A stretch of DNA of 64,000 nt. Origin: Alphaproteobacteria bacterium. Its GTDB lineage: Bacteria > Pseudomonadota > Alphaproteobacteria > Rhodospirillales > Rhodospirillaceae. The position numbers and the translations under genes are program-made. Shown here in pieces: positions 1 through 64,000 of this stretch. Below the pieces are notes generated by a model. It saw only the letters and a list, made by a program, of their open reading frames with translations, made no database searches and was not told the origin of the DNA. The stretch is taken from positions 1-64,000 of the forward strand of contig JAURPI010000047.1 of the NCBI GenBank assembly GCA_030835385.1, written 5' to 3'. Each line of letters begins with the position of its first letter. The stretch's first letter is position 1.

Positions 1-135
1 CTTAGATTGCGCACGGGTTGCGCGTTACACATCCGCGGTTTTGTTGTAGTTTTCGGGGATTACTCAAGGGCCGTCTGAGAGGCAATGACCCCGCCCCTAC
101 ATCCAAATAACTGATTTGGACGTACCTATTCCGTG

Positions 136-154
136 GGTTCCGATTAACGGAACC
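136..154 (+). promoter_or_regulatory. Inverted repeat in the leader of the TonB receptor gene
   Basis: A perfect 7-bp inverted repeat (GGTTCCG, loop ATTAA, CGGAACC) lies about 20 bases before the receptor start and just upstream of its ribosome binding site. It could be an operator or an mRNA hairpin. It has no T-run typical of a terminator. I recognise no known Fur or other iron-regulator site here. Nothing else in bases 1-135 was identifiable. Confidence 0.35.
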
Positions 155-176
155 GTCATTTTAGGAGAGAGAGACA

Positions 177-2642
177 GTGAATCGCTCACCACTGAAGAAG
201 ACTGTATTGCTATCGACAAGCGCATTGTTGATGGGCTCGGTATTGTCCACCCCATCTGAGGCACAGCAGTTCGCCATCGAAGAAATTATCGTGACGGCTC
301 GCCAGCGTTCAGAATCGCTGCAAGACGTTCCTGCCAGCATCACCGCCTTCACTTCCGAGCAGCTAGAACGCGCCGGTGTGCAACGGGCCGCTGACTTCAT
401 CAACCTAACGCCCGGCGTGACGATCGTCGACGCAGCTGAAGTAGGTGATACACAGGTCAACATTCGCGGCATCAATGGTGCCCGTGATGCAGAAAACAGT
501 TTCGCCCTCATCATCGACGGTATTCTGCATACCAACCCAGCAGCGCTGAACCGCGAGTACGCCAACCTGCAACAGATCGAAATTCTAAAGGGGCCTCAAG
601 GCGCCATCTACGGTCGTAACGCGGCGGCCGGTGCCATTATCGTCACCAATAAGAAGCCTGGCGATGAGTTTGAAGGTGAAATTAAAATTTCCGGCGCCAA
701 TGACGATAGTTATTACGCCTCTGCCTACATGGCCGGTCCGGTCAGTGACACGCTTAGCATGGGCTTCCAAACTGACTGGCGTGATACCGATGGGTTCTTC
801 TTCAATGAAACGCGGAACGAAAAAAACGTTGATGACTTTGAAAACTGGAATGTCTCGACACGATTCGTTTTAGAAACAAGTGAAGATTCCTCCCTCGACG
901 TTAAAGCCCGTTATGGCGAAGTTGATGCAGCATCCATTTCTTTTAACCCAGCCTTTGCCGCAAGCTTCTTGGCCAACCTATTTGGCAACCCGCTGCTGTT
1001 TGAAGATGTAAATGAGCATAACTTCCAGTTCGTCAACCAACTTGATCCGTACAACACACAGAAGACCATCGAGATTTCAGCCAAGTATGATGGTGAATAC
1101 GAATGGGGCTCTCTGACGGCGTGGGCTCTGTATTCAGACATTGAAAACGCGTTTGCAGCGGATGGCACCTCCGGTGCCTTTGGCTTCTTCTTTAACGAAC
1201 CAAGCTGTGTTGCTAGTATTGATGCATTGAATGCGGCTGGTGTAACACTCCCAGGACCGCAGTTCCTCGGGCCTAACGCAGCGTCTTCTATTCTCGGCCC
1301 TTACACACCAACCAGTTGTGACGGCACGCAGTACCAAGAACGTTTCCAGGACGACATCAGCTTTGAGATTCGCCTGACCTCTCCTGCGGACCAAGATCTC
1401 CGCTGGCTTGTCGGTGCATACTATCTCGACCTTAACCGGCGGGTTGGTGTGAACACCGGTATTGAAGATGTTACGGAAATCGTTCCACAACTCTTCATAC
1501 CTGCCGGACAGCCCAATGCGACAGACCAACTGCTGCACGACAAGTTCGACAGCCAAGTCTACGCAGCCTTCGGTAATATCGCTTATGACGTGAACGACGA
1601 CATGGAAGTCTCCGTGGCCCTTCGTTACGACAAGGAAAAGCGGAAGAGCCGGAGCTTGGTGCCAACGGATGCCCGCTCAACTTACATTGACTTCGATCCG
1701 TCTGACGGCTTCCAAGGTGGTGACCCGATCAACCCGGGCCTCAACCCAGCCATTAACCCCGCCGGCGTGATCCCCGATGGAGACCGGTCATTTGATCAAC
1801 TCCAGCCGAAAATCAGCCTTACCTATGACGTCGGTGATAACACAACGCTGTTCGCTAACTGGGGCATTGGCTTTAAGTCTGGCGGTTTTAACAGCTCTGG
1901 ATCTGAAGCAACCATTGATCTGTTTATCAATAACGCTTTGGGCACAAACGTTGGTGTTGAGGATTTCTTCCGCAAAGAAACCTCAAGCGCTTTCGAAGCT
2001 GGCTTTAAGGGCAGCTACCTTGACGGTCGATTGACCCTCGAAGGTGCCGGTTACTACAACACCATTGATGACATGCAATTCTTCGAGTTCTTTGTTGGAG
2101 CATTTGGTCTTCTACGTATCGTCAACAACATCGACGAAGTTGAAGTCTACGGAGCTGAGTTTGCTGCAAATGCTGCTCTTTCCGAGAATTTCAGCATCTA
2201 CGGTGGGTTCAACATTCTCGACAGTGAAATCAAATCAAACGCTGTCCGGCCTGATACGGTTGGCAACAAAGCGCCTTACACTGCCGATTACACGTTGAAT
2301 GCCGGTGCACAAGCTCAATTCCCTGTCACTGATCAAATCGAGCTGGTTGGTCGCGTAGACTATAGCCTTGTTGGCCCAACCTGGTTCCACACGGTACAGG
2401 ATCAAGACCAGTCATCCCTGTTTGCAACAGCCAATTACGGCAAGACACAACGTAATTCCTACAATGTTGTCGACCTCCGCATCGGCGTTGAAGCTGAGAA
2501 CTGGGCAATCACTGGTTTTGCCAAGAACCTGTTCAACGAAGACTATCTGGAAGAAGTTATTCCTTCACCGCAGTTTGGTGGGTCCTTCATTCATCCAGGT
2601 GCAGAAGCCCGCTACGGTGTCGAGGTTCGGTATCGCTTCTAA
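177..2642 (+). CDS. TonB-dependent outer-membrane receptor
   Basis: Outer-membrane beta-barrel receptor that takes up a large substrate using TonB-ExbBD energy. The 821-residue protein begins with a signal peptide (charged MNRSPLKK, hydrophobic core, cleavage near SEAQQ). A TonB-box-like EEIIVTARQR follows, then a plug domain at about residues 45-160 with VNIRGI, IDGI and the IEILKGPQGAIYGRNA motif. The barrel runs to a terminal aromatic residue (YGVEVRYRF), as expected for BAM recognition. The start is GTG, preceded by AGGAGAG. The class resembles the CirA/FecA-like receptors expanded in marine Alphaproteobacteria and sphingomonads. The substrate cannot be read from the sequence: no TonB, ABC or degradative gene is next to it. 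A strong terminator follows, so it is probably a single-gene unit. Confidence 0.93.
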   Translation: MNRSPLKKTVLLSTSALLMGSVLSTPSEAQQFAIEEIIVTARQRSESLQDVPASITAFTSEQLERAGVQRAADFINLTPGVTIVDAAEVGDTQVNIRGINGARDAENSFALIIDGILHTNPAALNREYANLQQIEILKGPQGAIYGRNAAAGAIIVTNKKPGDEFEGEIKISGANDDSYYASAYMAGPVSDTLSMGFQTDWRDTDGFFFNETRNEKNVDDFENWNVSTRFVLETSEDSSLDVKARYGEVDAASISFNPAFAASFLANLFGNPLLFEDVNEHNFQFVNQLDPYNTQKTIEISAKYDGEYEWGSLTAWALYSDIENAFAADGTSGAFGFFFNEPSCVASIDALNAAGVTLPGPQFLGPNAASSILGPYTPTSCDGTQYQERFQDDISFEIRLTSPADQDLRWLVGAYYLDLNRRVGVNTGIEDVTEIVPQLFIPAGQPNATDQLLHDKFDSQVYAAFGNIAYDVNDDMEVSVALRYDKEKRKSRSLVPTDARSTYIDFDPSDGFQGGDPINPGLNPAINPAGVIPDGDRSFDQLQPKISLTYDVGDNTTLFANWGIGFKSGGFNSSGSEATIDLFINNALGTNVGVEDFFRKETSSAFEAGFKGSYLDGRLTLEGAGYYNTIDDMQFFEFFVGAFGLLRIVNNIDEVEVYGAEFAANAALSENFSIYGGFNILDSEIKSNAVRPDTVGNKAPYTADYTLNAGAQAQFPVTDQIELVGRVDYSLVGPTWFHTVQDQDQSSLFATANYGKTQRNSYNVVDLRIGVEAENWAITGFAKNLFNEDYLEEVIPSPQFGGSFIHPGAEARYGVEVRYRF

Positions 2643-2670
2643 CTGAGAGCTTAAATAGATGAAATAAAAA

Positions 2671-2701
2671 GCGGCGGTCCCATGGGCCGCCGCTTTTCTT
2701 T
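2671..2701. terminator. Rho-independent terminator
   Basis: GCGGCGG and CCGCCGC form a 7-bp GC stem whose loop contains the self-complementary CCCATGGG. TTTTCTTTG follows on the plus strand. It lies 29 bases after the TonB receptor stop. On the minus strand it follows the decayed kinase gene and could also serve it, because an A-rich stretch precedes it. Confidence 0.85.
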
Positions 2702-2716
2702 GTGACAGGTGATGAT

Positions 2717-3736
2717 CTAGGCCAATGAGAAAATAGGACGGGCTGGTGTCCCTTCGCTAGACGACATCAACACTAGATCTCCGCCAAGAGCCGCCATAAG
2801 GCGTTTGGAGATCGGCAACCCCAAGCCAACCCAATCTCCCTCAGCTCGGGTAGATGCACCGTCTGCAAAAGGCTCAAACGCTCTCTCTAGTTTTTCGGCT
2901 GGGATACTGCTGCCATCATCCGCGATCTCCAACTCAAACCAAAAGTCCTTGCGCTGCCCCATCAGGGTGATCGTACAGCTGTCATTTTGCTTCGCGGCAT
3001 TGGACAGAATATTGACAATAACCTGTGTCGAGGCCCGGCGGTCTACTTGAACTTTTTATTGAGATTCTTCCAGACGATTGTTGAGCTCAATACATTGTTC
3101 CGCCAAACCGGAACCCACCAATGTCAGGCGCGACTCCACTAATTCGCCAACCTTGATCGGCTCAATGGACAATACGATTTATCCAGCCTCAATCATAGAA
3201 ACATCGAGAATATCGTTAATCAAAGACAATAGGTGCTGCCCACTGCGATGAATGTCATCGGCGTATTTTCGGTAAGTCTCTTGTTTACCTGCTCCGATGG
3301 CTTAGTCACGGATGGCCTCGGAGTATCCAAGGATCGCGTTGAGGGGTGTTCGAAGCTCATGGCTCATCGATGCTAAAATTTCTGACTAAGCCCGATTAGC
3401 TTTTTCAAAATCCGGTGTCCAATTCTCAAGCTGACGGCGTAACTTTGCTTCGCGATCAACCAACTTCAACATCAAATAAGCGTAGGCGGGAGTGAACAAA
3501 ATGCTCACAGGCAGGTATGCAAAATCAAACCATGGTATCCGTTCGCGATTGACCTCGTACACGTAGTACAAGACTTCAACAGTCAGCATGACGCCAAGAA
3601 TAACCTGAATGGTGAAGGCAATGGTCGTCGCAAGAATTCCTGTCCGCTCGAGAAGCGCCCCAAGACGGGAGACCAGCCAGCCCGGCCGACCCATCGCATA
3701 ACCACTGCTGTCGAATTTTGTTTGCGACTCTGTCAC
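2717..3736 (-). pseudogene. Membrane sensor histidine kinase with four in-frame stop codons
   Basis: One open frame of 340 codons, starting at GTG 3736, reads as a complete sensor kinase. It has two membrane segments (about residues 30-58 and 69-90), then an H-box ASMSHELRTPLNAILGYSE, an N-box NILSNAAKQN, and a C-terminal ATPase domain with IADDGSSIPAEKLERAFEPF and GLGLPISKRL. The frame is broken by TAG at 3386-3388, TAA at 3302-3304, TAA at 3179-3181 and TAA at 3056-3058, all in the same phase with no insertion or deletion. The first stop lies just before the H-box, so no functional kinase could be made without readthrough. The H-box style is that of alphaproteobacterial PleC/DivJ-like kinases. 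No response regulator gene is adjacent. Confidence 0.85.
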
Positions 3737-3860
3737 ACCCTGCCCCCGTCGTGCGGCTGGACCTTAGTCGCTGATGGGATGCAAATCTAGACAGACCTTT
3801 CTATCCAATGAGGCCTATAACAGCATTGAAAACTGCGCTTCACGCCGTCATGGTGGGGCG

Positions 3861-4526
3861 ATGAACCGACGACACGGATACTTACTTGTACTAGGGACCG
3901 CCCACGATCAAGCAGGGATGGACCGCTATCAAAGCGAATTGCCACCCGTTTATGCAGCCCACAAAGGCTATCGGCTAGGCATGGGCGACCATACGAGCGG
4001 CACGACCTTCCTAGACGGCAGTCTCAAAAACCTAGGCATGATGCTGGCTCGCTTCCCAAGCCCAGAAAGCGTGTCCGAGTTTTGGTGGTCTGAAGAGTAC
4101 CGCGAGGCTTATAGACATCGCAAAAATGCAGGGCGGTTTGCCGCTGTCGCGTTGCCGGGCTTGGACCAAGAGTCAGACCCAATTGTTGGAGAACGTGGCT
4201 ATTTGGTTGCCATGGCAACCCCAGAAACCCCTGGATGCTGGCGTCGGTTTGCCGAACCTTTTCTCGCAAACGCACGAGAGCAGTGTGGTATTGTTTTAGC
4301 GGACACGGGCCCCGACGGCATTGAACGTCTTGAAAGCCTAATGCCAGGCAGCCACGTCATCGTGGCCATGTTTGCCTCTGAGCAAGCGTCAAAGGATGCC
4401 TGGGCTGCTATCGCTCCCGATCTTGAACAGCAGAAGGTGGAGTGTGGCTCCGTCAACATCATCTCCCTAGCCGGGCTTCCAGACGATCATCCTGAGCGAT
4501 TAACGCAGGAAGTATTTGCGACTTAA
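3861..4526 (+). CDS. Tandem DUF1330-like ferredoxin-fold protein
   Basis: A 221-residue cytoplasmic protein with no signal peptide. The N-terminal half (GYLLVLGTAHDQAGMDRYQ, then FPSPESVSEFWWSEEYREAYRHR) resembles the DUF1330 family, small alpha/beta domains of the dimeric alpha-beta barrel fold. The second half (GYLVAMATPETPGCWRRF to about residue 210) repeats the fold loosely, so the gene looks like a fused pair of domains that normally dimerise. The start was set at ATG 3861, preceded by GGTGGGG; the longer frame from 3774 has no ribosome binding site. No enzymatic function is known for most DUF1330 proteins. Family assignment is from motif memory and is moderate. Confidence 0.6.
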   Translation: MNRRHGYLLVLGTAHDQAGMDRYQSELPPVYAAHKGYRLGMGDHTSGTTFLDGSLKNLGMMLARFPSPESVSEFWWSEEYREAYRHRKNAGRFAAVALPGLDQESDPIVGERGYLVAMATPETPGCWRRFAEPFLANAREQCGIVLADTGPDGIERLESLMPGSHVIVAMFASEQASKDAWAAIAPDLEQQKVECGSVNIISLAGLPDDHPERLTQEVFAT

Positions 4527-4560
4527 AATATTTAGCTCCAACAAAGCAGGGAACCAAACC

Positions 4561-5610
4561 ATGACTAGCCACTTTATTGTTCCTGCCCTTTTTGCGCTCT
4601 CCACGTTCATTCCCAACAACGTCATTGCACAAGGTCAGGATGGAACTCCCGCTGAACGCGATATTACGGTCATCGCAGAAATGTTTCCGGGCACGTATGA
4701 CAATACAGAGCAGGTGTATTTTGATGGCCGCCTCGGTGTACGCAAGGAGGCCCAGCACGAACGTGTGACATCAAGTATTACACGTATAGACCTTCCCGAA
4801 TTCGGTGACTATGTCTTTTTTGCGCGGGATCATCGCGACAACGAACCTGAGAAGCCGCATCGTATTCGCCTCTATGCTCTTTCCGCCGACAACGAGGAAA
4901 AAGCTATACGCATGAAAATACACTACATTCATGGCAAGGACATGCTTCCTAAATATCAGGACGCGCATCTCGATCCGTCAGTGCTGGAAGACGTAACTCC
5001 TGAAAACAGCAAACCGCTTGATGGCTGTGACGTGTTCTGGAGACGGGAAGCTGGCCAATTCCACGGCGCGATGAAAGATGGCACCTGTCGCTGGGAGTGG
5101 CAGGGCAAGGGTGAAGTTGTCACAGATTATCGCATGATGCTGTCAGAAAACTCTCTTTGGGTGCGTGACGGAACCCACGACTCTGACGGCAATCGCCTAA
5201 CCGGCAATCCAGATTGGGTTTATCACAAACTGACTCGTGCCCGAGACTTTACATGTTATGCGGATATGCCTGGCGTCTCCGGCGGACGTGACATCCCTTA
5301 CACCCGCTTTAGTGACCTAAAGATTACAGACCAAGGTGGTATCGCGCGGTTTGTTTCAAAAGAGGACACACCACGAACAATTCAGATCAACCTGCGCAAT
5401 GTAGATTGGCAGATGAATAATGAGACTGGCGCCTACACTCGCGACAGCTTGGTGATGTATATCTCGTCCCGCAATGATGATGGAACACCGGGTGAATTCT
5501 TTGGCTACACGTTTACGCAACCCAACGCTGAGCGACTTGGCATTAATCTCGGATTTATTCTGGTGAATTGTTACGTCATCTCCAACCGCGACGCGACACC
5601 GGAGTTCTAG
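4561..5610 (+). CDS. Exported CpcT/CpeT-like (DUF1001) protein
   Basis: A 349-residue protein with a signal peptide (MTSHFIVPALFALSTFIP, cleavage near VIAQG). The following 200 residues match the layout of the CpcT/CpeT chromophore lyase family: FPGTYDNTEQV near the start, a FFARDHRD strand, RIRLYAL, then LDGCDVFWRREAGQFHGAMKDGTC and a final W-rich strand. In cyanobacteria these proteins attach bilins to phycobiliproteins, but homologues are common in non-photosynthetic bacteria, where the role is unknown. The C-terminal 120 residues (from about DFTCYADMPG) are extra and look like a further beta-rich module. Start at ATG 4561, with AGGGA upstream. No phycobiliprotein or bilin gene is nearby. 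Confidence 0.6.
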   Translation: MTSHFIVPALFALSTFIPNNVIAQGQDGTPAERDITVIAEMFPGTYDNTEQVYFDGRLGVRKEAQHERVTSSITRIDLPEFGDYVFFARDHRDNEPEKPHRIRLYALSADNEEKAIRMKIHYIHGKDMLPKYQDAHLDPSVLEDVTPENSKPLDGCDVFWRREAGQFHGAMKDGTCRWEWQGKGEVVTDYRMMLSENSLWVRDGTHDSDGNRLTGNPDWVYHKLTRARDFTCYADMPGVSGGRDIPYTRFSDLKITDQGGIARFVSKEDTPRTIQINLRNVDWQMNNETGAYTRDSLVMYISSRNDDGTPGEFFGYTFTQPNAERLGINLGFILVNCYVISNRDATPEF

Positions 5611-5616
5611 CACCCC

Positions 5617-6538
5617 ATGCCATACGCCTTCGTTACTTTGGACGTATTCACCAAACAGATTTTTGGTGGAAATCCGCTTGCTGTGGTGTTTGATGCAGCG
5701 GGCTTGAGCGATGATGACATGCAAAACATTGCCCGTGCAAAACATTGCCCGCGAGTTCAATTATCCTGAAACAACTTTTGTCCTACCGTCCGAGCACGCA
5801 GACAACACGCACCGGGTTATAATATTAACTCCAACGTCAGAATTGCCGTTCGCTGGTCACCCCACCTTAGGGACGGCCGTCGCCTTGGCCCATGCTCAAT
5901 CGCCTCACGCAGACCGTGCTGAATGTCGGTTTGAAGAAGGCGTTGGGATGATACCTGTATCAGTTTACAAAATGAGCGATGGAGCTTTGCGCGCAGAACT
6001 GAGCGTTACCCAGCGATCACTCCAATTGCTAGAGAGGCTATCGCCAGCAATGTGGGCCGACATTTTGAATCTGGATGAGGCTTCCGTATGCCCTGGCGAT
6101 TCGCAGAATGGAGTGTGGTCGTGCGGAACATCTTTTACCTTTGTTCCAGTCACGAACGTCGATGCACTCGCCACGGCGTCTGTCAATTTGGCGTCTTGGA
6201 AACAACACCTAAGTCTTGAAGAAACCACAGGCGTGTTTGTGTTTACGCGCGATACCAACACTCGGGTTATAGATATCAGAGCCCGGATGTTTGCGCCGGA
6301 TCACGGCATAGCAGAAGATCCGGCAACAGAGTCCGCCGTGGCTGCTCTCGCCGGTTGGTTGGTCGACGCTGAGCAACCCGACGACGGCACCCATCATTGG
6401 ACCATCGCCCAAAGGGTTGAGATGGGTCGCAGCAGTCTCCTGGAACTGGAGGCTGACGTGAAAAATGGCCGAATTCTTGGCGTTCGGGTCGCTGGATGCG
6501 CTGTCCCTGTAACCACTGGCATGATCACAGATCCTTGA
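5617..6538 (+). pseudogene. PhzF-family isomerase gene frameshifted by a 16-bp duplication
   Basis: PhzF-family epimerase/isomerase-like protein. The first part, from ATG 5617, reads [25 protein letters not shown], the usual PhzF N-terminus, to about base 5735. An exact 16-bp tandem duplication (5720-5751) then shifts the frame. The rest of the gene, with the catalytic-region [10 protein letters not shown] and the PFAGHPTLGTAVAL substrate loop, continues in another phase to TGA 6538. Removing one repeat copy restores one full-length PhzF frame of about 300 codons. The gene starts only 6 bases after the CpcT-like gene, so they are probably co-transcribed. It is broken as it stands, but could revert by slippage. 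Confidence 0.85.
5720..5751 (+). repeat. Exact 16-bp tandem duplication inside phzF-like gene
   Basis: The unit TGCAAAACATTGCCCG occurs twice in direct succession, at 5720-5735 and 5736-5751. Sixteen is not a multiple of three, so the second copy shifts the reading frame. The ancestral codons ATG CAA AAC ATT GCC CGC GAG are recovered if one copy is deleted. Confidence 0.95.
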
Positions 6539-6615
6539 GGAGCCGGTTGTTTTTGAGACCAATCCGCCAATTATGATATGATGGAACTGCTTTACGCTTA
6601 GTAAGGAGGCTCCCG

Positions 6616-7116
6616 ATGAACACGTATTTGCCCGGTATCATAGCCGCTGTGTTAATCGCAATCAGCGCAGTGACTCCGACACAGGCCCAAATGTTTAGTG
6701 TGGGCAATGGCTTGGTGAATGAATCCGCACACGCATTAGATCGTGAAAAATGGGACAAGGGTGTCGGCCTCGCGCGACAGGCTTTGCGCTCTGGTGGCCT
6801 AACGCCGACGAATATCCCGGCTGCCCTCAACAACCTGTGCATCGGCCTTACTGGTCAAAGGCTATACGCCGAAGCTCTTGAAACCTGCAACAAAGCGATA
6901 AACAAAAAGCCTAGGGAGTGGAGTTTCTACAACAACAGGGCGAACATCCATTTCTACCAAGAGAAATATGATCGGGCTCTGTCCGATTATTACAAAGCGC
7001 TGACCTTCAGCCCTGGTGATGATGTTTTAATCACAAATATTAGCCTCACCCTTCGGACCCGCAAGAAGGCTGCGGAACGTGTGGGACAGGAAGGCAATGT
7101 AGAGCGACAAAGCTAA
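6616..7116 (+). CDS. Small exported TPR protein
   Basis: A 166-residue protein with a clear signal peptide (MNTYLPGIIAAVLIAISAV, cleavage near TQAQ). Two to three tetratricopeptide-like helix pairs follow: an N-terminal one around EKWDKGVGLARQAL, then PAALNNLCIGLTGQRLYAEALETCNKAI and WSFYNNRANIHFYQEKYDRALSDYYKAL. TPR repeats bind other proteins; a periplasmic scaffold role is inferred. The ribosome binding site TAAGGAGG lies just upstream, which fixes the start. It shares no obvious pathway with the flanking broken genes. Confidence 0.75.
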   Translation: MNTYLPGIIAAVLIAISAVTPTQAQMFSVGNGLVNESAHALDREKWDKGVGLARQALRSGGLTPTNIPAALNNLCIGLTGQRLYAEALETCNKAINKKPREWSFYNNRANIHFYQEKYDRALSDYYKALTFSPGDDVLITNISLTLRTRKKAAERVGQEGNVERQS

Positions 7117-7156
7117 CTGAAAGCAACACCCTTAACTCACACATTCATTCGGTCTG

Positions 7157-7753
7157 ATGTGTTCTCGGTATGAGCTTGGCGCACCGCCGGAAGACATAAT
7201 TGAACGCTTTGGACTGGCCCCGCCCTCTCACGCCTTTTTTGATCAGCCAACCGAATCTGAGATCCGTCCGATCGATCCCGCGTCCATTATCGGAACTGAT
7301 AAAACAGCAGACGTTTTGCCTTAGGGCCTTGACGTCTCTTGGCAGAAATCACCTGTAATTAATGCCCGGGCAGAAACCGCAGCAGACAAACCAACGTTCA
7401 AAGCAATTCTAGACAAGCGTGTTCTTATTCCCGCCAGCGCTTACTTTGAATGGCGACGTGAAGGTCGAGATAAAATAAAAACATTGATCGCACCTTAGAG
7501 TTCTAATCTATTTGCCATGGCGGGTCTTCGATCCAACAACCGATTTGTCATTCTCACTAGTGCGCCAGCCTCACCAATTGCTCATATTCACAGTCGCATG
7601 CCAGTGATCCTAAACCAGGACGGCGAACAGGCGTGGCTAAACCCAGTCCTCTCTTTTGGAGATCTTAGCGCCCTTCTTCAGCCTTACGCGGGGGATCTCG
7701 AAACGGTAGAAACGCCGCGAGCGCCGCCAAGACAATCAGATCTATTTGGATGA
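7157..7753 (+). pseudogene. SRAP/YedK (HMCES-type) peptidase gene with two in-frame TAG codons
   Basis: SRAP proteins form a covalent link to abasic sites in single-stranded DNA through Cys2. The frame from ATG 7157 reads MCSRYELGAPPEDIIERFGL, then INARAET, IPASAYFEW and IHSRMPVIL, so Cys2, the Asn/Arg of the NARAET motif, the active-site Glu and the His are all still present. Two TAG codons interrupt it. One is at 7323-7325, exactly where the family has the Trp of the WGLxxxW motif. The other is at 7496-7498, before SSNLFAMAGL. There is no frameshift over 199 codons. The length without the stops is close to normal for the family (about 200-220). Only a 57-residue N-terminal fragment would be made. 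Confidence 0.88.
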
Positions 7754-7772
7754 TTTAAGAATTAAGCGCTAC

Positions 7773-8648
7773 TCAGTGACACATCAATACGGGGAGAATT
7801 GCATGCTCCATAACGTAGCCTGTAACACTACCTAACATGAGTTGCCGAAGTTTAGAGCGAGTGTACGCACCCATCACCATCATATCGGCGTTGCAATCCT
7901 GCGCCGCATACAGCAAAGACCGCCCTGTCCGTATTTCACGTGGCAAGACTTTGGAGATAACCGTTTTGACGCCATGACGGGTTAAGTGAACATCCAAGTC
8001 TTCAGTTCCGGCGTACCACTCTTCCTCTTCTACCCGAAGAACCGTGACTTCTTTCGCAGCTGCGAGCAGTGGCAAGGCCGCTTGAACGGCTCGGGTTGCT
8101 TCAGTACTCCCGTTCCAAAACACGGCAATGCGCTCAACAGGACCAGGCACATTATCATCGTCAGATGAGAGCGGCGGCGCGGCAACAACGGCACGCCCGC
8201 TCTGCATCAAAGCTGCATTAAGCGTCATCAAGGCTGCTGTTTCATTTTCCGTTGTCGGGCGATCCACAACAATTAAATCCGCACGACATCCGCGCAGCGC
8301 CACAACCTGCTCTTCTACGCCGGATTCTTCGAGCCAGCTGACACCAAAACCGTCAATGGACGTGGCACTCGTTGGCTGGAGAAGCCCTAATGTCACCTCG
8401 TCGAACATTGTCCGTGTTGAATTTGCTCGCTGACCAGCTTCACGTTCAGCGACACCCATCATTTCATCGACCATAGCACCGGACATGGCTTCGCCAACCA
8501 ATGGCAAAGCCGCGGTCGGATCGGCCAGAACGTGTAACGCATCGACATGGCAATCCAACTGCTTGCCCAACCGTAACGCGGTGCTTAGGCATGCTCGCCC
8601 CGATTGCGGGTCCCCAACTACAGCAAGGATACTTTTGACAGCGGACAT
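7773..8648 (-). CDS. Tandem universal stress protein (UspA family)
   Basis: A 291-residue cytoplasmic protein of two Usp domains. The first begins SILAVVGDPQSGRACLSTAL and the second ERIAVFWNGSTEATRAVQAAL. The second ends with the ATP-binding loop GAYTRSKLRQLMLGSVTGYVMEHAILPVLM, which fits the GxxxxxRxxxxGSV pattern of nucleotide-binding Usp proteins. The first domain lacks a clear version of this loop. The start is placed at ATG 8648, preceded by GGGGAG; the frame extends four codons further to a GTG. Role: general stress protection. It is transcribed alone on the minus strand. Confidence 0.88.
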   Translation of the reverse strand: MSAVKSILAVVGDPQSGRACLSTALRLGKQLDCHVDALHVLADPTAALPLVGEAMSGAMVDEMMGVAEREAGQRANSTRTMFDEVTLGLLQPTSATSIDGFGVSWLEESGVEEQVVALRGCRADLIVVDRPTTENETAALMTLNAALMQSGRAVVAAPPLSSDDDNVPGPVERIAVFWNGSTEATRAVQAALPLLAAAKEVTVLRVEEEEWYAGTEDLDVHLTRHGVKTVISKVLPREIRTGRSLLYAAQDCNADMMVMGAYTRSKLRQLMLGSVTGYVMEHAILPVLMCH

Positions 8649-8732
8649 GGCGCTCCCCACTTGGACTCACCCTACGTGAAGGTCGATGGTAACAGCCTCA
8701 ACCTATTGAATACCACTCCTGGCGCCGCAATT

Positions 8733-9671
8733 TTAGGCTAATGCTGAGCCCACTGGTTGGTGAAATTCTTCAACGCCGTCAGGGTCTTGGTGAATAATGA
8801 TGTCAGCGCCCGGGTAGTCCGCCATCAACGCCATTTCGACCTCATCGGCAATGCGATGGGCCTCCAACAATGACAACTTGGGATCAAGCACCATGTGCAT
8901 CTGCATAAACACCTGCAACCCAGAAGAACGGGTGCGCAATTCGTGCACGTCTAAGACCTTGGGATGCATGAGCACGACCGCCTTAATGGCCTGCCGTTGC
9001 TTCTCTGGCAACTCGTGATCCATGAGAACCGCCACCGACTTACGGGCTATTTTGGAGGCGTTCCACAGGAGGAAAAACGCGATGCCGATTGCAAACACAG
9101 GGTCCGCCCAACCGACGTTTCCATATGTGGAAAGCACGAGAGCCCCAATGACGCTTAGGTTGAGAAGTAGGTCACCGGTGTAGTGGAGCGAGTCCGCACC
9201 AATCGCCACCGATCCTGTACGCTTCACCACAAATTTTTGGAAGACTACCAAGATAAGAGTAACGATGATGGAAAAGATCATCACACCAATCCCTACATCT
9301 CCAGACTCAACTTGATTGTCTTTGTTGATCCTTGACGCTGCCTCCACCAAAAGTAAAACGGCTGACCCTGCAACAAATGCGGACTGCGCCAACCCAGAAA
9401 GAGGCTCAGCCTTACCATGGCCAAAACGATGCTCGTTGTCTGCGGGTGTTAGAGCGTGCCCGACCGCCCATAACGTGACGAGCGAGGCAAACAGGTCGAG
9501 GACCGAGTCCACCAGACTCGACAACAGAGCAACAGAGTTTGTGATGAGAAAGGCGACAGTCTTCACAACGATCAGCATGATCGCAGTGCACACAGCAGCA
9601 TACGTGGCAAACCGCATAAGGCGCGTTGGCGGTGCGGTCAGAGCAGCAGTTGTAAGCGAATCATGTGGCAT
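8733..9671 (-). CDS. Cation diffusion facilitator (FieF/CzcD-type efflux pump)
   Basis: Proton-coupled exporter of divalent metals such as Zn, Fe or Mn in the inner membrane. It has 312 residues, normal for the family. There are six membrane segments between about residues 17 and 205. The metal-site motifs are visible: DSVLDLF (D-x3-D) in helix 2 and HYTGD (H-x3-D) in helix 5. A cytoplasmic C-terminal domain (HPKVLDVHELRTRSSGLQVFMQMHMVL) has the ferredoxin-like fold of CDF regulators. Metal specificity is not decided by these motifs alone; the HxxxD arrangement is seen in Zn/Co/Fe pumps. It shares an orientation with pdxH upstream, only 22 bases away. Confidence 0.92.
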   Translation of the reverse strand: MPHDSLTTAALTAPPTRLMRFATYAAVCTAIMLIVVKTVAFLITNSVALLSSLVDSVLDLFASLVTLWAVGHALTPADNEHRFGHGKAEPLSGLAQSAFVAGSAVLLLVEAASRINKDNQVESGDVGIGVMIFSIIVTLILVVFQKFVVKRTGSVAIGADSLHYTGDLLLNLSVIGALVLSTYGNVGWADPVFAIGIAFFLLWNASKIARKSVAVLMDHELPEKQRQAIKAVVLMHPKVLDVHELRTRSSGLQVFMQMHMVLDPKLSLLEAHRIADEVEMALMADYPGADIIIHQDPDGVEEFHQPVGSALA

Positions 9672-9693
9672 CAGTAGACTTTGCGGCTATGAG

Positions 9694-10311
9694 TTACGGA
9701 TATACTCGTTCAGCACTCCATCGCACTCCCTCTTTCTTATAGACCAAACGATCGTGCATACGATGTGGCTGGTCGAGCCAGAATTCGATCATAACAGGTG
9801 TCAGCTGAAATCCAGACCAGTGTGCTGGGCGCGGCACGTCTTTACCCTCAAACTTGGTGGTCGCACTGGTGAATTTTTCAATGAATTCATCACGGTCTTT
9901 CATTGGCCTCGACTGGTCAGACGCCCACGCTGCGACCTGACTCTCCCAAGAGCGGGACGCGAAATACGTGTCAGCCTGATCAGCACATACTTCCGTTAGA
10001 ACGCCCTCGACACGGACCTGTCTACGTAACGACTTCCAATGGAAACAGAGCGCAGCCTTGGCGTTGGCCGCGATCTGTTGGCCTTTGTTGCTTTCTTTAT
10101 TGGTATAGAACGCAAATCCATCGGGGCCGTGACCTTTAAGCAAAACCATACGTACCGATGGCATCCCGTCAGGGGTTGCTGTGGCCAGGCTCATCGCATC
10201 TGGGTCATTCAACTCAGACGTCTGGGCCTCTTGGAACCACGCCTCAAACAGCGCCATCGGGTCGTCTACGGTGGGAATAAGGTCTGCGGTCGCCATGCGT
10301 TTAACGCTCAT
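9694..10311 (-). CDS. pdxH: Pyridoxine/pyridoxamine 5'-phosphate oxidase
   Basis: FMN-dependent oxidase that makes pyridoxal 5'-phosphate, the last step of vitamin B6 synthesis and salvage. The 205 residues show the expected order: LFEAWFQEA, then SVRMVLLKG, FAFYTNKESNKGQQIAANAKAAL for FMN binding, WKSLRRQVRVEG, and the C-terminal PxHWSGFQLTPVMIEFW with RMHDR. The terminal RLxP motif is a divergent AERVYP. It is divergent from the lipoprotein gene, with 150 bases between the starts. Confidence 0.95.
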   Translation of the reverse strand: MSVKRMATADLIPTVDDPMALFEAWFQEAQTSELNDPDAMSLATATPDGMPSVRMVLLKGHGPDGFAFYTNKESNKGQQIAANAKAALCFHWKSLRRQVRVEGVLTEVCADQADTYFASRSWESQVAAWASDQSRPMKDRDEFIEKFTSATTKFEGKDVPRPAHWSGFQLTPVMIEFWLDQPHRMHDRLVYKKEGVRWSAERVYP

Positions 10312-10461
10312 TTATAGGGCTATGTATTGTGTACCGGTTTGGTCCGCGATCACGCAGATGTCAACCGCCACACCCCTATTTCGCCCTGATTTTGCCACCT
10401 TTTCGCGGTGGTATGCCTTGGGAGAACAACTTTAGTCTGCAAATGGATTTGCGAGGAAGTT

Positions 10462-10953
10462 ATGACGAGATCACCATTGAGAACGACATTATCAGCTGGG
10501 GTGCTGGCCTCAGCCATGGTGCTGAGCGGTTGTGCGGCAGATGGCAGCAACCAAAGCGAAACCCTCGGTACCCTTTTAGGTGCTGCGGCAGGCGCATGGG
10601 CCGGATCCTCCATTGGCTCAGGAGATGGCCAGATCGTCGCCACCGCGGCTGGAACAATGCTTGGCGCAGTCATCGGTAACAAAGTGGGTCGCGGCATGGA
10701 TGAGCTTGACCGCATGAAAGCCTATGATGCACAGCAGTACGCCTACAGCGCGCCTATCGGAGAAGCCATTGTTTGGAATAACCCAGGCAGCGGTAACTAC
10801 GGCAATGTCAAACCGGTACGTGACGGCTACACCAACTCAGGGCGCTACTGCCGCGAGTTTCAAACGGAAGTCACCGTAGATGGTCGGCAAGAAAATGGTT
10901 ATGGCACTGCCTGTCGCCAGGAAAACGGCAGTTGGAAAATTGTCAGCCAATAA
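10462..10953 (+). CDS. Glycine-zipper outer-membrane lipoprotein (17-kDa surface antigen type)
   Basis: A 163-residue lipoprotein. The signal peptide ends in the lipobox LSGC, about residue 24, so the mature protein starts with a lipidated Cys. A glycine-zipper segment follows (LGTLLGAAAGAWAGSSIGSG... TMLGAVIGNKVGRGMD), typical of the Rickettsia 17-kDa antigen / SlyB family, then a small C-terminal domain (GRYCREFQTEVTVDGRQENGYGTACRQENGSWKIV). The start ATG 10462 follows GAGGAAG; the upstream extension to 10408 has no ribosome binding site. Likely role: envelope stability. A terminator follows. Confidence 0.85.
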   Translation: MTRSPLRTTLSAGVLASAMVLSGCAADGSNQSETLGTLLGAAAGAWAGSSIGSGDGQIVATAAGTMLGAVIGNKVGRGMDELDRMKAYDAQQYAYSAPIGEAIVWNNPGSGNYGNVKPVRDGYTNSGRYCREFQTEVTVDGRQENGYGTACRQENGSWKIVSQ

Positions 10954-10978
10954 GCAGAACGGGATATTACAAAAGATT

Positions 10979-11011
10979 GCGGCGGCCCTACGGGTCCGCC
11001 GCTTCTCGTTT
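10979..11011. terminator. Rho-independent terminator between convergent genes
   Basis: GCGGCGG and CCGCCGC pair around CCCTACGGGT, and TTCTCGTTT follows on the plus strand. It lies 25 bases after the lipoprotein stop and also beyond the end of the minus-strand YihY gene, so it may end transcription from both sides. Confidence 0.75.
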
Positions 11012-11039
11012 AGCGGACCACTTTAAGCGCGCCTATATT

Positions 11040-12305
11040 CTAATCACCTAGCAGACCTGCAATAGGTTGGCTCAATACTTGCTTTTCATTGGCTTGAGCA
11101 TCTGCAATCACCTGGCTCAATAGACTTACAGCTGGTGATTTGCCTAGTAAGTTTGGGGTCAAAGGCACGCCATAGCCCAGCAAGTGCACGATCTCTGATA
11201 CGGAAGTCCGTGTAAGATCCCGACCTAGGCGCCACACACCATCGTCCCCGAAAGTTGGAAATCCTCCGCTGTGTAACTCCTCCAGCACTGGAATAAGCGC
11301 CGCTTTTTTGACACCAACTTCTTATCGCAGCACCAGTTGGGACAGCCCAGCGCCCGATCCGGCAACGGCATGAAGCGCCGCCAAGGCATCCATGGCCAGT
11401 GCGAGACGGCCACCCGGACCACTGGTTCTTTCGTGCTCCGAACGTCGCCAATCAGGCAACGCTGCAGTCATCACTGCGCCAGCCAGAATGACGTTCCATG
11501 ATAAGAACAGCCAAACCAGAAATACGGGCAGAGCCGCCACTGCACCATAGATCGCTTGGTAGGTCGGCATGCCAGCAACAAAGGATGTGAATCCATATCG
11601 CAACAGAGCAAAGAGGAAAGCCGCAATTAGGCCACCCAGAAAAGCGTCACCGATTCTGACCCTAAGATTTGGAACCGCCGTGTAAATCAACGCAAAGGCG
11701 GCCGCAGATAGGACCGTCGGCATGGCTGCACCAAGTAAAACAGAAAATGGCCCCGGCTCTTCTCCCCCGAGAAGAGAGCGGAACGTCAAGAAGTATCCTG
11801 ATAGTGAAAAGCTCAACCCCACCAAAAGCGGGCTGACCGTAATGACGGTCTAAAACACGACCAACCGGGCCATGATTGGTCTGGGCCTGGCGACCCGGAA
11901 AATTCGATTAAACGCCCCCTCGATCGTCAGCAGAAGAAGGACCGAGGTCACTATTAACCCTACAATACCGATGATTGTAAGACGACCTGCGGCAGAAATG
12001 AAGCTCTCCAGGGCCTCGTTCATGCGCATTCCCGTATCGGGAATAAAGTTGCTTAAAACCAGATCCAGAACCGAATCTCTCAAGCCAGCGAAGGCGGGAA
12101 AAGCCGCCAATATGGCCAGCGTCAGAGCAAGTGCCGGAACAAGAGCTAAAGTGGAGGTATAGCTCAAAGAGGCAGCAACGCGATTGACTTGATCGTCTTT
12201 CAAACGTCCGGCGACAAACCTTATGAAACGACCGCATTGGAATACAAATGGCTGGAGTTTCTGGATAAAGGGCATTTCTTTTGAGTTATCTTGTGAACCG
12301 GTCAT
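11040..12305 (-). pseudogene. YihY/BrkB-family membrane protein gene with two in-frame stops
   Basis: One continuous frame of 422 codons from ATG 12305 gives a normal-length YihY/virulence-factor-BrkB protein: an N-terminal cytoplasmic helix region, then about six membrane segments starting at RVAASLSYTSTLALVPALALTLAI, and a soluble C-terminal domain. It is cut by TAG at 11850-11852 (in RLVVF-stop-TVITVSPLLVG, where the family usually has Trp) and by TAA at 11322-11324 (LSQLVLR-stop-EVGVKKAALIPVL). No frameshift is present. The first stop removes most of the membrane domain, so the protein is probably lost. The family is often mislabelled ribonuclease BN; its real function is unknown. It is divergent from fabI. 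Confidence 0.87.
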
Positions 12306-12407
12306 GCGTCAGTCTTGCCCTTAAATTTCAGTGGTGTAGGATGCTTACAGTTTGCGTGAGCAGACTGAAAACTAACAAGTTCTTAGCTTCGGGACACAGG
12401 ACGTCAT

Positions 12408-13247
12408 ATGAGCGGGCAGCCCGGATTTCTCTCTGGCCGGCGCGGCCTGGTAATGGGGGTGGCGAACGATCGATCCATCGCATGGGGAATCGCACGCCAA
12501 GCTTCAGAACAAGGCGCAGAACTGGCATTTACATATCAAGGCGATGCGCTTGAGAAGCGGGTAAGGCCGCTCGCAGAGAGCGTCAACGCAAAAGTTATCG
12601 CGCCTTGCGACGTGACTGACCCAGACTCCATGGACAGCTTGTTCGAACAGGTCGGCACAACTTGGGACAAGATTGATTTTGTCATTCATGCGGTGGCGTT
12701 CTCAGACAAAGCTGAGCTGAACGGACGTTACGCGGATACCAGCCGAGAAAATTTCTTACGAACGATGGATATATCCTGCTTCTCGTTCACAGACGTCTGC
12801 CGTCGTGCGTCGGCACTCATGCCAGATGGCGGCTCTTTGCTCACTCTGAGTTATTACGGCGCGGAGCGCGTCGTACCCCATTACAATGTGATGGGTGTTG
12901 CCAAGGCAGCATTGGAAGCCAGCGTTCGCTACCTCGCTACGGATTTAGGTCGCGATAATATCCGCGTAAATGCGATGTCGGCAGGACCAATGAAAACCCT
13001 CGCCGCATCAGGCATTGGCGACTTCCGCTATATTCTTAAGTGGAACGAACTCAATGCGCCGATGCATCGCAATGTTACATTGGATGATGTCGGTCGTTCT
13101 GGCTTGTATCTTATTAGCGATCTATCGAGTGGTGTCACGGGTGAAGTTCATCATGTGGATTGTGGATACCACGTGGTCGGGATGATGGCGCCTGAGTCCG
13201 CCCAGGATATTGCTGATCTTCTTGACGGCGCGAACCTCAAAGACTAG
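12408..13247 (+). CDS. fabI: Enoyl-[acyl-carrier-protein] reductase (NADH)
   Basis: Reduces the trans-2-enoyl-ACP double bond in the last step of each fatty-acid elongation cycle. The 279-residue short-chain dehydrogenase has the FabI nucleotide motif [20 protein letters not shown] and the characteristic Tyr159-x6-Lys166 pair in [26 protein letters not shown] and [13 protein letters not shown] form the substrate loop. It is the first gene of a likely operon with aroC, 8 bases downstream, and sppA. This pairing of fabI with aroC is seen in other Alphaproteobacteria. Confidence 0.95.
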
Positions 13248-13255
13248 CCGCTCAG

Positions 13256-14341
13256 ATGTCTGCAAACACATTTGGCACCCTGTTTCGTTTTACAACATTT
13301 GGTGAGAGCCACGGCCCGGCCATCGGTTGTGTTGTCGATGGCGTGCCTCCGCGCATTCCATTAAGCGAAGATGATATCCAGGTCTGGCTTGAGAAACGCA
13401 AACCGGGGCAATCCCGCTTCACAACTCAACGCAAAGAACCCGATCAGGTTAAAATACTGTCCGGCGTTTTTGAGGGTGTGACCACTGGAACGCCTATCGG
13501 CTTGATGATCGAGAACGTTGATGCGCGCTCTAAGGACTACGGCGATATTGCGGAGAAATTTCGACCCGGTCATGCGGATTATACGTATTGGAAGAAATAC
13601 GGAATTCGAGACTATCGCGGTGGCGGTCGATCCTCAGCCCGCGAAACTGCAATGCGGGTGGCAGCTGGCGGCATAGCGCGTAAAGTTTTGGCTGCAGCGC
13701 TGGGAGATCAAGTCACCGTACGCGGCGCCCTGACTCAGATAGGGCCTCACAAAATTAATCGCGACAATTGGGATTGGTCCAGCACAGAAAACAATCCGTT
13801 CTTTTGTCCAGATGCAGCGGCGACTTCCACCTGGGAAAGCTATCTAGACGACATTCGCAAAGATGGCTCGTCCGCTGGCGCCGTAATTGAGGTTGTCGCT
13901 GAAGGCATTCCGGCTGGCCTCGGCGCACCAATTTATGGAAAATTGGATGCGGACTTGGCCGCCGCCCTGATGAGTATCAATGCGGCCAAGGGTGTGGAAA
14001 TCGGAGCTGGATTCGAGGCCGCAGGGCTGTCCGGTGAAGAAAACGCCGACGAGATGCGCATGGCCAAGGAAGGCGGAGTCGAATTCCTCAGCAACAAAGC
14101 GGGGGGAATTCTCGGTGGCATATCCTCGGGCCAAGACATCGTGGCCCGACTTGCGATCAAGCCTACCAGTTCCATATTAAGTCCACGCAAGACCGTTGAT
14201 ATTCACGGTAACGATACCGAAATACAAACCAAGGGGCGCCACGACCCCTGTGTGGGCATTCGCGGTGTCCCGGTAGCTGAGGCCATGATGGCTATTGTGC
14301 TCGCAGACCATTTTCTAAGGCACACAGCTCAGAACGGTTAG
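13256..14341 (+). CDS. aroC: Chorismate synthase
   Basis: Converts 5-enolpyruvylshikimate 3-phosphate to chorismate, the final shikimate-pathway step, using reduced FMN. The 361-residue length is typical. Signatures are visible: [41 protein letters not shown], and [19 protein letters not shown] at the C-terminus. It starts 8 bases after fabI and shares its transcript. Nothing unusual was noted. Confidence 0.97.
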
Positions 14342-14376
14342 ACGCCCCCTCGTCTACAACAACGGATACACAGTTC

Positions 14377-16167
14377 ATGCGCATAATCGGCAAAATTCTC
14401 GTCGGCATATTGGCAAGCCTCGGGCTTTCGGTGCTCGTCTTAAGCGGTTTCTTTATTTATTTCCTGACAAAAACAGACAGTCTGCCTAACCAAGCCAGCA
14501 CGCAGCAAGAAAGCATGATCTTATCCATGAATCTGGATGCAGGTTTCTCTGAAGGTCGCAGCGGTCCAAACTTTGCACCCTTTGGAGTATCAGGACAAAT
14601 ATCTCTCCAGGACGCCGTGATCGCTCTCCGGCGGGCCAGCAAAGACGACAAGGTTCAAGCTGTAACCGCCACAATTAGTGGACAAAGCCTCGGCCTCGCC
14701 CAGGTACAAGAAATTCGGGATGCGGTTATTGATTTTAGAGCAAGCGGCAAACCTGCGCTGCTGTACAGCGATACTTTGGGTGGCGAATTGGGTAACGCCA
14801 CAACGATTTATTACTTGGCAACCGCGTTCGATGAAATTTGGCTTCAGCCATCCGGCGGTGTTGGCTTGACCGGACTGGCTATTGAACAGCCCTTTCTGAA
14901 GGGGTTCCTCGATAAAATTGGAGTCCGCACAAACACGGTGCAACGCTACGAATATAAATCGGCCGCGGAAGCTTTCACCAATTCGGAAATGTCAGAACCA
15001 AACAAGGAAGCTCTAGACACCCTATTCGGATCCATATTCGAACAAATCGTCGAAGGTATATCTGACGCCCGACGACTTAGCGGTGATGAAGTTAAGCGCT
15101 TGATGGCAGACGGCCCATTGCTTGCGCAAGAAGCCATGGATGGCGGCCTAGTCGATCACCTCGCTTATCGGGACGAATTCGATAAACGTGTCGAAGATTC
15201 TTTTGGGGGCGGAAAAAACGTTTCTTTACGGCGTTACTTTAGTTTTGGTTTACCAGATGAAACACTGGATGCAGAGCGTAGCATTGCTATGATTCACGCC
15301 GTGGGCGCCATCGCTCGTGGAAAATCAGAAGATAGCCCTTTCGGAGGTCAGTCAGGCATCGGTGGCGACACCCTTGCAAAAGCTGTGCGCGACGCTGCTG
15401 AGGATGCCAACGTCGATGCAATTTTGTTGCGGGTCGACAGCCCAGGTGGTTCTTATGTCGCTTCTGACACGATCTGGCGTGAAGTTGTCCGCGCTAAGGA
15501 AAAAGGCAAGCCCTTTATCGTCTCCATGGGTAACGCAGCAGCCTCGGGCGGTTATTTCATAGCCATGCCCGCAGATACAATTTTTGCGCAGCCCGGAACT
15601 ATTACCGGTTCCATTGGTGTGATCTCAAGCAAGTTTATCTTTGAAGATGCACTAGAAAAACTTGGGATCAATTGGTCCACGCTGACCTATGGCGAGAACG
15701 GCGATATTTTCACTCCGTCAAGAGACTTCGATGAGGCTGAACTTGAGCGGGTGAATAGAAGCCTTGATGCCATTTACGAAGATTTCACGACCAAAGCCGC
15801 CGCCGGCCGAGAGATGTCTGTCGAAGATATACATGCCATTGCCAAAGGGCGTGTGTGGAGTGGCGCAGATGCCAAACGCCTCGGGTTGGTCGATGAGCTG
15901 GGAGGATTGAGCGATGCAATCGACCACACAAAAGTGTTGATCGGTCTCACGCCTGAGGATCTCGTCCGATTGGTGCCCTACCCGAAACAGAAAGATCCAC
16001 TCGAAAGTATCCTAGACGCTCTCGAGGAGGGAACGCTCCCCTTCGGCCTCAAAAGTGCGATTGAAAGCCTTGTCACCTTAACCCAGACGATCAACACCTG
16101 GGTCGCCCCTTTGACGCGCGGACCTGAAGCTGGTGTGTTATACGCGCCGTCCTTGATCGTTAGATAA
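14377..16167 (+). CDS. sppA: Signal peptide peptidase SppA, 67-kDa type
   Basis: Inner-membrane serine protease that degrades leftover signal peptides. The protein has 596 residues, the long tandem-domain form. It has one N-terminal membrane anchor (about residues 5-31) and two peptidase S49 domains. The catalytic dyad is a Lys in the first domain (YEYKSAAEAF, Lys194) and a Ser in the second (NAAASGGYFIAMP, Ser390), as in E. coli SppA. It is third in the fabI-aroC-sppA run. It ends 11 bases before the convergent tlyA. Confidence 0.94.
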   Translation: MRIIGKILVGILASLGLSVLVLSGFFIYFLTKTDSLPNQASTQQESMILSMNLDAGFSEGRSGPNFAPFGVSGQISLQDAVIALRRASKDDKVQAVTATISGQSLGLAQVQEIRDAVIDFRASGKPALLYSDTLGGELGNATTIYYLATAFDEIWLQPSGGVGLTGLAIEQPFLKGFLDKIGVRTNTVQRYEYKSAAEAFTNSEMSEPNKEALDTLFGSIFEQIVEGISDARRLSGDEVKRLMADGPLLAQEAMDGGLVDHLAYRDEFDKRVEDSFGGGKNVSLRRYFSFGLPDETLDAERSIAMIHAVGAIARGKSEDSPFGGQSGIGGDTLAKAVRDAAEDANVDAILLRVDSPGGSYVASDTIWREVVRAKEKGKPFIVSMGNAAASGGYFIAMPADTIFAQPGTITGSIGVISSKFIFEDALEKLGINWSTLTYGENGDIFTPSRDFDEAELERVNRSLDAIYEDFTTKAAAGREMSVEDIHAIAKGRVWSGADAKRLGLVDELGGLSDAIDHTKVLIGLTPEDLVRLVPYPKQKDPLESILDALEEGTLPFGLKSAIESLVTLTQTINTWVAPLTRGPEAGVLYAPSLIVR

Positions 16168-16178
16168 AAACTTGGCGA

Positions 16179-16925
16179 CTAAGAGGTGCGTTGAGCTCCA
16201 ATAAGAAACTCTTTGTTACCTTCAGGCCCAGTAATTGGGCTCTCAGCTATCCCGATCGCCTGCCAGTTGGGCTGATCGTCTAGCCAACTTGTTATTGTCG
16301 CACACACTTCTTCATGCAGGTCAGGGTCGCGGACTACACCTTTCTTGCCGACGCGATCCTTACCGACTTCGAATTGCGGCTTTATCAACGCAATCAACGT
16401 AGCCTTTGGCTTAGTGAGCGACATGGCAGCGGGCAATACGGTGCGAAGGCCAATAAAACTGGCATCACAGACAACCAGATCAACCTGCTCAGAGATATGG
16501 TCAACGGTAAGATGGCGCGCATTCGTTCGCTCAAGAATAACCACCCGCTTGTCGCCTCGCAATTTACTATCCAGTTGACCATAACCAACATCAACCGCGA
16601 AAACCTTCGACGCGCCGTGACTCAAAAGCACATCTGTAAAACCGCCAGTCGATGCCCCCACATCAATTGCCGTCATTCCCGACGGATCAATTTCAAAGTG
16701 AGAGATGCCATGTGCGAGCTTCAGGCCACCCCGTGATACCCATGGGTGGTCCTTGCTGCGGACTGTCAGCGCGACGTCAACGGCAACTTGATGGCCAGGT
16801 TTGTCGAGACGTTTTTCCTGAGAATAGACTGCGCCGGCCATAATTAAGGCTTGGGCTCGCGTACGCGATTCGGCAAGTCCACGCTCAACCATAAGCTGGT
16901 CGAGTCGGGTTTTGTTGCCTGCCAT
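16179..16925 (-). CDS. tlyA: TlyA-family rRNA (cytidine-2'-O) methyltransferase
   Basis: A 248-residue protein with an N-terminal S4 RNA-binding domain (RLDQLMVERGLAESRTRAQALIMAGAVY) followed by an FtsJ-like SAM methyltransferase domain (AIDVGASTGGFTDVLLSHGASKVFAVDVGYGQL). TlyA methylates 16S and/or 23S rRNA; older annotations call it hemolysin A. The start is set at ATG 16925, just after the dxs stop, because the longer frame to 16973 overlaps dxs. It closes the deacetylase-xseB-ispA-dxs-tlyA operon. Confidence 0.92.
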   Translation of the reverse strand: MAGNKTRLDQLMVERGLAESRTRAQALIMAGAVYSQEKRLDKPGHQVAVDVALTVRSKDHPWVSRGGLKLAHGISHFEIDPSGMTAIDVGASTGGFTDVLLSHGASKVFAVDVGYGQLDSKLRGDKRVVILERTNARHLTVDHISEQVDLVVCDASFIGLRTVLPAAMSLTKPKATLIALIKPQFEVGKDRVGKKGVVRDPDLHEEVCATITSWLDDQPNWQAIGIAESPITGPEGNKEFLIGAQRTS

Positions 16926-16935
16926 TTGAGGTAGG

Positions 16936-18879
16936 TTAGGCGCTCGCCGGACGCTCAGAAACGTCCTGGCCAAGCCCCTTTAGGACAGTTTGGACAATGC
17001 CAGATGCATCTAGTCCGGCCGCATCGACTTGATCCACCGGTTTCGCATGATCAAGGAAGGCGTCTGGCATCGTGAGCGTTCTAACAGCCAGGCCTTGATC
17101 AAGGTGTCCATTTGCCGCGAGCATCTGCAGCACCTGTGCACCAAAGCCGCCTTGTGAACCCTCCTCAACCGTCACAAGAAGGTCATGGCTCTCCGCCAAT
17201 TGAGCCACCAACGCTACGTCCAGTGGCTTTGCGAAGCGGGCATCCGCGACCGTTGTCGACAAACCTCGGGCTGCTAAATCATCAGCCGCGCTCAGGCATG
17301 CCCCAAGGCGCGTCCCTAGACTTAGGAGTGCAACAGACGTTCCTTGTCGTAAAACACGGCCTTTGCCGATTGGCAGAACCTCTCCCTTGGCTGGGAGTTC
17401 AATGCCGACTCCTTCTCCTCGAGGATAGCGGAACGCAATTGGGCCAACGTCATAGGCAGACGCCGTTGCAACCATGTGGACTAGCTCAGCCTCGTCGGCC
17501 GCCGCCATAACGACAAAATTGGGTAGACAACTCAAATACGCGAGGTCGAATGCGCCTTGGTGAGTGCAGCCATCGGCCCCGACATAGCCTGCACGATCGA
17601 TGGCAAAGCGAACCGGCAAGTTCTGAACGGCAACGTCATGCACCACTTGATCATACGCCCGCTGCAAAAAGGTTGAATATATAGCGGCAAAAGGCTTGTA
17701 GCCTTCAGTTGCTAATCCGCCCGCAAACGTAACCGCGTGCTGTTCAGCGATTCCAACATCAAAGGTGCGATCTGGGAATTGTTCGCCAAATTTATCCAAA
17801 CCCGTGCCGCCGGGCATGGCTGCTGTTATAGCGACAATCTTCTCGTCTTCCCCCGCCTCTGCAATCAATGCTTTGGCAAAAACAGACGTATAGCTGGGCG
17901 CGTTTGGCTTTGATTTGGCTTGGTTGCCTGACAACACATCGAACTTTGCGACACCATGATACTTGTCTGCAGATTCCTCAGCGGGTGCGTAGCCCTTCCC
18001 CTTTTGAGTCACGGCGTGAATTAGAAACGGCCCACCTGCTTTGGAGTTACGGACGTTCTTCAGGACAGGCACCAGGTGTTCGACCTTGTGACCGTCGATC
18101 GGGCCAACATAATAAAAGCCCAATTCCTCAAAAAGCGTACCGCCGGTCACCATGCCTCGGGTGTACTCTTCAGCTTTGCGGGCCGCCGTCTTCAAGGGCT
18201 TGGGGAAATGCGATGCGATTTGTTTCATCGCCTCGCGAAGGTTCAGATAAGACTTGGACGATAACAGCCGCGATAGATAGGCGCTCATCGCTCCAACTGC
18301 TGGCGCAATCGACATGTCGTTGTCGTTGAGAATAACAATGAGCCGACTATCCATGCTACCAGCGTTGTTCATCGCCTCGTAAGCCATGCCTGCGCTCATG
18401 GCTCCATCACCGATCACCGCTACCACCTGGTTTGATCCGCCAGATAAGTCGCGAGCGACGGCCATACCAAGACCGGCCGAAATGGAAGTTGAGCTATGCC
18501 CCGCACCAAAAGGATCGAACTCACTTTCTGGCCGGTTCGTAAAGCCGGACAAACCGTCTTTTTGTCGAATAGTAGACATCCGGTCTCGGCGACCCGTGAG
18601 AATTTTGTGAGGATAACATTGATGCCCCACATCCCAGATCAAGCGATCTTCCGGCGTATCAAAAACATGGTGGAGGGCAACAGTAAGTTCGACCACACCC
18701 AACCCAGCGCCAAGATGCCCGCCGGTGCGTGAAACTTTATGAATGAGGTCAGCCCGCAACTCATCGGCGAGCTGGGTAAGCTCGTCGACGGACAAATCTT
18801 TCATATCCTTTGGGCTTTTAATGCGATCAAGCAACGGTGTCTCAAGTCCCGGCGTGACCGTTTCTGCGTCCGTTCCCAC
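16936..18879 (-). CDS. dxs: 1-deoxy-D-xylulose-5-phosphate synthase
   Basis: Thiamine-diphosphate enzyme that condenses pyruvate and glyceraldehyde 3-phosphate, the first step of the MEP isoprenoid pathway. The 647-residue length is normal. Motifs include [20 protein letters not shown], the ThDP-binding [20 protein letters not shown], FVDGxxGHKVEHL-like [17 protein letters not shown], and the transketolase middle domain [15 protein letters not shown]. It lies 18 bases after ispA and 10 before tlyA, in one operon, which couples supply of the precursor to prenyl diphosphate synthesis. Confidence 0.97.
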
Positions 18880-18897
18880 TCTGTGCCGTCCCTTTGT

Positions 18898-19821
18898 TTA
18901 AGATCGTCGACTAACAGTAAATGCCGCAGCAGAGCGGAGAGGTTCTGCAGCGTCACCAAACCGTGACAATGCCGCAACTGCTTGATCAACCAGGGTTTTC
19001 GCCCGATCTCTAGCACGTTCCGGACCGTGGAGCGAAACAAATGTCGCCTTACCAGCAGCAGCATCCTTGCCCGTCGCCTTACCCAAATCGCTTTCTGTTG
19101 CCTCAAGATCCAAGAGATCGTCGGTGATCTGGAAAGCCGCCCCCAAGCAGTACCCATAGGAATCTAGGCTCTCCAACGCATCCGCATCCGCTTGACCGAG
19201 AAGTCCTCCAATCCGGCACGGCGCGGCAAGCAGTCGCCCGGTCTTAAGAGCTTGAAGCCGCTCTACGTCTTCTTCGCCCAGGTCGGATTGCTCGGCCATA
19301 AGATCGAGCATCTGACCACCGACCATACCCGCCGCGCCTGCTGCATCAGCGAGTGCCGCAATGATTTTGACGCGCGTATCACCATCTGGGTGGGTGGCAT
19401 CGGCGCTCAAGACGGCAAACGCCTGGGTGAGTAGCGCATCACCTGCGAGGATCGCCGTAGCCTCATCAAAAGCTTTGTGACATGTGGGACGACCACGGCG
19501 CAGGTCACCGTTATCCATCGCCGGCAGGTCATCGTGAATGAGCGAATAACAATGCACCATCTCCACAGCCGCGCCAGTGCGTAACGCCTGCACCCGTGGC
19601 ACGTCGAATAGATCTGCACTTGCAATGCTCAAATAAGGGCGCAATCGCTTGCCGCCATCAAGCGCGCTATACCGCATGGCTTCGACAACCCGTTGTTCGG
19701 GTCCGTCAGGCAACGGGAGCAAATCATCAAGGCACGCGTTGACCGAGTCTGCAATTCTACGCAGATCGTCAGAAAATGTCAGCGAGTGTCCAGGCGCAGA
19801 TGATGCACCAGCCTGACTCAT
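18898..19821 (-). CDS. ispA: Farnesyl/geranyl diphosphate synthase
   Basis: Short-chain prenyltransferase that extends dimethylallyl diphosphate with isopentenyl diphosphate. The 307-residue protein carries the first aspartate motif DDLPAMDNGDLRRG and the second DDLLDLE, with GGKRLRP and CYSLIHDD. The Asp-rich motif with two extra residues (DDxxxxD) is typical of the bacterial IspA type. It overlaps the xseB stop by 4 bases (ATGA), so the two are translationally coupled. The product is inferred as farnesyl diphosphate. Confidence 0.94.
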   Translation of the reverse strand: MSQAGASSAPGHSLTFSDDLRRIADSVNACLDDLLPLPDGPEQRVVEAMRYSALDGGKRLRPYLSIASADLFDVPRVQALRTGAAVEMVHCYSLIHDDLPAMDNGDLRRGRPTCHKAFDEATAILAGDALLTQAFAVLSADATHPDGDTRVKIIAALADAAGAAGMVGGQMLDLMAEQSDLGEEDVERLQALKTGRLLAAPCRIGGLLGQADADALESLDSYGYCLGAAFQITDDLLDLEATESDLGKATGKDAAAGKATFVSLHGPERARDRAKTLVDQAVAALSRFGDAAEPLRSAAAFTVSRRS

Positions 19822-20066
19822 TCTGACTCCACGTCTTCCAATTTCATGGCATCGCCTAGGCCTGTGATTTTCTCGATTTTCATACGAGCATCAGCAAGCT
19901 TGGCTTCACAATGTCGCTTGAGCAGAGCGCCGCGCTCATAGTGCTTGACCGCTTCATCAAGCTTGACCTGACCGGCCTCTAGGTCGCGGACAATGTCTTC
20001 GAGTTGGCTGAGCGCATCCTCAAAATTTAAACCTGCAATATCTTTGGGAATTTTCGTCTCTGCCAT
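19818..20066 (-). CDS. xseB: Exodeoxyribonuclease VII small subunit
   Basis: An 82-residue helical protein that binds XseA to form exonuclease VII, a single-strand-specific nuclease. The sequence LNFEDALSQLEDIVRDLEAGQVKLDEAVKHYERGALLKRHCEAKLADARMKIEKI is diagnostic. The gene sits ahead of ispA, as in most proteobacteria. XseA is not in the window. Confidence 0.95.
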   Translation of the reverse strand: MAETKIPKDIAGLNFEDALSQLEDIVRDLEAGQVKLDEAVKHYERGALLKRHCEAKLADARMKIEKITGLGDAMKLEDVESE

Positions 20067-20094
20067 CGTATCTACTTTCGTCTGTGACGCCGCG

Positions 20095-21024
20095 TTACCC
20101 CTTCATCAGGGCCTTTACATGGGCCGCCGCGCTAGCGCCTAGGGCGCGTAGGTTATAACCGCCCTCCAGGGCTGAAACCACCCGTCCGTCTGCGTGCCGG
20201 TGGGCGACGGCCAGAATCTGCCGGGTGGCCCAGAAAAAATCATCCTCTTCCAACCCCATGTCCGACAGTGGATCATCTTTATGACCATCAAAACCGGCGG
20301 AAATAAGCACAAAATCTGGCGCAAACGAGTCGAGGGCCGGCAAAATGTCCCGCTCAAAGGCCTTACGAAAGCCACCGCCGTCGGTACCAGCAGGAAGCGG
20401 AGCATTGACTATATTACCGTGCGCTCCTGATTCATCCGAAGCTCCGGTCCCCGGGTAATGCGGATACTGGTGAGAAGACGCAAAAAAGAGGTCTGGGTCA
20501 TTCCAGAAAATATCCTGGGTGCCATTGCCATGGTGGACATCGAAATCGACGACGGCAATTTTTGTCAGACCGTGCTGAGCCCGGGCATGAAGAGCAGCGA
20601 CAGCGACATTGTTAACTAAACAAAATCCCATTGGTCGGCCGCGTTCAGCATGATGACCAGGAGGACGCACCGCACAAAACGCTGATGCGGCCTCGCCCGT
20701 CACAACTGCATCAACGGCAGATACGAGTGCCCCCGCTCCTTTGCGTATCGCTTCACCCGTATCTGGCGACATCACCGTATCAGGGTCGACATGGCGATAC
20801 CCGTCATCCGGTGCTGCCTCGAGTATAGCCTGCACCAGCTGTTCAGAATGGGGTGCCGCCATTTGTTCATCCGTCGCGTCAACCGCCACCCTTCTTAAGA
20901 GGCCACTAAAATCTTCGTCAGCGAGGGCGTCGTTGACGCTGCGTAACCTATCGATACTCTCCGGATGGCCAGGGCCGGTATCGTGACTGAGAAAAATATC
21001 GTCGGTGACAAAGAGTACGGACAT
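20095..21024 (-). CDS. Histone-deacetylase-superfamily hydrolase
   Basis: A zinc-dependent amidohydrolase of the acetoin utilisation / class II deacetylase family, 309 residues. The catalytic HH motif is RPPGHHAERGRPMGFCLVNN, and the zinc ligands lie in VVDFDVHHGNGTQDIF and LISAGFDGHKDDPL. Substrates in bacteria are acetylated polyamines or small amides; which one applies cannot be read. It is 28 bases upstream of xseB and likely the first gene of the dxs operon, a common arrangement in Alphaproteobacteria. Confidence 0.9.
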   Translation of the reverse strand: MSVLFVTDDIFLSHDTGPGHPESIDRLRSVNDALADEDFSGLLRRVAVDATDEQMAAPHSEQLVQAILEAAPDDGYRHVDPDTVMSPDTGEAIRKGAGALVSAVDAVVTGEAASAFCAVRPPGHHAERGRPMGFCLVNNVAVAALHARAQHGLTKIAVVDFDVHHGNGTQDIFWNDPDLFFASSHQYPHYPGTGASDESGAHGNIVNAPLPAGTDGGGFRKAFERDILPALDSFAPDFVLISAGFDGHKDDPLSDMGLEEDDFFWATRQILAVAHRHADGRVVSALEGGYNLRALGASAAAHVKALMKG

Positions 21025-21104
21025 GGCGACAACTCACTCAAACTGCGGTTCACTATCTTAAACCGGCAGACAATAGACAGATACCGTTCAAGGTCTTTTC
21101 TTAT

Positions 21105-21125
21105 AGTTTAATCGCCCGCTAAACT
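21105..21125 (+). promoter_or_regulatory. Candidate autoregulatory operator ahead of the ArsR-type gene
   Basis: A perfect inverted repeat AGTTTA-N9-TAAACT lies 26 bases before the likely start of the ArsR-family gene. TATAGT at 21102-21107 overlaps its left arm and could be a -10 element. ArsR/BigR repressors bind such imperfect or perfect dyads over their own promoters. The site also lies in the spacer shared with the divergent deacetylase operon. Confidence 0.45.
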
Positions 21126-21150
21126 TCCTTATGCAACCGGAGTGATGCCT

Positions 21151-21468
21151 GTGGCTGACGACCTATCCCCTTTGGAGAAGAATACAGCAAACACCTGTAG
21201 TGTGTTGCGTTCTATCGGGAATCCTCACCGCCTGAGTATTTTATGCCGACTCAGCCACCGGGAACACAGCGTTACGGAGCTAGTATCTGTCGGTTCGATT
21301 GGTCAGTCGGCATTATCCCAACACCTCGCTCGGCTTCGTCGCGACGGTCTGGTTATGACACGTCGCGAAGCTCAGACCATTTACTACTCGCTAAAAGGCA
21401 GCAAAATACAAATCATCTTAGCCGCCCTAAGCAAGGCCATGGATCAGGATACCAATACGCCCGGTTAG
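21151..21468 (+). CDS. ArsR-family repressor, BigR/YgaV-like
   Basis: A 105-residue winged-helix regulator. The helix-turn-helix GQSALSQHLARLRRDGLVMTRREAQTIYYSL closely follows the BigR/YgaV/SqrR group, which senses persulfide through two cysteines. The Cys in LSILCRL is present, but the second, C-terminal cysteine is absent (the tail is ALSKAMDQDTNTPG). An extra Cys stands near the N-terminus (NTCSVL). The start is placed at GTG 21151 with CCGGAG 8 bases upstream; GTG 21142 and ATG 21145 are alternatives. It converges with and overlaps by 4 bases the metallo-beta-lactamase-fold gene, the partner normally controlled by BigR. Confidence 0.82.
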   Translation: MADDLSPLEKNTANTCSVLRSIGNPHRLSILCRLSHREHSVTELVSVGSIGQSALSQHLARLRRDGLVMTRREAQTIYYSLKGSKIQIILAALSKAMDQDTNTPG

Positions 21469-22337
21469 AACGCATTCAATGGCAGCTTGAGATATGAGAC
21501 ACCGTTCTCTTCCGATGGTGGAAATTCGCCGGCGCGAATATTAACCTGCACCGAAGGAAGAATAAGTGCAGGCATTGCAAGTGTGGCGTCGCGGGCCGTT
21601 CGCATGCCAACAAATTTCTCCTCGGACACCCCTTCTTTAACGTGTTTATTCTCAGCCCGTTGCTGAGCAACAGTACTCTCCCACGCAAAGGGCCGGCCGT
21701 CAGGTCCATAATCGTGGCAGACAAAAACACGGGTCTCCTCTGGCAAAGTTAGAATGCGCTGAATTGATTGGTACATAACAGCTGCATCCCCACCCGGAAA
21801 ATCACATCGCGCGGTACCGTAGTCGGGCATAAACAACGTGTCCCCCACAAAGGCAGCATCGCCAATCAGATAGGTTATGCACGCAGGCGTATGACCGGGG
21901 GTATGCCAGGCGTTGATTTCAAGTTCACCGACACGCAACCCATCTCCGTCATTGAGAAGGCGATCAAACTGAGACCCATCTCGCGAAAGGTCAGCTCCAA
22001 GATTAAAGACCTGACCAAATTCTTTCTGGACGGTTGTGATTTGTGAGCCAATCGCGACCAACGCCCCTAGTTCCGCCTTGAGATATGGCGCCGCGGAGAG
22101 ATGGTCTGCATGAGCATGGGTTTCAAGCACCCAGTCGACTTGCAGGGACTCTTTCCGAACCGCCGCAAGTATTTTGTCCGCACTCTCTGTCGAGGTCCGG
22201 CCAGAACTAGCATCAAAATCCAACACCGAGTCGATGATGACCGCCTTTTGCCCTGTCGACTCACGCACAAGATAACTGACAGTAAATGTCTGCTCATCAA
22301 AGAATGCGGTAACGCGAGGAGGAGATAATTCAGCCAT
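21465..22337 (-). CDS. Persulfide-dioxygenase-like metallo-beta-lactamase-fold protein (Blh/ETHE1 type)
   Basis: A 290-residue protein with the metal motif THAHADHLSAAPYLK, then WHTPGHTPACITYLIG, FVGDTLFMPDYGTARCDFPGGDA and FVCHDYGPDGR. This layout is that of the Blh/ETHE1 group, iron-dependent persulfide dioxygenases in sulfide detoxification. The neighbouring ArsR repressor is of the BigR type, which in Xylella and Agrobacterium controls a blh-containing operon, so a role in persulfide handling is well supported by family and context. Here the two genes converge instead of forming an operon. No sulfide:quinone reductase or rhodanese is adjacent. Confidence 0.85.
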   Translation of the reverse strand: MAELSPPRVTAFFDEQTFTVSYLVRESTGQKAVIIDSVLDFDASSGRTSTESADKILAAVRKESLQVDWVLETHAHADHLSAAPYLKAELGALVAIGSQITTVQKEFGQVFNLGADLSRDGSQFDRLLNDGDGLRVGELEINAWHTPGHTPACITYLIGDAAFVGDTLFMPDYGTARCDFPGGDAAVMYQSIQRILTLPEETRVFVCHDYGPDGRPFAWESTVAQQRAENKHVKEGVSEEKFVGMRTARDATLAMPALILPSVQVNIRAGEFPPSEENGVSYLKLPLNAF

Positions 22338-22446
22338 TATGTTACCTGTCGGCGGCGGAGAATTTTGATGCTACCTGAGCCCTGGCAACGGCGCCATAAT
22401 TAAACACGACGCTTTATGAAAAGAGAAAACAGAATATGGTTGACGC

Positions 22447-23382
22447 ATGTCTGTAAGATACGGAATCGACCTAGGCGGCACCAAAATTGAACTGATCGCG
22501 CTCAATGGTGACGGCGCGGAGCTATTTAGAAACCGCATTCCCACTCCCGTTGGTGATTATAGAGGAACGGTTGCGGCCATAGCCGATCTAATTCTCTCCG
22601 CAGACTCAGGTTTGGATTGTGACAAAACTGGCGGACAGCCAACTGTGGGGATCGGCATCCCTGGCACAATTTCTCCGTCCACCGGATTAGTTAAGAACGC
22701 GAACTCAACCTGTCTCATCGGCCAACCGCTTGATCGTGACATTGAAGCCCGGCTGGGACGACCGGTTCGGCTCGCCAACGACGCAGATTGCTTCGCTCTT
22801 TCTGAAGCGGCTGACGGATCCAGAGGTCGTCACTCCATTGTATTTGGCGTCATCCTTGGCACCGGCGTCGGCGGTGGACTTGTCGTCGACAAAAAGATTG
22901 TCAGAGGACCGAATGCGATTACGGGCGAGTGGGGCCACAACCCCCTGCCCTGGCCAGACTTGGCCCACGACGAAAGCCCAGGTCCAGAATGCTATTGCGG
23001 GCGATCAGGTTGTATCGAGACTTTCTTGTCTGGCCCAGGTCTATGCCACGATGCATCTGACTTCGAAAAAACACAGACTTTCGAAAATGCCGAATCTGTT
23101 GTCGATGCCGCTGCAGACGGCAACGCGATGGCTCAGGCGGCTCTCCATCGCTACGTCTATCGACTCTCAAAAGCTTTAGCGTCAGTTATAAATGTTATCG
23201 ACCCCAATGTCATTGTGCTTGGCGGCGGGCTGTCAAACATTCCGCTGCTCTATGAAGAAGTACCCAAAATTTGGGATGCATTCATTTTCTCTGACACGGT
23301 TGAGACACAGTTACTTCCGCCAAAACATGGGGATTCCAGTGGGGTTCGAGGAGCTGCCTGGCTTTGGCCAAACACAAATTAA
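22447..23382 (+). CDS. ROK-family sugar kinase
   Basis: A 311-residue ATP-dependent sugar kinase. The N-terminal phosphate motif YGIDLGGTKIELIAL, the catalytic-region VRLANDADCFALSEA (with Asp), GTGVGGGLVVD and the zinc-binding CYCGRSGCIETFLSGPG are all present. The closest functional classes are fructokinase, glucokinase or N-acetylglucosamine kinase; the sequence does not separate them by eye. The start at ATG 22447 is divergent from the metallo-beta-lactamase-fold gene. A small unknown gene follows 22-46 bases later. Confidence 0.9.
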   Translation: MSVRYGIDLGGTKIELIALNGDGAELFRNRIPTPVGDYRGTVAAIADLILSADSGLDCDKTGGQPTVGIGIPGTISPSTGLVKNANSTCLIGQPLDRDIEARLGRPVRLANDADCFALSEAADGSRGRHSIVFGVILGTGVGGGLVVDKKIVRGPNAITGEWGHNPLPWPDLAHDESPGPECYCGRSGCIETFLSGPGLCHDASDFEKTQTFENAESVVDAAADGNAMAQAALHRYVYRLSKALASVINVIDPNVIVLGGGLSNIPLLYEEVPKIWDAFIFSDTVETQLLPPKHGDSSGVRGAAWLWPNTN

Positions 23383-23428
23383 ACAGCGTTAATCAGCGCA
23401 CTGCTTGGCACCTTGCAAACCAACGAGA

Positions 23429-23851
23429 GTGGATTGGGACGGACTCTTTGCTGACAATGACACACCCCAAACTCCATCGAGCTTCTCTACCGCCGAGGTA
23501 GAGAAAATCATTAATGATTCGCCCATCGCGCTCGCAGATGCCGAAGAAGCGCTGGAGGAATACAGGGCAATTGGTGGCAACCGGAATGGTGAAGCCGCCG
23601 TAAGTCGAGGTGTTCAGGCGAATATGTTCTCGCGCCTTGGGTGGGAACATGGCCGGGCAGACTTCCTAATTCGCTACCTTTTCATGCTCCGGAATTCGAT
23701 ATTGAAGTATTCGGATCAACATCGAACCCTTGGGTACTTTATGGAGCACTACCAGCAGAACAGCGCCGTGAGCGTTGAACTCAAGTCTTGGCCTATCGAC
23801 CAAATTGATCAGTTACTCAAACAAATCAATAAATCGCCAGATCTAGAATAA
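23429..23851 (+). CDS. Uncharacterised protein, possibly shortened by an in-frame stop
   Basis: I do not recognise this protein. The 140 residues from GTG 23429 (or 148 from TTG 23405) are soluble and mostly helical, without signal peptide or membrane segment. Features are an acidic N-terminus (VDWDGLFADNDTPQ), a segment EVEKIINDSPIALADAEEALEEYRAIG, and FLIRYLFMLRNSILKYSDQHRTLGYFMEHYQ. The TAA at 23849-23851 is followed in the same frame by 36 more sensible codons, YPPGDLELMMQYFDQFHEM and on, to TAA 23960-23962. The gene may therefore once have been longer. It follows the ROK kinase on the same strand and converges with aspS. Confidence 0.5.
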   Translation: MDWDGLFADNDTPQTPSSFSTAEVEKIINDSPIALADAEEALEEYRAIGGNRNGEAAVSRGVQANMFSRLGWEHGRADFLIRYLFMLRNSILKYSDQHRTLGYFMEHYQQNSAVSVELKSWPIDQIDQLLKQINKSPDLE

Positions 23852-23978
23852 TACCCTCCTGGCGACTTAGAACTGATGATGCAGTATTTTGATCAGTTCC
23901 ACGAAATGCAGGTCAGGTATGGCCGGCCACCAGGTTTCTCTCAGCGGCAAGCCTCCCGATAACCATACATCTCACTCT

Positions 23979-25790
23979 CTATGAGTTTGCGTCGCCCTGC
24001 TCGCCTTTCTCGATCTCCTTTGGAAGATCGAGTTTTATGTGGAGTTCTTTGAGCTGTTTTTCGCTGACTTCGTTTGGCGCCTGCATCATGAGGTCTTCAG
24101 CTTGGTTGTTCATGGGGAACAACGTAACTTCACGAATATTGGGTGTGTCGGCCAGCAACATAACAATTCGATCAATCCCCGGCGCCGCGCCACCGTGAGG
24201 CGGTGCGCCGTATTTGAAAGCGTTAAACATGCCGCCAAAGCGCTCTTCAATCACACCTTCCTCATAGCCAGCGATTGAGAATGCTTTGATCATGATGTCC
24301 GGGCGATGGTTTCGGATGGCGCCTGAGCACAGCTCCACGCCGTTGCAGACGATGTCATACTGGTAGGCCATCACATCCAAAGGGTCTTTTGTCTCCAGCG
24401 CTTCGAGCCCACCTTGCGGCATAGAAAATGGGTTGTGGCTGAAATCGATCTCACCGGTCGCCTCATCTTGCTCGTACATGGGATAGTCCACGATCCAGCA
24501 GATATCGAACCTGTCTTTGGCAAGAAGGCCCAACTCCTCACACACTTTGGTGCGCACAACACCGGCAAACTTTTCAGCGACGGAAGGCTTGTCGCATACG
24601 AAGAACACGCTATCGCCGGGCCCGACACCGGCCGCCTCGCGAATGGCGGCAACACGGTCATCGTCTAGGTTCTTTGCGATTGGACCCTTAGCACCGCCGT
24701 CGGCCTCATAAACAATATAGCCAAGCCCACCAGCGCCCTCGCCGCGGGCCCAGTCATTAAGTTTGTCAAAATAACTTCGTGGCTGTTTTGCCGAGCCGGG
24801 CGCTGGTATCGCGCGCACGATCGACCCTTTTTCGATGTTCTTAGCAAATAATCCAAAGTTAGAACCGGCGAAGGACTCCGTAACATCCGTAATGAGTAAC
24901 GGATTCCGTAGATCGGGTTTATCGGTGCCATACTTAAACATAGCTTCGGCATAGGGAATGCGAGGCCACTGCCCCTCTGTGACAGCTCTCCCGTTCGCGA
25001 ACTCTGAGAACACGCCGCCGATGACGGGCTCAATGGCCGCGAAAACGTCATCTTGCGTAACGAAAGCCATTTCAAGGTCTAGCTGATAGAACTCTCCGGG
25101 TGAACGGTCTGCGCGTCCGTCTTCGTCGCGAAAGCATGGCGCAATCTGGAAGTAACGATCAAAGCCGGAGACCATAACCAGTTGCTTGAAGATTTGTGGC
25201 GCCTGCGGAAGCGCGTAGAACCGCCCTGGATGAAGTCTCGATGGTACCAAGAAGTCTCGCGCGCCCTCGGGCGACGACGCGGTAAGAATAGGGGTTTGAA
25301 ATTCAGTGAACCCAGACTCTATCATTCGACGACGAATGCTGGCGATAACCTGCGACCGCAGCAGGATATTATTGCGCATCTCTTCCCGGCGAAGATCGAG
25401 ATAGCGATACTTCAATCTTAAATCTTCTGGGTAATCGTTCTCACCGTATACCTGAATAGGTAAGACGTCGGTTTGAGACAGCGCTTCAACTTCCTCAATC
25501 TGGACTTCAACTTTGCCAGTAGGGAGCTTCTCATTAACGGTATCATCCGTGCGCTCGACCACACTCCCGGTGATGCATAAGACAGTCTCGGAACGGGCGT
25601 TATCGATCGTAGCGAAAACAGGGCTGGACGTATCAACCACGCATTGGGTGACTCCAAACTGATCCCGCAAGTCGACAAAGACCAGGTTGCCGTGGTCCCG
25701 TTTGCGGTGAACCCATCCAGAGAGGCGGGCTTGTTTTCCAGCGTCTTCGAGGCGCAGCGCGCCGCAATTGTGCGTTCTGTAACGGTGCAT
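23979..25790 (-). CDS. aspS: Aspartyl-tRNA synthetase
   Basis: Class II synthetase, 603 residues. Order: N-terminal OB-fold anticodon-binding domain ([35 protein letters not shown]), class II motif 2 ([22 protein letters not shown]), the bacterial GAD insertion around residues 290-410, and motif 3 ([16 protein letters not shown]). The start at ATG 25790 ([10 protein letters not shown]) is chosen because the longer frame adds 23 unlike residues. The bacterial type with a GAD domain may be discriminating or non-discriminating; the presence of gatCAB elsewhere would bear on that. It is divergent from rnd. Confidence 0.96.
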
Positions 25791-25962
25791 GACCGGGTCC
25801 CTGTAACGGAAAATTAGACCCCAGGCCGATGACCTAGGGAACGGGCGGAGAAACCACACCGAACCGGCTCATTTGTCAAGGTTTTGGCCGCTCTCAGCAA
25901 AAGTTTGTTCTTTTCCGCCCTGCCGGTTGCGGCGTTCGGACAGAGACGATAAGACATCGGTC

Positions 25963-27117
25963 ATGGAGTTAATCACCAAGACTGCGGATTTGGCCGCCTT
26001 TTGTCAGCGGCTGTCTACAGCAGAATTCATCACCGTTGATACGGAATTCCACCGAGAAACGACCTACTGGCCGTTACTTTGCTTGGTCCAAGTCGCTGGC
26101 CCCGACGAGGCCTACTGTATTGATGCGATGGCGGATGGCCTCGATCTAGCACCGCTGTACGACCTTTTCAGCAACACTAACGTGGTCAAGGTCTTCCACG
26201 CAGCGCGACAAGATCTAGAGATTTTTTTCCACAAAGCTGGTCTCATTCCCACCCCCCTGTTTGATAGCCAAGTTGCAGCAATGGTCTGTGGGTTTGGCGA
26301 ATCCGTGGGCTACGAGACCTTGGTCACCAAGCTCACCAAGGCCCGGATCGACAAAAGCCAGCGCTTCACAGACTGGACCCGGCGACCGCTATCAGAAAAA
26401 CAGCTTGAGTATGCCTTGGCAGACGTCACGCATCTGCGTGACATCTACGTCAAGCTCAAGGCTGAATTGGAGCGCTCAGATCGAACCTCTTGGGTTGCCG
26501 AGGAAATGGGGGTCCTGACTAGCCCAGAAACCTATTCCTTATCCCCTGAAGACTCTTGGCGCAGGTTAAAGTCACGTGAAAAAAGACCTCGCTTTTTGGC
26601 CATCCTGAAAGAAGTTTCGGCGTGGCGAGAACGGGCTGCTCAAAAGCAGAACACACCACGCAGAAGAGTCATTAAAGATGATGCTCTGGTTGAACTGGCA
26701 GCTCTCCGACCAACAGATGAGAAGGCGCTATCGCAGACACGGCTGTCCAAGCACCTCGCCCGTAGCAAACACGCGTCCGAGGTTATCGCTGCAGTAAAAC
26801 GAGGACTTGATACACCTGATGATCAATGCCCTCGACTTCCTCGACCTCTAGAGAAGCCTCCAGGCCTTGGCCCGGTCATTGATCTGCTTAAGGTCTTGTT
26901 GAAAGCACGGTGCGAAGCCAGTGATGTTGCCCTTAAATTGGTCGCTACCGTCGACGATCTAGAGCGAATTGCGTGTGATGACGCCGCTGACGTACCCGCA
27001 CTGTCGGGTTGGCGACGCGACCTCTTTGGCGAAGACGCGCTGAGGCTTGAATATGGGAAGCTGGCGCTGAGCTTATCCCCTGACAGCAAGGTCGTGGACG
27101 TCGTTGAACGGGCTTAG
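25963..27117 (+). CDS. rnd: Ribonuclease D
   Basis: 3'-to-5' exoribonuclease for tRNA and stable RNA maturation, 384 residues. The exonuclease motifs FITVDTEFHRETTYWPLLCLVQ (Exo I), VVKVFHAARQDLEIFF (Exo II) and LEYALADVTHLRDIY (Exo III) supply the DEDDy metal ligands. One or two HRDC domains follow at about residues 200-290 and 300-370. The start was set at ATG 25963 (MELITKTADL); the frame continues 30 codons upstream without homology. Divergent from aspS. Confidence 0.93.
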   Translation: MELITKTADLAAFCQRLSTAEFITVDTEFHRETTYWPLLCLVQVAGPDEAYCIDAMADGLDLAPLYDLFSNTNVVKVFHAARQDLEIFFHKAGLIPTPLFDSQVAAMVCGFGESVGYETLVTKLTKARIDKSQRFTDWTRRPLSEKQLEYALADVTHLRDIYVKLKAELERSDRTSWVAEEMGVLTSPETYSLSPEDSWRRLKSREKRPRFLAILKEVSAWRERAAQKQNTPRRRVIKDDALVELAALRPTDEKALSQTRLSKHLARSKHASEVIAAVKRGLDTPDDQCPRLPRPLEKPPGLGPVIDLLKVLLKARCEASDVALKLVATVDDLERIACDDAADVPALSGWRRDLFGEDALRLEYGKLALSLSPDSKVVDVVERA

Positions 27118-27128
27118 CGACCAACGAG

Positions 27129-28625
27129 CTAAACCTGCTGGATTATATCTTTGCGATCAATGTGACTGGCCAGGCGAGACAATCGCTTAGGATAAGATCC
27201 GCCATCGAATACCGCGTCATCGGCGGGAAGCGATAAGGTCACAGCGGCCTTCCCCATGTCTAATTTTGCTTTCTTAAGAATGCCGGGTGCGCCGCCTGTC
27301 AATGAATAGGCGAGCCGGAGCCCTAAACCGATTGTTCTGACGCGATGAAGGCGGGCTTCATCAAGCATCGTATGCGCTTGATCAATGGTCGGTGTCGTAT
27401 CATCCGTGCGGTATCGGTAAAACAATGCCAATGCTAACCCGGCCCTGTCTTCGTGCTCCAACCCCATAAAGGGTAGTCGGAGTACGCGCAGAAAAGCCTG
27501 CTCTGCACGAAAGTCTGGGTGCTCAGACCAATAGACATCTCGTAAAACGCACGCTGCAAGGCGGAGTCTGGCTTGAACTTTTGTCTCGTCTGGAAAGAGA
27601 GGCGCCAACCAATCGAATGCTTCGTGCCCGAGGCGCGGATCGCGACCGGCAACTCGACATAACTCCTCTGCCGCACTGATAAGTGGGTCTTCGGATTTCA
27701 AGGCGTTGGGAAGATCCTTGTAGAATTGACCCTCACGCATGCCATAAATAGAAAACACAAGGTTGTCTGGCTGCCCCACCTCCAATAGGCGCCCAAGCAT
27801 AGTCGCCGCCAACGGCAGCGCTTGAAGACGCGACTTGTCTACACCCCGGATTTTCTCGAGGGTCTGCGGACCAAGGTTGGATATAAGGCCGAATAGAGAC
27901 TGGGCTTGGGGTCGCGTGAGCGTAAAATTATCTAAGACGTGTAATGGGTAGTTCATATGGGCGATGCAAACTCGAGCTAGAGCCCGCCACGCCCCACCCA
28001 CGGCATAAACTGTCCTCCCCTTCACTCCGGAAATCCATGCTTCTTGATCGAGGTGCTGATTTATTGTTTCGAGCGCTTTGTCCAGGTCGAGGCCGGACGA
28101 ATCTGCAAGGCGAAGTGTTCCAAGGGGCAGAGTCGCGTGGTGTGCAAAATCACTGCCCTGGACATCTACAAGTTCAAGACTACCACCGCCAAGATCCGCC
28201 ACCATGCCATTTGCATCGGGGATCCCGCAGAGCACACCAAGAGCACTTCGTTGCGCCTCTTGCTTCCCGGACAACACTTTTACGGACAACCCGGTTTCTT
28301 TTTCGACGAGTTCAGTAAATTTTTTGCCATCCGATGCGTCACGAATGGCGGCAGTTCCAAGTACATCTAGTCTGTCCAGGCCCATCGCCTCGATCAGCAC
28401 CGTAAAACGCCCAAGAATTTGGAGCGCTTTTTTAATACCGCCCGGGTTCAATTTACCCGTGGATTCGAGGTCACGCCCTAAGGCACAAGTGGATTTCTCA
28501 TTGTAAATGGGAATCGGCGTTCTCATGACGCCGCTATAGACAACCAATCGCACCGAGTTTGACCCGATATCTATGACGCCTATGGGCCGGTGACGGTCGG
28601 CCAGTGTCGTGCTGTCGTCAGGCAC
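27129..28625 (-). CDS. ppx: Exopolyphosphatase / guanosine pentaphosphatase
   Basis: Releases phosphate from the end of polyphosphate chains or hydrolyses pppGpp. The 498-residue protein opens with the actin-like phosphate-1 motif PIGVIDIGSNSVRLVVYSG, has VLGTAAIRDASDGKKF, and the phosphate-2 motif MVADLGGGSLELVDV. A C-terminal HD-like helical region follows. The start codon is GTG 28625. It lies 45 bases downstream of ppk on the same strand, giving a ppk-ppx operon that balances polyphosphate synthesis and breakdown. It converges with rnd. Confidence 0.93.
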   Translation of the reverse strand: MPDDSTTLADRHRPIGVIDIGSNSVRLVVYSGVMRTPIPIYNEKSTCALGRDLESTGKLNPGGIKKALQILGRFTVLIEAMGLDRLDVLGTAAIRDASDGKKFTELVEKETGLSVKVLSGKQEAQRSALGVLCGIPDANGMVADLGGGSLELVDVQGSDFAHHATLPLGTLRLADSSGLDLDKALETINQHLDQEAWISGVKGRTVYAVGGAWRALARVCIAHMNYPLHVLDNFTLTRPQAQSLFGLISNLGPQTLEKIRGVDKSRLQALPLAATMLGRLLEVGQPDNLVFSIYGMREGQFYKDLPNALKSEDPLISAAEELCRVAGRDPRLGHEAFDWLAPLFPDETKVQARLRLAACVLRDVYWSEHPDFRAEQAFLRVLRLPFMGLEHEDRAGLALALFYRYRTDDTTPTIDQAHTMLDEARLHRVRTIGLGLRLAYSLTGGAPGILKKAKLDMGKAAVTLSLPADDAVFDGGSYPKRLSRLASHIDRKDIIQQV

Positions 28626-28670
28626 GCTTGTCTCTCACATCAAACTCTAAGAGCAGCGCTGATAGCAGGT

Positions 28671-30836
28671 TTATCGCCGGCTTGGAACCAATTTGGGCAC
28701 TTGACGTTTGGCCTGGTCAAGCGCGCTCCCCTGGCCCGACAAACTCGGGTTATTCATGAAGTAATCATGGGCGCTAAATGGTGCATCGCCGGCCTCATCG
28801 CGGGCAAACAGGCCGCCAGAATCAAGAGTCCAGCTCTGCAGATTATCGTTGATGTTTGCGACCATGATCTGATCAAGCACCTGTTGATGCACCGTGTGAT
28901 TCTCAATTGGGACGAAGGTTTCTACCCGGTTGACGATATTTCTCGTCATCCAGTCGGCAGACGACATATAGACCTTTGCGTCGCGAGAGGGCACTGGATG
29001 CCCATTGCCGAACACGAAGATTCGCGAATGCTCGAGAAATCTACCAACAATACTCTTTACACGAATGTTCTCAGATAAACCGGGCACACCCGGCCGCAGA
29101 CAGCAAATGCCACGCACGATGAGCTCTATTTGCACACCGGCCTGGGAGGCTTCGTAAAGGGCGTCAATAACAGTGGGATCAACAAGTGAGTTCATTTTCG
29201 CCCAGATGGTTCCAGGCAGACCAGCTTTCGCAAACTCAATTTCTTGATCAATTAGGTCGTCGATCTTTTCTTTAAGTCCGATCGGCGCAATCGCTAGCTT
29301 CTCCAGAGAATCGGGTTGGGCATATCCGGTCATGAAGTTGAACGCGCGATTGGCATCGCGACAAAGGGCCGGATCACACGTGAAGAAAGACAAGTCGGTG
29401 TAGATTTTCGCTGTAACGGGGTGATAGTTCCCAGTCCCGAAGTGAACATAGGAATTTAGTGCATTGCCTTCACGACGCGTTACCAGGGAAATCTTGGCAT
29501 GAGTCTTGAGATCAACAAAACCATAGACCACGTTAGCGCCGGCTCGCTCCAAGTCCCTCGCCCAACGGATGTTGGCCTCTTCATCAAAACGGGCTTTGAG
29601 CTCCACCATAGCAGTTACGGTTTTTCCTGCCTCAGCCGCCTCTATTAAGGCTTCAACAATCGGCGATTTCTTACTGGTACGGTAGAGCGTCTGTTTGATC
29701 GACACCACATTAGGATCCTGGGCCGCCTGACGGAGAAACTGCACGACAGCATCGAAAGACTCGTATGGGTGATGGACGATAATGTCCTTCTTGCGAATAG
29801 CAGCGAAACTGTCGCCTCCAAAATCTCTAATTCGCTCTGGGAACCTGGCGTTGTACGGGACGAATTCAAGGTCAGGCCGTTCACCAGTAATAAGCTGGCT
29901 GACGTCTGCGAGACCAATCATTCCACCCATGCGAAACATATCATCCGAAGACACTTCCAATTCGTCGCAAATCAAATTGACTTGGTCTTCAGGCATGGAT
30001 GCACTGACTTTGAGCCGGATACAGCTACCACGCCGCCTACGCTTCAGGGCCGTTTCGAAGCTCTGCACCAGATCTTGGGCTTCCTCATCAATTTCCATTT
30101 CACTATCACGAAGGACTCGAAACACGCCCGACTGCATTACCTTGAAACCGGGAAAGAGGCGGTCAAAGAAAAGCGTTATGACCTCTTCAAGAGTAATAAA
30201 CCTGATCTTCCGGCCACGAAGGCGAATCAATCGATCCACCTGTGATGGCATCGGCACAAGCGCGCGCATACCCTCGCCATTCTCAATGCGCACCAACTGT
30301 AGAATGAGAGATAAGCCAAGGTTGGGTATGAAAGGAAATGGGTGAGCCGGATCAATCGCCAAGGGCGTAAGAACAGGAAAGATATGCTCCAAAAAACGGT
30401 CAAGGAGCCACGCCTTATCCTTGGCGTTGAGTTCATCTTTTGAAACGACGTGAATTTCTTCTTTGTCGAGCTCCGCCTGCAACAAATCCCAACATTCGTC
30501 TTGATGGCGCAGAACGTCACGAACAGCGGAATTAATTTGAGTGAGTTGTTCTTGCGGAGTCAGACCGTCAGCGCTCCGCTGGGTCACACCGGCCCTGACT
30601 TGCCCTTTAAGACCAGCGACGCGGACCATATAAAATTCATCTAGGTTAGATGCCGATATCGACAAAAACCGCACCCGTTCCAACAATGGGTGGTTGACGT
30701 TTTCCGCCTCCTCGAGCACGCGCGTATTGAACGAAAGCCAGGAGAGTTCGCGGTTGATGAACCGATCACTGCTCTCCAGACTTATAGTCGGCCGATCAGC
30801 GCTTTCAACGACAGATGTACTGTCTTGTGGGCTCAC
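28671..30836 (-). CDS. ppk: Polyphosphate kinase 1
   Basis: Makes polyphosphate from ATP at the membrane. The 721 residues are normal for PPK1. The N-terminal domain starts [20 protein letters not shown], and the phospholipase-D-like catalytic domains contain [24 protein letters not shown], with the autophosphorylated His, and the second His motif [28 protein letters not shown]. The start is GTG 30836. It is the first gene of the ppk-ppx pair and is divergent from the sixA-like gene, with 169 bases between starts. Confidence 0.96.
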
Positions 30837-31005
30837 GCAAAAATTCCTTTAGTCACTCACAGGCAGCACATTCTCCGACTGCCAAGCTCCCCTCTGGAAA
30901 GCAGAAAATATCGGCCCTGAAACCGATAGTTCACAAAATCGCAATGCTTTACGGATCCGGAACTGTATCATGACCGCTGACATTCTGTCGATTAAAGGAC
31001 ACTTC

Positions 31006-31533
31006 GTGACACTTTCCCTCTTGCTCCTGCGGCATGCCAAAGCAGCCAATGAATCAATCAAAGATCATGAGCGGTCCCTGGCCCCGCGAGGACAACGCGA
31101 TGCCGTAAAAATAGCTCACTACTTGGAGGCTTCGGATCTTAAGCCTGATCTCGTGATGTGCTCGACAGCCAAACGTGCCCGCCTCACCCTCGACTCAATT
31201 TTGACGATTTGGCCCGATCTGAACGTGTCTTATGAGAACGAAATCTACCTCGCCTCGACAGAGATGGCTGTAGCACACTTACGGCAAGGAGGATCAGCCA
31301 ATCGAATCTTGTTGGTTGGGCACAACCCAACAATGGAAGATTTACTTCGCGTCCTGACGGACCAACGAAATACTTCAAACGCAGCGCTATCCGACGCTCT
31401 TTCTAAGTACCCGACGGGGGCGCTGGCTGAGTTATCTATCGACTGTAAACGTTGGGACGAGCTTAACGTGTCATGTGGCCAACTGAAGCGCTTCATCAAG
31501 CCCCGTACCCTCGAAGAGTCGGCCGCAGATTAA
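31006..31533 (+). CDS. sixA: SixA-like phosphohistidine phosphatase
   Basis: A 175-residue histidine-phosphatase-superfamily protein. The RHG-type motif is LLLLRHAKAANESI, and the second catalytic region is ILLVGHNPTMEDLLRVL. SixA removes phosphate from histidines of phosphorelay or PTS proteins; the exact target here is unknown. The start is set at GTG 31006, which has AAAGGA 6 bases upstream; the frame extends to ATG 30970 without a ribosome binding site. It overlaps the convergent hdaA gene by 4 bases. Confidence 0.85.
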   Translation: MTLSLLLLRHAKAANESIKDHERSLAPRGQRDAVKIAHYLEASDLKPDLVMCSTAKRARLTLDSILTIWPDLNVSYENEIYLASTEMAVAHLRQGGSANRILLVGHNPTMEDLLRVLTDQRNTSNAALSDALSKYPTGALAELSIDCKRWDELNVSCGQLKRFIKPRTLEESAAD

Positions 31534-32213
31534 TCGGGTCTAAAGTTGCCGCTGTCCAAGATATCGCGCACTAAAGGAACTGTTATTTTTCGATTTTGCG
31601 CTAATGCGTCGTGATCGACGCGCTCCGTCAATTTTTGTATTGCTGCGAAGGTGCGCGGAATTCGTTTTTGGACGTAGTCGACCAACTCTGGCGTGACTTC
31701 TAACTGACGGTCGCGAAAGAGCTTCACCAATACAGCCGCGATCGTCGCATCATCTGGTGATCGTATTTCAACCGAAGGCATACCGCTCAGGCGGGATTTT
31801 AAGTCGGGGAGAGTCACGTCCCATCGGGCGGGCGCCATTTGACCTACGATGAGAAGATGCTTGCGAGCCTCACGAACCACATTGAAGAGATGAAACAGTG
31901 CTGATTCGTCGGGCACGGCATCAGCTTTATCCCAAACCAACGCCTTGTGCGCCTCTACAAGAGAGACCGGTTCAACCTGCGATATCTCGTCTACTTCAAG
32001 CACATGAGCATCTGCTTTCGCCACGAAGACTTGAACCAGGTGAGACTTGCCGCACCCCGGAGGACCATAAAGCCCAAGACAAGGCGCCGGCCAGTTTGGC
32101 CAGGTATCAATCCAGCCAACAGCTTCACGGTTGGCATCAGTAACCAAAAAATCAGCGCGTCCGATAGCCGTGCGGTGACCCAGTTCCAGGGGGAGTTGTT
32201 TTGATATCGTCAT
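31530..32213 (-). CDS. hdaA: DnaA-related replication regulator HdaA
   Basis: A 227-residue protein equivalent to the AAA+ domain of DnaA without the DNA-binding domain IV. The Walker A motif is LYGPPGCGKSHLVQVF. The N-terminal QLPLELGHRTAIGRADFLV is typical of Hda proteins, which carry a clamp-binding QL-[SP]-L-type motif there. It promotes ATP hydrolysis on DnaA with the sliding clamp and so limits reinitiation. Downstream of the DUF2066 gene by 22 bases in the same orientation, as in other Alphaproteobacteria. Confidence 0.9.
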   Translation of the reverse strand: MTISKQLPLELGHRTAIGRADFLVTDANREAVGWIDTWPNWPAPCLGLYGPPGCGKSHLVQVFVAKADAHVLEVDEISQVEPVSLVEAHKALVWDKADAVPDESALFHLFNVVREARKHLLIVGQMAPARWDVTLPDLKSRLSGMPSVEIRSPDDATIAAVLVKLFRDRQLEVTPELVDYVQKRIPRTFAAIQKLTERVDHDALAQNRKITVPLVRDILDSGNFRPD

Positions 32214-32235
32214 GACTTATCAGCAGAGGAAAGCT

Positions 32236-33558
32236 TTAAGGTCCCCGCTGGAACGTGCCATTAGTAAATAGACTAGAGGGATAGGCTGGCGGCGGTACTT
32301 GCTCTAACGGCTGGGAGAAGATTGACGATTGCGATCCCGGTACAGGCATAGAGTGCGCGGTGCTATTACCCCCAAAGGTTTGAACTACATTTGTTTCTGC
32401 GGCACGGTCTTCAATTACCCACGCCTCGCCTTGCCAAACAAATCCCAGATCACTTTGCGCCATCGCTAGTTTCAGCTGATCTTCGTCACCCAAATAATAA
32501 ATGGTGACTTGGGCTCGATCTCGCGCAATCGCCTGCAACTCATGGCGATCAATCAGCGGAACCTGCTCGAGCCGAGACCGAACAGTAAGCCAATCCTCCA
32601 GGGAATTGAGTGGGACCAACGCCGTAATCTGACCGCTTGAGTCAAATTGCAGCATGTTCTCTTTTTTCCATTCGTCTTCGACCACAGCCCAGGCCTGTTC
32701 TGCCGCCGCAATAAACAATTCAGACCAAGTCTGCCCACCCGCAGCTGGAACATCCAACCGTCGTTCCGCACCGGTTCGGGTGGAATACAGCGTCACGCTT
32801 ACAGACTCAGATCCCAGACTGCCAAGCAGAGAAGCTGTAGCAACCACAACGTCATCTGCCCCATAGCGACCGGCCCAGGTTTGTAGCCGTACCTGATCGC
32901 GGGCTTGCGCGTCTTCGATGCGGAGTGTTGACAAGTCTTCCAAGTCGCCAAATGGAAGCTGGCGGGGCACAAGCCCCATAGCCTGAGGCAGACGTATCCA
33001 TGCATCCATCCAAGGATTCGAATCGGACCAAATCACAGGCTCTGACACCACGGATTCTTGATAGACCGGAACGACCGCGACCGGTTTACTGACCGTTTCA
33101 GCAAATGGTACACTGGCGAGTCTCAAAGTTGACCGTATAGACTCGGGACGGAACCGAACGATTAGATCGGCAAGATATCGGCCTGACGCCGTCCGCTCAT
33201 TTGACACCGAGAAATCGCGAACCAGGTCAATCGCATCACGGGTGGACAAATCTGGCAAAGCAGCCTGATAAGCGTTTGGCACCAATCGCCGTAACAACCT
33301 TTCTAGCGCCTTAATCTGACCCTCCTGCAGGCCTTTGGTGCGAGCGTCGGTGGTTGTGCCTCCACGCGCGTCTACAGGCACCCCAGTGACCGTGAAGACC
33401 TGTGATTGGGCCGACACGGAAGCAGGGGCGAGTAAAATCGACAGGCCGAATGCTGCCGCGATTGTCGCAGCCAAAAAGAAGTTATGACGGGCCGTTGCAA
33501 CGCGCCCGTCTTTGGCTATGGTACGGCTTCTTTTCGCCGCGCTAAGTGAGGCTGACAT
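32236..33558 (-). CDS. Exported DUF2066 protein
   Basis: A 440-residue protein of the DUF2066 family. A membrane signal at residues 27-50 ([25 protein letters not shown]) follows a long basic N-region. The conserved block [39 protein letters not shown] marks the family. The C-terminus is Pro/Ser-rich ([14 protein letters not shown]). The function is unknown; genes of this family regularly neighbour hda and purM. The ATG at 33558 is the only plausible start, and it lies inside the start region of the divergent purM. Confidence 0.8.
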
Positions 33559-34651
33559 TTCTAAGTCCTCTCAGGCCGATGGCCGCCGTTCCAACGGTTT
33601 AACCTACAAAGACGCCGGGGTCGATATTGACGCCGGCAACGCCTTGGTGGAAGCCATAAAGCCACTCGCTAAATCGACGGGCCGAAGTGGCGCCGATTCA
33701 GCCCTTGGTGGATTCGGAGGCCTATTTGACCTCAAAGCGACCGGATATAAAGATCCGGTATTGGTCGCTGGTAATGATGGCGTTGGAACCAAGTTATTGG
33801 TCGCGATTGAAGCTGAGCGCCACGACACAGTTGGCATCGATTTAGTGGCCATGTGTGTGAATGATTTAGTCGTCCAAGGTGCAGAACCTCTCTTTTTTCT
33901 CGACTATTTTGCAACTGGCAAACTTTCTATCGAAGCCGCGACCTCTGTTATTAGCGGTATTGCCGCCGGATGCCGCGAAGCCGGTTGCGCCTTAATCGGC
34001 GGTGAGACTGCTGAAATGCCAGGACTCTATGGCGAGAATGAGTACGATCTTGCGGGATTCTCTGTAGGGGCAGTTGAACGGGACGAAATTTTACCGCGCA
34101 ACATTGTTATCGGAGATATCGTACTTGGCCTACCCTCTTCTGGATTCCACTCCAACGGCTACTCTCTGGTTAGAAAAGTGGTTGAAGGCACTGGTCTTAA
34201 ATATGACGACCCAGCCCCTTTTGATTCGTCGAAATCCTTAGGCGAAGCCTTGCTAACTCCGACCCGAATTTACATTAAGCCCTGCCTTGCACTGGTCAAA
34301 GCCGACCTGGCGCACGGCTTTGCTCACATCACGGGTGGTGGATTGTTGGAGAATATCCCCCGAGTTTTGCCAAAAGGATTGGCGGTTGACCTGAATGCAG
34401 ATGCTCTACCCCTACCCCCAATAATGACGTGGCTTGGCGAAGCTGGCGGCATGTCCGCCGTTGAAATGGCTCGGACATTTAATTGTGGAATCGGTATGAC
34501 CGTAATCGTCTCGGCCGAAAATGAACAAGCTGCGATGAACGTGCTATCGGAAAACGGCGAACAGCCTCGACGCCTTGGCACCATCTCAGAACAAGGCGAC
34601 GGTGAATCAGTACGGATCAGTCAACTAACAGAAAGCTGGGGTTTAGCCTAA
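33518..34651 (+). CDS. purM: Phosphoribosylformylglycinamidine cyclo-ligase (AIR synthetase)
   Basis: ATP-dependent ring closure in purine synthesis. About 377 residues. Family motifs are [68 protein letters not shown] and [19 protein letters not shown] 33518 is the first ATG (TTG 33512 is possible). No other start codon exists before the conserved region, so about 30 residues precede it. The 5' end overlaps the divergent DUF2066 gene by 41 bases, and the 3' end overlaps the convergent purN by 9 bases. Confidence 0.93.
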
Positions 34652-35266
34652 AGCATCCAGATCAATCTCGCCGGACACGATACGGATCAAGGTTTCCGAG
34701 AAAAAGAGATGCTCCTGAACCAACACCCGCGCCGCCACGTCGTCGGGCGTATCTGCGGGGAGGACTGGCACCGTGGCCTGCGCGACAATTGGACCGGTGT
34801 CATACTCGCCATCGACCAGATGAACAGTCACACCGGATTCTGATTCCCTATTGGCAACAACGGCTTCATGCACGTGATGACCATACATTCCCTGCCCCCC
34901 GTACTTGGGTAGCAACGCGGGATGAATATTGAGAATACGGTTGCTGAACGCGCTCAACACCTTCGGTCCAATCTTACGCATATAGCCCGCAAGAATAATC
35001 AGATCGGCGCCAGCTTCTTGCAGCTTATCTAGATGGGCTTGATCCAGAGATTCTTCTGATCCGCTACTTTTCGGGCTGAGATGCACATGGGGCAAACCAT
35101 TCTCTGCGGCCCAACTCAGTGCCGCACTGCTCCGATTGTTGCTGATGAGTAAAGCTGGATCAGCAGCTAAAGCGCCTGTCTGACACGCCGAGACTATGGC
35201 CCGCATATTGCTGCCCCGATGAGACACAAAAAAACCGAGGCGTGGGCGTTGCGGCAGAGGCGTCAT
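34643..35266 (-). CDS. purN: Phosphoribosylglycinamide formyltransferase
   Basis: Transfers a formyl group from 10-formyl-THF to GAR in purine synthesis. The 207-residue protein shows [20 protein letters not shown], the catalytic region [33 protein letters not shown] (with Asn and His), and the final Asp in [21 protein letters not shown]. purN is co-directional with purM in many bacteria; here they face each other and overlap by 9 bases. It is 30 bases downstream of ndk on the same strand. Confidence 0.96.
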
Positions 35267-35296
35267 CAGCGTCTTGCCCCTTCAACTGACGAGCTG

Positions 35297-35719
35297 TTAT
35301 CCGACGATTTCGTCGTCATTAAAGAAATACGCAATTTCAATTGCCGCATTCTCTAACGAATCTGATCCATGCACGGAGTTGGCTTCAATACTTTCTGCCA
35401 GCGTTTTGCGGATAGTTCCTTCGTCAGCGTCTACAGGATTTGTAGCGCCCATAATCTCACGATTACGAGCTACCGCATTCTCTCCTTCAAGAACCTGCAC
35501 AACAACTGGACCAGACGTCATGAATGCACAAAGGTCGTTGAAAAAGGGGCGCTCTTTATGAACTGCATAAAACCCTTCGGCCTTGGCTTGATCCAGCTGA
35601 ACGCGCTTTTGAGCGACAACGCGGAGACCACCCTCTTCAATCATGGAGATAACTTTTCCAGTCAAATTCCGGCGAGTGGCGTCTGGTTTGATAATCGAGA
35701 AAGTGCGTTCTAAGGCCAT
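35297..35719 (-). CDS. ndk: Nucleoside diphosphate kinase
   Basis: Balances nucleoside triphosphate pools through a phosphohistidine. The 140-residue length is normal. It begins [23 protein letters not shown], and the active-site region is [44 protein letters not shown], with the catalytic His in NSVHGSDS. A 136-base spacer separates it from holC upstream on the same strand. Confidence 0.97.
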
Positions 35720-35855
35720 GGTTTATACGTCCATTTTCATCAAAAACTGTGGGAAAACCGAAATAAGTATGTCGGTCTAAGTCGCGCGGGTTATAGCCAA
35801 CGGGACGCGTTGAAGCAACACGTGAGCGCTGGGATATCAGTTACTGCGCCAAGGC

Positions 35856-36308
35856 CTAAGCTTGGGCTTTTTCTTCCCATCCTCCCCTGTCTGTCTGCTG
35901 CCAGTAATGCAGCTCATGCCCCTCGTCCCGGGCTTTTTGCCACCGGTCACGGGCCGTGCTAACGGCTTCTGAATCATTGCCGTCGAACAAATCCAGGCAC
36001 CGCTCATAAGCCCTCAAATCGTCCGATGCCATGCTATCAGTAACGACTAGTACAGAGGCTTCATTGGGGTTCTCTGGTCGGTCCGTTAGCCAAATAGGCT
36101 GGTCTGCCGCATGACCATCTTTCGCTGTCCCGTTGGCTAACCAAGAGTTAGGGTCGTGGGCCCAAAGCGCGTTGCTCAAGCTTTCGACACGCTCTTCCGA
36201 ACCCGCCAATATCACGGCGCGATGACCAGCCTGGCGGACCTTGGTCAGGATCTGCGGTAGGGCGCGCTCCAAGGGCCACTTCTGTAAATGATAGAAGTCG
36301 ACGCGCAT
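35856..36308 (-). CDS. holC: DNA polymerase III chi subunit
   Basis: A 150-residue protein that links the clamp loader to single-strand binding protein. VDFYHLQKWPLERALPQILTKVRQAGHRAVILAGSEERVESLSNALW and LVVTDSMASDDLRAYERCLDLFDGNDSEAVSTARDRW are diagnostic. In most Alphaproteobacteria it follows pepA; here it follows a degP-type protease gene on the same strand, 30 bases away. Confidence 0.92.
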   Translation of the reverse strand: MRVDFYHLQKWPLERALPQILTKVRQAGHRAVILAGSEERVESLSNALWAHDPNSWLANGTAKDGHAADQPIWLTDRPENPNEASVLVVTDSMASDDLRAYERCLDLFDGNDSEAVSTARDRWQKARDEGHELHYWQQTDRGGWEEKAQA

Positions 36309-36338
36309 GGATCGCCCCTACTAAGCAACGCTTCAGTG

Positions 36339-37877
36339 TTAGCTTTCGCCGATCCTTACTGGCACAAGGCGAAAATCATCACCGGATTGGACACGCAACA
36401 AGACAACGCTTCGGTCCTTCTTACGGGCGTCAGCGATAACCTTCTCTGCGTCTGCGGCAGTTTCGACGGGAGTCTGCTGCACCTCAGCAATGATATCGCC
36501 TCGGCGCAGTCCTTTTTCGGCCGCGTCACTATTTCCGTCGACATCAACAATAACCAACCCTGTTATTTCTTCAGGAAGATCATATTGAGTGCGAATATCA
36601 GATGTGAGTTCCGCAACAGTCACGCCAAGCTCATCAATTTCCTTACGGTCAGGCTCGCCACTTCTTGAGCCTGAGTTTGAGCGTGCTGCAACTTGCACTT
36701 CTTCTTCATCAAGTTCGGCAATCCGGACGTTGAGGCTCTTTTCTTTGCCATTGCGCCACACCTTGACCTTAACGCGTTTGTCGATATCGGTTTCCGCGAC
36801 AATTAATGGCAACTGACGCATTTCAACGACGGGCTTATCATCAAAGGTCAGAATGATATCGCTGGGTTCCACCCCGGCTTTTTCTGCCGGACTGTCTTCG
36901 ACCAGTTCCGCGACCAACGCCCCACGAGCGCTGTCCAACCCAAGGCTCTCAGCAATCTCAGGGGTTACGGTTTGAATTTTTACACCCAACCAGCCGCGCC
37001 TCGTCCGACCAAACTCATTAAGATCGTCGATGACAGACCGCGCAAGATTGGATGGTGAGGCAAACCCAATCCCGACACTGGCACCCGTGGGGGAGAAGAT
37101 CGCCGTGTTAATGCCGATAACCTCCCCCCTCATATTGATGAGCGGACCACCAGAGTTGCCGCGATTGATCGCTGCATCCGTCTGAATGTAATCATCATAG
37201 GCATTGCCATTACTGAGCTGACGCGAACGAGCTGAGACAATTCCGGCCGTGACCGTAACGCCAATACCAAACGGATTGCCAATCGCGACAGACCAATCAC
37301 CGACTCGCATTTTATCTGAATCGCCCCACTTCACTGTGGGTAGCTGTTCTTCGGCTTCGACTTTGAGAAGCGCGAGATCGACTTTTGGGTCACGACCAAC
37401 GACGGTTGCTTGCAAAATCGTATTGTCTGCCAGGACAACACTAATTTCGTCGGCGTTCTCGATGACATGGTTGTTGGTAACCACTAGACCATCAGATTCA
37501 ATGATAAAACCCGAACCCAGAGAGGACGCTCGACGACGGGGCCGCTCGCCTTCTCCACCATCTCGATCCTGGGGCAGTTGGTCACCAAACTGCTCAAGGA
37601 AATCCTTGAACATATCTTCCCACGGACCGCCGCGGGGCATTTGCGGTAAGCTACGCCGGCTTCGGTTCCGCTGCTCAACAATCTGAGTCGTCGAGATGTT
37701 CACCACAGCAGGAATAACGTCTTCTACGACGTCGGCAAATGTCTGGGGGACACGCTGAGCATCGGCAAGCCTTGGAAACATTACCAGCACGAGTGCGATG
37801 CCAACGGCGGCACCCCACAGGACGGCGACGTTAGTCCTTGCAGTATCAGGTTTGGAGAGAGAAGCAGTGCGGGCCAT
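36339..37877 (-). CDS. DegP/MucD-type periplasmic serine endoprotease (Do family)
   Basis: Protease and chaperone for misfolded envelope proteins. 512 residues. An N-terminal membrane or signal segment (about 20-40, VLWGAAVGIALVLVMFPRLA) is followed by the trypsin-like domain with catalytic His (VTNNHVIENADEI), Asp (KVDLALLKVEAEE) and Ser (AAINRGNSGGPLINMRGEVIGINTAIF). Two PDZ domains follow (from GWLGVKIQTVTPEIAESLG and from LGVTVAELTSD). The ribosome binding site GAGGAGG is strong. It sits after hflK-hflC, which is a usual proteobacterial order, and probably forms part of the same stress-related block, though a terminator-like hairpin separates them. Confidence 0.94.
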   Translation of the reverse strand: MARTASLSKPDTARTNVAVLWGAAVGIALVLVMFPRLADAQRVPQTFADVVEDVIPAVVNISTTQIVEQRNRSRRSLPQMPRGGPWEDMFKDFLEQFGDQLPQDRDGGEGERPRRRASSLGSGFIIESDGLVVTNNHVIENADEISVVLADNTILQATVVGRDPKVDLALLKVEAEEQLPTVKWGDSDKMRVGDWSVAIGNPFGIGVTVTAGIVSARSRQLSNGNAYDDYIQTDAAINRGNSGGPLINMRGEVIGINTAIFSPTGASVGIGFASPSNLARSVIDDLNEFGRTRRGWLGVKIQTVTPEIAESLGLDSARGALVAELVEDSPAEKAGVEPSDIILTFDDKPVVEMRQLPLIVAETDIDKRVKVKVWRNGKEKSLNVRIAELDEEEVQVAARSNSGSRSGEPDRKEIDELGVTVAELTSDIRTQYDLPEEITGLVIVDVDGNSDAAEKGLRRGDIIAEVQQTPVETAADAEKVIADARKKDRSVVLLRVQSGDDFRLVPVRIGES

Positions 37878-37996
37878 TTATGGGCCTCCTCTGGGTTAAC
37901 GTGGCTGTCCTCGATGCCGTAACGACCATTCTTGTCGGAAATGAGGGCGTTCAACAATACAGTCAACGGTACACGGCAGTTTTCTGTCAGTTTCGT

Positions 37997-38037
37997 AATT
38001 TAAACCCGGCCCCTATTGACAAAAGGAAGGAGCCGGG
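37997..38037 (-). terminator. Terminator-like hairpin after hflC
   Basis: On the minus strand CCCGGCTCC pairs with GGGGCCGGG (9 bp with one G-U), followed by TTTAAATT. It lies 12 bases after the hflC stop and before the degP-type gene. The T-run is interrupted, so read-through into the protease gene is possible. Confidence 0.6.
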
Positions 38038-38048
38038 CGTCGAACCAA

Positions 38049-38921
38049 CTAGTCGCGCGACGCTGGCAGAGCGTCAAAAAACCGGAAGAACTCTGAGTCC
38101 GGACTTAGGATCATCGTTGTTCCTTCGTTCAAGGACCCTCTATAGGCCTCCATGGAACGCATGAACGCATAAAATTCAGGGTCTTTGCCGTGGACTTCAT
38201 TGAGGATCTTTCGGCTTTGTGCTTCGCCCTCACCGAGTTGAATCTGAGCCTCACGCTCAGCATCGGCGAGAATAATCGTTCTTTCCCGATCCGCCTCAGC
38301 TTCGATGCGAGCCTTTGTTTCTTGCCCTTGCCCGCGGAGCAGTGCCGCTTGAGCAATCCGGTCAGACCGCATGCGATTGTATACGGACTGGCTGGTCTCT
38401 GGAGGCAAGTCGGTGCGGCCGATACGAACGTCCACCACTTCAACGCCGAACTCAGGCGCGCGGCGACTGACACCGCGTGTAATCTCTTGCATCACTTCAA
38501 CGCGCTTCTTGGTGAGAAGATCACCCAATTCAGCCTGACCTAAAGCATCTCGTACACTACCATTCAAAATAGTCCCAAACCGGTCACGAAAACCAATTTC
38601 TGTACGAACGGCTTGGTAGAATTTGAGAGGGTCAACTATTCGGTACCGCGCAAACGCGTCGACAATAATACGGAGCTGATTGACCAACGGCATTTCCTGG
38701 CTTGGCGGATCCAAATCCAAAACGCGGTTATCGTAATAGATCACGTTTTGAATCAGTGGGATTTTGTAGTGTAGACCTGGCTCTACGATGACACGTTTGG
38801 TTTCACCAAGCTGAAGCACAATGGCCTGCTGTGTTTGATGAACCGTGAAGAGTGTTCCTGTAAGAGTAATCGCGCCAACAAGAACGATGACGCCAAGAGC
38901 GAGTAGCTTACCCGATTTCAT
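38049..38921 (-). CDS. hflC: HflC, membrane modulator of FtsH protease
   Basis: SPFH/prohibitin-domain protein that forms a large periplasm-facing cage with HflK around FtsH. The 290 residues have an N-terminal membrane anchor (LLALGVIVLVGAITLTGTLFTV), then HQTQQAIVLQLGETKRVIVEPGLHYKIPLIQNVIYYDNRVLDLD and the coiled-coil stretch RIAQAALLRGQGQETKARIEAEADRERTIILADAEREAQ. It overlaps the hflK stop by one base (TGATG), so the two are translationally coupled. Confidence 0.95.
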   Translation of the reverse strand: MKSGKLLALGVIVLVGAITLTGTLFTVHQTQQAIVLQLGETKRVIVEPGLHYKIPLIQNVIYYDNRVLDLDPPSQEMPLVNQLRIIVDAFARYRIVDPLKFYQAVRTEIGFRDRFGTILNGSVRDALGQAELGDLLTKKRVEVMQEITRGVSRRAPEFGVEVVDVRIGRTDLPPETSQSVYNRMRSDRIAQAALLRGQGQETKARIEAEADRERTIILADAEREAQIQLGEGEAQSRKILNEVHGKDPEFYAFMRSMEAYRGSLNEGTTMILSPDSEFFRFFDALPASRD

Positions 38922-40042
38922 CAGTTGTCTCCCTGTGACCGAGTGCCACGCAACTCGTTAAGCGGCAAATAAGGCACGACACCGCTTCCCTCACCGTTCT
39001 CATCCATAATCACTTTTTCAGACCGGCTATAGACCTCTTGCATCGCTTCTAGGTAGAGGCGGCGTGACGTCACATCTTTGTCGCTTTTGTAAGTCTGGTA
39101 AAACGCGTCAAAGCGTTGCGCCTGGCCCTGGGCTTCACGAATTAACTTCTCTCTTTCGGCCGAAGCATTTTCGACCATTCGAGAGGCTTCACCCTTTGCG
39201 CGTGGAACAATATCATTTCGATATGCGGTTGCTTCATTACGTAACCGCTCTTGGTCTTGATTGGCGCGCTGCACGTCATTAAAGGCATCGATGACTTCTG
39301 GAGGCGGGTTCGCGCCCTGCACTCTTATTTCGAGGATGCTTATACCTGCGCCATAACTATCGAGGATTTCTTGCAGCACCGTTTGTGCGGTTTGCCCAAC
39401 CACTTCACGACCACCAGTGGTGACAAAGTCGAGGGTGTTTTGGCCGACAACTTCTCTCATCGCGCTCTCTGCAGCCAACTTAACCGTTTGCTCTGGCGCC
39501 CGAATATTGAAAAGAAAATCACCAGCCTCGCGAATACGCCATTGCACCACAAAATCTACATCGACGATGTTTTCATCGCCGGTTAGCATGAGGCTTTCCT
39601 GCGGCACGTCACGCTGGTTGGTGGTATTTGGCACACCTCTGAAACCAACTGTAATTTGGTTGGTTAGGGTCACCTTAGGCGTTTGAATTTCACCAATTGG
39701 TGCCGGAAACCAGTAGTTGAGACCAGGTTGCGTGGTCTTTACATAGCGACCAAAGAGCATTTCAACGCCCTGTTCATCAGGCTGGACCCGGTAGAAACCG
39801 CTCGCCCCCCAAAAAAACAGAAACACCGCGACAACAATCATGATCCCGCGTGACGAGCCCATACCTCCAGGGATGAACTGCTTCACCCGGTCTTGGCTTC
39901 GCTTCAAAAGCTCCTCTAAATCTGGGGGTGGCTCGCCACCGCCCCATGAGCTTCCGCCGCCGCCACCACCGCCGTTTCGCCGGCCAGAACCACCGGAACC
40001 GCCGCCGCCCCATGGACCGCTACCTTGTTGTTTCCAGAACAC
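38921..40042 (-). CDS. hflK: HflK, membrane modulator of FtsH protease
   Basis: Partner of HflC. 373 residues. The cytoplasmic N-terminus is very Gly-rich (GPWGGGGSGGSGRRNGGGGG), as in HflK generally. One membrane span (about residues 65-85, IMIVVAVFLFFWGASGFYRV) and an SPFH domain follow (QPDEQGVEMLFGRYVKTTQPGLNYWFP... VDFVVQWRI). A C-terminal coiled coil ends the protein. The start is set at GTG 40042, preceded by AAGGAAGGG; the longer frame to 40135 has no support and overlaps the mapped promoter. Confidence 0.94.
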   Translation of the reverse strand: MFWKQQGSGPWGGGGSGGSGRRNGGGGGGGSSWGGGEPPPDLEELLKRSQDRVKQFIPGGMGSSRGIMIVVAVFLFFWGASGFYRVQPDEQGVEMLFGRYVKTTQPGLNYWFPAPIGEIQTPKVTLTNQITVGFRGVPNTTNQRDVPQESLMLTGDENIVDVDFVVQWRIREAGDFLFNIRAPEQTVKLAAESAMREVVGQNTLDFVTTGGREVVGQTAQTVLQEILDSYGAGISILEIRVQGANPPPEVIDAFNDVQRANQDQERLRNEATAYRNDIVPRAKGEASRMVENASAEREKLIREAQGQAQRFDAFYQTYKSDKDVTSRRLYLEAMQEVYSRSEKVIMDENGEGSGVVPYLPLNELRGTRSQGDN

Positions 40043-40065
40043 TAGGGTATCCCTTCCTTCCGAGC

Positions 40066-40087
40066 GGTCACCGCTGCGTTGGTGACC
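40066..40087 (-). promoter_or_regulatory. Inverted repeat in the hflK leader
   Basis: GGTCACC and GGTGACC form a perfect 7-bp inverted repeat with an 8-base loop. It lies between the likely -10 element and the hflK ribosome binding site. It could be an operator or an mRNA hairpin. Confidence 0.4.
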
Positions 40088-40106
40088 AAAAATCAAGTGT
40101 CCCGGC

Positions 40107-40135
40107 CTTATATGACATGTACCGGGGTGGCGCAA
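40107..40135 (-). promoter_or_regulatory. Sigma-70-like promoter for hflK-hflC
   Basis: On the minus strand TTGCGC (40130-40135) and TATAAG (40107-40112) are 17 bases apart, matching sigma-70 spacing. This gives a leader of about 58 bases before the hflK GTG start. The shared spacer with mrp leaves room for a divergent mrp promoter, which I could not identify. Confidence 0.5.
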
Positions 40136-40209
40136 CGCGACCCCAGACCACGTCTCAGGCCATTTCGGTCACTTTTTCGATATCGGAAGATTTAACGGAG
40201 GTTTCAAGA

Positions 40210-41310
40210 GTGACCCAAGTCACCAAGGATCACATTATTGATGCGCTAAAGACCGTGGATTCTGGGACTGGGGGCCTAGACGTGACAGCCCGTGGCTGGG
40301 TCCAGGATATTGTTATCAAGGACGGTCACGTCGCGTTTGCCCTCGAAGTTCCACCTGATCTAGGCCCTAAGCTGGAACCCGTTCGGGCACAGGCTGAAAA
40401 AGCGGTCTACGATTTGCCTGGAGTGCTGTCTGCCACAGTGGTCCTGACGGCAGAGAAAAAGGCTGCGCAAAGCCCTCAGCCGAACAGTGGCAGCGGGAGA
40501 GAACAGCTCGCCCTTCCCGGCATTAAGTCAATCGTCGCCATAGCCTCTGGCAAGGGCGGCGTTGGCAAGTCTACGACAGCTGTGAATGTCGCTGTCGCAC
40601 TTGCCAAGCTCGGAAAGCGCGTCGCTCTATTCGACGCCGACATTTTTGGTCCATCGATGCCACGCATGCTTGGTCTGGCTGGACAAAAACCTCACTCAGA
40701 CGGCACCAAGGTTCACCCTTTGGAAAATCATGGCGTCAAGGTTATGTCGATCGGGTTCATGGTCGCAGAAGACAATCCGGTAGTCTGGCGCAGCCCTATG
40801 GTTATGGGCGCATTGGAACAAATGCTCAAAGATGTCGACTGGGGTGACATTGATATCATGGTCGTTGACATGCCACCCGGCACAGGCGACACCCAATTGA
40901 CGATGTCACAGCGTGTACCTCTCGCAGGAGCCGTGATCGTCTCCACCCCTCAGGACATCGCCCTGCTTGACGCCCGCAAAGGCCTCAACATGTTTCGCAA
41001 AGTAGAAGTGCCCATCCTCGGGATGATCGAAAACATGAGCCACTACATTTGCCCGTCTTGTGGGCATCGCGAAGACATTTTCAGCACCGGAGGCGCGGAA
41101 AAAACCGCGAAGGAATTAGAAACTGATTTTCTTGGCGACCTTCCGCTTGATCTTAAGATACGAGAAACGTCAGACGCCGGCACACCCATCGTTAGCGCCG
41201 ATCCGGATAGCCCCCATGCAAAAGCCTATCTGGATATCGCAGCCAAGATTGCAGCCAAAGTGGATGACGGCACTACAAAATCTGCACCGAATATTTCGAT
41301 GGGGTCGTGA
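40210..41310 (+). CDS. mrp: Mrp/ApbC iron-sulfur carrier ATPase
   Basis: ParA-like P-loop protein that carries and delivers Fe-S clusters. About 366 residues. An N-terminal DUF59/MIP18-like domain (HIIDALKTVDSGTGGLDVTARGWVQDIVIKDGHV) precedes the deviant Walker A motif VAIASGKGGVGKSTTAVNVAVAL. The CPSC pair (SHYICPSCGHRE) near the C-terminus supplies cluster ligands. The start is set at GTG 40210, with ACGGAGG 9 bases upstream; the upstream part of the frame overlaps hflK and is not coding. It converges directly with folA, with no spacer. Confidence 0.94.
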   Translation: MTQVTKDHIIDALKTVDSGTGGLDVTARGWVQDIVIKDGHVAFALEVPPDLGPKLEPVRAQAEKAVYDLPGVLSATVVLTAEKKAAQSPQPNSGSGREQLALPGIKSIVAIASGKGGVGKSTTAVNVAVALAKLGKRVALFDADIFGPSMPRMLGLAGQKPHSDGTKVHPLENHGVKVMSIGFMVAEDNPVVWRSPMVMGALEQMLKDVDWGDIDIMVVDMPPGTGDTQLTMSQRVPLAGAVIVSTPQDIALLDARKGLNMFRKVEVPILGMIENMSHYICPSCGHREDIFSTGGAEKTAKELETDFLGDLPLDLKIRETSDAGTPIVSADPDSPHAKAYLDIAAKIAAKVDDGTTKSAPNISMGS

Positions 41311-41835
41311 CTAGATTTTTCTGCGGTCAAGACTGACGAAACTATAGGACGGCCCGCCTTCTTCATCCGGACCGAACCGCTCACGCGACGTTTCGGTCCA
41401 TTGCGTTTTGTCAGGAGCCGTAAACCATGCATCGCCCTCGTAAGGTCGGTGCACTTCCGTGAGATAAAAGCGATCCGCTTCGTTAAGCACGCGAGCATAT
41501 ATTTCTGCACCGCCAATGACCATCACCTCATCGACGCCATTTTTTTCCGCCTGTGTTTTGGCAGTTTTGACGGCCTCTTTAATGTCGTGGCAGACGATCG
41601 CCCCACTTGCAGACCAATCGCTTTGCCTGGTTATGACTATATTCGCCCGGCCTTTGAGTGGCTTACCGATTGATTCGAATGTCTTGCGGCCCATGACCAC
41701 AGGCTTACCCATGGTGAGGCGCTTAAAATTTTTCAGGTCGGCTGAAATATGCCAGGGCAACGCATTGTCAGCACCGATTATGCCGTTCTCTGCTCTGGCC
41801 ATGATAAGACACAATCTAATTTTGGTCCCACTCAT
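41311..41835 (-). CDS. folA: Dihydrofolate reductase
   Basis: NADPH-dependent reductase of the folate cycle, 174 residues. Motifs: CLIMARAENGIIGADNALPWHISADLKNFKRLTMGKPVVMGRKTFESIGKPLKGR, then VMVIGGAEIYARVLNEADRFYLTEV. The active-site acidic residue (Asp in ISADLKNF) and Trp of LPWH are intact. It follows thyA with GAGG in the 9-base gap, forming a thyA-folA operon in which dihydrofolate from thymidylate synthesis is reduced again. Confidence 0.96.
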   Translation of the reverse strand: MSGTKIRLCLIMARAENGIIGADNALPWHISADLKNFKRLTMGKPVVMGRKTFESIGKPLKGRANIVITRQSDWSASGAIVCHDIKEAVKTAKTQAEKNGVDEVMVIGGAEIYARVLNEADRFYLTEVHRPYEGDAWFTAPDKTQWTETSRERFGPDEEGGPSYSFVSLDRRKI

Positions 41836-41844
41836 CCCGGCCTC

Positions 41845-42639
41845 CTACACCGCAACCGGTGCCGAAATATGAGGATGTGGATCATAGCCTTCCAACGTGA
41901 AGTCAGAGAATTCAAATGAGAATAGATCAGTCACGTCCGGATTGATTTTCATCACCGGTAGCATTTTGGGTGCACGAGCCAATTGTGTTTCGGCTTGCTC
42001 AATGTGATTCGAATAAAGGTGTGCATCTCCAAAGGTGTGCACAAACTCACCTGGCTCATACCCAGTGACTTGCGCGACCATAAGGGTCAATAAAGCATAA
42101 GAGGCGATGTTAAATGGCACGCCCAAGAAGATATCAGCGCTGCGTTGGTACAACTGGCAAGATAACTTTCCATCAGCGACGTAAAACTGGAACAAGCAAT
42201 GGCACGGTGGCAGCGCCATGGAGTCCACGTCAACAGGATTCCAGGCCGTCACCATGTGACGCCGTGAATCAGGGTTATGTTTTAGGCTGTGCAGCAACTT
42301 CTCAATTTGATCGATCGCGCCACCCTTAGGGTCCGGCCATGACCGCCATTGATATCCGTAGACAGGACCAAGGTCGCCGTTCTCATCGGCCCATTCGTCC
42401 CAGATCGAAACCTTATTTTCTTTTAGGTACCCGATATTGGTGTCGCCTCGGAGAAACCATAACAACTCTATGATGATAGATCGCAGGTGCAGTTTCTTCG
42501 TCGTGGTCACAGGAAAACCCTGTGACAGATCGAAGCGCATTTGGTGACCAAATACCGATAACGTTCCAGTTCCCGTCCGGTCCCCTTTTTGCGCTCCGGT
42601 CTCGAGCACGTGCTTCATAAGATCAAGATATTGCTGCAT
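41845..42639 (-). CDS. thyA: Thymidylate synthase
   Basis: Makes dTMP from dUMP using methylene-THF. The 264-residue length is the short bacterial form. The catalytic Cys lies in [12 protein letters not shown], and [26 protein letters not shown] and [20 protein letters not shown] are intact. First gene of the thyA-folA operon and divergent from ssrA. Confidence 0.97.
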
Positions 42640-42722
42640 TGGCTATTTATAGACCGGCTGTTTGTTGGAACAACCCTGACTAAAGAATCTGTTTAAACAT
42701 GGCAAATTTTGCTCATACAACT

Positions 42723-42728
42723 TATACT
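42723..42728 (+). promoter_or_regulatory. -10 element of the ssrA promoter
   Basis: TATACT, one base off the TATAAT consensus, lies 6-7 bases before the first tmRNA hairpin. The matching -35 (TGGCAA at 42700-42705, 17-base spacing) is weak. It fits a start of the tmRNA precursor near 42735. Confidence 0.5.
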
Positions 42729-42734
42729 GCAGGC

Positions 42735-43010
42735 GTCGCTTCGGCGACTACGGTGCTAAACCTGCTATGGAATAAGCGCTGCGGACCCGGGGGCAGTACC
42801 CGGCGCCTCCACCATTTCCGGCCAGACTCGGGCCGTCCATGGGGGCGAAACAGGATCGACGCGCGTGGTAAAGATAGTAGCTGTGCTCGGCATGGTTCCG
42901 CCGTAATCGGGCCATTTTGAAAAGTGCCAACGACAATGTTGAGTACGCCGCTGCCGCTTAATTGCCGGTAAGCGCGGTTCGGGGGGCACCGGGCAACAGA
43001 AGCCCCCCAC
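42735..43010 (+). ncRNA. ssrA: Two-piece (circularly permuted) tmRNA
   Basis: tmRNA rescues stalled ribosomes and tags the nascent protein for ClpXP. The gene order is permuted. The acceptor piece comes first, with T-arm stem CCGGG/CCCGG (42787-42803) and 3' end GCGCCTCCACCA ending at 42814. A 26-base spacer (42815-42840) follows, then the coding piece starting GGGGGCGAAACAGGATCGAC at 42841. GGGGGCG pairs with CGCCTCC to give a 7-bp acceptor stem. The tag frame at 42926-42961 reads ANDNVEYAAAA followed by TAA, with the resume codon GCC. A 7-bp GC hairpin (GGGGGGC/GCCCCCC) at 42981-43008 closes the gene. Permutation is characteristic of Alphaproteobacteria. Ends are approximate. The sspB adaptor gene is 110 bases downstream. 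Confidence 0.92.
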
Positions 43011-43119
43011 TTTCAGCGACTCGCATAATTAACCCCGTCACTTCAAAAAAGCTGGTATTGGCATTGAACCCAATGGATTCGACCGCCAAAATGGGACCTC
43101 GTTTCTTTTCTCCAATGAC

Positions 43120-43713
43120 ATGACCGTGACTGTGACCGAACCGCCAGTAACAACGCTGATCTATGAACGAATGGTGGAGGACGCCTTGCGCGGCGTTTTG
43201 CGGCAAGCGCTAGAAATTACTCGGGCTCAGGGCCTGCCCGGTTCGCACCACTTTTACATCACCTTTGACACCACGTACCCGGGCGTTCGTATCGCTGACT
43301 CGCTGCACGCAATGCACCCCAGCGAAATGACCATTGTTCTTCAGCACCAGTTCTGGGACTTGAGCGTAGGTGAAGACAGTTTTGATATTACTTTGAGCTT
43401 TAACGGAGCCAGCCAGCCACTTCACATCCCATTTGCAGCCGTTACTGCGTTTGCGGACCCGCATGCAAAATTCGGTCTTCAGTTCCATGTTGAATTTGAA
43501 GACGAAGACGAGTCCGATATGGACGATGATGAATTCGATGAAGATGATGACTTTGAAATGCCGCCGGTCGACAACGCTTTCGTTACCCAAAAACTCAAAA
43601 CCAATCGGCGGGCTCGTAACGACTCTGCCCAGTCTGAAGAGCCTGAACCAGACGCAAGCGACGAAGATGAGTCAGGCAAGGTTGTCACTCTCGACGCTTT
43701 TAGAAAGAAGTAA
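43120..43713 (+). CDS. sspB: SspB (alpha type), ClpXP adaptor
   Basis: Delivers tmRNA-tagged proteins to ClpXP. The 197-residue protein matches the alphaproteobacterial SspB family: YERMVEDALRGVLRQALEITRAQGLPGSHHFYITFDTTYPGVRIADSLHAMHPSEMTIVLQHQFWDLSV, then FDITLSFNGASQPLHIPFAAVTAFADPHAKFGLQF. A long acidic linker (about residues 127-147, rich in Asp and Glu) follows, and the C-terminus GKVVTLDAFRKK is the probable ClpX-binding tail. It follows the split tmRNA gene on the same strand. Confidence 0.9.
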   Translation: MTVTVTEPPVTTLIYERMVEDALRGVLRQALEITRAQGLPGSHHFYITFDTTYPGVRIADSLHAMHPSEMTIVLQHQFWDLSVGEDSFDITLSFNGASQPLHIPFAAVTAFADPHAKFGLQFHVEFEDEDESDMDDDEFDEDDDFEMPPVDNAFVTQKLKTNRRARNDSAQSEEPEPDASDEDESGKVVTLDAFRKK

Positions 43714-43766
43714 TCGAGTTGAGCTTTAGAGAAGCCAACTCCCATACAACATAGGGACGCAGGGCC

Positions 43767-45377
43767 ATGCTTGATGCCGCCTTCTCCGACATGTTTCCAT
43801 TAAGTGATGATGGAACGCCATATCGCAAAATTTCCAGCGACGGGGTAACAGCTGACACCTTTCGTGGTGAGGCAGTAGTCGCCGTTGACCCGGCTGCACT
43901 GACCCAACTTACAGCGGAAGCCTTTAAGGATGTGTCGCACCTGCTGCGCCCGGGTCATCTGGCGCAGCTCCGAGCGATCATGGATGACCCTGAAGCTTCG
44001 CCGAATGATCGTTTTGTTGCCCTAGAGCTCCTGAAGAACGCAAACATAGCCGCCGGCATGGTTCTACCTATGTGCCAGGACACCGGCACCGCGATCATTA
44101 TGGGAAAGAAAGGACAGCGAATTTGGACGGGCGGCGGTGACGAAGCGGCGCTTTCTGCGGGTGTCGTTGAGGCCTACACCAATCTTAACCTGCGCTATTC
44201 TCAGCTGTCCCCCGTGTCTTTGTTTGAAGAAAAAAACACAGGCAATAATTTGCCAGCACAGATTGACCTCTACGCCACGTCGGGCGACGCCTACAAATTC
44301 TTGTTCATGGCCAAAGGTGGCGGCTCAGCCAACAAAACGTTCCTTTATCAAAAGACGAAGGCTCTGCTTAACCCAGGCGGATTAAAGACCTTCTTCGAAG
44401 AGGAAATTAAAACCCTGGGGACTGCCGCCTGCCCACCCTATCACTTGGCAATCGTTATTGGCGGCACCTCGGCAGAAGCAAACTTAAAGACGGTTAAACT
44501 GGCCTCCGCGCGATATCTTGATGACCTGCCGACCAAAGGTGGCGAGCACGGTCAAGCTTTTCGCGACACTGAAGCTGAACAACAAGTATTGGACATCACC
44601 CGAGACTTAGGCATCGGCGCCCAGTTCGGCGGAAAATATTATTGCCATGATGTCCGCGTCATTCGTTTGCCACGGCACGGCGCGTCCTGCCCCGTCGGCA
44701 TCGGTGTCTCCTGCTCCGCTGATCGGCAGATCAAAGGAAAAATCACCGCCGACGGTGTTTTCCTGGAACAACTCGAAACCAACCCGGCGCAATACATGCC
44801 CGAGGTTCGCGAAGACAAAATGTCTGACGATGTGGTGAGCATAGACCTGAACAAGCCAATGGCTGAGATTCGTGCAGAACTAAGCAAGTACCCTATCAAA
44901 ACCCGCGTCAATTTGACCGGTCCAATGATCGTAGCGCGGGATATTGCCCATGCCAAACTGAAAGAGCGGTTGGATGCAGGCGATGACCTACCCGACTACA
45001 TAAAAGATCACCCAGTTTACTATGCAGGACCGGCCAAGACTCCGGACGGCATGGCGTCTGGATCATTCGGACCAACCACGGCGGGTCGCATGGACTCCTA
45101 TGTTGACCTCTTGCAGGAAAACGGTGGCTCGATGGTTATGTTGGCCAAGGGCAACCGGTCAAAACAAGTCACCGATGCCTGCAAGACCCACGGCGGATTT
45201 TATTTGGGCTCTATTGGAGGCGCGGCCGCAAAACTGGCTCAGGATTCCATTAAAAAAGTCGAAGTGCTTGAGTATCCGGAACTTGGCATGGAAGCCATTT
45301 GGCGCATCGAAGTCGAGAACTTCCCAGCCTTCATAATAGTTGACGATAAAGGCAACGATTTCTTCGCCAATATTTAG
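43767..45377 (+). CDS. Class I (4Fe-4S) fumarate hydratase
   Basis: Iron-sulfur fumarase of the TCA cycle, 536 residues, both domains fused in one chain. The cluster ligands are likely the cysteines in [25 protein letters not shown] and [17 protein letters not shown]. The C-terminal beta-domain includes [25 protein letters not shown], and [12 protein letters not shown]. It starts 53 bases after sspB. It is oxygen-sensitive by family, and an oxygen-stable class II fumarase lies two genes downstream. Confidence 0.94.
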
Positions 45378-45380
45378 ACC

Positions 45381-46004
45381 GTGTCTCTTCCCGACTTTCT
45401 AATCGACGGACCGAAAAACACCGGGTTTACTGTTGTGCTTGCTCACGGCGCTGGAGCCCCCATGGACTCAGAATTTATGGAGGTGTTTGCCCAGGGGATT
45501 GCCGACCGCGGCCACAAGTGTGTGAGATTTGAGTTTCCGTATATGGCTGAGCGGCGTGCCACCGGAAAGAAACGCCCCCCTGATCGCCAACCGAAGCTTC
45601 TGGACACCTGGAATTCAGTAATTAATCACTTTGGCCCGAAACGCTTGATCATCGGTGGAAAATCCATGGGTGGGCGCATGGCTGCGATTATCGCTGACGA
45701 GGCCAGTGTTCGAGGCGTGCTGGCATTGGGGTATCCTTTTTATGGGGCTGGACGAGCTGATAAGCCACGCATCGATCATCTTATCAACATTCAGACACCA
45801 ATGCTGGTCTGTCAGGGAACTCGCGACCCAATGGGATCACACGAAACGATAACTGCCCTTACGTTATCGAAGGCGATTTCCTACCATTGGTCAGAGGATG
45901 GCGATCACTCGCTTAAACCGCGCAAAAAATCGGGGCGCACACAAGATCAAAACTGGTCCGACGCCCTTGACGCCATTGCCACCTTCATCTTTGACTTGGC
46001 TTGA
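45381..46004 (+). CDS. Alpha/beta hydrolase (KANL3/Tex30-like)
   Basis: A 207-residue hydrolase of the family whose members have the fold but no established substrate. It starts TVVLAHGAGAPMDSEFM, has the nucleophile elbow IIGGKSMGGRMAAIIADE (Ser in GKSMGG), LALGYPFYGAG, an acid in LVCQGTRDPMGS and His in WSEDGDHSLKPRKKSG. The start is GTG 45381, 3 bases after the class I fumarase stop. It lies between two fumarase genes; a link to fumarate metabolism is not supported by the sequence. Confidence 0.78.
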   Translation: MSLPDFLIDGPKNTGFTVVLAHGAGAPMDSEFMEVFAQGIADRGHKCVRFEFPYMAERRATGKKRPPDRQPKLLDTWNSVINHFGPKRLIIGGKSMGGRMAAIIADEASVRGVLALGYPFYGAGRADKPRIDHLINIQTPMLVCQGTRDPMGSHETITALTLSKAISYHWSEDGDHSLKPRKKSGRTQDQNWSDALDAIATFIFDLA

Positions 46005-46016
46005 ACCGGAATTTAC

Positions 46017-47414
46017 GTGATGACTGGCACACGCACCGAAACGGATAGTCTTGGAGCCATTGACGTTCCATCGGAACGACTGTGGGGAGCACAGACCCAG
46101 CGCAGTTTGGAGAATTTTCCAATCGGTACTGAGCGGATGCCCCTACCAATTATCCGAGCCTTCGGGCTGCAAAAGCAGGCCGCCGCGCTGGCCAATAAAT
46201 CACTGGGTGCTTTAGAGCCCAAAATCGCGGACACCATTGTAAGAGCAGCGGCAGAGATTGCAGATGGCACCCACGATGAAGAATTTCCTTTGGTGATATG
46301 GCAGACAGGGTCTGGCACCCAATCAAACATGAATGCCAATGAAGTTATCGCGAACCGGGCCAACGAAATGCTTGGCGGTCAGCGCGGCACAAAATCACCA
46401 ATACATCCCAACGACCATGTCAACTATGGGCAATCGTCCAACGATACCTTTCCCACCGTCATGCATATCGCTGCTGTGCGAGAGACCCATGACCGCCTCC
46501 TCCCGGGTCTCAAAAGTTTGCGCGACGCTATTGATACGAAAGCAGAAGCCTTTGCCGATATTGTCAAAATAGGACGGACCCATCTTCAGGACGCAACACC
46601 CCTGACTCTGGGACAAGAGTTTTCCGGTTACGCAGCGCAAGTCGTCCTTGGGCTGGAACGCATTCGGTCTGCATTGGTCAGACTTTATCCGATCGCGCAA
46701 GGCGGCACGGCAGTCGGCACAGGTTTGAACAGTAAGAAGGGATTTGCAGACGCTTTTTGCATGGAATTGGGGCAACTCACTCAGCTTCCGTTTACGCCAA
46801 GCCCCAACCTCTTCGAGGGCCTCGCTGCCCATGATGCCTTTGTCGAAATGTCAGGTGCCTTGAATACGATTGCCGTATCGTTGATGAAAATTGCCAACGA
46901 CATTCGTCTGCTCGGGTCGGGTCCGCGCGCCGGAATAAATGAAGTCATCCTACCCGCAAACGAACCAGGATCTTCGATTATGCCCGGCAAGGTGAACCCC
47001 ACGCAGGCCGAAGCACTCACGATGGTGTGTGCGCAAGTCATGGGGAATCACACAGCTATCACGATTGCCGGTTCCCACGGTCATCTAGAACTGAACGTGT
47101 TCAAGCCGGTTATTGCGTCAGCACTTCTACAATCTATCCGACTTCTCGGAGACGCCAGTTCCAGTTTCTCGGAAAGATGCGTTGAGGGACTCCAAGCTAA
47201 TACAGAAATCATCGACCAACATGTCGGGCGCTCCCTTATGCTGGTCACCGCACTTGCCCCCCATATCGGATATGATAAAGCCAGCGAAATCGCAAAGCTG
47301 GCCCATAAGGAAAGCCTAACCCTTCGTGAAGCGGCCAGTAAAACTGGCTACGTCACAGAGGAAGAGTTTGACCGATGGGTCAAACCAAAACACATGCTCG
47401 GACCGACGGACTGA
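46017..47414 (+). CDS. fumC: Class II fumarate hydratase
   Basis: Cluster-free fumarase of the aspartase/fumarase superfamily, 465 residues. Motifs: [50 protein letters not shown], and the signature [20 protein letters not shown] with the catalytic Ser loop. Functionally it duplicates the class I enzyme two genes upstream, which suggests insurance against iron limitation or oxidative stress; this is inferred. Five bases separate its stop from the start of the RHH gene. Confidence 0.95.
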
Positions 47415-47419
47415 AACCT

Positions 47420-47671
47420 ATGACTCGCATATTAAAGCGGTCCTTGAAAATCGCCGGGCACCTGACGAGCGTATCTTTGGAGAAAGAGTTTTGGGAAGCG
47501 CTCAAAGCGATCGCAAAGGCCAATAATCGATCAGTCCCAGAGCTCGTCGCCGAAATTGACCGAACGCGCTCAGGCGGATTGTCGAGCGCCATAAGAGTTT
47601 ACGTACTTAAAGCTGCTCAAGATGGTAAGAGTTCCATGGAGAACCTGAGCAACCCTATTGAGGCTTCGTAA
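47420..47671 (+). CDS. Ribbon-helix-helix regulator (RHH_4 type)
   Basis: An 83-residue DNA-binding protein. LKRSLKIAGHLTSVSLEKEFWEALKAIAKANNRSVPELVAEIDRTRSGGLSSAIRVYVL has the beta-strand plus two-helix pattern of the alphaproteobacterial RHH_4 family. The start ATG 47420 is chosen because the frame from 47375 overlaps fumC. The gene follows fumC closely and might regulate the block, but no target is visible. Its 3' end overlaps the convergent AsmA gene by 17 bases. Confidence 0.8.
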   Translation: MTRILKRSLKIAGHLTSVSLEKEFWEALKAIAKANNRSVPELVAEIDRTRSGGLSSAIRVYVLKAAQDGKSSMENLSNPIEAS

Positions 47672-50600
47672 GCTCGTTCAATATACCTTGAAATAGGTCG
47701 ATTGGATTTGGCTGACTCGGTTGTGTTGGCACAAAAGGAACACTCGCGGGCGCCTCCGGCTGTTGCTGGTTAGCGGCTCCACCTCTTGTGTCCATATTCA
47801 CATTTGGCGCATTTAGCGGGCCAGCAACGGTCACAGGAATAAGCGACGGTAGTTGCAATCGATTACCGAGCAACTGTGTCAACACATTCGCTTCGAGACG
47901 GGCTTTGCCTTTGATGTCGACCCACCATCGCGCCAGATCGACTATACCTTCGAAGGTCCCAGAATATGCGTTTGACTTAACCGAAGCTTTTGACAACTTG
48001 AACACGCCGGATTCACCAATAAACGTGACTGTCATATCGGCTAAACCTTTAGTCACGCCGCCACTGAACAGACCACCCAACTGACTCAGAGCACGAATTG
48101 GAGACAACAACACAGAGACGATAGATTTTTTGTCAGTACCACCCACATCGACACCGGTCGCTGACAGCGTTCCTGCGCCGGACAGATTTGAAACGAACTC
48201 TCTTTGGCTTGCGCCATGGGCCGCAAAGTCTCCCAGCACGGAAACTTGTCCCGATGCAGCTGATGCAGCGACGCCGCCAGTCGACATGGGCCCTAACATC
48301 GCGTTCTCAACCTTGAGGCTCGTTCTAAGGTCAAGTCGCTGGTCAACTGATAAAAAAATTCTACCTGTTGCAGGGCCTCCATATACGTTTCCTTGCCAGG
48401 GTTCGATCGTAAGGACGCCACCGACCAATTGCACCGGCGCGACCAGCTGCTCCACCACGACTGTTCGGGCCGTGATTTTGGACGCCGTCACATCCAAGGT
48501 CGCGTCAAAGGAGTTGAGCGAAACTAAATTAAAGGCCTCTGATGACCACCGCCCCGAAACCGCACCAGATCCACTGGTGCTTCTGGCCCGGCTCACTCGC
48601 GTTAGTTCTTCCGTCGGGTCTACCGGAAACAAAGAATCAAAATCGACAACTGCAATATTCACATTGCCAGATAGAGTTGGCCGCGTTTCCTCAAGGCTGA
48701 CCCTTATTTGACCACCAACCGAATTATTACCTGCCGTCATCAATAAGTCAGACAGCCTTAGAAATTGCCCTCCTCCGTCAACCTTTGAAGTCAATGTCAC
48801 AGCACCGACTGAAGCAGTGTTTGCCGGCAAAGCGTACCCAAGGTCGGCCATTAGCGTGACGTACGCTGGGTGTTCAAGAGTGATATCGCCTTTGAATTCC
48901 GGCATCAGGTTCGACGACAAGACAGATCCATTTGCCGATACATTGAGGGCACCAACCTCACCAGTCAGTTCAACCGTTAACTGTTTCAAAGATCCGCTCG
49001 CAGTCCCTTCGATAGCTGTTGGCTGAGTGAGTATTGGCAATCGTGGCACATCGAGGTCGAACGCGCGGCTTGTTCTCTTAAGATCAGCCGTCACAAGCCT
49101 GATTTTTGCGTCTTCCATACGCACGCCGCCCAAAAAGTCTTTGGCCTTACCAGTCAAAGCAACGCGCAATCCCGACAGATCCTCAGCCGAAACATTACGA
49201 AGGAATACACTGCCGTTAGCAGTCTCGGCATCCACGTTAATGCCACGCGCCACGCGCCCACCTGCGGTTAAAGACCCAATCGAAACGACCACTTTCGTTT
49301 CATACTCAGTTAGAAACGTGTTGAATGCAGTGAGCGTGGAAGACGGTGCTTCGCTGCGACCGGTTGCGCTATCTTCTTGGTTCCCGGAGCGATACAGGCT
49401 TTCTCGTAGCGCCGGAAGGTAAGAGTCTAAATCTAAGTTGGTGAAGGTCAAATTAAGGTCGACGACTGGGATATCGCTAGTCTCGTAAACGATTGATCCC
49501 GTCAGTCGGGTCGTGTCGAGCGTCGCACTAAGGTCGTTGAGCTCAAGCCGGTCTGGTGTGCCGCTAATGCGCGAAGTGACAGATAGAGCGTTCAATCGGC
49601 TTGGTGGCACCAAGTCAACAGACGGCTCAGCATCGATCCACTTCAGGAGGCCACGTAAATTCCGGGATGATGCATTGGCGTTTAAATCAACAACGGGCCG
49701 CCCCTTCTCCGCACGAATAAATCCTGATAAGTGAGCAGACGCATTACCGGTAAACTCGATACTTGCATCTGCGACGGTCACTTCACCGTCCGCCAGCGTC
49801 GCGGATAAAACACCGTTGCGCATGACCTGACCACGCCATTCCACTAGATCAATTCTTAGATCTATTGCGCCAAAGGTGTTTGATGGGAACGCAAACTGAT
49901 TTTGTTCAGGCGCACTTTGCGCATTAGCGGCACGACCACCGACCAATCCTCCAACACTCGCGAACCGAACTGATGGTTTTGCCTCACCCGTTAACCAAGC
50001 ATTGAGGTCGAGACGACCGAGCTCGAGTGCCAGATCAAAACGCGTACCGTCGCCCCAAGATACGTTGCCATTACCTTCGGCCGCGGCCCCGCCAACACTG
50101 AGGTCAATTTCCGAAATCGAGATAGACTGATCTACGAGAGCCACTCTGGCCTGCACCGCATAAGCATTCGTCAAAGGCTTAGGAAGATTCTCACCTCCGA
50201 CCAAACCAAAAGCCAATGCGGTCGCACCAGCATTGTCACCTTCGATTGCCAGACGGCCAGATCCCGTTTGCCCTCCGTCTGCTAGAGAAAACTGACCTGA
50301 TAAATTTGCTGCGAGGCCAGCATCTGGCGCGCGGATAGTGAGCGAAATTGTACTTGGTCGATCCGCAGAGAGCGCGCCGATAGCAGACTGAAATTTCCAT
50401 TTAGTTTTTTGAAGTGTGACCTCACCAGACAGGTCAAAGGGTCCTGCGATCGCACCTACTCGAAGGTCCGCATTTAAACCATTAAATCGGTACTCCGCAG
50501 TCGACCGAACGTCGCGGTAGTTCACGCGCCCATCTATAATGACAAGACTATCTATTCCGAGATTAAATGATGTGCCTTCGACCTCTCCCTTTGAAACGAC

Positions 50601-51005
50601 ATTTTCATTGGCCAAAGAGTAACCCATAGACCAGGTTGCACGGCCGTTCGCGAGCACCTCAGCATTAATAACGGGCCTAACAATTTCAATGGAATTGAAC
50701 TGAACGCGCCCCGACAACAAAGGGCCAAAAGCTAAGTTGACGTCTACCGCGTCAGCAGAAACGAGGCTGTCTGTCGAAGCTTCTGGAAGGTTCCCTATTC
50801 GAACCCCCGCAACACGGAGAGCCGGACGAGGCAACAGTGAAAGTCTAACGTCACCGTCAATGGCAACACTTCGACCGGTTGCAGCCTCTAGGCGACTCTC
50901 AAATGTGTCCCGGTATTCGGTCCAATCAACAAATGATGGAGCAATAAGAATTATTGCTATAATTGTGCAAGCAAGTGAGCCGACGATAATGCCAATGCGT
51001 TTCAC
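47655..51005 (-). CDS. AsmA-family inner-membrane protein
   Basis: A 1116-residue protein with a single N-terminal membrane anchor (MKRIGIIVGSLACTIIAIILIAPSFV) and a long periplasmic part. The conserved AsmA start is WTEYRDTFESRLEAATGRSVAIDGDVRLSLLPRPALRVAGVRIGN, and the C-terminal AsmA_2 region is near the end. These beta-groove proteins are thought to move phospholipids between membranes. The C-terminus is Pro/Gln-rich. It lies 19 bases downstream of the acyl-CoA dehydrogenase gene on the same strand. Confidence 0.88.
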   Translation of the reverse strand: MKRIGIIVGSLACTIIAIILIAPSFVDWTEYRDTFESRLEAATGRSVAIDGDVRLSLLPRPALRVAGVRIGNLPEASTDSLVSADAVDVNLAFGPLLSGRVQFNSIEIVRPVINAEVLANGRATWSMGYSLANENVVSKGEVEGTSFNLGIDSLVIIDGRVNYRDVRSTAEYRFNGLNADLRVGAIAGPFDLSGEVTLQKTKWKFQSAIGALSADRPSTISLTIRAPDAGLAANLSGQFSLADGGQTGSGRLAIEGDNAGATALAFGLVGGENLPKPLTNAYAVQARVALVDQSISISEIDLSVGGAAAEGNGNVSWGDGTRFDLALELGRLDLNAWLTGEAKPSVRFASVGGLVGGRAANAQSAPEQNQFAFPSNTFGAIDLRIDLVEWRGQVMRNGVLSATLADGEVTVADASIEFTGNASAHLSGFIRAEKGRPVVDLNANASSRNLRGLLKWIDAEPSVDLVPPSRLNALSVTSRISGTPDRLELNDLSATLDTTRLTGSIVYETSDIPVVDLNLTFTNLDLDSYLPALRESLYRSGNQEDSATGRSEAPSSTLTAFNTFLTEYETKVVVSIGSLTAGGRVARGINVDAETANGSVFLRNVSAEDLSGLRVALTGKAKDFLGGVRMEDAKIRLVTADLKRTSRAFDLDVPRLPILTQPTAIEGTASGSLKQLTVELTGEVGALNVSANGSVLSSNLMPEFKGDITLEHPAYVTLMADLGYALPANTASVGAVTLTSKVDGGGQFLRLSDLLMTAGNNSVGGQIRVSLEETRPTLSGNVNIAVVDFDSLFPVDPTEELTRVSRARSTSGSGAVSGRWSSEAFNLVSLNSFDATLDVTASKITARTVVVEQLVAPVQLVGGVLTIEPWQGNVYGGPATGRIFLSVDQRLDLRTSLKVENAMLGPMSTGGVAASAASGQVSVLGDFAAHGASQREFVSNLSGAGTLSATGVDVGGTDKKSIVSVLLSPIRALSQLGGLFSGGVTKGLADMTVTFIGESGVFKLSKASVKSNAYSGTFEGIVDLARWWVDIKGKARLEANVLTQLLGNRLQLPSLIPVTVAGPLNAPNVNMDTRGGAANQQQPEAPASVPFVPTQPSQPNPIDLFQGILNELTKPQ

Positions 51006-51024
51006 GATTGGCCTAAGTCCAATT

Positions 51025-52809
51025 CTAAAATGCGTCTTGGGACAATGCCATCATTGGCACTGCGCCAGATTTAATGACAGCTTCCAATGAGACGGTCCCG
51101 GGCAAAACACGCGTCATGAAATAGCGACCGATCTGCAACTTCGTGTCATAGAAATCGTCGCCTCCATTACTAGCATCAAGCGCCGTTTCCGCCATGCGGA
51201 CCCACATCCAAGCAAACACCGTCAGCGCGAACATACGCAAATAGTCGTTAGCAGCTGCACCCAATGCGTCGGGATCTTGCTGCGCCTGATCTTTTAACCA
51301 ACTTGTCGTCGCCTTAAGACGCTCCACCGCTTCTTTAAACGGAACAACAAACTCCGCAAGATCATTGCGGCCCTCGGTTACAGATAACGAGTCACTAATT
51401 TCTTCAAGCAACCCGTCAAACAAACGACCGTCATGTAAAGCAAGTTTTCGCCCGACCAGATCAAGGGCTTGGATAGTGTTCGTACCTTCATAAATTTGGG
51501 TGATACGAACATCTCTTACGAGTTGCTCCATTCCCCATTCGCTGATATATCCGTGCCCGCCGAACACCTGAAGGCAGGCATTGGTGATTTCTGTACCGAA
51601 GTCCGTACATGCCGACTTAATAATCGGTGTCATGAGCGCTTCCATATCGCCGGCCCGTTCGCGCACAGCTTCGTCTGCATGTGCATGAGCCTTGTCGACA
51701 TTAAGTTGAGTCCAAACAGCGAGCGCCCTCTCTGCCTCAATTATCGAACGGGAAAACAATAGTTTGTTGCGGATATCGGGATGGACAAGAATTGAGTCTG
51801 CCGCCTTGTCAGGCTGTTTGGCGCCACCGGCCGCCCGACCTTGGATGCGATCTTTGGCGTATGCCGTCGCATTTTGGTAGGCCGTCTCTGCCTGGGAAAT
51901 ACCTTGGGTGCCGACAAACAAACGTTCCTTGTTCATCATCGTAAACATACCGGCGAGCCCTCTGTGTTCCTTGCCAACAAGCCAGCCTTTTGCACCATCA
52001 AAGTTCATGACGCAGGTCACAGAGGCTTTCATCCCCATCTTATGTTCAATCGATCCGGCTGCAGCCGCGTTTCGATCTCCCAAGGAACCATCATCATTGA
52101 CCAAGAACTTCGGGACCAAAAACATCGAGATGCCACGACCACCTTCTGGAGCGTCGGGCAGACGGGCCAGGACCAAATGAACAAAGTTGTCCGTCATGTC
52201 GTGCTCGCCCGCGGAAATAAAAATCTTCGTACCGGTTATGGCGTAGGTTCCGTCGTCGTTGGGCTCGGCTTTGGCTCGCAGCAAACCAAGATCTGACCCT
52301 GCGTGAGGCTCCGTCAGACACATGGTGCCCTGCCATTCACCACTCACAAGTTTAGGAATGTAGGTTTGTTTCTGTTCATCAGTCCCATGGGCGGCAAGGC
52401 AAATGATTGTGCCCTGAGTTAGACCTGGGTAGAGGCCGAAAGACAGATTGGCTGACCCAACCATTTCATCGATCAGGTATTGCAAAGTTTCCGGCAAGCC
52501 TTGCCCACCATACTCTGGGCTCGCGGTTAAGCCGCACCAGCCACCTTCCGCGAACTGTTTGTAAGCCTCTTTAAATCCATTCGGTGTCCTGACGACACCG
52601 TTGTCAAAATGACATCCCTCTTCGTCGCCAGACTGATTGATTGGCGCAAGAACGCCTTCGCAAAGTTTTCCGCACTCTTCCAATACTGCATCAATCAAAT
52701 CTGCTGATGCCTCTTCATAACCAGGCAATGCGGTCAGGGTATCAGCAGCACCAAACAGCTCATGGAGTACAAAACGCATGTCTCTGATTGGAGCTGTATA
52801 GATCGGCAT
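51025..52809 (-). CDS. Acyl-CoA dehydrogenase with C-terminal extension (DmdC-like)
   Basis: FAD enzyme that forms a double bond in an acyl-CoA. The 594-residue length and the N-terminal YTAPIRDMRFVLHELFG belong to the long acyl-CoA dehydrogenase group that includes DmdC of DMSP degradation and related fatty-acid enzymes. Motifs: GTMCLTEPHAGSDLGLLRAKA, and QVFGGHGYISEWGMEQLVRDVRITQIYEGTNTIQALDLVGRKL with the region of the catalytic Glu. The true substrate is not decided. It is divergent from rpoH and precedes the AsmA gene. Confidence 0.88.
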   Translation of the reverse strand: MPIYTAPIRDMRFVLHELFGAADTLTALPGYEEASADLIDAVLEECGKLCEGVLAPINQSGDEEGCHFDNGVVRTPNGFKEAYKQFAEGGWCGLTASPEYGGQGLPETLQYLIDEMVGSANLSFGLYPGLTQGTIICLAAHGTDEQKQTYIPKLVSGEWQGTMCLTEPHAGSDLGLLRAKAEPNDDGTYAITGTKIFISAGEHDMTDNFVHLVLARLPDAPEGGRGISMFLVPKFLVNDDGSLGDRNAAAAGSIEHKMGMKASVTCVMNFDGAKGWLVGKEHRGLAGMFTMMNKERLFVGTQGISQAETAYQNATAYAKDRIQGRAAGGAKQPDKAADSILVHPDIRNKLLFSRSIIEAERALAVWTQLNVDKAHAHADEAVRERAGDMEALMTPIIKSACTDFGTEITNACLQVFGGHGYISEWGMEQLVRDVRITQIYEGTNTIQALDLVGRKLALHDGRLFDGLLEEISDSLSVTEGRNDLAEFVVPFKEAVERLKATTSWLKDQAQQDPDALGAAANDYLRMFALTVFAWMWVRMAETALDASNGGDDFYDTKLQIGRYFMTRVLPGTVSLEAVIKSGAVPMMALSQDAF

Positions 52810-52973
52810 ATGTATTGGTCCCTTTGGTTGGCTGCGAAATCCGAAGCAAAGTGTTGTTCTGCCGAGGATTTATGAGCGTCAGTCGTCTGTAACTTAAGGC
52901 TTTAAGGCTTGTGGTCAACGGTGTCCAACTTCGGCCCTAAAGTCAGTTTAGTGTGTCGAAAAGCCCCAGAAAA

Positions 52974-53004
52974 GCTCGGGGAAATCCAATTCCCAAGCCC
53001 GAGC
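52974..53004. promoter_or_regulatory. Hairpin in the spacer upstream of rpoH
   Basis: GCTCGGG and CCCGAGC form a perfect 7-bp inverted repeat with a 17-base interior that itself contains GGGAA/TTCCC-like complementarity. It stands in the 301-base spacer between the acyl-CoA dehydrogenase start and rpoH. It might be a transcription terminator or a leader structure. Confidence 0.4.
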
Positions 53005-53020
53005 GTATATACAGCACTAA

Positions 53021-53054
53021 TTTAGTCCTGTTTAATCTTAAATACAGGACTAAA
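53021..53054. promoter_or_regulatory. 11-bp perfect inverted repeat upstream of rpoH
   Basis: TTTAGTCCTGT (53021-53031) and ACAGGACTAAA (53044-53054) are perfect inverted repeats separated by 12 AT-rich bases. The right arm ends 57 bases before the rpoH start. It could be a regulator-binding dyad or a thermosensitive leader hairpin. The rest of the 52810-53110 spacer is AT-rich near rpoH and shows nothing else identifiable. Confidence 0.55.
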
Positions 53055-53110
53055 ATGGTACTATTTTAAGTTTAATAAAGCTCATACTCGGAAGAGAAAG
53101 GGTTGCAATA

Positions 53111-53980
53111 ATGACTGCGACGCCACATACGCCCATCCCAAACGCCATGAATGCGCGCTCTTTTCCCGTTCTCAGTGAAACTGAAGAGAAAAAGCTCATC
53201 CGCCGTTGGAAGAAGACGGGCGACCGTGACGCCCTAGACCAGTTGATAGAAAGTCATCTCCGACTGGTGCCCCGGATCGCCCGCAAATTTAGCGGCTACG
53301 GAATAAACGTCGATGACCTCATCAGCGAAGGACACATCGGCTTGATGCAATCTGTGGAACGGTTTAAGCCGGAAAAGGGGTTCCGCTTTTCAACTTACGC
53401 CCGCTGGTGGATTAGGGCCGCAATCTTGAATTTCATCTTACAGACTTGGTCATTGATTAAAGTCGGTAATAGCGCGGGCAAAAAGAAACTGTTCTTCAAC
53501 CTTAAGCGCGCGAAGCGGGAAATGACCCTCGAAGGCTCCCGCTACCTGAGTGATGCAGATGTAGAATTGATAGCGAAACGCTTTCAGGTATCCACCCGCG
53601 ACGTCATTGCTATGGATCAGCGCCTGTCCGCAATCGACCCGTCATTGGACCAACCCGTCTCCGATGAAGACGGCAATACGTTGACCATGTTGGATACCAT
53701 TGCGGACGATACGGACTCGCCAGAGGAATCTTATGCTTCGCGTGAGCATGAGCGTTTACGTCAAGACGCTCTGAGCCGCGGATTAACGAATTTAGATGCG
53801 CGCGAACGCGATATTGTAACGAAACGCTATTTGACCGATAGGCCGAAAACTCTGTCGGCCTTAGCAACGGTATACGGCGTGACCGCCGAGCGCATTCGGC
53901 AGATTGAATCAGGCGCAATATCAAAGTTGAAATCTGCACTTGCGCCTGAGGCCTCCGTGATGGCTTTGGACTCGATCTAA
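53111..53980 (+). CDS. rpoH: RNA polymerase sigma-32 (heat-shock sigma factor)
   Basis: A 289-residue group 3 sigma factor that directs heat-shock transcription. Region 2 has LVPRIARKFSGYGINVDDLISEGHIGLMQSVERFKPEKGFRFSTYARWWIRAAILNFIL; the RpoH box, specific to the family, is a variant AGKKKLFFNLKRAK. Region 4.2 is TLSALATVYGVTAERIRQIESGAISKLK. Start ATG 53111 with AAAGGG upstream. Related stress genes degP and hflKC lie in the same window. The 3' end has a stem of 9 bp. Confidence 0.95.
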   Translation: MTATPHTPIPNAMNARSFPVLSETEEKKLIRRWKKTGDRDALDQLIESHLRLVPRIARKFSGYGINVDDLISEGHIGLMQSVERFKPEKGFRFSTYARWWIRAAILNFILQTWSLIKVGNSAGKKKLFFNLKRAKREMTLEGSRYLSDADVELIAKRFQVSTRDVIAMDQRLSAIDPSLDQPVSDEDGNTLTMLDTIADDTDSPEESYASREHERLRQDALSRGLTNLDARERDIVTKRYLTDRPKTLSALATVYGVTAERIRQIESGAISKLKSALAPEASVMALDSI

Positions 53981-53994
53981 CAAAAAAGATTGGA

Positions 53995-54020
53995 CCGACG
54001 GCATATTTGCCGTCGGTTCG
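53995..54020 (+). terminator. Terminator-like hairpin after rpoH
   Basis: CCGACGGCA and TGCCGTCGG form a perfect 9-bp stem with loop TATT. Only TTCG follows on the plus strand, so a classical T-run is missing. It begins 15 bases after the rpoH stop. Confidence 0.5.
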
Positions 54021-54068
54021 CAAGGCTGTTAAGTGGTGAGCCATCTTAATGGTAGGCCCACACTTCAT

Positions 54069-54795
54069 ATGACTCCCCGTGACACCGCCCTAGCAACTAT
54101 GGCCGCCGTGCTGTGGGGGTTTAATATCATCGCTAGCAAGGTGGGGATCGCTGCAGCGCCGCCCCTATTTTTTACAGCGTTGCGATTTCTAATTGTTGCG
54201 GCATTGGTCGTGCCATTCTGCCCCGTTGATCGCAGGCACTGGCGGAGTTTACTCACTCTCTCTGTCTGTTTCGGAACAAGGCACTTCGGGTTGCTTTTCG
54301 CAGGCCTTGCGGGTGTTGACGCTGCGTCTGCCGCAATCGCGCTGCAACTTGGTGTGCCATTTTCGATCATAATTTCGTGGTTGGTCTTTCGGGAAGCTTT
54401 CGGCTGGCGCCGAAGCCTTGCCATCACCGGCTGGCTCTCTCTTTGCCGCTCCGCAAGTGATGGCGCTCTCGTTCGCCATGGAAACCGGCCAAGGGGACGC
54501 CATAGCAAATGCCGGCTGGCCGCTTATTGGCGCCTTGGCCTATACCGCCATTGCCGCTTCCATCATCGCCCATGCAACGTGGTATGGTCTGGTCCAGAAG
54601 TATCCGGTTAACGCGGTGGTCCCGTTCAATATGCTTATTCCTATTGTCGGCGTCGGAGCTGGTCTCTTGCTTTCAGGCCAACCATTAACTTGGCAGAAGG
54701 CGCTCGGTGGCGGCTTGACCCTAGCCGGGGTTGCCATCATCCAATGGCGCATAGCAAAAACCACTATCTCAAGATCTAAAGCCGATGCCCTTTAA
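54069..54795 (+). pseudogene. EamA/RhaT-type transporter gene, frameshifted and internally deleted
   Basis: The first part from ATG 54069 (MTPRDTALATMAAVLWGFNIIASKVGIAA... GVDAASAAIALQLGVPFSIIISWLVFREAFGWRRSLAI) is the N-terminal EamA domain. The second part in another phase (SLFAAPQVMALSFAMETGQGDAI... NAVVPFNMLIPIVGVGAGLLLSGQPLTWQKALGGGLTLAGVAIIQW) is the end of the second EamA domain. The junction at 54435-54442 is a run of four CT dinucleotides; adding one CT restores the frame (GWLSLFAAPQ). In addition, about 60-70 residues normally found between the halves are missing, so at least one deletion happened. The product is not functional. It overlaps the amidase gene start. Confidence 0.82.
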
Positions 54796-55510
54796 GTGCA
54801 TCGACAGACCGTCCGCCAAATATGGCGAGCGTCGCGGCAGGGGTCAGATTACGATGCTCGTCTTCCATTACACCGGAATGGTCTCGAGCGACGCAGCATT
54901 GCAGCGCCTTTGCGACCCCGATGCAGAAGTTAGTGCTCATCTCCTTATTGATGAAGACGGTACCGCCTACCGGCTGGTCGATGATGATAAGCGGGCGTGG
55001 CACGCAGGCACGTCCTTCTGGCGCGGTGAATCCGACATCAACAGCGCGTCCATAGGCATTGAACTTGTGAATCCCGGACACGAATACGGATACCGTGCCT
55101 TTCCTCAACCACAACTCGACGCATTGATTACCGTGAGCCAAGATTTAATAGACCAGTACGATATTCCAGCAACAGGCATCGTCGGTCACTCGGATATTGC
55201 TCCAGGCCGCAAATCTGATCCTGGTGAACTTTTTCCATGGGAACACCTCGCATCCTGCGGGATTGGGCTTTGGCCTGATATGGCTTGTGAGATCGAGCCT
55301 CGCCCTGGGACACCATGGGACTGGCTGACGGAAGTCGGGTATGCCCGTCCGGGAGACCCTGATTGCGGCGGTCGTGTGCTCCACTCGGATACAGCAGAAT
55401 CAGACGTGATTTCAGCCTTTCAGGCCAGATTTACCCCGGACAATCACTCTGGAACTCTGGATGACCAGACCAAAACAGCGATCAACGCTGTCGCGCGGAT
55501 ATTCTCGTAA
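54785..55510 (+). CDS. AmpD-like N-acetylmuramoyl-L-alanine amidase
   Basis: Zinc amidase that cuts the bond between muramic acid and the stem peptide, in wall recycling or turnover. 241 residues, no signal peptide, so probably cytoplasmic like AmpD. Zinc ligands are consistent with the His of MLVFHYTGM, the His in the ATGIVGHSDIAPGRKSDPGELFPW stretch and the Asp of the same motif. ASIGIELVNPGHEYGYRAFP is also typical. A C-terminal helical segment of about 60 residues (DVISAFQARFTPDNHSGTLDDQTKTAINAVARIF) resembles a peptidoglycan-binding domain. The start ATG 54785 overlaps the broken EamA gene. Confidence 0.88.
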   Translation: MPFKCIDRPSAKYGERRGRGQITMLVFHYTGMVSSDAALQRLCDPDAEVSAHLLIDEDGTAYRLVDDDKRAWHAGTSFWRGESDINSASIGIELVNPGHEYGYRAFPQPQLDALITVSQDLIDQYDIPATGIVGHSDIAPGRKSDPGELFPWEHLASCGIGLWPDMACEIEPRPGTPWDWLTEVGYARPGDPDCGGRVLHSDTAESDVISAFQARFTPDNHSGTLDDQTKTAINAVARIFS

Positions 55511-55514
55511 ATCA

Positions 55515-55543
55515 TTGAAGTTAATATATTTTTCGTCTAAAAA
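55515..55543 (+). promoter_or_regulatory. Likely rnpB promoter
   Basis: TTGAAG (55515-55520) and TAAAAA (55538-55543) are separated by 17 bases, with the RNA 5' end at about 55551, 7 bases further on. It fits a sigma-70 promoter of moderate strength. Confidence 0.5.
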
Positions 55544-55550
55544 CCTTATG

Positions 55551-55945
<395 letters not shown>

Positions 55946-55999
55946 CCTCAAAACGGCCGATTTCAGCCCTTCCATTATAGGTGAATGAGATATCACGGC

Positions 56000-56030
56000 T
56001 TGACAAAAAAGAACATATAAAGAACATATA
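56000..56030 (+). promoter_or_regulatory. dcw promoter with a LexA-type box
   Basis: A consensus -35 TTGACA at 56000-56005 precedes two copies of an 11-bp direct repeat AAGAACATATA (56009-56019, 56020-56030). Together they contain GAACATATAAAGAAC (56011-56025), an exact GAAC-N7-GAAC, the recognition pattern of alphaproteobacterial LexA (GTTC-N7-GTTC on the other strand). A -10 element would fall at about 56023-56029 (ACATAT), inside the box, so bound LexA would block RNA polymerase. A further TATAAT at 56064-56069 could be a second -10. The nearest gene downstream is mraZ, 132 bases away. Confidence 0.6.
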
Positions 56031-56033
56031 GGC

Positions 56034-56048
56034 CTGGATACTATCCAG
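56034..56048. promoter_or_regulatory. 15-bp perfect palindrome between promoter and mraZ
   Basis: CTGGATA-C-TATCCAG is a perfect 7-1-7 palindrome, 4 bases past the LexA-like repeats. Its size fits a dimeric repressor site. The bound regulator is unknown. Confidence 0.55.
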
Positions 56049-56130
56049 TACCATTGACGCCCATATAATCCCATGGCATACCAAGAAGGTTCGGCTTCCT
56101 GGCGCAAGACGTGCGTCCAGAGTCCGGCGA

Positions 56131-56155
56131 TTGGTTTGGTGGTTTGAGGGGTGGT
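56131..56155 (+). promoter_or_regulatory. Candidate MraZ-binding G-rich repeats
   Basis: Repeated TTGGT, TTGGT, GGTTT, GAGGG and GTGGT blocks at 5-base steps lie directly before mraZ and include its ribosome binding site GGGGTGG. MraZ autoregulates through G-rich TGGG-type repeats at 10-bp spacing in this position in other bacteria. Overlap with the ribosome binding site would allow control at both DNA and RNA level. Confidence 0.45.
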
Positions 56156-56161
56156 CCAGCG

Positions 56162-56623
56162 ATGAAGTCGTTCATCGGGACCTTCATTAATAAGATAGAT
56201 GCGAAGGGGCGTATTTCTGTCCCTGCGCCTTTTCGTGCCGTTTTGCAGGCCAAATCCCTGAGCGGCGTGACCTGCTATCCGGCCCTAACTGGACCCTGTA
56301 TTGAAGGCTGTGGTCTCGACCGGATCGAGGCCATGGTTGAAACCCTTCCCGATGAGCCGATCCCTGGCGTCGAAGAAGACGCAATAGCCCACCTAATATT
56401 TGCTTCGGCCCGTGACCTGCCCTTTGACGGCGGCGGCCGCATCGTCCTCCCAGCCGACTTTCTGAAAAAAGCCGGTCTAACCGACCAAGGCGCTTTTGTC
56501 GGCAAAGGCCGCACTTTTCAGATCTGGAATCCTTCAGCGCTCGAAACTGCCCAGGCAGAAATGTTCGAGCGCGCAATGGCAGAGCGAGAATCCTTGCTTC
56601 GGGCTAGGAAGGAGGCAGATTGA
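56162..56623 (+). CDS. mraZ: Transcriptional regulator MraZ
   Basis: First gene of the division and cell-wall cluster, 153 residues, with two AbrB-like SpoVT domains. The first is FIGTFINKIDAKGRISVPAPFRAVL; the second is around DLPFDGGGRIVLPADFLKKAGLTDQGAFVGKGRTFQIW. It represses its own cluster. The start ATG 56162 (MKSFIGTFINKIDAKGR) is used; the longer frame from 56111 lacks a ribosome binding site. The next gene starts at 56623, overlapping the mraZ stop by 1 base. Confidence 0.94.
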   Translation: MKSFIGTFINKIDAKGRISVPAPFRAVLQAKSLSGVTCYPALTGPCIEGCGLDRIEAMVETLPDEPIPGVEEDAIAHLIFASARDLPFDGGGRIVLPADFLKKAGLTDQGAFVGKGRTFQIWNPSALETAQAEMFERAMAERESLLRARKEAD

Positions 56624-57624
56624 TGTCACCCGTGGCGCCCTCCCCCTCCGCCCCGATTACAGACCCAGATCATATTCCAGTCCTCCTCTCCGAAGTCATT
56701 GAAGGGTTAAACCCTAAAGACGGGGGACTCTATGTTGACGGAACCTTTGGTGCTGGTGGCTATACGGTAGCCCTCTTGCAGGCGGCAGACTGCATTGTTT
56801 GGGCAATTGATCGCGATCCTGAAGCTTTAGAGCGAGGAAAAGCCCTCGCAGACTCGTATCCCGGCAGACTTCATTTCCTTCATGGTCGTTTCGGCGACCT
56901 TGCAAGCCTTCTTATTGAGAACGACGTGCGCGCTGTTGATGGCATCGCTCTCGACCTTGGCATCAGTTCTATGCAGGTCGATGACCGTAGCCGTGGCTTT
57001 TCTTTTCTGCGCGATGGTCCTTTGGATATGCGCATGGAGAAGTCAGGCATGAGTGCGGCGGATGCCGTCAACACCCTGCCTGAATCCGAATTGGCTGACA
57101 TTATTTATAAGTATGGCGAGGAACGTTTCTCTCGCCGGGTCGCGCACGCCATCGTTATGGCACGTAAATCACGTCCATTTTCTCGCACCATTCATTTGGC
57201 CGATACAATCCGTGCGGAAGTTAAACGGTCTCAGAATGGTATCGATCCAGCGACGCGGACATTCCAGGCGTTACGCATCTATGTAAATGATGAATTGGGT
57301 GAGCTTGAGCGGGGCTTAAGCGGTGCCGAACAATTACTTTCCGAACACGGCCGAATGGCTGTGGTGAGCTTTCATTCCCTCGAAGACCGGATCGTTAAAT
57401 CTTTCATCCGCGATCGCAGTGGCCGTGCGCCCAACCCATCGCGTCATGTTCCCGCACCGACAGCCGGGAAACCAACTGCAACATTCAGTCAGGTCAACGG
57501 CCGAGCTATTACGCCTTCAAAAAGAGAAGTCAGGGATAATCCACGAGCCCGCTCTGCCCGCCTGCGAATTGCTGAGCGCACTGCTCTTCCACCGCTCACC
57601 ACAGTTCAGGGAGGGGCGGCATGA
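56623..57624 (+). CDS. rsmH: 16S rRNA m4C1402 methyltransferase RsmH (MraW)
   Basis: SAM-dependent methyltransferase of 16S rRNA, 333 residues. HIPVLLSEVIEGLNPKDGGLYVDGTFGAGGYTVALLQA is the SAM-binding start, and DLGISSMQVDDRSRGFSFLRDGPLDMRMEKS is the family signature. Start at ATG 56623 with AAGGAGG upstream, overlapping the mraZ TGA. Ends with an ATGA overlap with ftsL. Order mraZ-rsmH-ftsL-ftsI is conserved. Confidence 0.96.
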   Translation: MSPVAPSPSAPITDPDHIPVLLSEVIEGLNPKDGGLYVDGTFGAGGYTVALLQAADCIVWAIDRDPEALERGKALADSYPGRLHFLHGRFGDLASLLIENDVRAVDGIALDLGISSMQVDDRSRGFSFLRDGPLDMRMEKSGMSAADAVNTLPESELADIIYKYGEERFSRRVAHAIVMARKSRPFSRTIHLADTIRAEVKRSQNGIDPATRTFQALRIYVNDELGELERGLSGAEQLLSEHGRMAVVSFHSLEDRIVKSFIRDRSGRAPNPSRHVPAPTAGKPTATFSQVNGRAITPSKREVRDNPRARSARLRIAERTALPPLTTVQGGAA

Positions 57625-57935
57625 GGTTGATGGACGTTATGTGGCTCGGACTGGTCCTGGTCGTTGCTGTTGCCCTGTTTGTGCTGAAGTACGAAGTGCA
57701 AAACCTCGAGGACGCGCTTGCCAGCCGCAATACTAACGTTGATGCCCATGCCCGCGCCATACAAGTGTTGGAAGCTGAGTGGACATTCTTAAACGACCCT
57801 GCCCGCCTACGAAGCCTTGGTCTTGAACACCTTGAACTGGCTCCTGTTGAGCCGGCACGAATTATCCCCTTTGATGCTATTCCGTTTCAAACCCTCGACG
57901 CCGACCCAGCTCTTCAGCCGGGAGGTGATCAATGA
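57621..57935 (+). CDS. ftsL: Cell division protein FtsL
   Basis: A 104-residue bitopic protein of the divisome. The N-terminal membrane span is MRLMDVMWLGLVLVVAVALFVLKYEVQNLEDAL, then a short coiled coil and a periplasmic tail. Overlaps rsmH and ftsI by 4 bases each (ATGA), so translation of the three is coupled. The sequence is poorly conserved in the family, so position in the cluster is the main support. Confidence 0.85.
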   Translation: MRLMDVMWLGLVLVVAVALFVLKYEVQNLEDALASRNTNVDAHARAIQVLEAEWTFLNDPARLRSLGLEHLELAPVEPARIIPFDAIPFQTLDADPALQPGGDQ

Positions 57936-59734
57936 AGGTTTGGTCTAAAGGGAAACGTAATATTGATTTCGTTTACCCCGGCGAAGACATTCAGTCAGCG
58001 CCTAAGGCTCGCGTTACACTGGTTGGTGAAACACAGCGGGCTGTCGAGATCGGCAGAGCTCGTTTAATGGTGACCGCTGGTCTGTTCACTTTCGCTTTTC
58101 TCTCTATCTCAGTGCGACTGGTGGACCTGATGGTCCTGAACGGTGCGCTTGATACAGGCCCAACCTATAACGCTGCGAACAATCAGCCAGCGCCCACATT
58201 TCGTTCGGATATCGTTGATCGCGAAGGCCGCACAATCGCGACAACCCTTCCGACCGCAAACCTATACGCCGAAGCGACAGAGATCATCGACGCGACCGTC
58301 GCTGCTGAAGCTTTGATCAGCGTTCTGCCGGGCCTAGACCGGGCAGACCTCACTCGGCGTCTAGAGTCTAATCAACGCTTCGTATATCTGCGCCGCCACT
58401 TAACGCCAAGCGAACAGATCGCTGTGAATACATTGGGTATTCCAGGTTTGTACTTTGAAGATTCTGAGCGTCGAATTTACCCCTATGGCCCGCTCTATTC
58501 TCATGTCGTTGGCACAACGGATCCCGACAACCGAGGCATAGCTGGGCTTGAATTAACTTTCGACAAGACTTTGTCCCAACGCCCTGCTGCGCTCGAGCTG
58601 TCCTTGGACAGTGGTGTTCAAAACGCCGTACGCGAAACCTTACAAGCCGCAATGGACCGGTTTAAAGCCACTGGTGCCGCTGGCGTTGTAATGGATGCCC
58701 GTACTGGTGAAATCATATCGCTAGTGTCTCTTCCTGACTTCGATCCAAAAGATAACGGTCGCGCTGATACAGACCGGCAGTTTAACCGCGCAACCCTCGG
58801 GCTTTATGAAATGGGGTCAACGTTCAAACTGTTTACGGCTGCCATGGCGCTTGAGCTTGGCGTTATCGCAATGGATAGCGTCTATGACGCCCGCACGCCA
58901 CTGACTATCGCTCGCTATACAATCGACGATTATCACGCTGAGAAACGTTGGCTCACTGTTCCAGAAATTCTTATCCACTCGTCAAATATCGGTGCTGCCA
59001 AAATCGCCCTCGATGCAGGCACACCAGCTCAGCAAAACTTCTTACACCAGCTCGGGCTTCTTTCGCCGCTTGATCTAGAACTACCAGAAATCGCGAGCCC
59101 CATGTTCCCGGCGGTTTGGCGTGAAATTAACACCGTCACAATATCCTACGGCCACGGCATAGCGGTCACACCGGTTCACGTCGCATCGGCTATCAGCGCA
59201 ATGGTCAATGGCGGCATCCTTAATCGGCCAACGCTGCTCAGACGTGACATCGTTTATGACGAGGACCGCACCCGTGTTATTTCGGAGGCGACATCCAAAC
59301 AAGTGCGTAGCCTGATGCGCTTGGTCGTCACCGAAGGGTCGGGCAAACAAGCTGAGGTTCAGGGATATGTTGTCGGCGGCAAGACTGGGTCGGCCGAAAA
59401 ACTCGATAGCGCAGGAGAGTATAGCGAGACCCAAATACGAACATCCTTTGTCGCCGCTTTCCCGATGCATGCACCGCGGTATGTGGTGTTGGCCCTTCTC
59501 GATGAGCCAAAGGGCCTAAAAGAAACATTCAATTACACAACAGCAGGCTGGAATGCCGCGCCCACAGTCGGCCGCATTGTTGCCGAAATTGCGCCCATGC
59601 TTGGCGTGTATCCAACAACAGAACAACCGATGGCGCCCGAATTGGGAACCCTCATAGAAGCCAGCGCGCGTATTTCCGAAATGGCCCTTGCCCCAGCCGG
59701 TACCGGCTTTGGCGGTGACCGTGCGGCTGAGTGA
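57932..59734 (+). CDS. ftsI: Division-specific transpeptidase FtsI (PBP3)
   Basis: Penicillin-binding protein of septal peptidoglycan cross-linking, 600 residues. One membrane anchor is near residues 47-68. Transpeptidase motifs: SxxK in MGSTFKLFTAAMALE, SxN in ILIHSSNIGAAKIA, KTG in VVGGKTGSAEKLDS. It overlaps murE by about 20 bases at its 3' end. Nothing unusual was noted. Confidence 0.96.
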   Translation: MKVWSKGKRNIDFVYPGEDIQSAPKARVTLVGETQRAVEIGRARLMVTAGLFTFAFLSISVRLVDLMVLNGALDTGPTYNAANNQPAPTFRSDIVDREGRTIATTLPTANLYAEATEIIDATVAAEALISVLPGLDRADLTRRLESNQRFVYLRRHLTPSEQIAVNTLGIPGLYFEDSERRIYPYGPLYSHVVGTTDPDNRGIAGLELTFDKTLSQRPAALELSLDSGVQNAVRETLQAAMDRFKATGAAGVVMDARTGEIISLVSLPDFDPKDNGRADTDRQFNRATLGLYEMGSTFKLFTAAMALELGVIAMDSVYDARTPLTIARYTIDDYHAEKRWLTVPEILIHSSNIGAAKIALDAGTPAQQNFLHQLGLLSPLDLELPEIASPMFPAVWREINTVTISYGHGIAVTPVHVASAISAMVNGGILNRPTLLRRDIVYDEDRTRVISEATSKQVRSLMRLVVTEGSGKQAEVQGYVVGGKTGSAEKLDSAGEYSETQIRTSFVAAFPMHAPRYVVLALLDEPKGLKETFNYTTAGWNAAPTVGRIVAEIAPMLGVYPTTEQPMAPELGTLIEASARISEMALAPAGTGFGGDRAAE

Positions 59735-61181
59735 GTTATTGGAGGATAGCGGCACAGACATGTTACGCCTGACTGATCTCGAAATTACCGGCATCACCGC
59801 TGACTCTCGGTCCGTGGAACCTGGCTTCTTGTTTGCTGCGTTACCGGGCACCAAAGTTGACGGCCGCGCGTTTATCGATGAAGCGGTGAAACGTGGAGCA
59901 TCCGCGGTAATAGCGCCAGACGGAACGGATCTGGACAGAGACGACGTCCAATTGATCACGGATTCCAATCCGCGCCGCTTGTTTGCTCAACTAGCGGCAA
60001 AATACTTCGTGGCACAGCCAGAGATTGCCGTTGCCGTTACGGGTACCAATGGCAAAACCTCTGTTGCACAGTTTGTTCGTCAGATTTGGCAACATGCGGG
60101 TCATCATGCGGCGGCTCTTGGGACTTTAGGTGTTGTATCTGACGATCTTTCTACAACAGGCAGTTTGACAACGCCGGACCCCGTCACCTTGCATAAACTG
60201 TTGGCGGATCTCGCCGAGCGTGGCGTTGATCACCTAGCCCTTGAAGCCTCAAGTCATGGTCTGGATCAATTCCGGCTAGACGGTGTGAAGATCAGCGCCG
60301 CCGCGTTCACTAACTTGAGCCGTGATCACCTTGATTACCACGGCTCTATGGACGCGTACCTGGACGCTAAAGTCCGGCTGTTCTCTGACGTCCTTATCCC
60401 CGGAGGTGTCGCTGTCATAAATGCAGACACCCCTGAATGCGCGAAGATTAAAGCTACCTGCGAGGCCCGCGGTCACTCCGCCATTACTTATGGTTATGCT
60501 GGCGATGCAATTTGTTTGGTCAGCGCAACAGCGACCGCACATGGACAAGACCTTAATCTATTGCTTCACGGTAAGATCGAAAACGTGGTCCTACCTCTGG
60601 CTGGCTCCTTTCAAGCAATGAATGCGCTATGCGCCGCTGGCCTCGCCCTCGCCACTGGAGTCACAACGGACAAAGTCATTTCTGCCATGTCCCAACTGGT
60701 CGGTGTTCCTGGGCGCCTAGAGCACGTCGGTAGCACCAAAAGCGGTGCCTCCGTATTTGTGGACTACGCGCACACACCAACGGCCCTGACCACAGCGCTG
60801 AATGCCCTTCGCCCTCACACACAAAACAAACTGAACGTTGTATTCGGCGCTGGTGGCGACCGCGACACTGGGAAACGGCCCCTTATGGGACACGCTGCAC
60901 AAGAAGCTGCAGATATCGCTTATGTGACTGACGACAATCCTCGCTCTGAAGATCCAACGCTAATTCGCGCTGCAATTCTTGCTGAGTGCCAAGAGGCAAC
61001 TGAAATTGGAGATCGCGCAGATGCGATTGAGTCCGCGATTTTGGCGCTGGAACCCGGTGACACCTTACTGATCGCCGGCAAGGGTCATGAAACAGGTCAA
61101 ATCGTTGGCGATACGGTCCTTCCCTTTGACGACCGTGAAGTCGCTCGCGCAGTCATTAAAAAACAGGGTGGCGCGTCATGA
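59715..61181 (+). CDS. murE: UDP-MurNAc-L-Ala-D-Glu:meso-DAP ligase MurE
   Basis: Adds the third amino acid to the peptidoglycan stem. About 488 residues. ATP-binding motif AVTGTNGKTSVAQFVRQIW, carbamylated Lys region and the meso-diaminopimelate-specifying DNPR motif (VTDDNPRSEDP), so the wall is of the meso-DAP type. GTG 59715 is the most likely start, since no ATG is available in frame; TTG 59688 and GTG 59721 are alternatives. Its first bases overlap ftsI and its last the murF start (ATGA). Confidence 0.94.
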   Translation: MTVRLSELLEDSGTDMLRLTDLEITGITADSRSVEPGFLFAALPGTKVDGRAFIDEAVKRGASAVIAPDGTDLDRDDVQLITDSNPRRLFAQLAAKYFVAQPEIAVAVTGTNGKTSVAQFVRQIWQHAGHHAAALGTLGVVSDDLSTTGSLTTPDPVTLHKLLADLAERGVDHLALEASSHGLDQFRLDGVKISAAAFTNLSRDHLDYHGSMDAYLDAKVRLFSDVLIPGGVAVINADTPECAKIKATCEARGHSAITYGYAGDAICLVSATATAHGQDLNLLLHGKIENVVLPLAGSFQAMNALCAAGLALATGVTTDKVISAMSQLVGVPGRLEHVGSTKSGASVFVDYAHTPTALTTALNALRPHTQNKLNVVFGAGGDRDTGKRPLMGHAAQEAADIAYVTDDNPRSEDPTLIRAAILAECQEATEIGDRADAIESAILALEPGDTLLIAGKGHETGQIVGDTVLPFDDREVARAVIKKQGGAS

Positions 61182-62602
61182 CGCCTTTTTGGACCAACGC
61201 CGAAGTTGCAACCGCGACAGATGGACGCGTCTCGGGTGAATGGGATGCCGATGGTGTCAGCATAGACAGCCGCGCTGTATCAGTTGGCGACCTTTTTGTT
61301 GCGGTGGAGGGCCCTAAATTCGACGGCCATGATTTTGTTATCGAAGCGCTAGAGCGTGGTGCCTCTTCGGCTATTGTCTCCCGGATACCAACAGACGGCA
61401 AACAAACCGTTAACGAGGATCGCCTCGTTGTTGTGGATGACACAACAGTTGCTCTGCAAGCGCTTGCTCGAGCGGCACGCTCACGGATCAACGGACGCGT
61501 TGCTGCTGTAACGGGAAGCGTTGGCAAGACGACAACAAAAGAAGCTTTGACGCTTGCATTGTCTCGCCAGGGGTCAACCCATGCAACTACAGGCAACCTC
61601 AACAATCATTGGGGCGTCCCACTTAGCCTATCTCGCATGCCCTCAGAGACAAACTATGCCGTTCTCGAACTTGGCATGAATCACGCGGGTGAAATCGAGC
61701 CACTCTCCAAAATGGTGCGGCCTCACGTCGCTGTGGTGACGACTGTCGAAGCTGTACATTTAGAGTTCTTTTCTTCCGTCGCAGATATCGCCGGCGCGAA
61801 GGCAGAAATATTCTCCGGGCTGGAATCTGGTGGCGTCGCCATCATTCCCGCCGACAACTCACACTATGATCGCCTGGCCAGAGCCGCGTCTGCTGCTAGT
61901 GCTGCACAGATCGTTTCTTTTGGAACAGATAATAGCGCTGCATATCGGCTCATCGCATGGTCCGTGAGCGAAGTTGGAACTCGTATTGCCGCCGACGTAA
62001 ACGGCAAACGCCTTGTGTACGACATTGGCATGATGGGCAAGCATATGGCCCTCAATAGTCTGGCCGTCTTAGCCACCGTCGACGCATTAGGTGGCGATAT
62101 CGAACAAGCGGCAGGCGACCTCAACGACATGACGCCCCCAGCAGGTCGGGGGGCTCGATCTGTTGTCGCCCTGTCTGCAGGGTCATTCGATCTGATTGAC
62201 GAAAGTTACAATGCAAGTCCGGCTTCCATTGCCGCATTAGCAGAAGCGCTAAATGCCACCCGCAAACGTGGCCGGGTCATTTTAGCGCTTGGTGATATGC
62301 TCGAGCTCGGCGCTAAGTCTGATGCGTTGCATGCGGACCTAGCTACTCCCATTGCAACCGATGGCATTGATTGCGTCTTTACGGCAGGCCCGGCCATGCG
62401 CCACCTCCATAACGCACTGCCATCACAGCAAGCGACGGCGCATGCAGCTGATGCTGAAGAGCTGGCGCCCCTAATCACAGAATTTGTTGAACCCGGCGAC
62501 GTTATTGCCGTGAAGGGTTCGTTCGGTAGCCGCATGTCTGTTGTCGTAGACGCGCTCAAAGAGTTGAGCCGCAACGCGCAATCAGCAGTCAACGGCGACT
62601 GA
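61178..62602 (+). CDS. murF: UDP-MurNAc-tripeptide:D-Ala-D-Ala ligase MurF
   Basis: Adds the D-Ala-D-Ala dipeptide. 474 residues. GVSIDSRAVSVGDLFVAVEGPKFDGHDFV is the N-terminal signature, AVTGSVGKTTTKEALTLAL the ATP loop, and YNASPASIAALAEALN the family motif. A 4-base overlap with murE couples their translation. mraY follows 18 bases later. Confidence 0.96.
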   Translation: MTPFWTNAEVATATDGRVSGEWDADGVSIDSRAVSVGDLFVAVEGPKFDGHDFVIEALERGASSAIVSRIPTDGKQTVNEDRLVVVDDTTVALQALARAARSRINGRVAAVTGSVGKTTTKEALTLALSRQGSTHATTGNLNNHWGVPLSLSRMPSETNYAVLELGMNHAGEIEPLSKMVRPHVAVVTTVEAVHLEFFSSVADIAGAKAEIFSGLESGGVAIIPADNSHYDRLARAASAASAAQIVSFGTDNSAAYRLIAWSVSEVGTRIAADVNGKRLVYDIGMMGKHMALNSLAVLATVDALGGDIEQAAGDLNDMTPPAGRGARSVVALSAGSFDLIDESYNASPASIAALAEALNATRKRGRVILALGDMLELGAKSDALHADLATPIATDGIDCVFTAGPAMRHLHNALPSQQATAHAADAEELAPLITEFVEPGDVIAVKGSFGSRMSVVVDALKELSRNAQSAVNGD

Positions 62603-62620
62603 GGGAGGAATCGAACGACA

Positions 62621-63706
62621 ATGCTCTACTGGCTCTCTGAATTTTCCGGCAACTTCGCCGCCCTTAACTTGTTCCGCTACCTCACGTTCCGGACCGGTGG
62701 CGCTGTGATTACAGCGATGATAATCGCGTTTGTGTGCGGTCCAGCGATTATTCGCTGGCTCAAGAGTCGCCAGACCAATGGACAGCCGATCCGCGAGGAT
62801 GGGCCGCAAAGCCATGTCCTAACAAAACAAGGTACACCGACTATGGGCGGCATGATGATGCTGCTAGCCATCTCTGTATCGACACTACTATGGGCCGATC
62901 TCTCCAACGCTTATGTATGGGCCGTGCTGGCCGTAACTATGGGCTTTGGCGCCATCGGCTTTGCGGACGACTACCTTAAGGTCACCAGACGTCATTCTGG
63001 CGGATTGCCCGGCCGGGTTAAGTTGGTTGCGGAAGCGGTCATCGCTATCGCTGTAGCACTTTGGATCGTCAGCGTAACGACAGACATTACGCCTACGGGT
63101 CTCGCCTTCCCGTTCTTTAAAGACCTCTTGATTGACCTCGGTTGGTTCTACATTCCATTCGCTGCCTTCATTATTGTCGGTGCTTCCAATTCGGTAAATC
63201 TCACCGACGGGCTGGATGGCCTTGCCATTGTACCGGTGATGATCTGCGCCGGCGTGTTTCTAATGATCTCATACCTTATCGGTAACGCGTTCTTTGCTGA
63301 GTATCTTCAAGTCCACTTCGTACGTGGAACAGGCGAGCTCACAGTTTTCTGCGGCACCATCATCGGCGCTGGCCTTGGCTTCCTCTGGTTTAACGCGCCG
63401 CCAGCCATGGTCTTTATGGGCGATACGGGTTCACTGGCTATGGGTGGCGCACTCGGTGCGGTCTCAGTAGTCACAAAACACGAAATCGTACTCGGCATAA
63501 CGGGCGGCCTGTTCGTCCTTGAAACTGTGTCGGTCATTGTCCAAGTCGTCTCATTTAAACTGACAGGCCGCCGCGTGTTCCGCATGGCGCCGCTACATCA
63601 TCACTTCGAGCAAAAAGGCTGGGCGGAGCCGACGATCGTCATCCGCTTCTGGATCATCGCTTGCATTCTGGCCATCGCCGGCCTGAGCACGTTGAAGCTG
63701 AGGTGA
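62621..63706 (+). CDS. mraY: Phospho-N-acetylmuramoyl-pentapeptide transferase MraY
   Basis: Integral membrane enzyme that makes lipid I from UDP-MurNAc-pentapeptide and undecaprenyl phosphate. 361 residues with about ten membrane segments. Motifs: [25 protein letters not shown] (catalytic Asp pair), [13 protein letters not shown] and [20 protein letters not shown]. The upstream GAGGGAGG is a strong ribosome binding site. Murein precursors from murE-murF feed it. Confidence 0.97.
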
Positions 63707-63713
63707 GCACCGC

Positions 63714-64000
63714 ATGATCCCTCTCTACTCCCATCGCAATGATACCGTCTTGGTGGTCGGACTTGGTAAGTCCGGGCTATCTGCTGCCCGCGCTCTATCC
63801 ACTGCCGGTGCGCGTGTTTTTGTATGGGATGACAAAGCTGAACAGAGAGACAGCGCCTTGGTAAACGGATTTACCATTTTTGACGCTGAGTCCGGCGACA
63901 TGACCGAGTTGGATCACGTTATATGGAGCCCTGGCGTTCCTCATACGCATCCAACTCCGCATCCGCTGGCTGAAAAGGCCCGTGCCGCTAAGCATACACT
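63714..64000 (+). CDS. murD: MurD, UDP-MurNAc-L-Ala:D-Glu ligase (N-terminal part)
   Basis: Only the first 95 codons are in the window. They begin MIPLYSHRNDTVLVVGLGKSGLSAARAL, the Rossmann-type UDP-binding N-domain of MurD, and run to WSPGVPHTHPTPHPLAEKARAAKH, with the family's SPG motif. It follows mraY by 7 bases, the conserved dcw order. The rest continues past 64000. Confidence 0.92.
   Translation, partial: MIPLYSHRNDTVLVVGLGKSGLSAARALSTAGARVFVWDDKAEQRDSALVNGFTIFDAESGDMTELDHVIWSPGVPHTHPTPHPLAEKARAAKHT

What the first reader, a model, noticed from the sequence alone, without database searches (positions are those of the whole stretch)
56000..56030. LexA-type box in the promoter of the division and cell-wall cluster
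GAACATATAAAGAAC exactly matches the alphaproteobacterial LexA pattern GAAC-N7-GAAC and lies just behind a perfect TTGACA -35 and over the expected -10, ahead of mraZ. If LexA binds there, DNA damage would alter expression of mraZ-rsmH-ftsL-ftsI-murE and later genes, which would couple the SOS response to septum and wall synthesis in an unusual way (division inhibition in SOS usually works through a dedicated inhibitor). The 11-bp tandem repeat context shows the match is not isolated sequence noise.
Basis: partly seen in the sequence, partly recalled or inferred. Interest (0 to 1): 0.75.

Follow-up and report, generated by a model that had tools for sequence, protein, structure and literature searches.

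The report
Conserved LexA operator upstream of mraZ
A probable binding site for the DNA-damage repressor LexA lies ahead of the gene cluster for cell division and wall building in this alphaproteobacterium; about half of the relatives examined have it and none of those examined without a full LexA do, so DNA damage probably controls that cluster directly, as has been reported for E. coli.

Summary
GAACATATAAAGAAC lies at 56011-56025, starting 151 bp before mraZ. Alone it is not improbable (3 matches in the window, 2.61 expected); conservation makes it significant. In this genome exact GAAC-N7-GAAC boxes also precede lexA, recA, uvrA, imuA, an SRAP gene and a radical-SAM gene. Of 175 alphaproteobacterial mraZ upstream regions 90 carry the box (7 of 7 in the genus, window included); shuffles give 2.5, at most 7. 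Other spacings are near zero. Of 18 genomes without a LexA match above the model's cut-off none has it, against 55 of 107 with one; 0 of 29 non-alphaproteobacterial regions have it.

The promoter claim needs correction: TTGACA is present but lacks a good -10. The best-conserved promoter-like element lies 43 bp downstream, interleaved with a CCCAT array, probably the MraZ operator. I propose that LexA silences a distal, damage-inducible promoter; binding and induction are untested.

The link is not unprecedented: LexA repression of the E. coli dcw cluster (PMC3265435) and an EMSA for a gut mraZ site (PMC3998124) are in print. I found no alphaproteobacterial report in the papers searched.

The parts
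55551..55939 (+). RNase P RNA gene (rnpB), upstream neighbour; not part of the operator
   Evidence: Rfam RF00010, 328.7 bits
56000..56005 (+). TTGACA, -35-like hexamer of the proposed distal promoter P1
   Evidence: sequence; TTGACA in all 7 genus sequences, but TTGAC within 25 bp 5' of the box in only 9 of 76 forward-box genomes
56011..56025 (+). LexA operator GAACATATAAAGAAC (GAAC-N7-GAAC)
56050..56084 (+). CCAT/CCCAT direct repeats with 10-bp period: putative MraZ operator array
   Evidence: CCCA-N6-CCCA upstream of mraZ in 157 of 175 genomes; function by analogy with published MraZ boxes (PMC7761207, PMC8475190, passages)
56054..56082 (+). Proposed proximal promoter P2: TTGACG - 17 bp - CATACC, interleaved with the CCCAT array
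   Evidence: pattern TTGAC-N18-NATNCC in 97 of 175 genomes, 0.2 expected from 20 mononucleotide shuffles
56162..56623 (+). mraZ (MraZ, 153 aa)
   Evidence: PF02381 above cut-off; NCBIfam MraZ models match below their cut-offs
56623..57624 (+). rsmH
   Evidence: TIGR00006, 317 bits, above cut-off
57621..57935 (+). ftsL
   Evidence: NF049847 above cut-off
57932..59734 (+). ftsI (septal transpeptidase, class B PBP)
   Evidence: penicillin-binding protein models, none above its own cut-off; position in the cluster
59688..61181 (+). murE
   Evidence: NF001124, TIGR01085 above cut-off
61178..62602 (+). murF
   Evidence: TIGR01143 above cut-off
62621..63706 (+). mraY
   Evidence: TIGR00445 above cut-off

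Best explanation
GAACATATAAAGAAC at 56011-56025 is a genuine LexA operator (I put this part at about 0.87). In undamaged cells LexA most likely sits on a distal promoter P1 (TTGACA at 56000-56005) and keeps it silent, while a proximal promoter P2 (56054-56082), overlapped by a CCCAT repeat array that MraZ probably binds, supplies housekeeping transcription of the dcw genes. After DNA damage, RecA-stimulated LexA self-cleavage would open P1 and send extra transcripts into mraZ-rsmH-ftsL-ftsI-murE-murF-mraY. More MraZ, a repressor of the dcw cluster in E. coli and Mycoplasma genitalium, would then act back on P2 and could work as a brake on division. Shown here: the box, its conservation, its absence where no full LexA was found, its likeness to SOS boxes of the same genome, the conserved P2 element and CCCAT array. 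Inferred: LexA binding, repression, the existence of P1, MraZ binding, and the effect on division. The figure below is for the whole mechanism.
For: Exact box 40 bp before the lexA ORF and 87 bp before the recA ORF of the same genome, and at uvrA, SRAP, radical SAM and imuA-imuB. By spacer similarity to SOS boxes of relatives the mraZ site ranks 4th of 91 exact sites in the genome with one training set and 9th of 91 with another. Conserved before mraZ: genus 7 of 7 (window included), rest of family 18 of 25, rest of order 12 of 21, rest of class 53 of 122; 90 of 175 against shuffle mean 2.46, maximum 7 in 200; 59 of 123 families have at least one member with it. Spacing-specific: only N7 is enriched. 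A scan of direct 4-base repeats at periods 6-15 ranks GAAC at period 11 (76 of 175) behind only CCCA, CCAT and TCCC at period 10. LexA dependence: 0 of 18 genomes without a LexA match above the cut-off, 55 of 107 with one, Fisher p 1.2e-5. 0 of 29 non-alphaproteobacterial mraZ regions. Precedents: E. coli dcw cluster repressed by LexA at three SOS boxes (PMC3265435, section read); mraZ site bound by B. subtilis LexA in EMSA (PMC3998124, passages); MraZ overexpression elongates E. coli to the point of death (PMC4446571, passages).
Against: No binding or expression data. P1 lacks a recognisable -10, and TTGAC next to the box is confined to 9 of 76 forward-box genomes. PMC5089854 (section 8) reports mraZ leaders of at most 70 nt typically in species outside Rhodobacteraceae, Caulobacter included, which fits P2 rather than P1. 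52 of 107 LexA-bearing genomes of the class set have no exact box; 23 of these 52 have a one-mismatch site, but shuffles give 14.8 on average and up to 21, so those near-sites prove little. The main text of a 2025 Caulobacter SOS study does not name mraZ; I could not see its gene tables, nor whether Caulobacter has the box. In Corynebacterium glutamicum, which has an SOS response to ciprofloxacin, mraZ mRNA fell (PMC5055667, passages), the opposite of simple derepression, though that is another phylum. Genomes without LexA include many small ones and are not phylogenetically independent.
Confidence: 0.6

Rival explanations
1. It is a LexA operator, but it does not work by covering a promoter of mraZ: LexA bound upstream acts on P2 from a distance (loop, or blocking of an activator), or controls a separate leader transcript or small RNA like UpsM of Rhodobacter sphaeroides.
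For: Box-to-P2 distance is narrowly distributed: mode 156 bp (11 of 61 genomes with both elements), 150-158 bp in 19 of the 37 families with both elements, with little conserved sequence in between (weak columns only 13-24 bp before P2), while P2-to-ATG varies more (interquartile 113-153 against 138.5-156 for 38 order- and class-level rows). In R. sphaeroides the only dcw promoter starts 268 nt upstream and makes the sRNA UpsM (PMC5089854, passages), close to the class median box position of -278.5.
Against: In the window's genus and three further genomes of the family the distance is 43 bp. The segment shows no unusual RNA folding (mean z -0.46, 3 of 36 below -2). The clustering is moderate: 16 of 38 rows within 4 bp of 155, against 11 of 38 in the best 9-bp window for P2-to-ATG. 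No known LexA loops DNA (recalled).
Confidence: 0.22
2. The repeat is the operator of another regulator that shares the GAAC-N7-GAAC pattern.
For: The N7 of the mraZ boxes (A[AT]A-rich) differs from that of the lexA-promoter boxes (mostly GAAC[TC]AAA[GC]TAGAAC), so the sets are not identical.
Against: Boxes at imuA, SRAP, radical SAM and the dusA intergenic region have the same A[AT]-rich spacer as the mraZ box, and 0 of 18 genomes without a LexA match above cut-off keep the box.
Confidence: 0.05
3. A chance or relic match without function.
For: The bare pattern is expected 2.6 times in the window, and genome-wide it is rarer than its reversed control (91 against 131).
Against: 90 of 175 against 2.46 in shuffles; 8 of 8 half-site bases invariant in 7 of 7 genus genomes while 34% of flanking columns are.
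Confidence: 0.04

Closest known systems
E. coli dcw cluster under LexA (stated in PMC3265435; its Figure 5 is adapted from EcoCyc)
   Same: LexA repression of the 5' region of the division and wall cluster, through three SOS boxes.
   Different: The alphaproteobacterial motif differs from the E. coli one (CTGT-N8-ACAG, recalled; 0 matches in the window; 1 of 29 non-alphaproteobacterial mraZ upstream regions). Where exactly the E. coli boxes lie I did not see, so shared ancestry of the control is open.
LexA site of an MraZ homolog in the human gut meta-regulon (PMC3998124)
   Same: LexA proposed to control mraZ; EMSA with B. subtilis LexA.
   Different: Discussed there for Gram-positive bacteria and tested with B. 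subtilis LexA, whose motif differs (recalled).
Alphaproteobacterial SOS regulon (LexA box GTTC-N7-GTTC, e.g. Caulobacter crescentus)
   Same: Same motif read on the other strand; same motif at lexA, recA, uvrA, imuA in this genome.
   Different: mraZ is not named in the main text of the Caulobacter study I could search (PMC12700426, passages).
dcw 5' leader / sRNA UpsM of Rhodobacter sphaeroides (PMC5089854)
   Same: A distal promoter about 270 nt upstream of mraZ reads into the dcw cluster.
   Different: No mention of LexA or SOS (0 occurrences); in R. sphaeroides no proximal promoter.
MraZ boxes (repeats upstream of mraZ in E. coli, Burkholderia, Mollicutes)
   Same: Several direct repeats upstream of mraZ; 10-bp period here and in Burkholderia (four 7-nt repeats with 3-nt spacers, PMC7761207, passages).
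   Different: Here CCCAT on the coding strand; in 19 non-alphaproteobacterial regions the commonest period-10 repeats were GTGG and TGGG on the coding strand (18 and 11 of 19), i.e. the reverse orientation.
SidA of Caulobacter (29-aa SOS-induced division inhibitor, PMC4211646, passages)
   Same: This genome has a LexA-boxed 32-aa hydrophobic microprotein.
   Different: No sequence comparison with SidA made; function unknown.

Membership tests
LexA operator of the alphaproteobacterial type | Exact GAAC-N7-GAAC (GTTC-N7-GTTC) | tested here: met
LexA operator of the alphaproteobacterial type | Same box at lexA and recA of the same genome | tested here: met
LexA operator of the alphaproteobacterial type | Conserved at the orthologous position beyond chance | tested here: met
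   90 of 175 against shuffle mean 2.46, max 7; N7 only
LexA operator of the alphaproteobacterial type | Absent where LexA is absent | tested here: met
   0 of 18 against 55 of 107; of the 18, nine have no TIGR00498 match and nine only a match below its cut-off; relatedness not corrected for
LexA operator of the alphaproteobacterial type | Overlaps a promoter so that binding can repress | tested here: inconclusive
   TTGACA adjacent, no -10; promoter-score mean 7.2 around boxes against 6.2 elsewhere, biased by the A-rich box
LexA operator of the alphaproteobacterial type | LexA binds it in vitro or in vivo | not testable with these tools
   needs EMSA or ChIP
SOS regulon member (mraZ) | Induced by DNA damage in a RecA/LexA-dependent way | not testable with these tools
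   no expression data for the organism
MraZ operator (CCCAT array) | Three or more direct repeats with 10-bp period upstream of mraZ | tested here: met
   three CCAT in 119 and three CCCA in 107 of 175 genomes; for the window (three CCAT)
MraZ operator (CCCAT array) | Bound by MraZ | not testable with these tools
   needs EMSA

The most novel reading that the evidence does not exclude
Alphaproteobacteria share an ancient circuit in which LexA and MraZ jointly govern the division and wall cluster: DNA damage opens a LexA-controlled promoter that raises MraZ, which re-sets dcw transcription as a brake, in parallel with a small membrane inhibitor. The near-fixed 156-bp distance from the LexA box to the MraZ-overlapped promoter in many families would mean that the two bound sites communicate over a set length of DNA, a mode not known to me for LexA.
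Probability: 0.25. Interest if true: 0.76.

Novelty: new member of a known kind. Interest (0 to 1): 0.53.

Why it matters
Division arrest in the SOS response is normally explained by dedicated inhibitor proteins. A LexA operator before mraZ in at least one member of 59 of the 123 families examined suggests that many Alphaproteobacteria also change transcription of the division and wall genes themselves, extending what is stated for E. coli to a class with a different LexA motif, and gives MraZ, which inhibits division when overproduced in E. coli (PMC4446571, passages), a testable stress role.

Tried and rejected
Chance: rejected by spacing, shuffles and conservation. The box belonging to rnpB: rejected as an explanation, since rnpB was found in the held flank of 15 of 20 loci scanned, and two of the five without it (L157 and Novispirillum L178) still have the box. 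A structured element in the box-to-P2 segment: no unusual folding, little shared sequence. Degenerate boxes explaining the LexA-bearing genomes without an exact one: 23 of 52 have a one-mismatch site, shuffles 14.8 (max 21 in 30 rounds), and 4 of 18 LexA-less genomes have one, so not usable. CtrA sites in the leader: TTAA-N7-TTAA in 13 of 175 against 4 (max 9) in 15 shuffles, weak. E. coli-type LexA boxes before mraZ outside Alphaproteobacteria: 1 of 29. A naive enrichment of the box in the genome: none (91 against 131 reversed).

Rows dropped: of 54 'relatives' genomes with mraZ two lacked a usable start (G016, G052); of 126 class genomes with mraZ G152 has no upstream sequence. Five class genomes with an unusual start motif were kept with the start set by the profile match, and G038 was kept with an approximate start. 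Of the lexA searches only the 59 loci returned were examined: 51 with a box within 300 bp, 4 with a start found and no box, 4 with no start found. The microprotein was matched in 18 of 41 genomes at E 0.1 (some weakly); the 12 with loci were inspected. In the own genome 51 of 91 boxes were placed relative to genes: 30 of those returned with loci or re-fetched, the rest chosen by me (A+T-rich spacers favoured) plus lexA's and the window's. Non-alphaproteobacterial control: 52 such genomes matched, the 29 with loci were used; a first pass found starts in 19 of 29 and was repeated for all 29. In named records 76 of 80 loci had at least 350 bp upstream, by my count in the script except two short ones of 340 and 361 bp judged by that limit.

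Literature: ten searches; bear on LexA, SOS or damage together with mraZ, mraW, dcw or UpsM. Of the 38 papers with LexA and mraZ (30 listed) I opened seven (passages, and one section). Only PMC3998124 and PMC3265435 tied LexA to mraZ or its cluster in what I saw; the 2008 Caulobacter regulon paper is not held.

Full report
Observation. GAACATATAAAGAAC lies at 56011-56025 on the + strand; it starts 151 bp before the mraZ ATG (56162), 71 bp behind the end of rnpB (55551-55939). TTGACA lies at 56000-56005. The cluster behind it is mraZ, rsmH, ftsL, ftsI, murE, murF, mraY. The bare pattern occurs 3 times in the window with 2.61 expected, and the other two copies are inside ORFs. In the genome there are 91 exact copies, fewer than the 131 of the reversed control. 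The finding therefore had to stand or fall on comparison.

Same genome. lexA (C40) has GAACTAAAGTAGAAC 40 bp before its ORF, and recA (C5, minus strand) has GAACAATAATGGAAC 87 bp before its ORF. Further exact boxes stand at the starts of uvrA, an SRAP gene, a PA0069-family radical-SAM gene, imuA followed by imuB, and two in the intergenic region of dusA (identities by Pfam and NCBIfam; imuA matches its model below the curated cut-off). I placed 51 of the 91 boxes relative to genes; most of the others among those 51 lie inside ORFs. Ranked by spacer similarity to boxes of relatives, the mraZ site is 4th of 91 when trained on dusA-region boxes and 9th of 91 when lexA-promoter boxes are added.

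Relatives. I collected up to 500 bp upstream of mraZ from 175 genomes of the class. The box is present in 7 of 7 genomes of the genus (window included), 18 of 25 others of the family, 12 of 21 others of the order, and 53 of 122 others of the class: 90 of 175, with shuffle mean 2.46 and maximum 7 in 200 rounds. Counting families, 59 of 123 have at least one member with it. Spacings N2-N6 and N8-N15 give 0-3 genomes per group and strand; N7 gives 76 forward and 16 reverse, so two genomes have both. The forward form is the one seen in the window; reverse forms include Parvibaculum and Rhodobiaceae MAGs. In named records the box is found in 47 of 76 loci with at least 350 bp upstream, including Novispirillum itersonii, Magnetospirillum sulfuroxidans, a Rhodospirillum MAG and Pelagibius, and is absent in Thalassospira mesophila and two Magnetospirillum fulvum records.

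Link to LexA. In the class sample with mraZ upstream sequence, 9 genomes have no LexA match and 9 only a match below the model's cut-off. None of these 18 has the box; 55 of 107 with a match above it do (Fisher p 1.2e-5, not corrected for relatedness; the own genome and two of its order are in the 107). Of the 52 LexA-bearing genomes without an exact box, 23 have a one-mismatch site, not clearly more than the 14.8 (max 21) of shuffles. Outside the class, 0 of 29 mraZ regions have the box. Promoters of lexA in relatives carry it in 51 of 59 loci examined, mostly as GAAC[TC]AAA[GC]TAGAAC.

Anatomy of the promoter region. A scan of direct 4-base repeats at periods 6-15 found two dominant signals: CCCA/CCAT at period 10 (157 and 155 of 175) and GAAC at period 11 (76 of 175). 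The first is probably the MraZ operator; published MraZ boxes are direct repeats near the mraZ promoter (PMC7761207 and PMC8475190, passages). Interleaved with it is a promoter-like element TTGAC-N18-NATNCC in 97 of 175 genomes, against 0.2 in shuffles. In the window it is 56054-56082, predicting a start roughly 70 nt before mraZ (my estimate), which agrees with the short mraZ leaders reported for species outside Rhodobacteraceae in PMC5089854 (section 8). The LexA box lies 43 bp upstream of this P2.

A spacing that I cannot explain. In 61 genomes with both elements the box-to-P2 distance has a mode of 156 bp (11 genomes) and a second mode of 43 bp (10 genomes, the genus and three other family members). 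Distances of 150-158 bp occur in 19 of the 37 families that have both elements, with little sequence conservation between them. The P2-to-ATG distance is looser, but not random: 16 of 38 order- and class-level rows lie within 4 bp of 155, against 11 of 38 in the best 9-bp window for P2-to-ATG. This could reflect long-range action, shared ancestry, or an undetected element.

Mechanism. Shown: site, conservation, LexA correlation, neighbouring elements. Inferred: LexA represses P1; damage opens it; extra transcription reaches mraZ-ftsI-murE; MraZ feeds back on P2. Whether the net effect is more or less division protein cannot be decided from sequence. MraZ represses the cluster in E. coli and Mycoplasma genitalium, while in M. 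gallisepticum its overexpression went with more FtsZ and filamentation (PMC8475190, passages); in E. coli overexpressed MraZ causes severe elongation to the point of death (PMC4446571, passages). So SOS-raised MraZ could be a brake. Against a general rule, mraZ mRNA fell after ciprofloxacin in Corynebacterium glutamicum (PMC5055667, passages).

Known or new. PMC3265435 (section read) states that regulation of the E. [quoted passage not shown] LexA control of an mraZ homolog was proposed from gut metagenomes and supported by EMSA with B. subtilis LexA (PMC3998124, passages). I found no report for Alphaproteobacteria in the open-licence library, of which I opened only some hits and which lacks most subscription papers. 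I therefore call it a new member of a known kind, with a class-specific motif and an unexplained spacing.

Noticed in passing
own genome C1:14968-15125 (L138 1469-1626); relatives L377-L388: A 32-aa hydrophobic microprotein (MDASRYLKDSLALLGLFGVIYLWSVVAYALQV), divergent from dusA in this genome, has two exact LexA boxes just upstream; both boxes are present in 12 of 12 loci inspected (own genome included), and the protein was matched in 18 of 41 genomes at E 0.1. A candidate for a SidA-like SOS division inhibitor.
   Followed up: partly
window 56050-56084: CCCAT direct repeats at 10-bp period upstream of mraZ (CCCA-N6-CCCA in 157 of 175 genomes); probably the MraZ operator, in the opposite orientation to GTGG/TGGG repeats of other classes.
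   Followed up: partly
upstream of mraZ, class-wide (e.g. L077, L066, L081): DnaA-box-like TTATCCACA (either strand) in 16 of 175 mraZ upstream regions against 0.9 in shuffles; in several it lies within some tens of bp of the LexA box (read by eye).
   Followed up: no
mraZ upstream regions with both elements: LexA box to P2 distance clusters at 156 bp in many families and at 43 bp in the window's genus, with little conserved sequence between.
   Followed up: partly
own genome C4:44062-44076 (L011 1501-1515): LexA-like box GAACATATGATGAAC overlapping the apparent start of a 158-aa protein without NCBIfam match; resembles MmcB-type DNA-repair proteins (recalled, untested).
   Followed up: no
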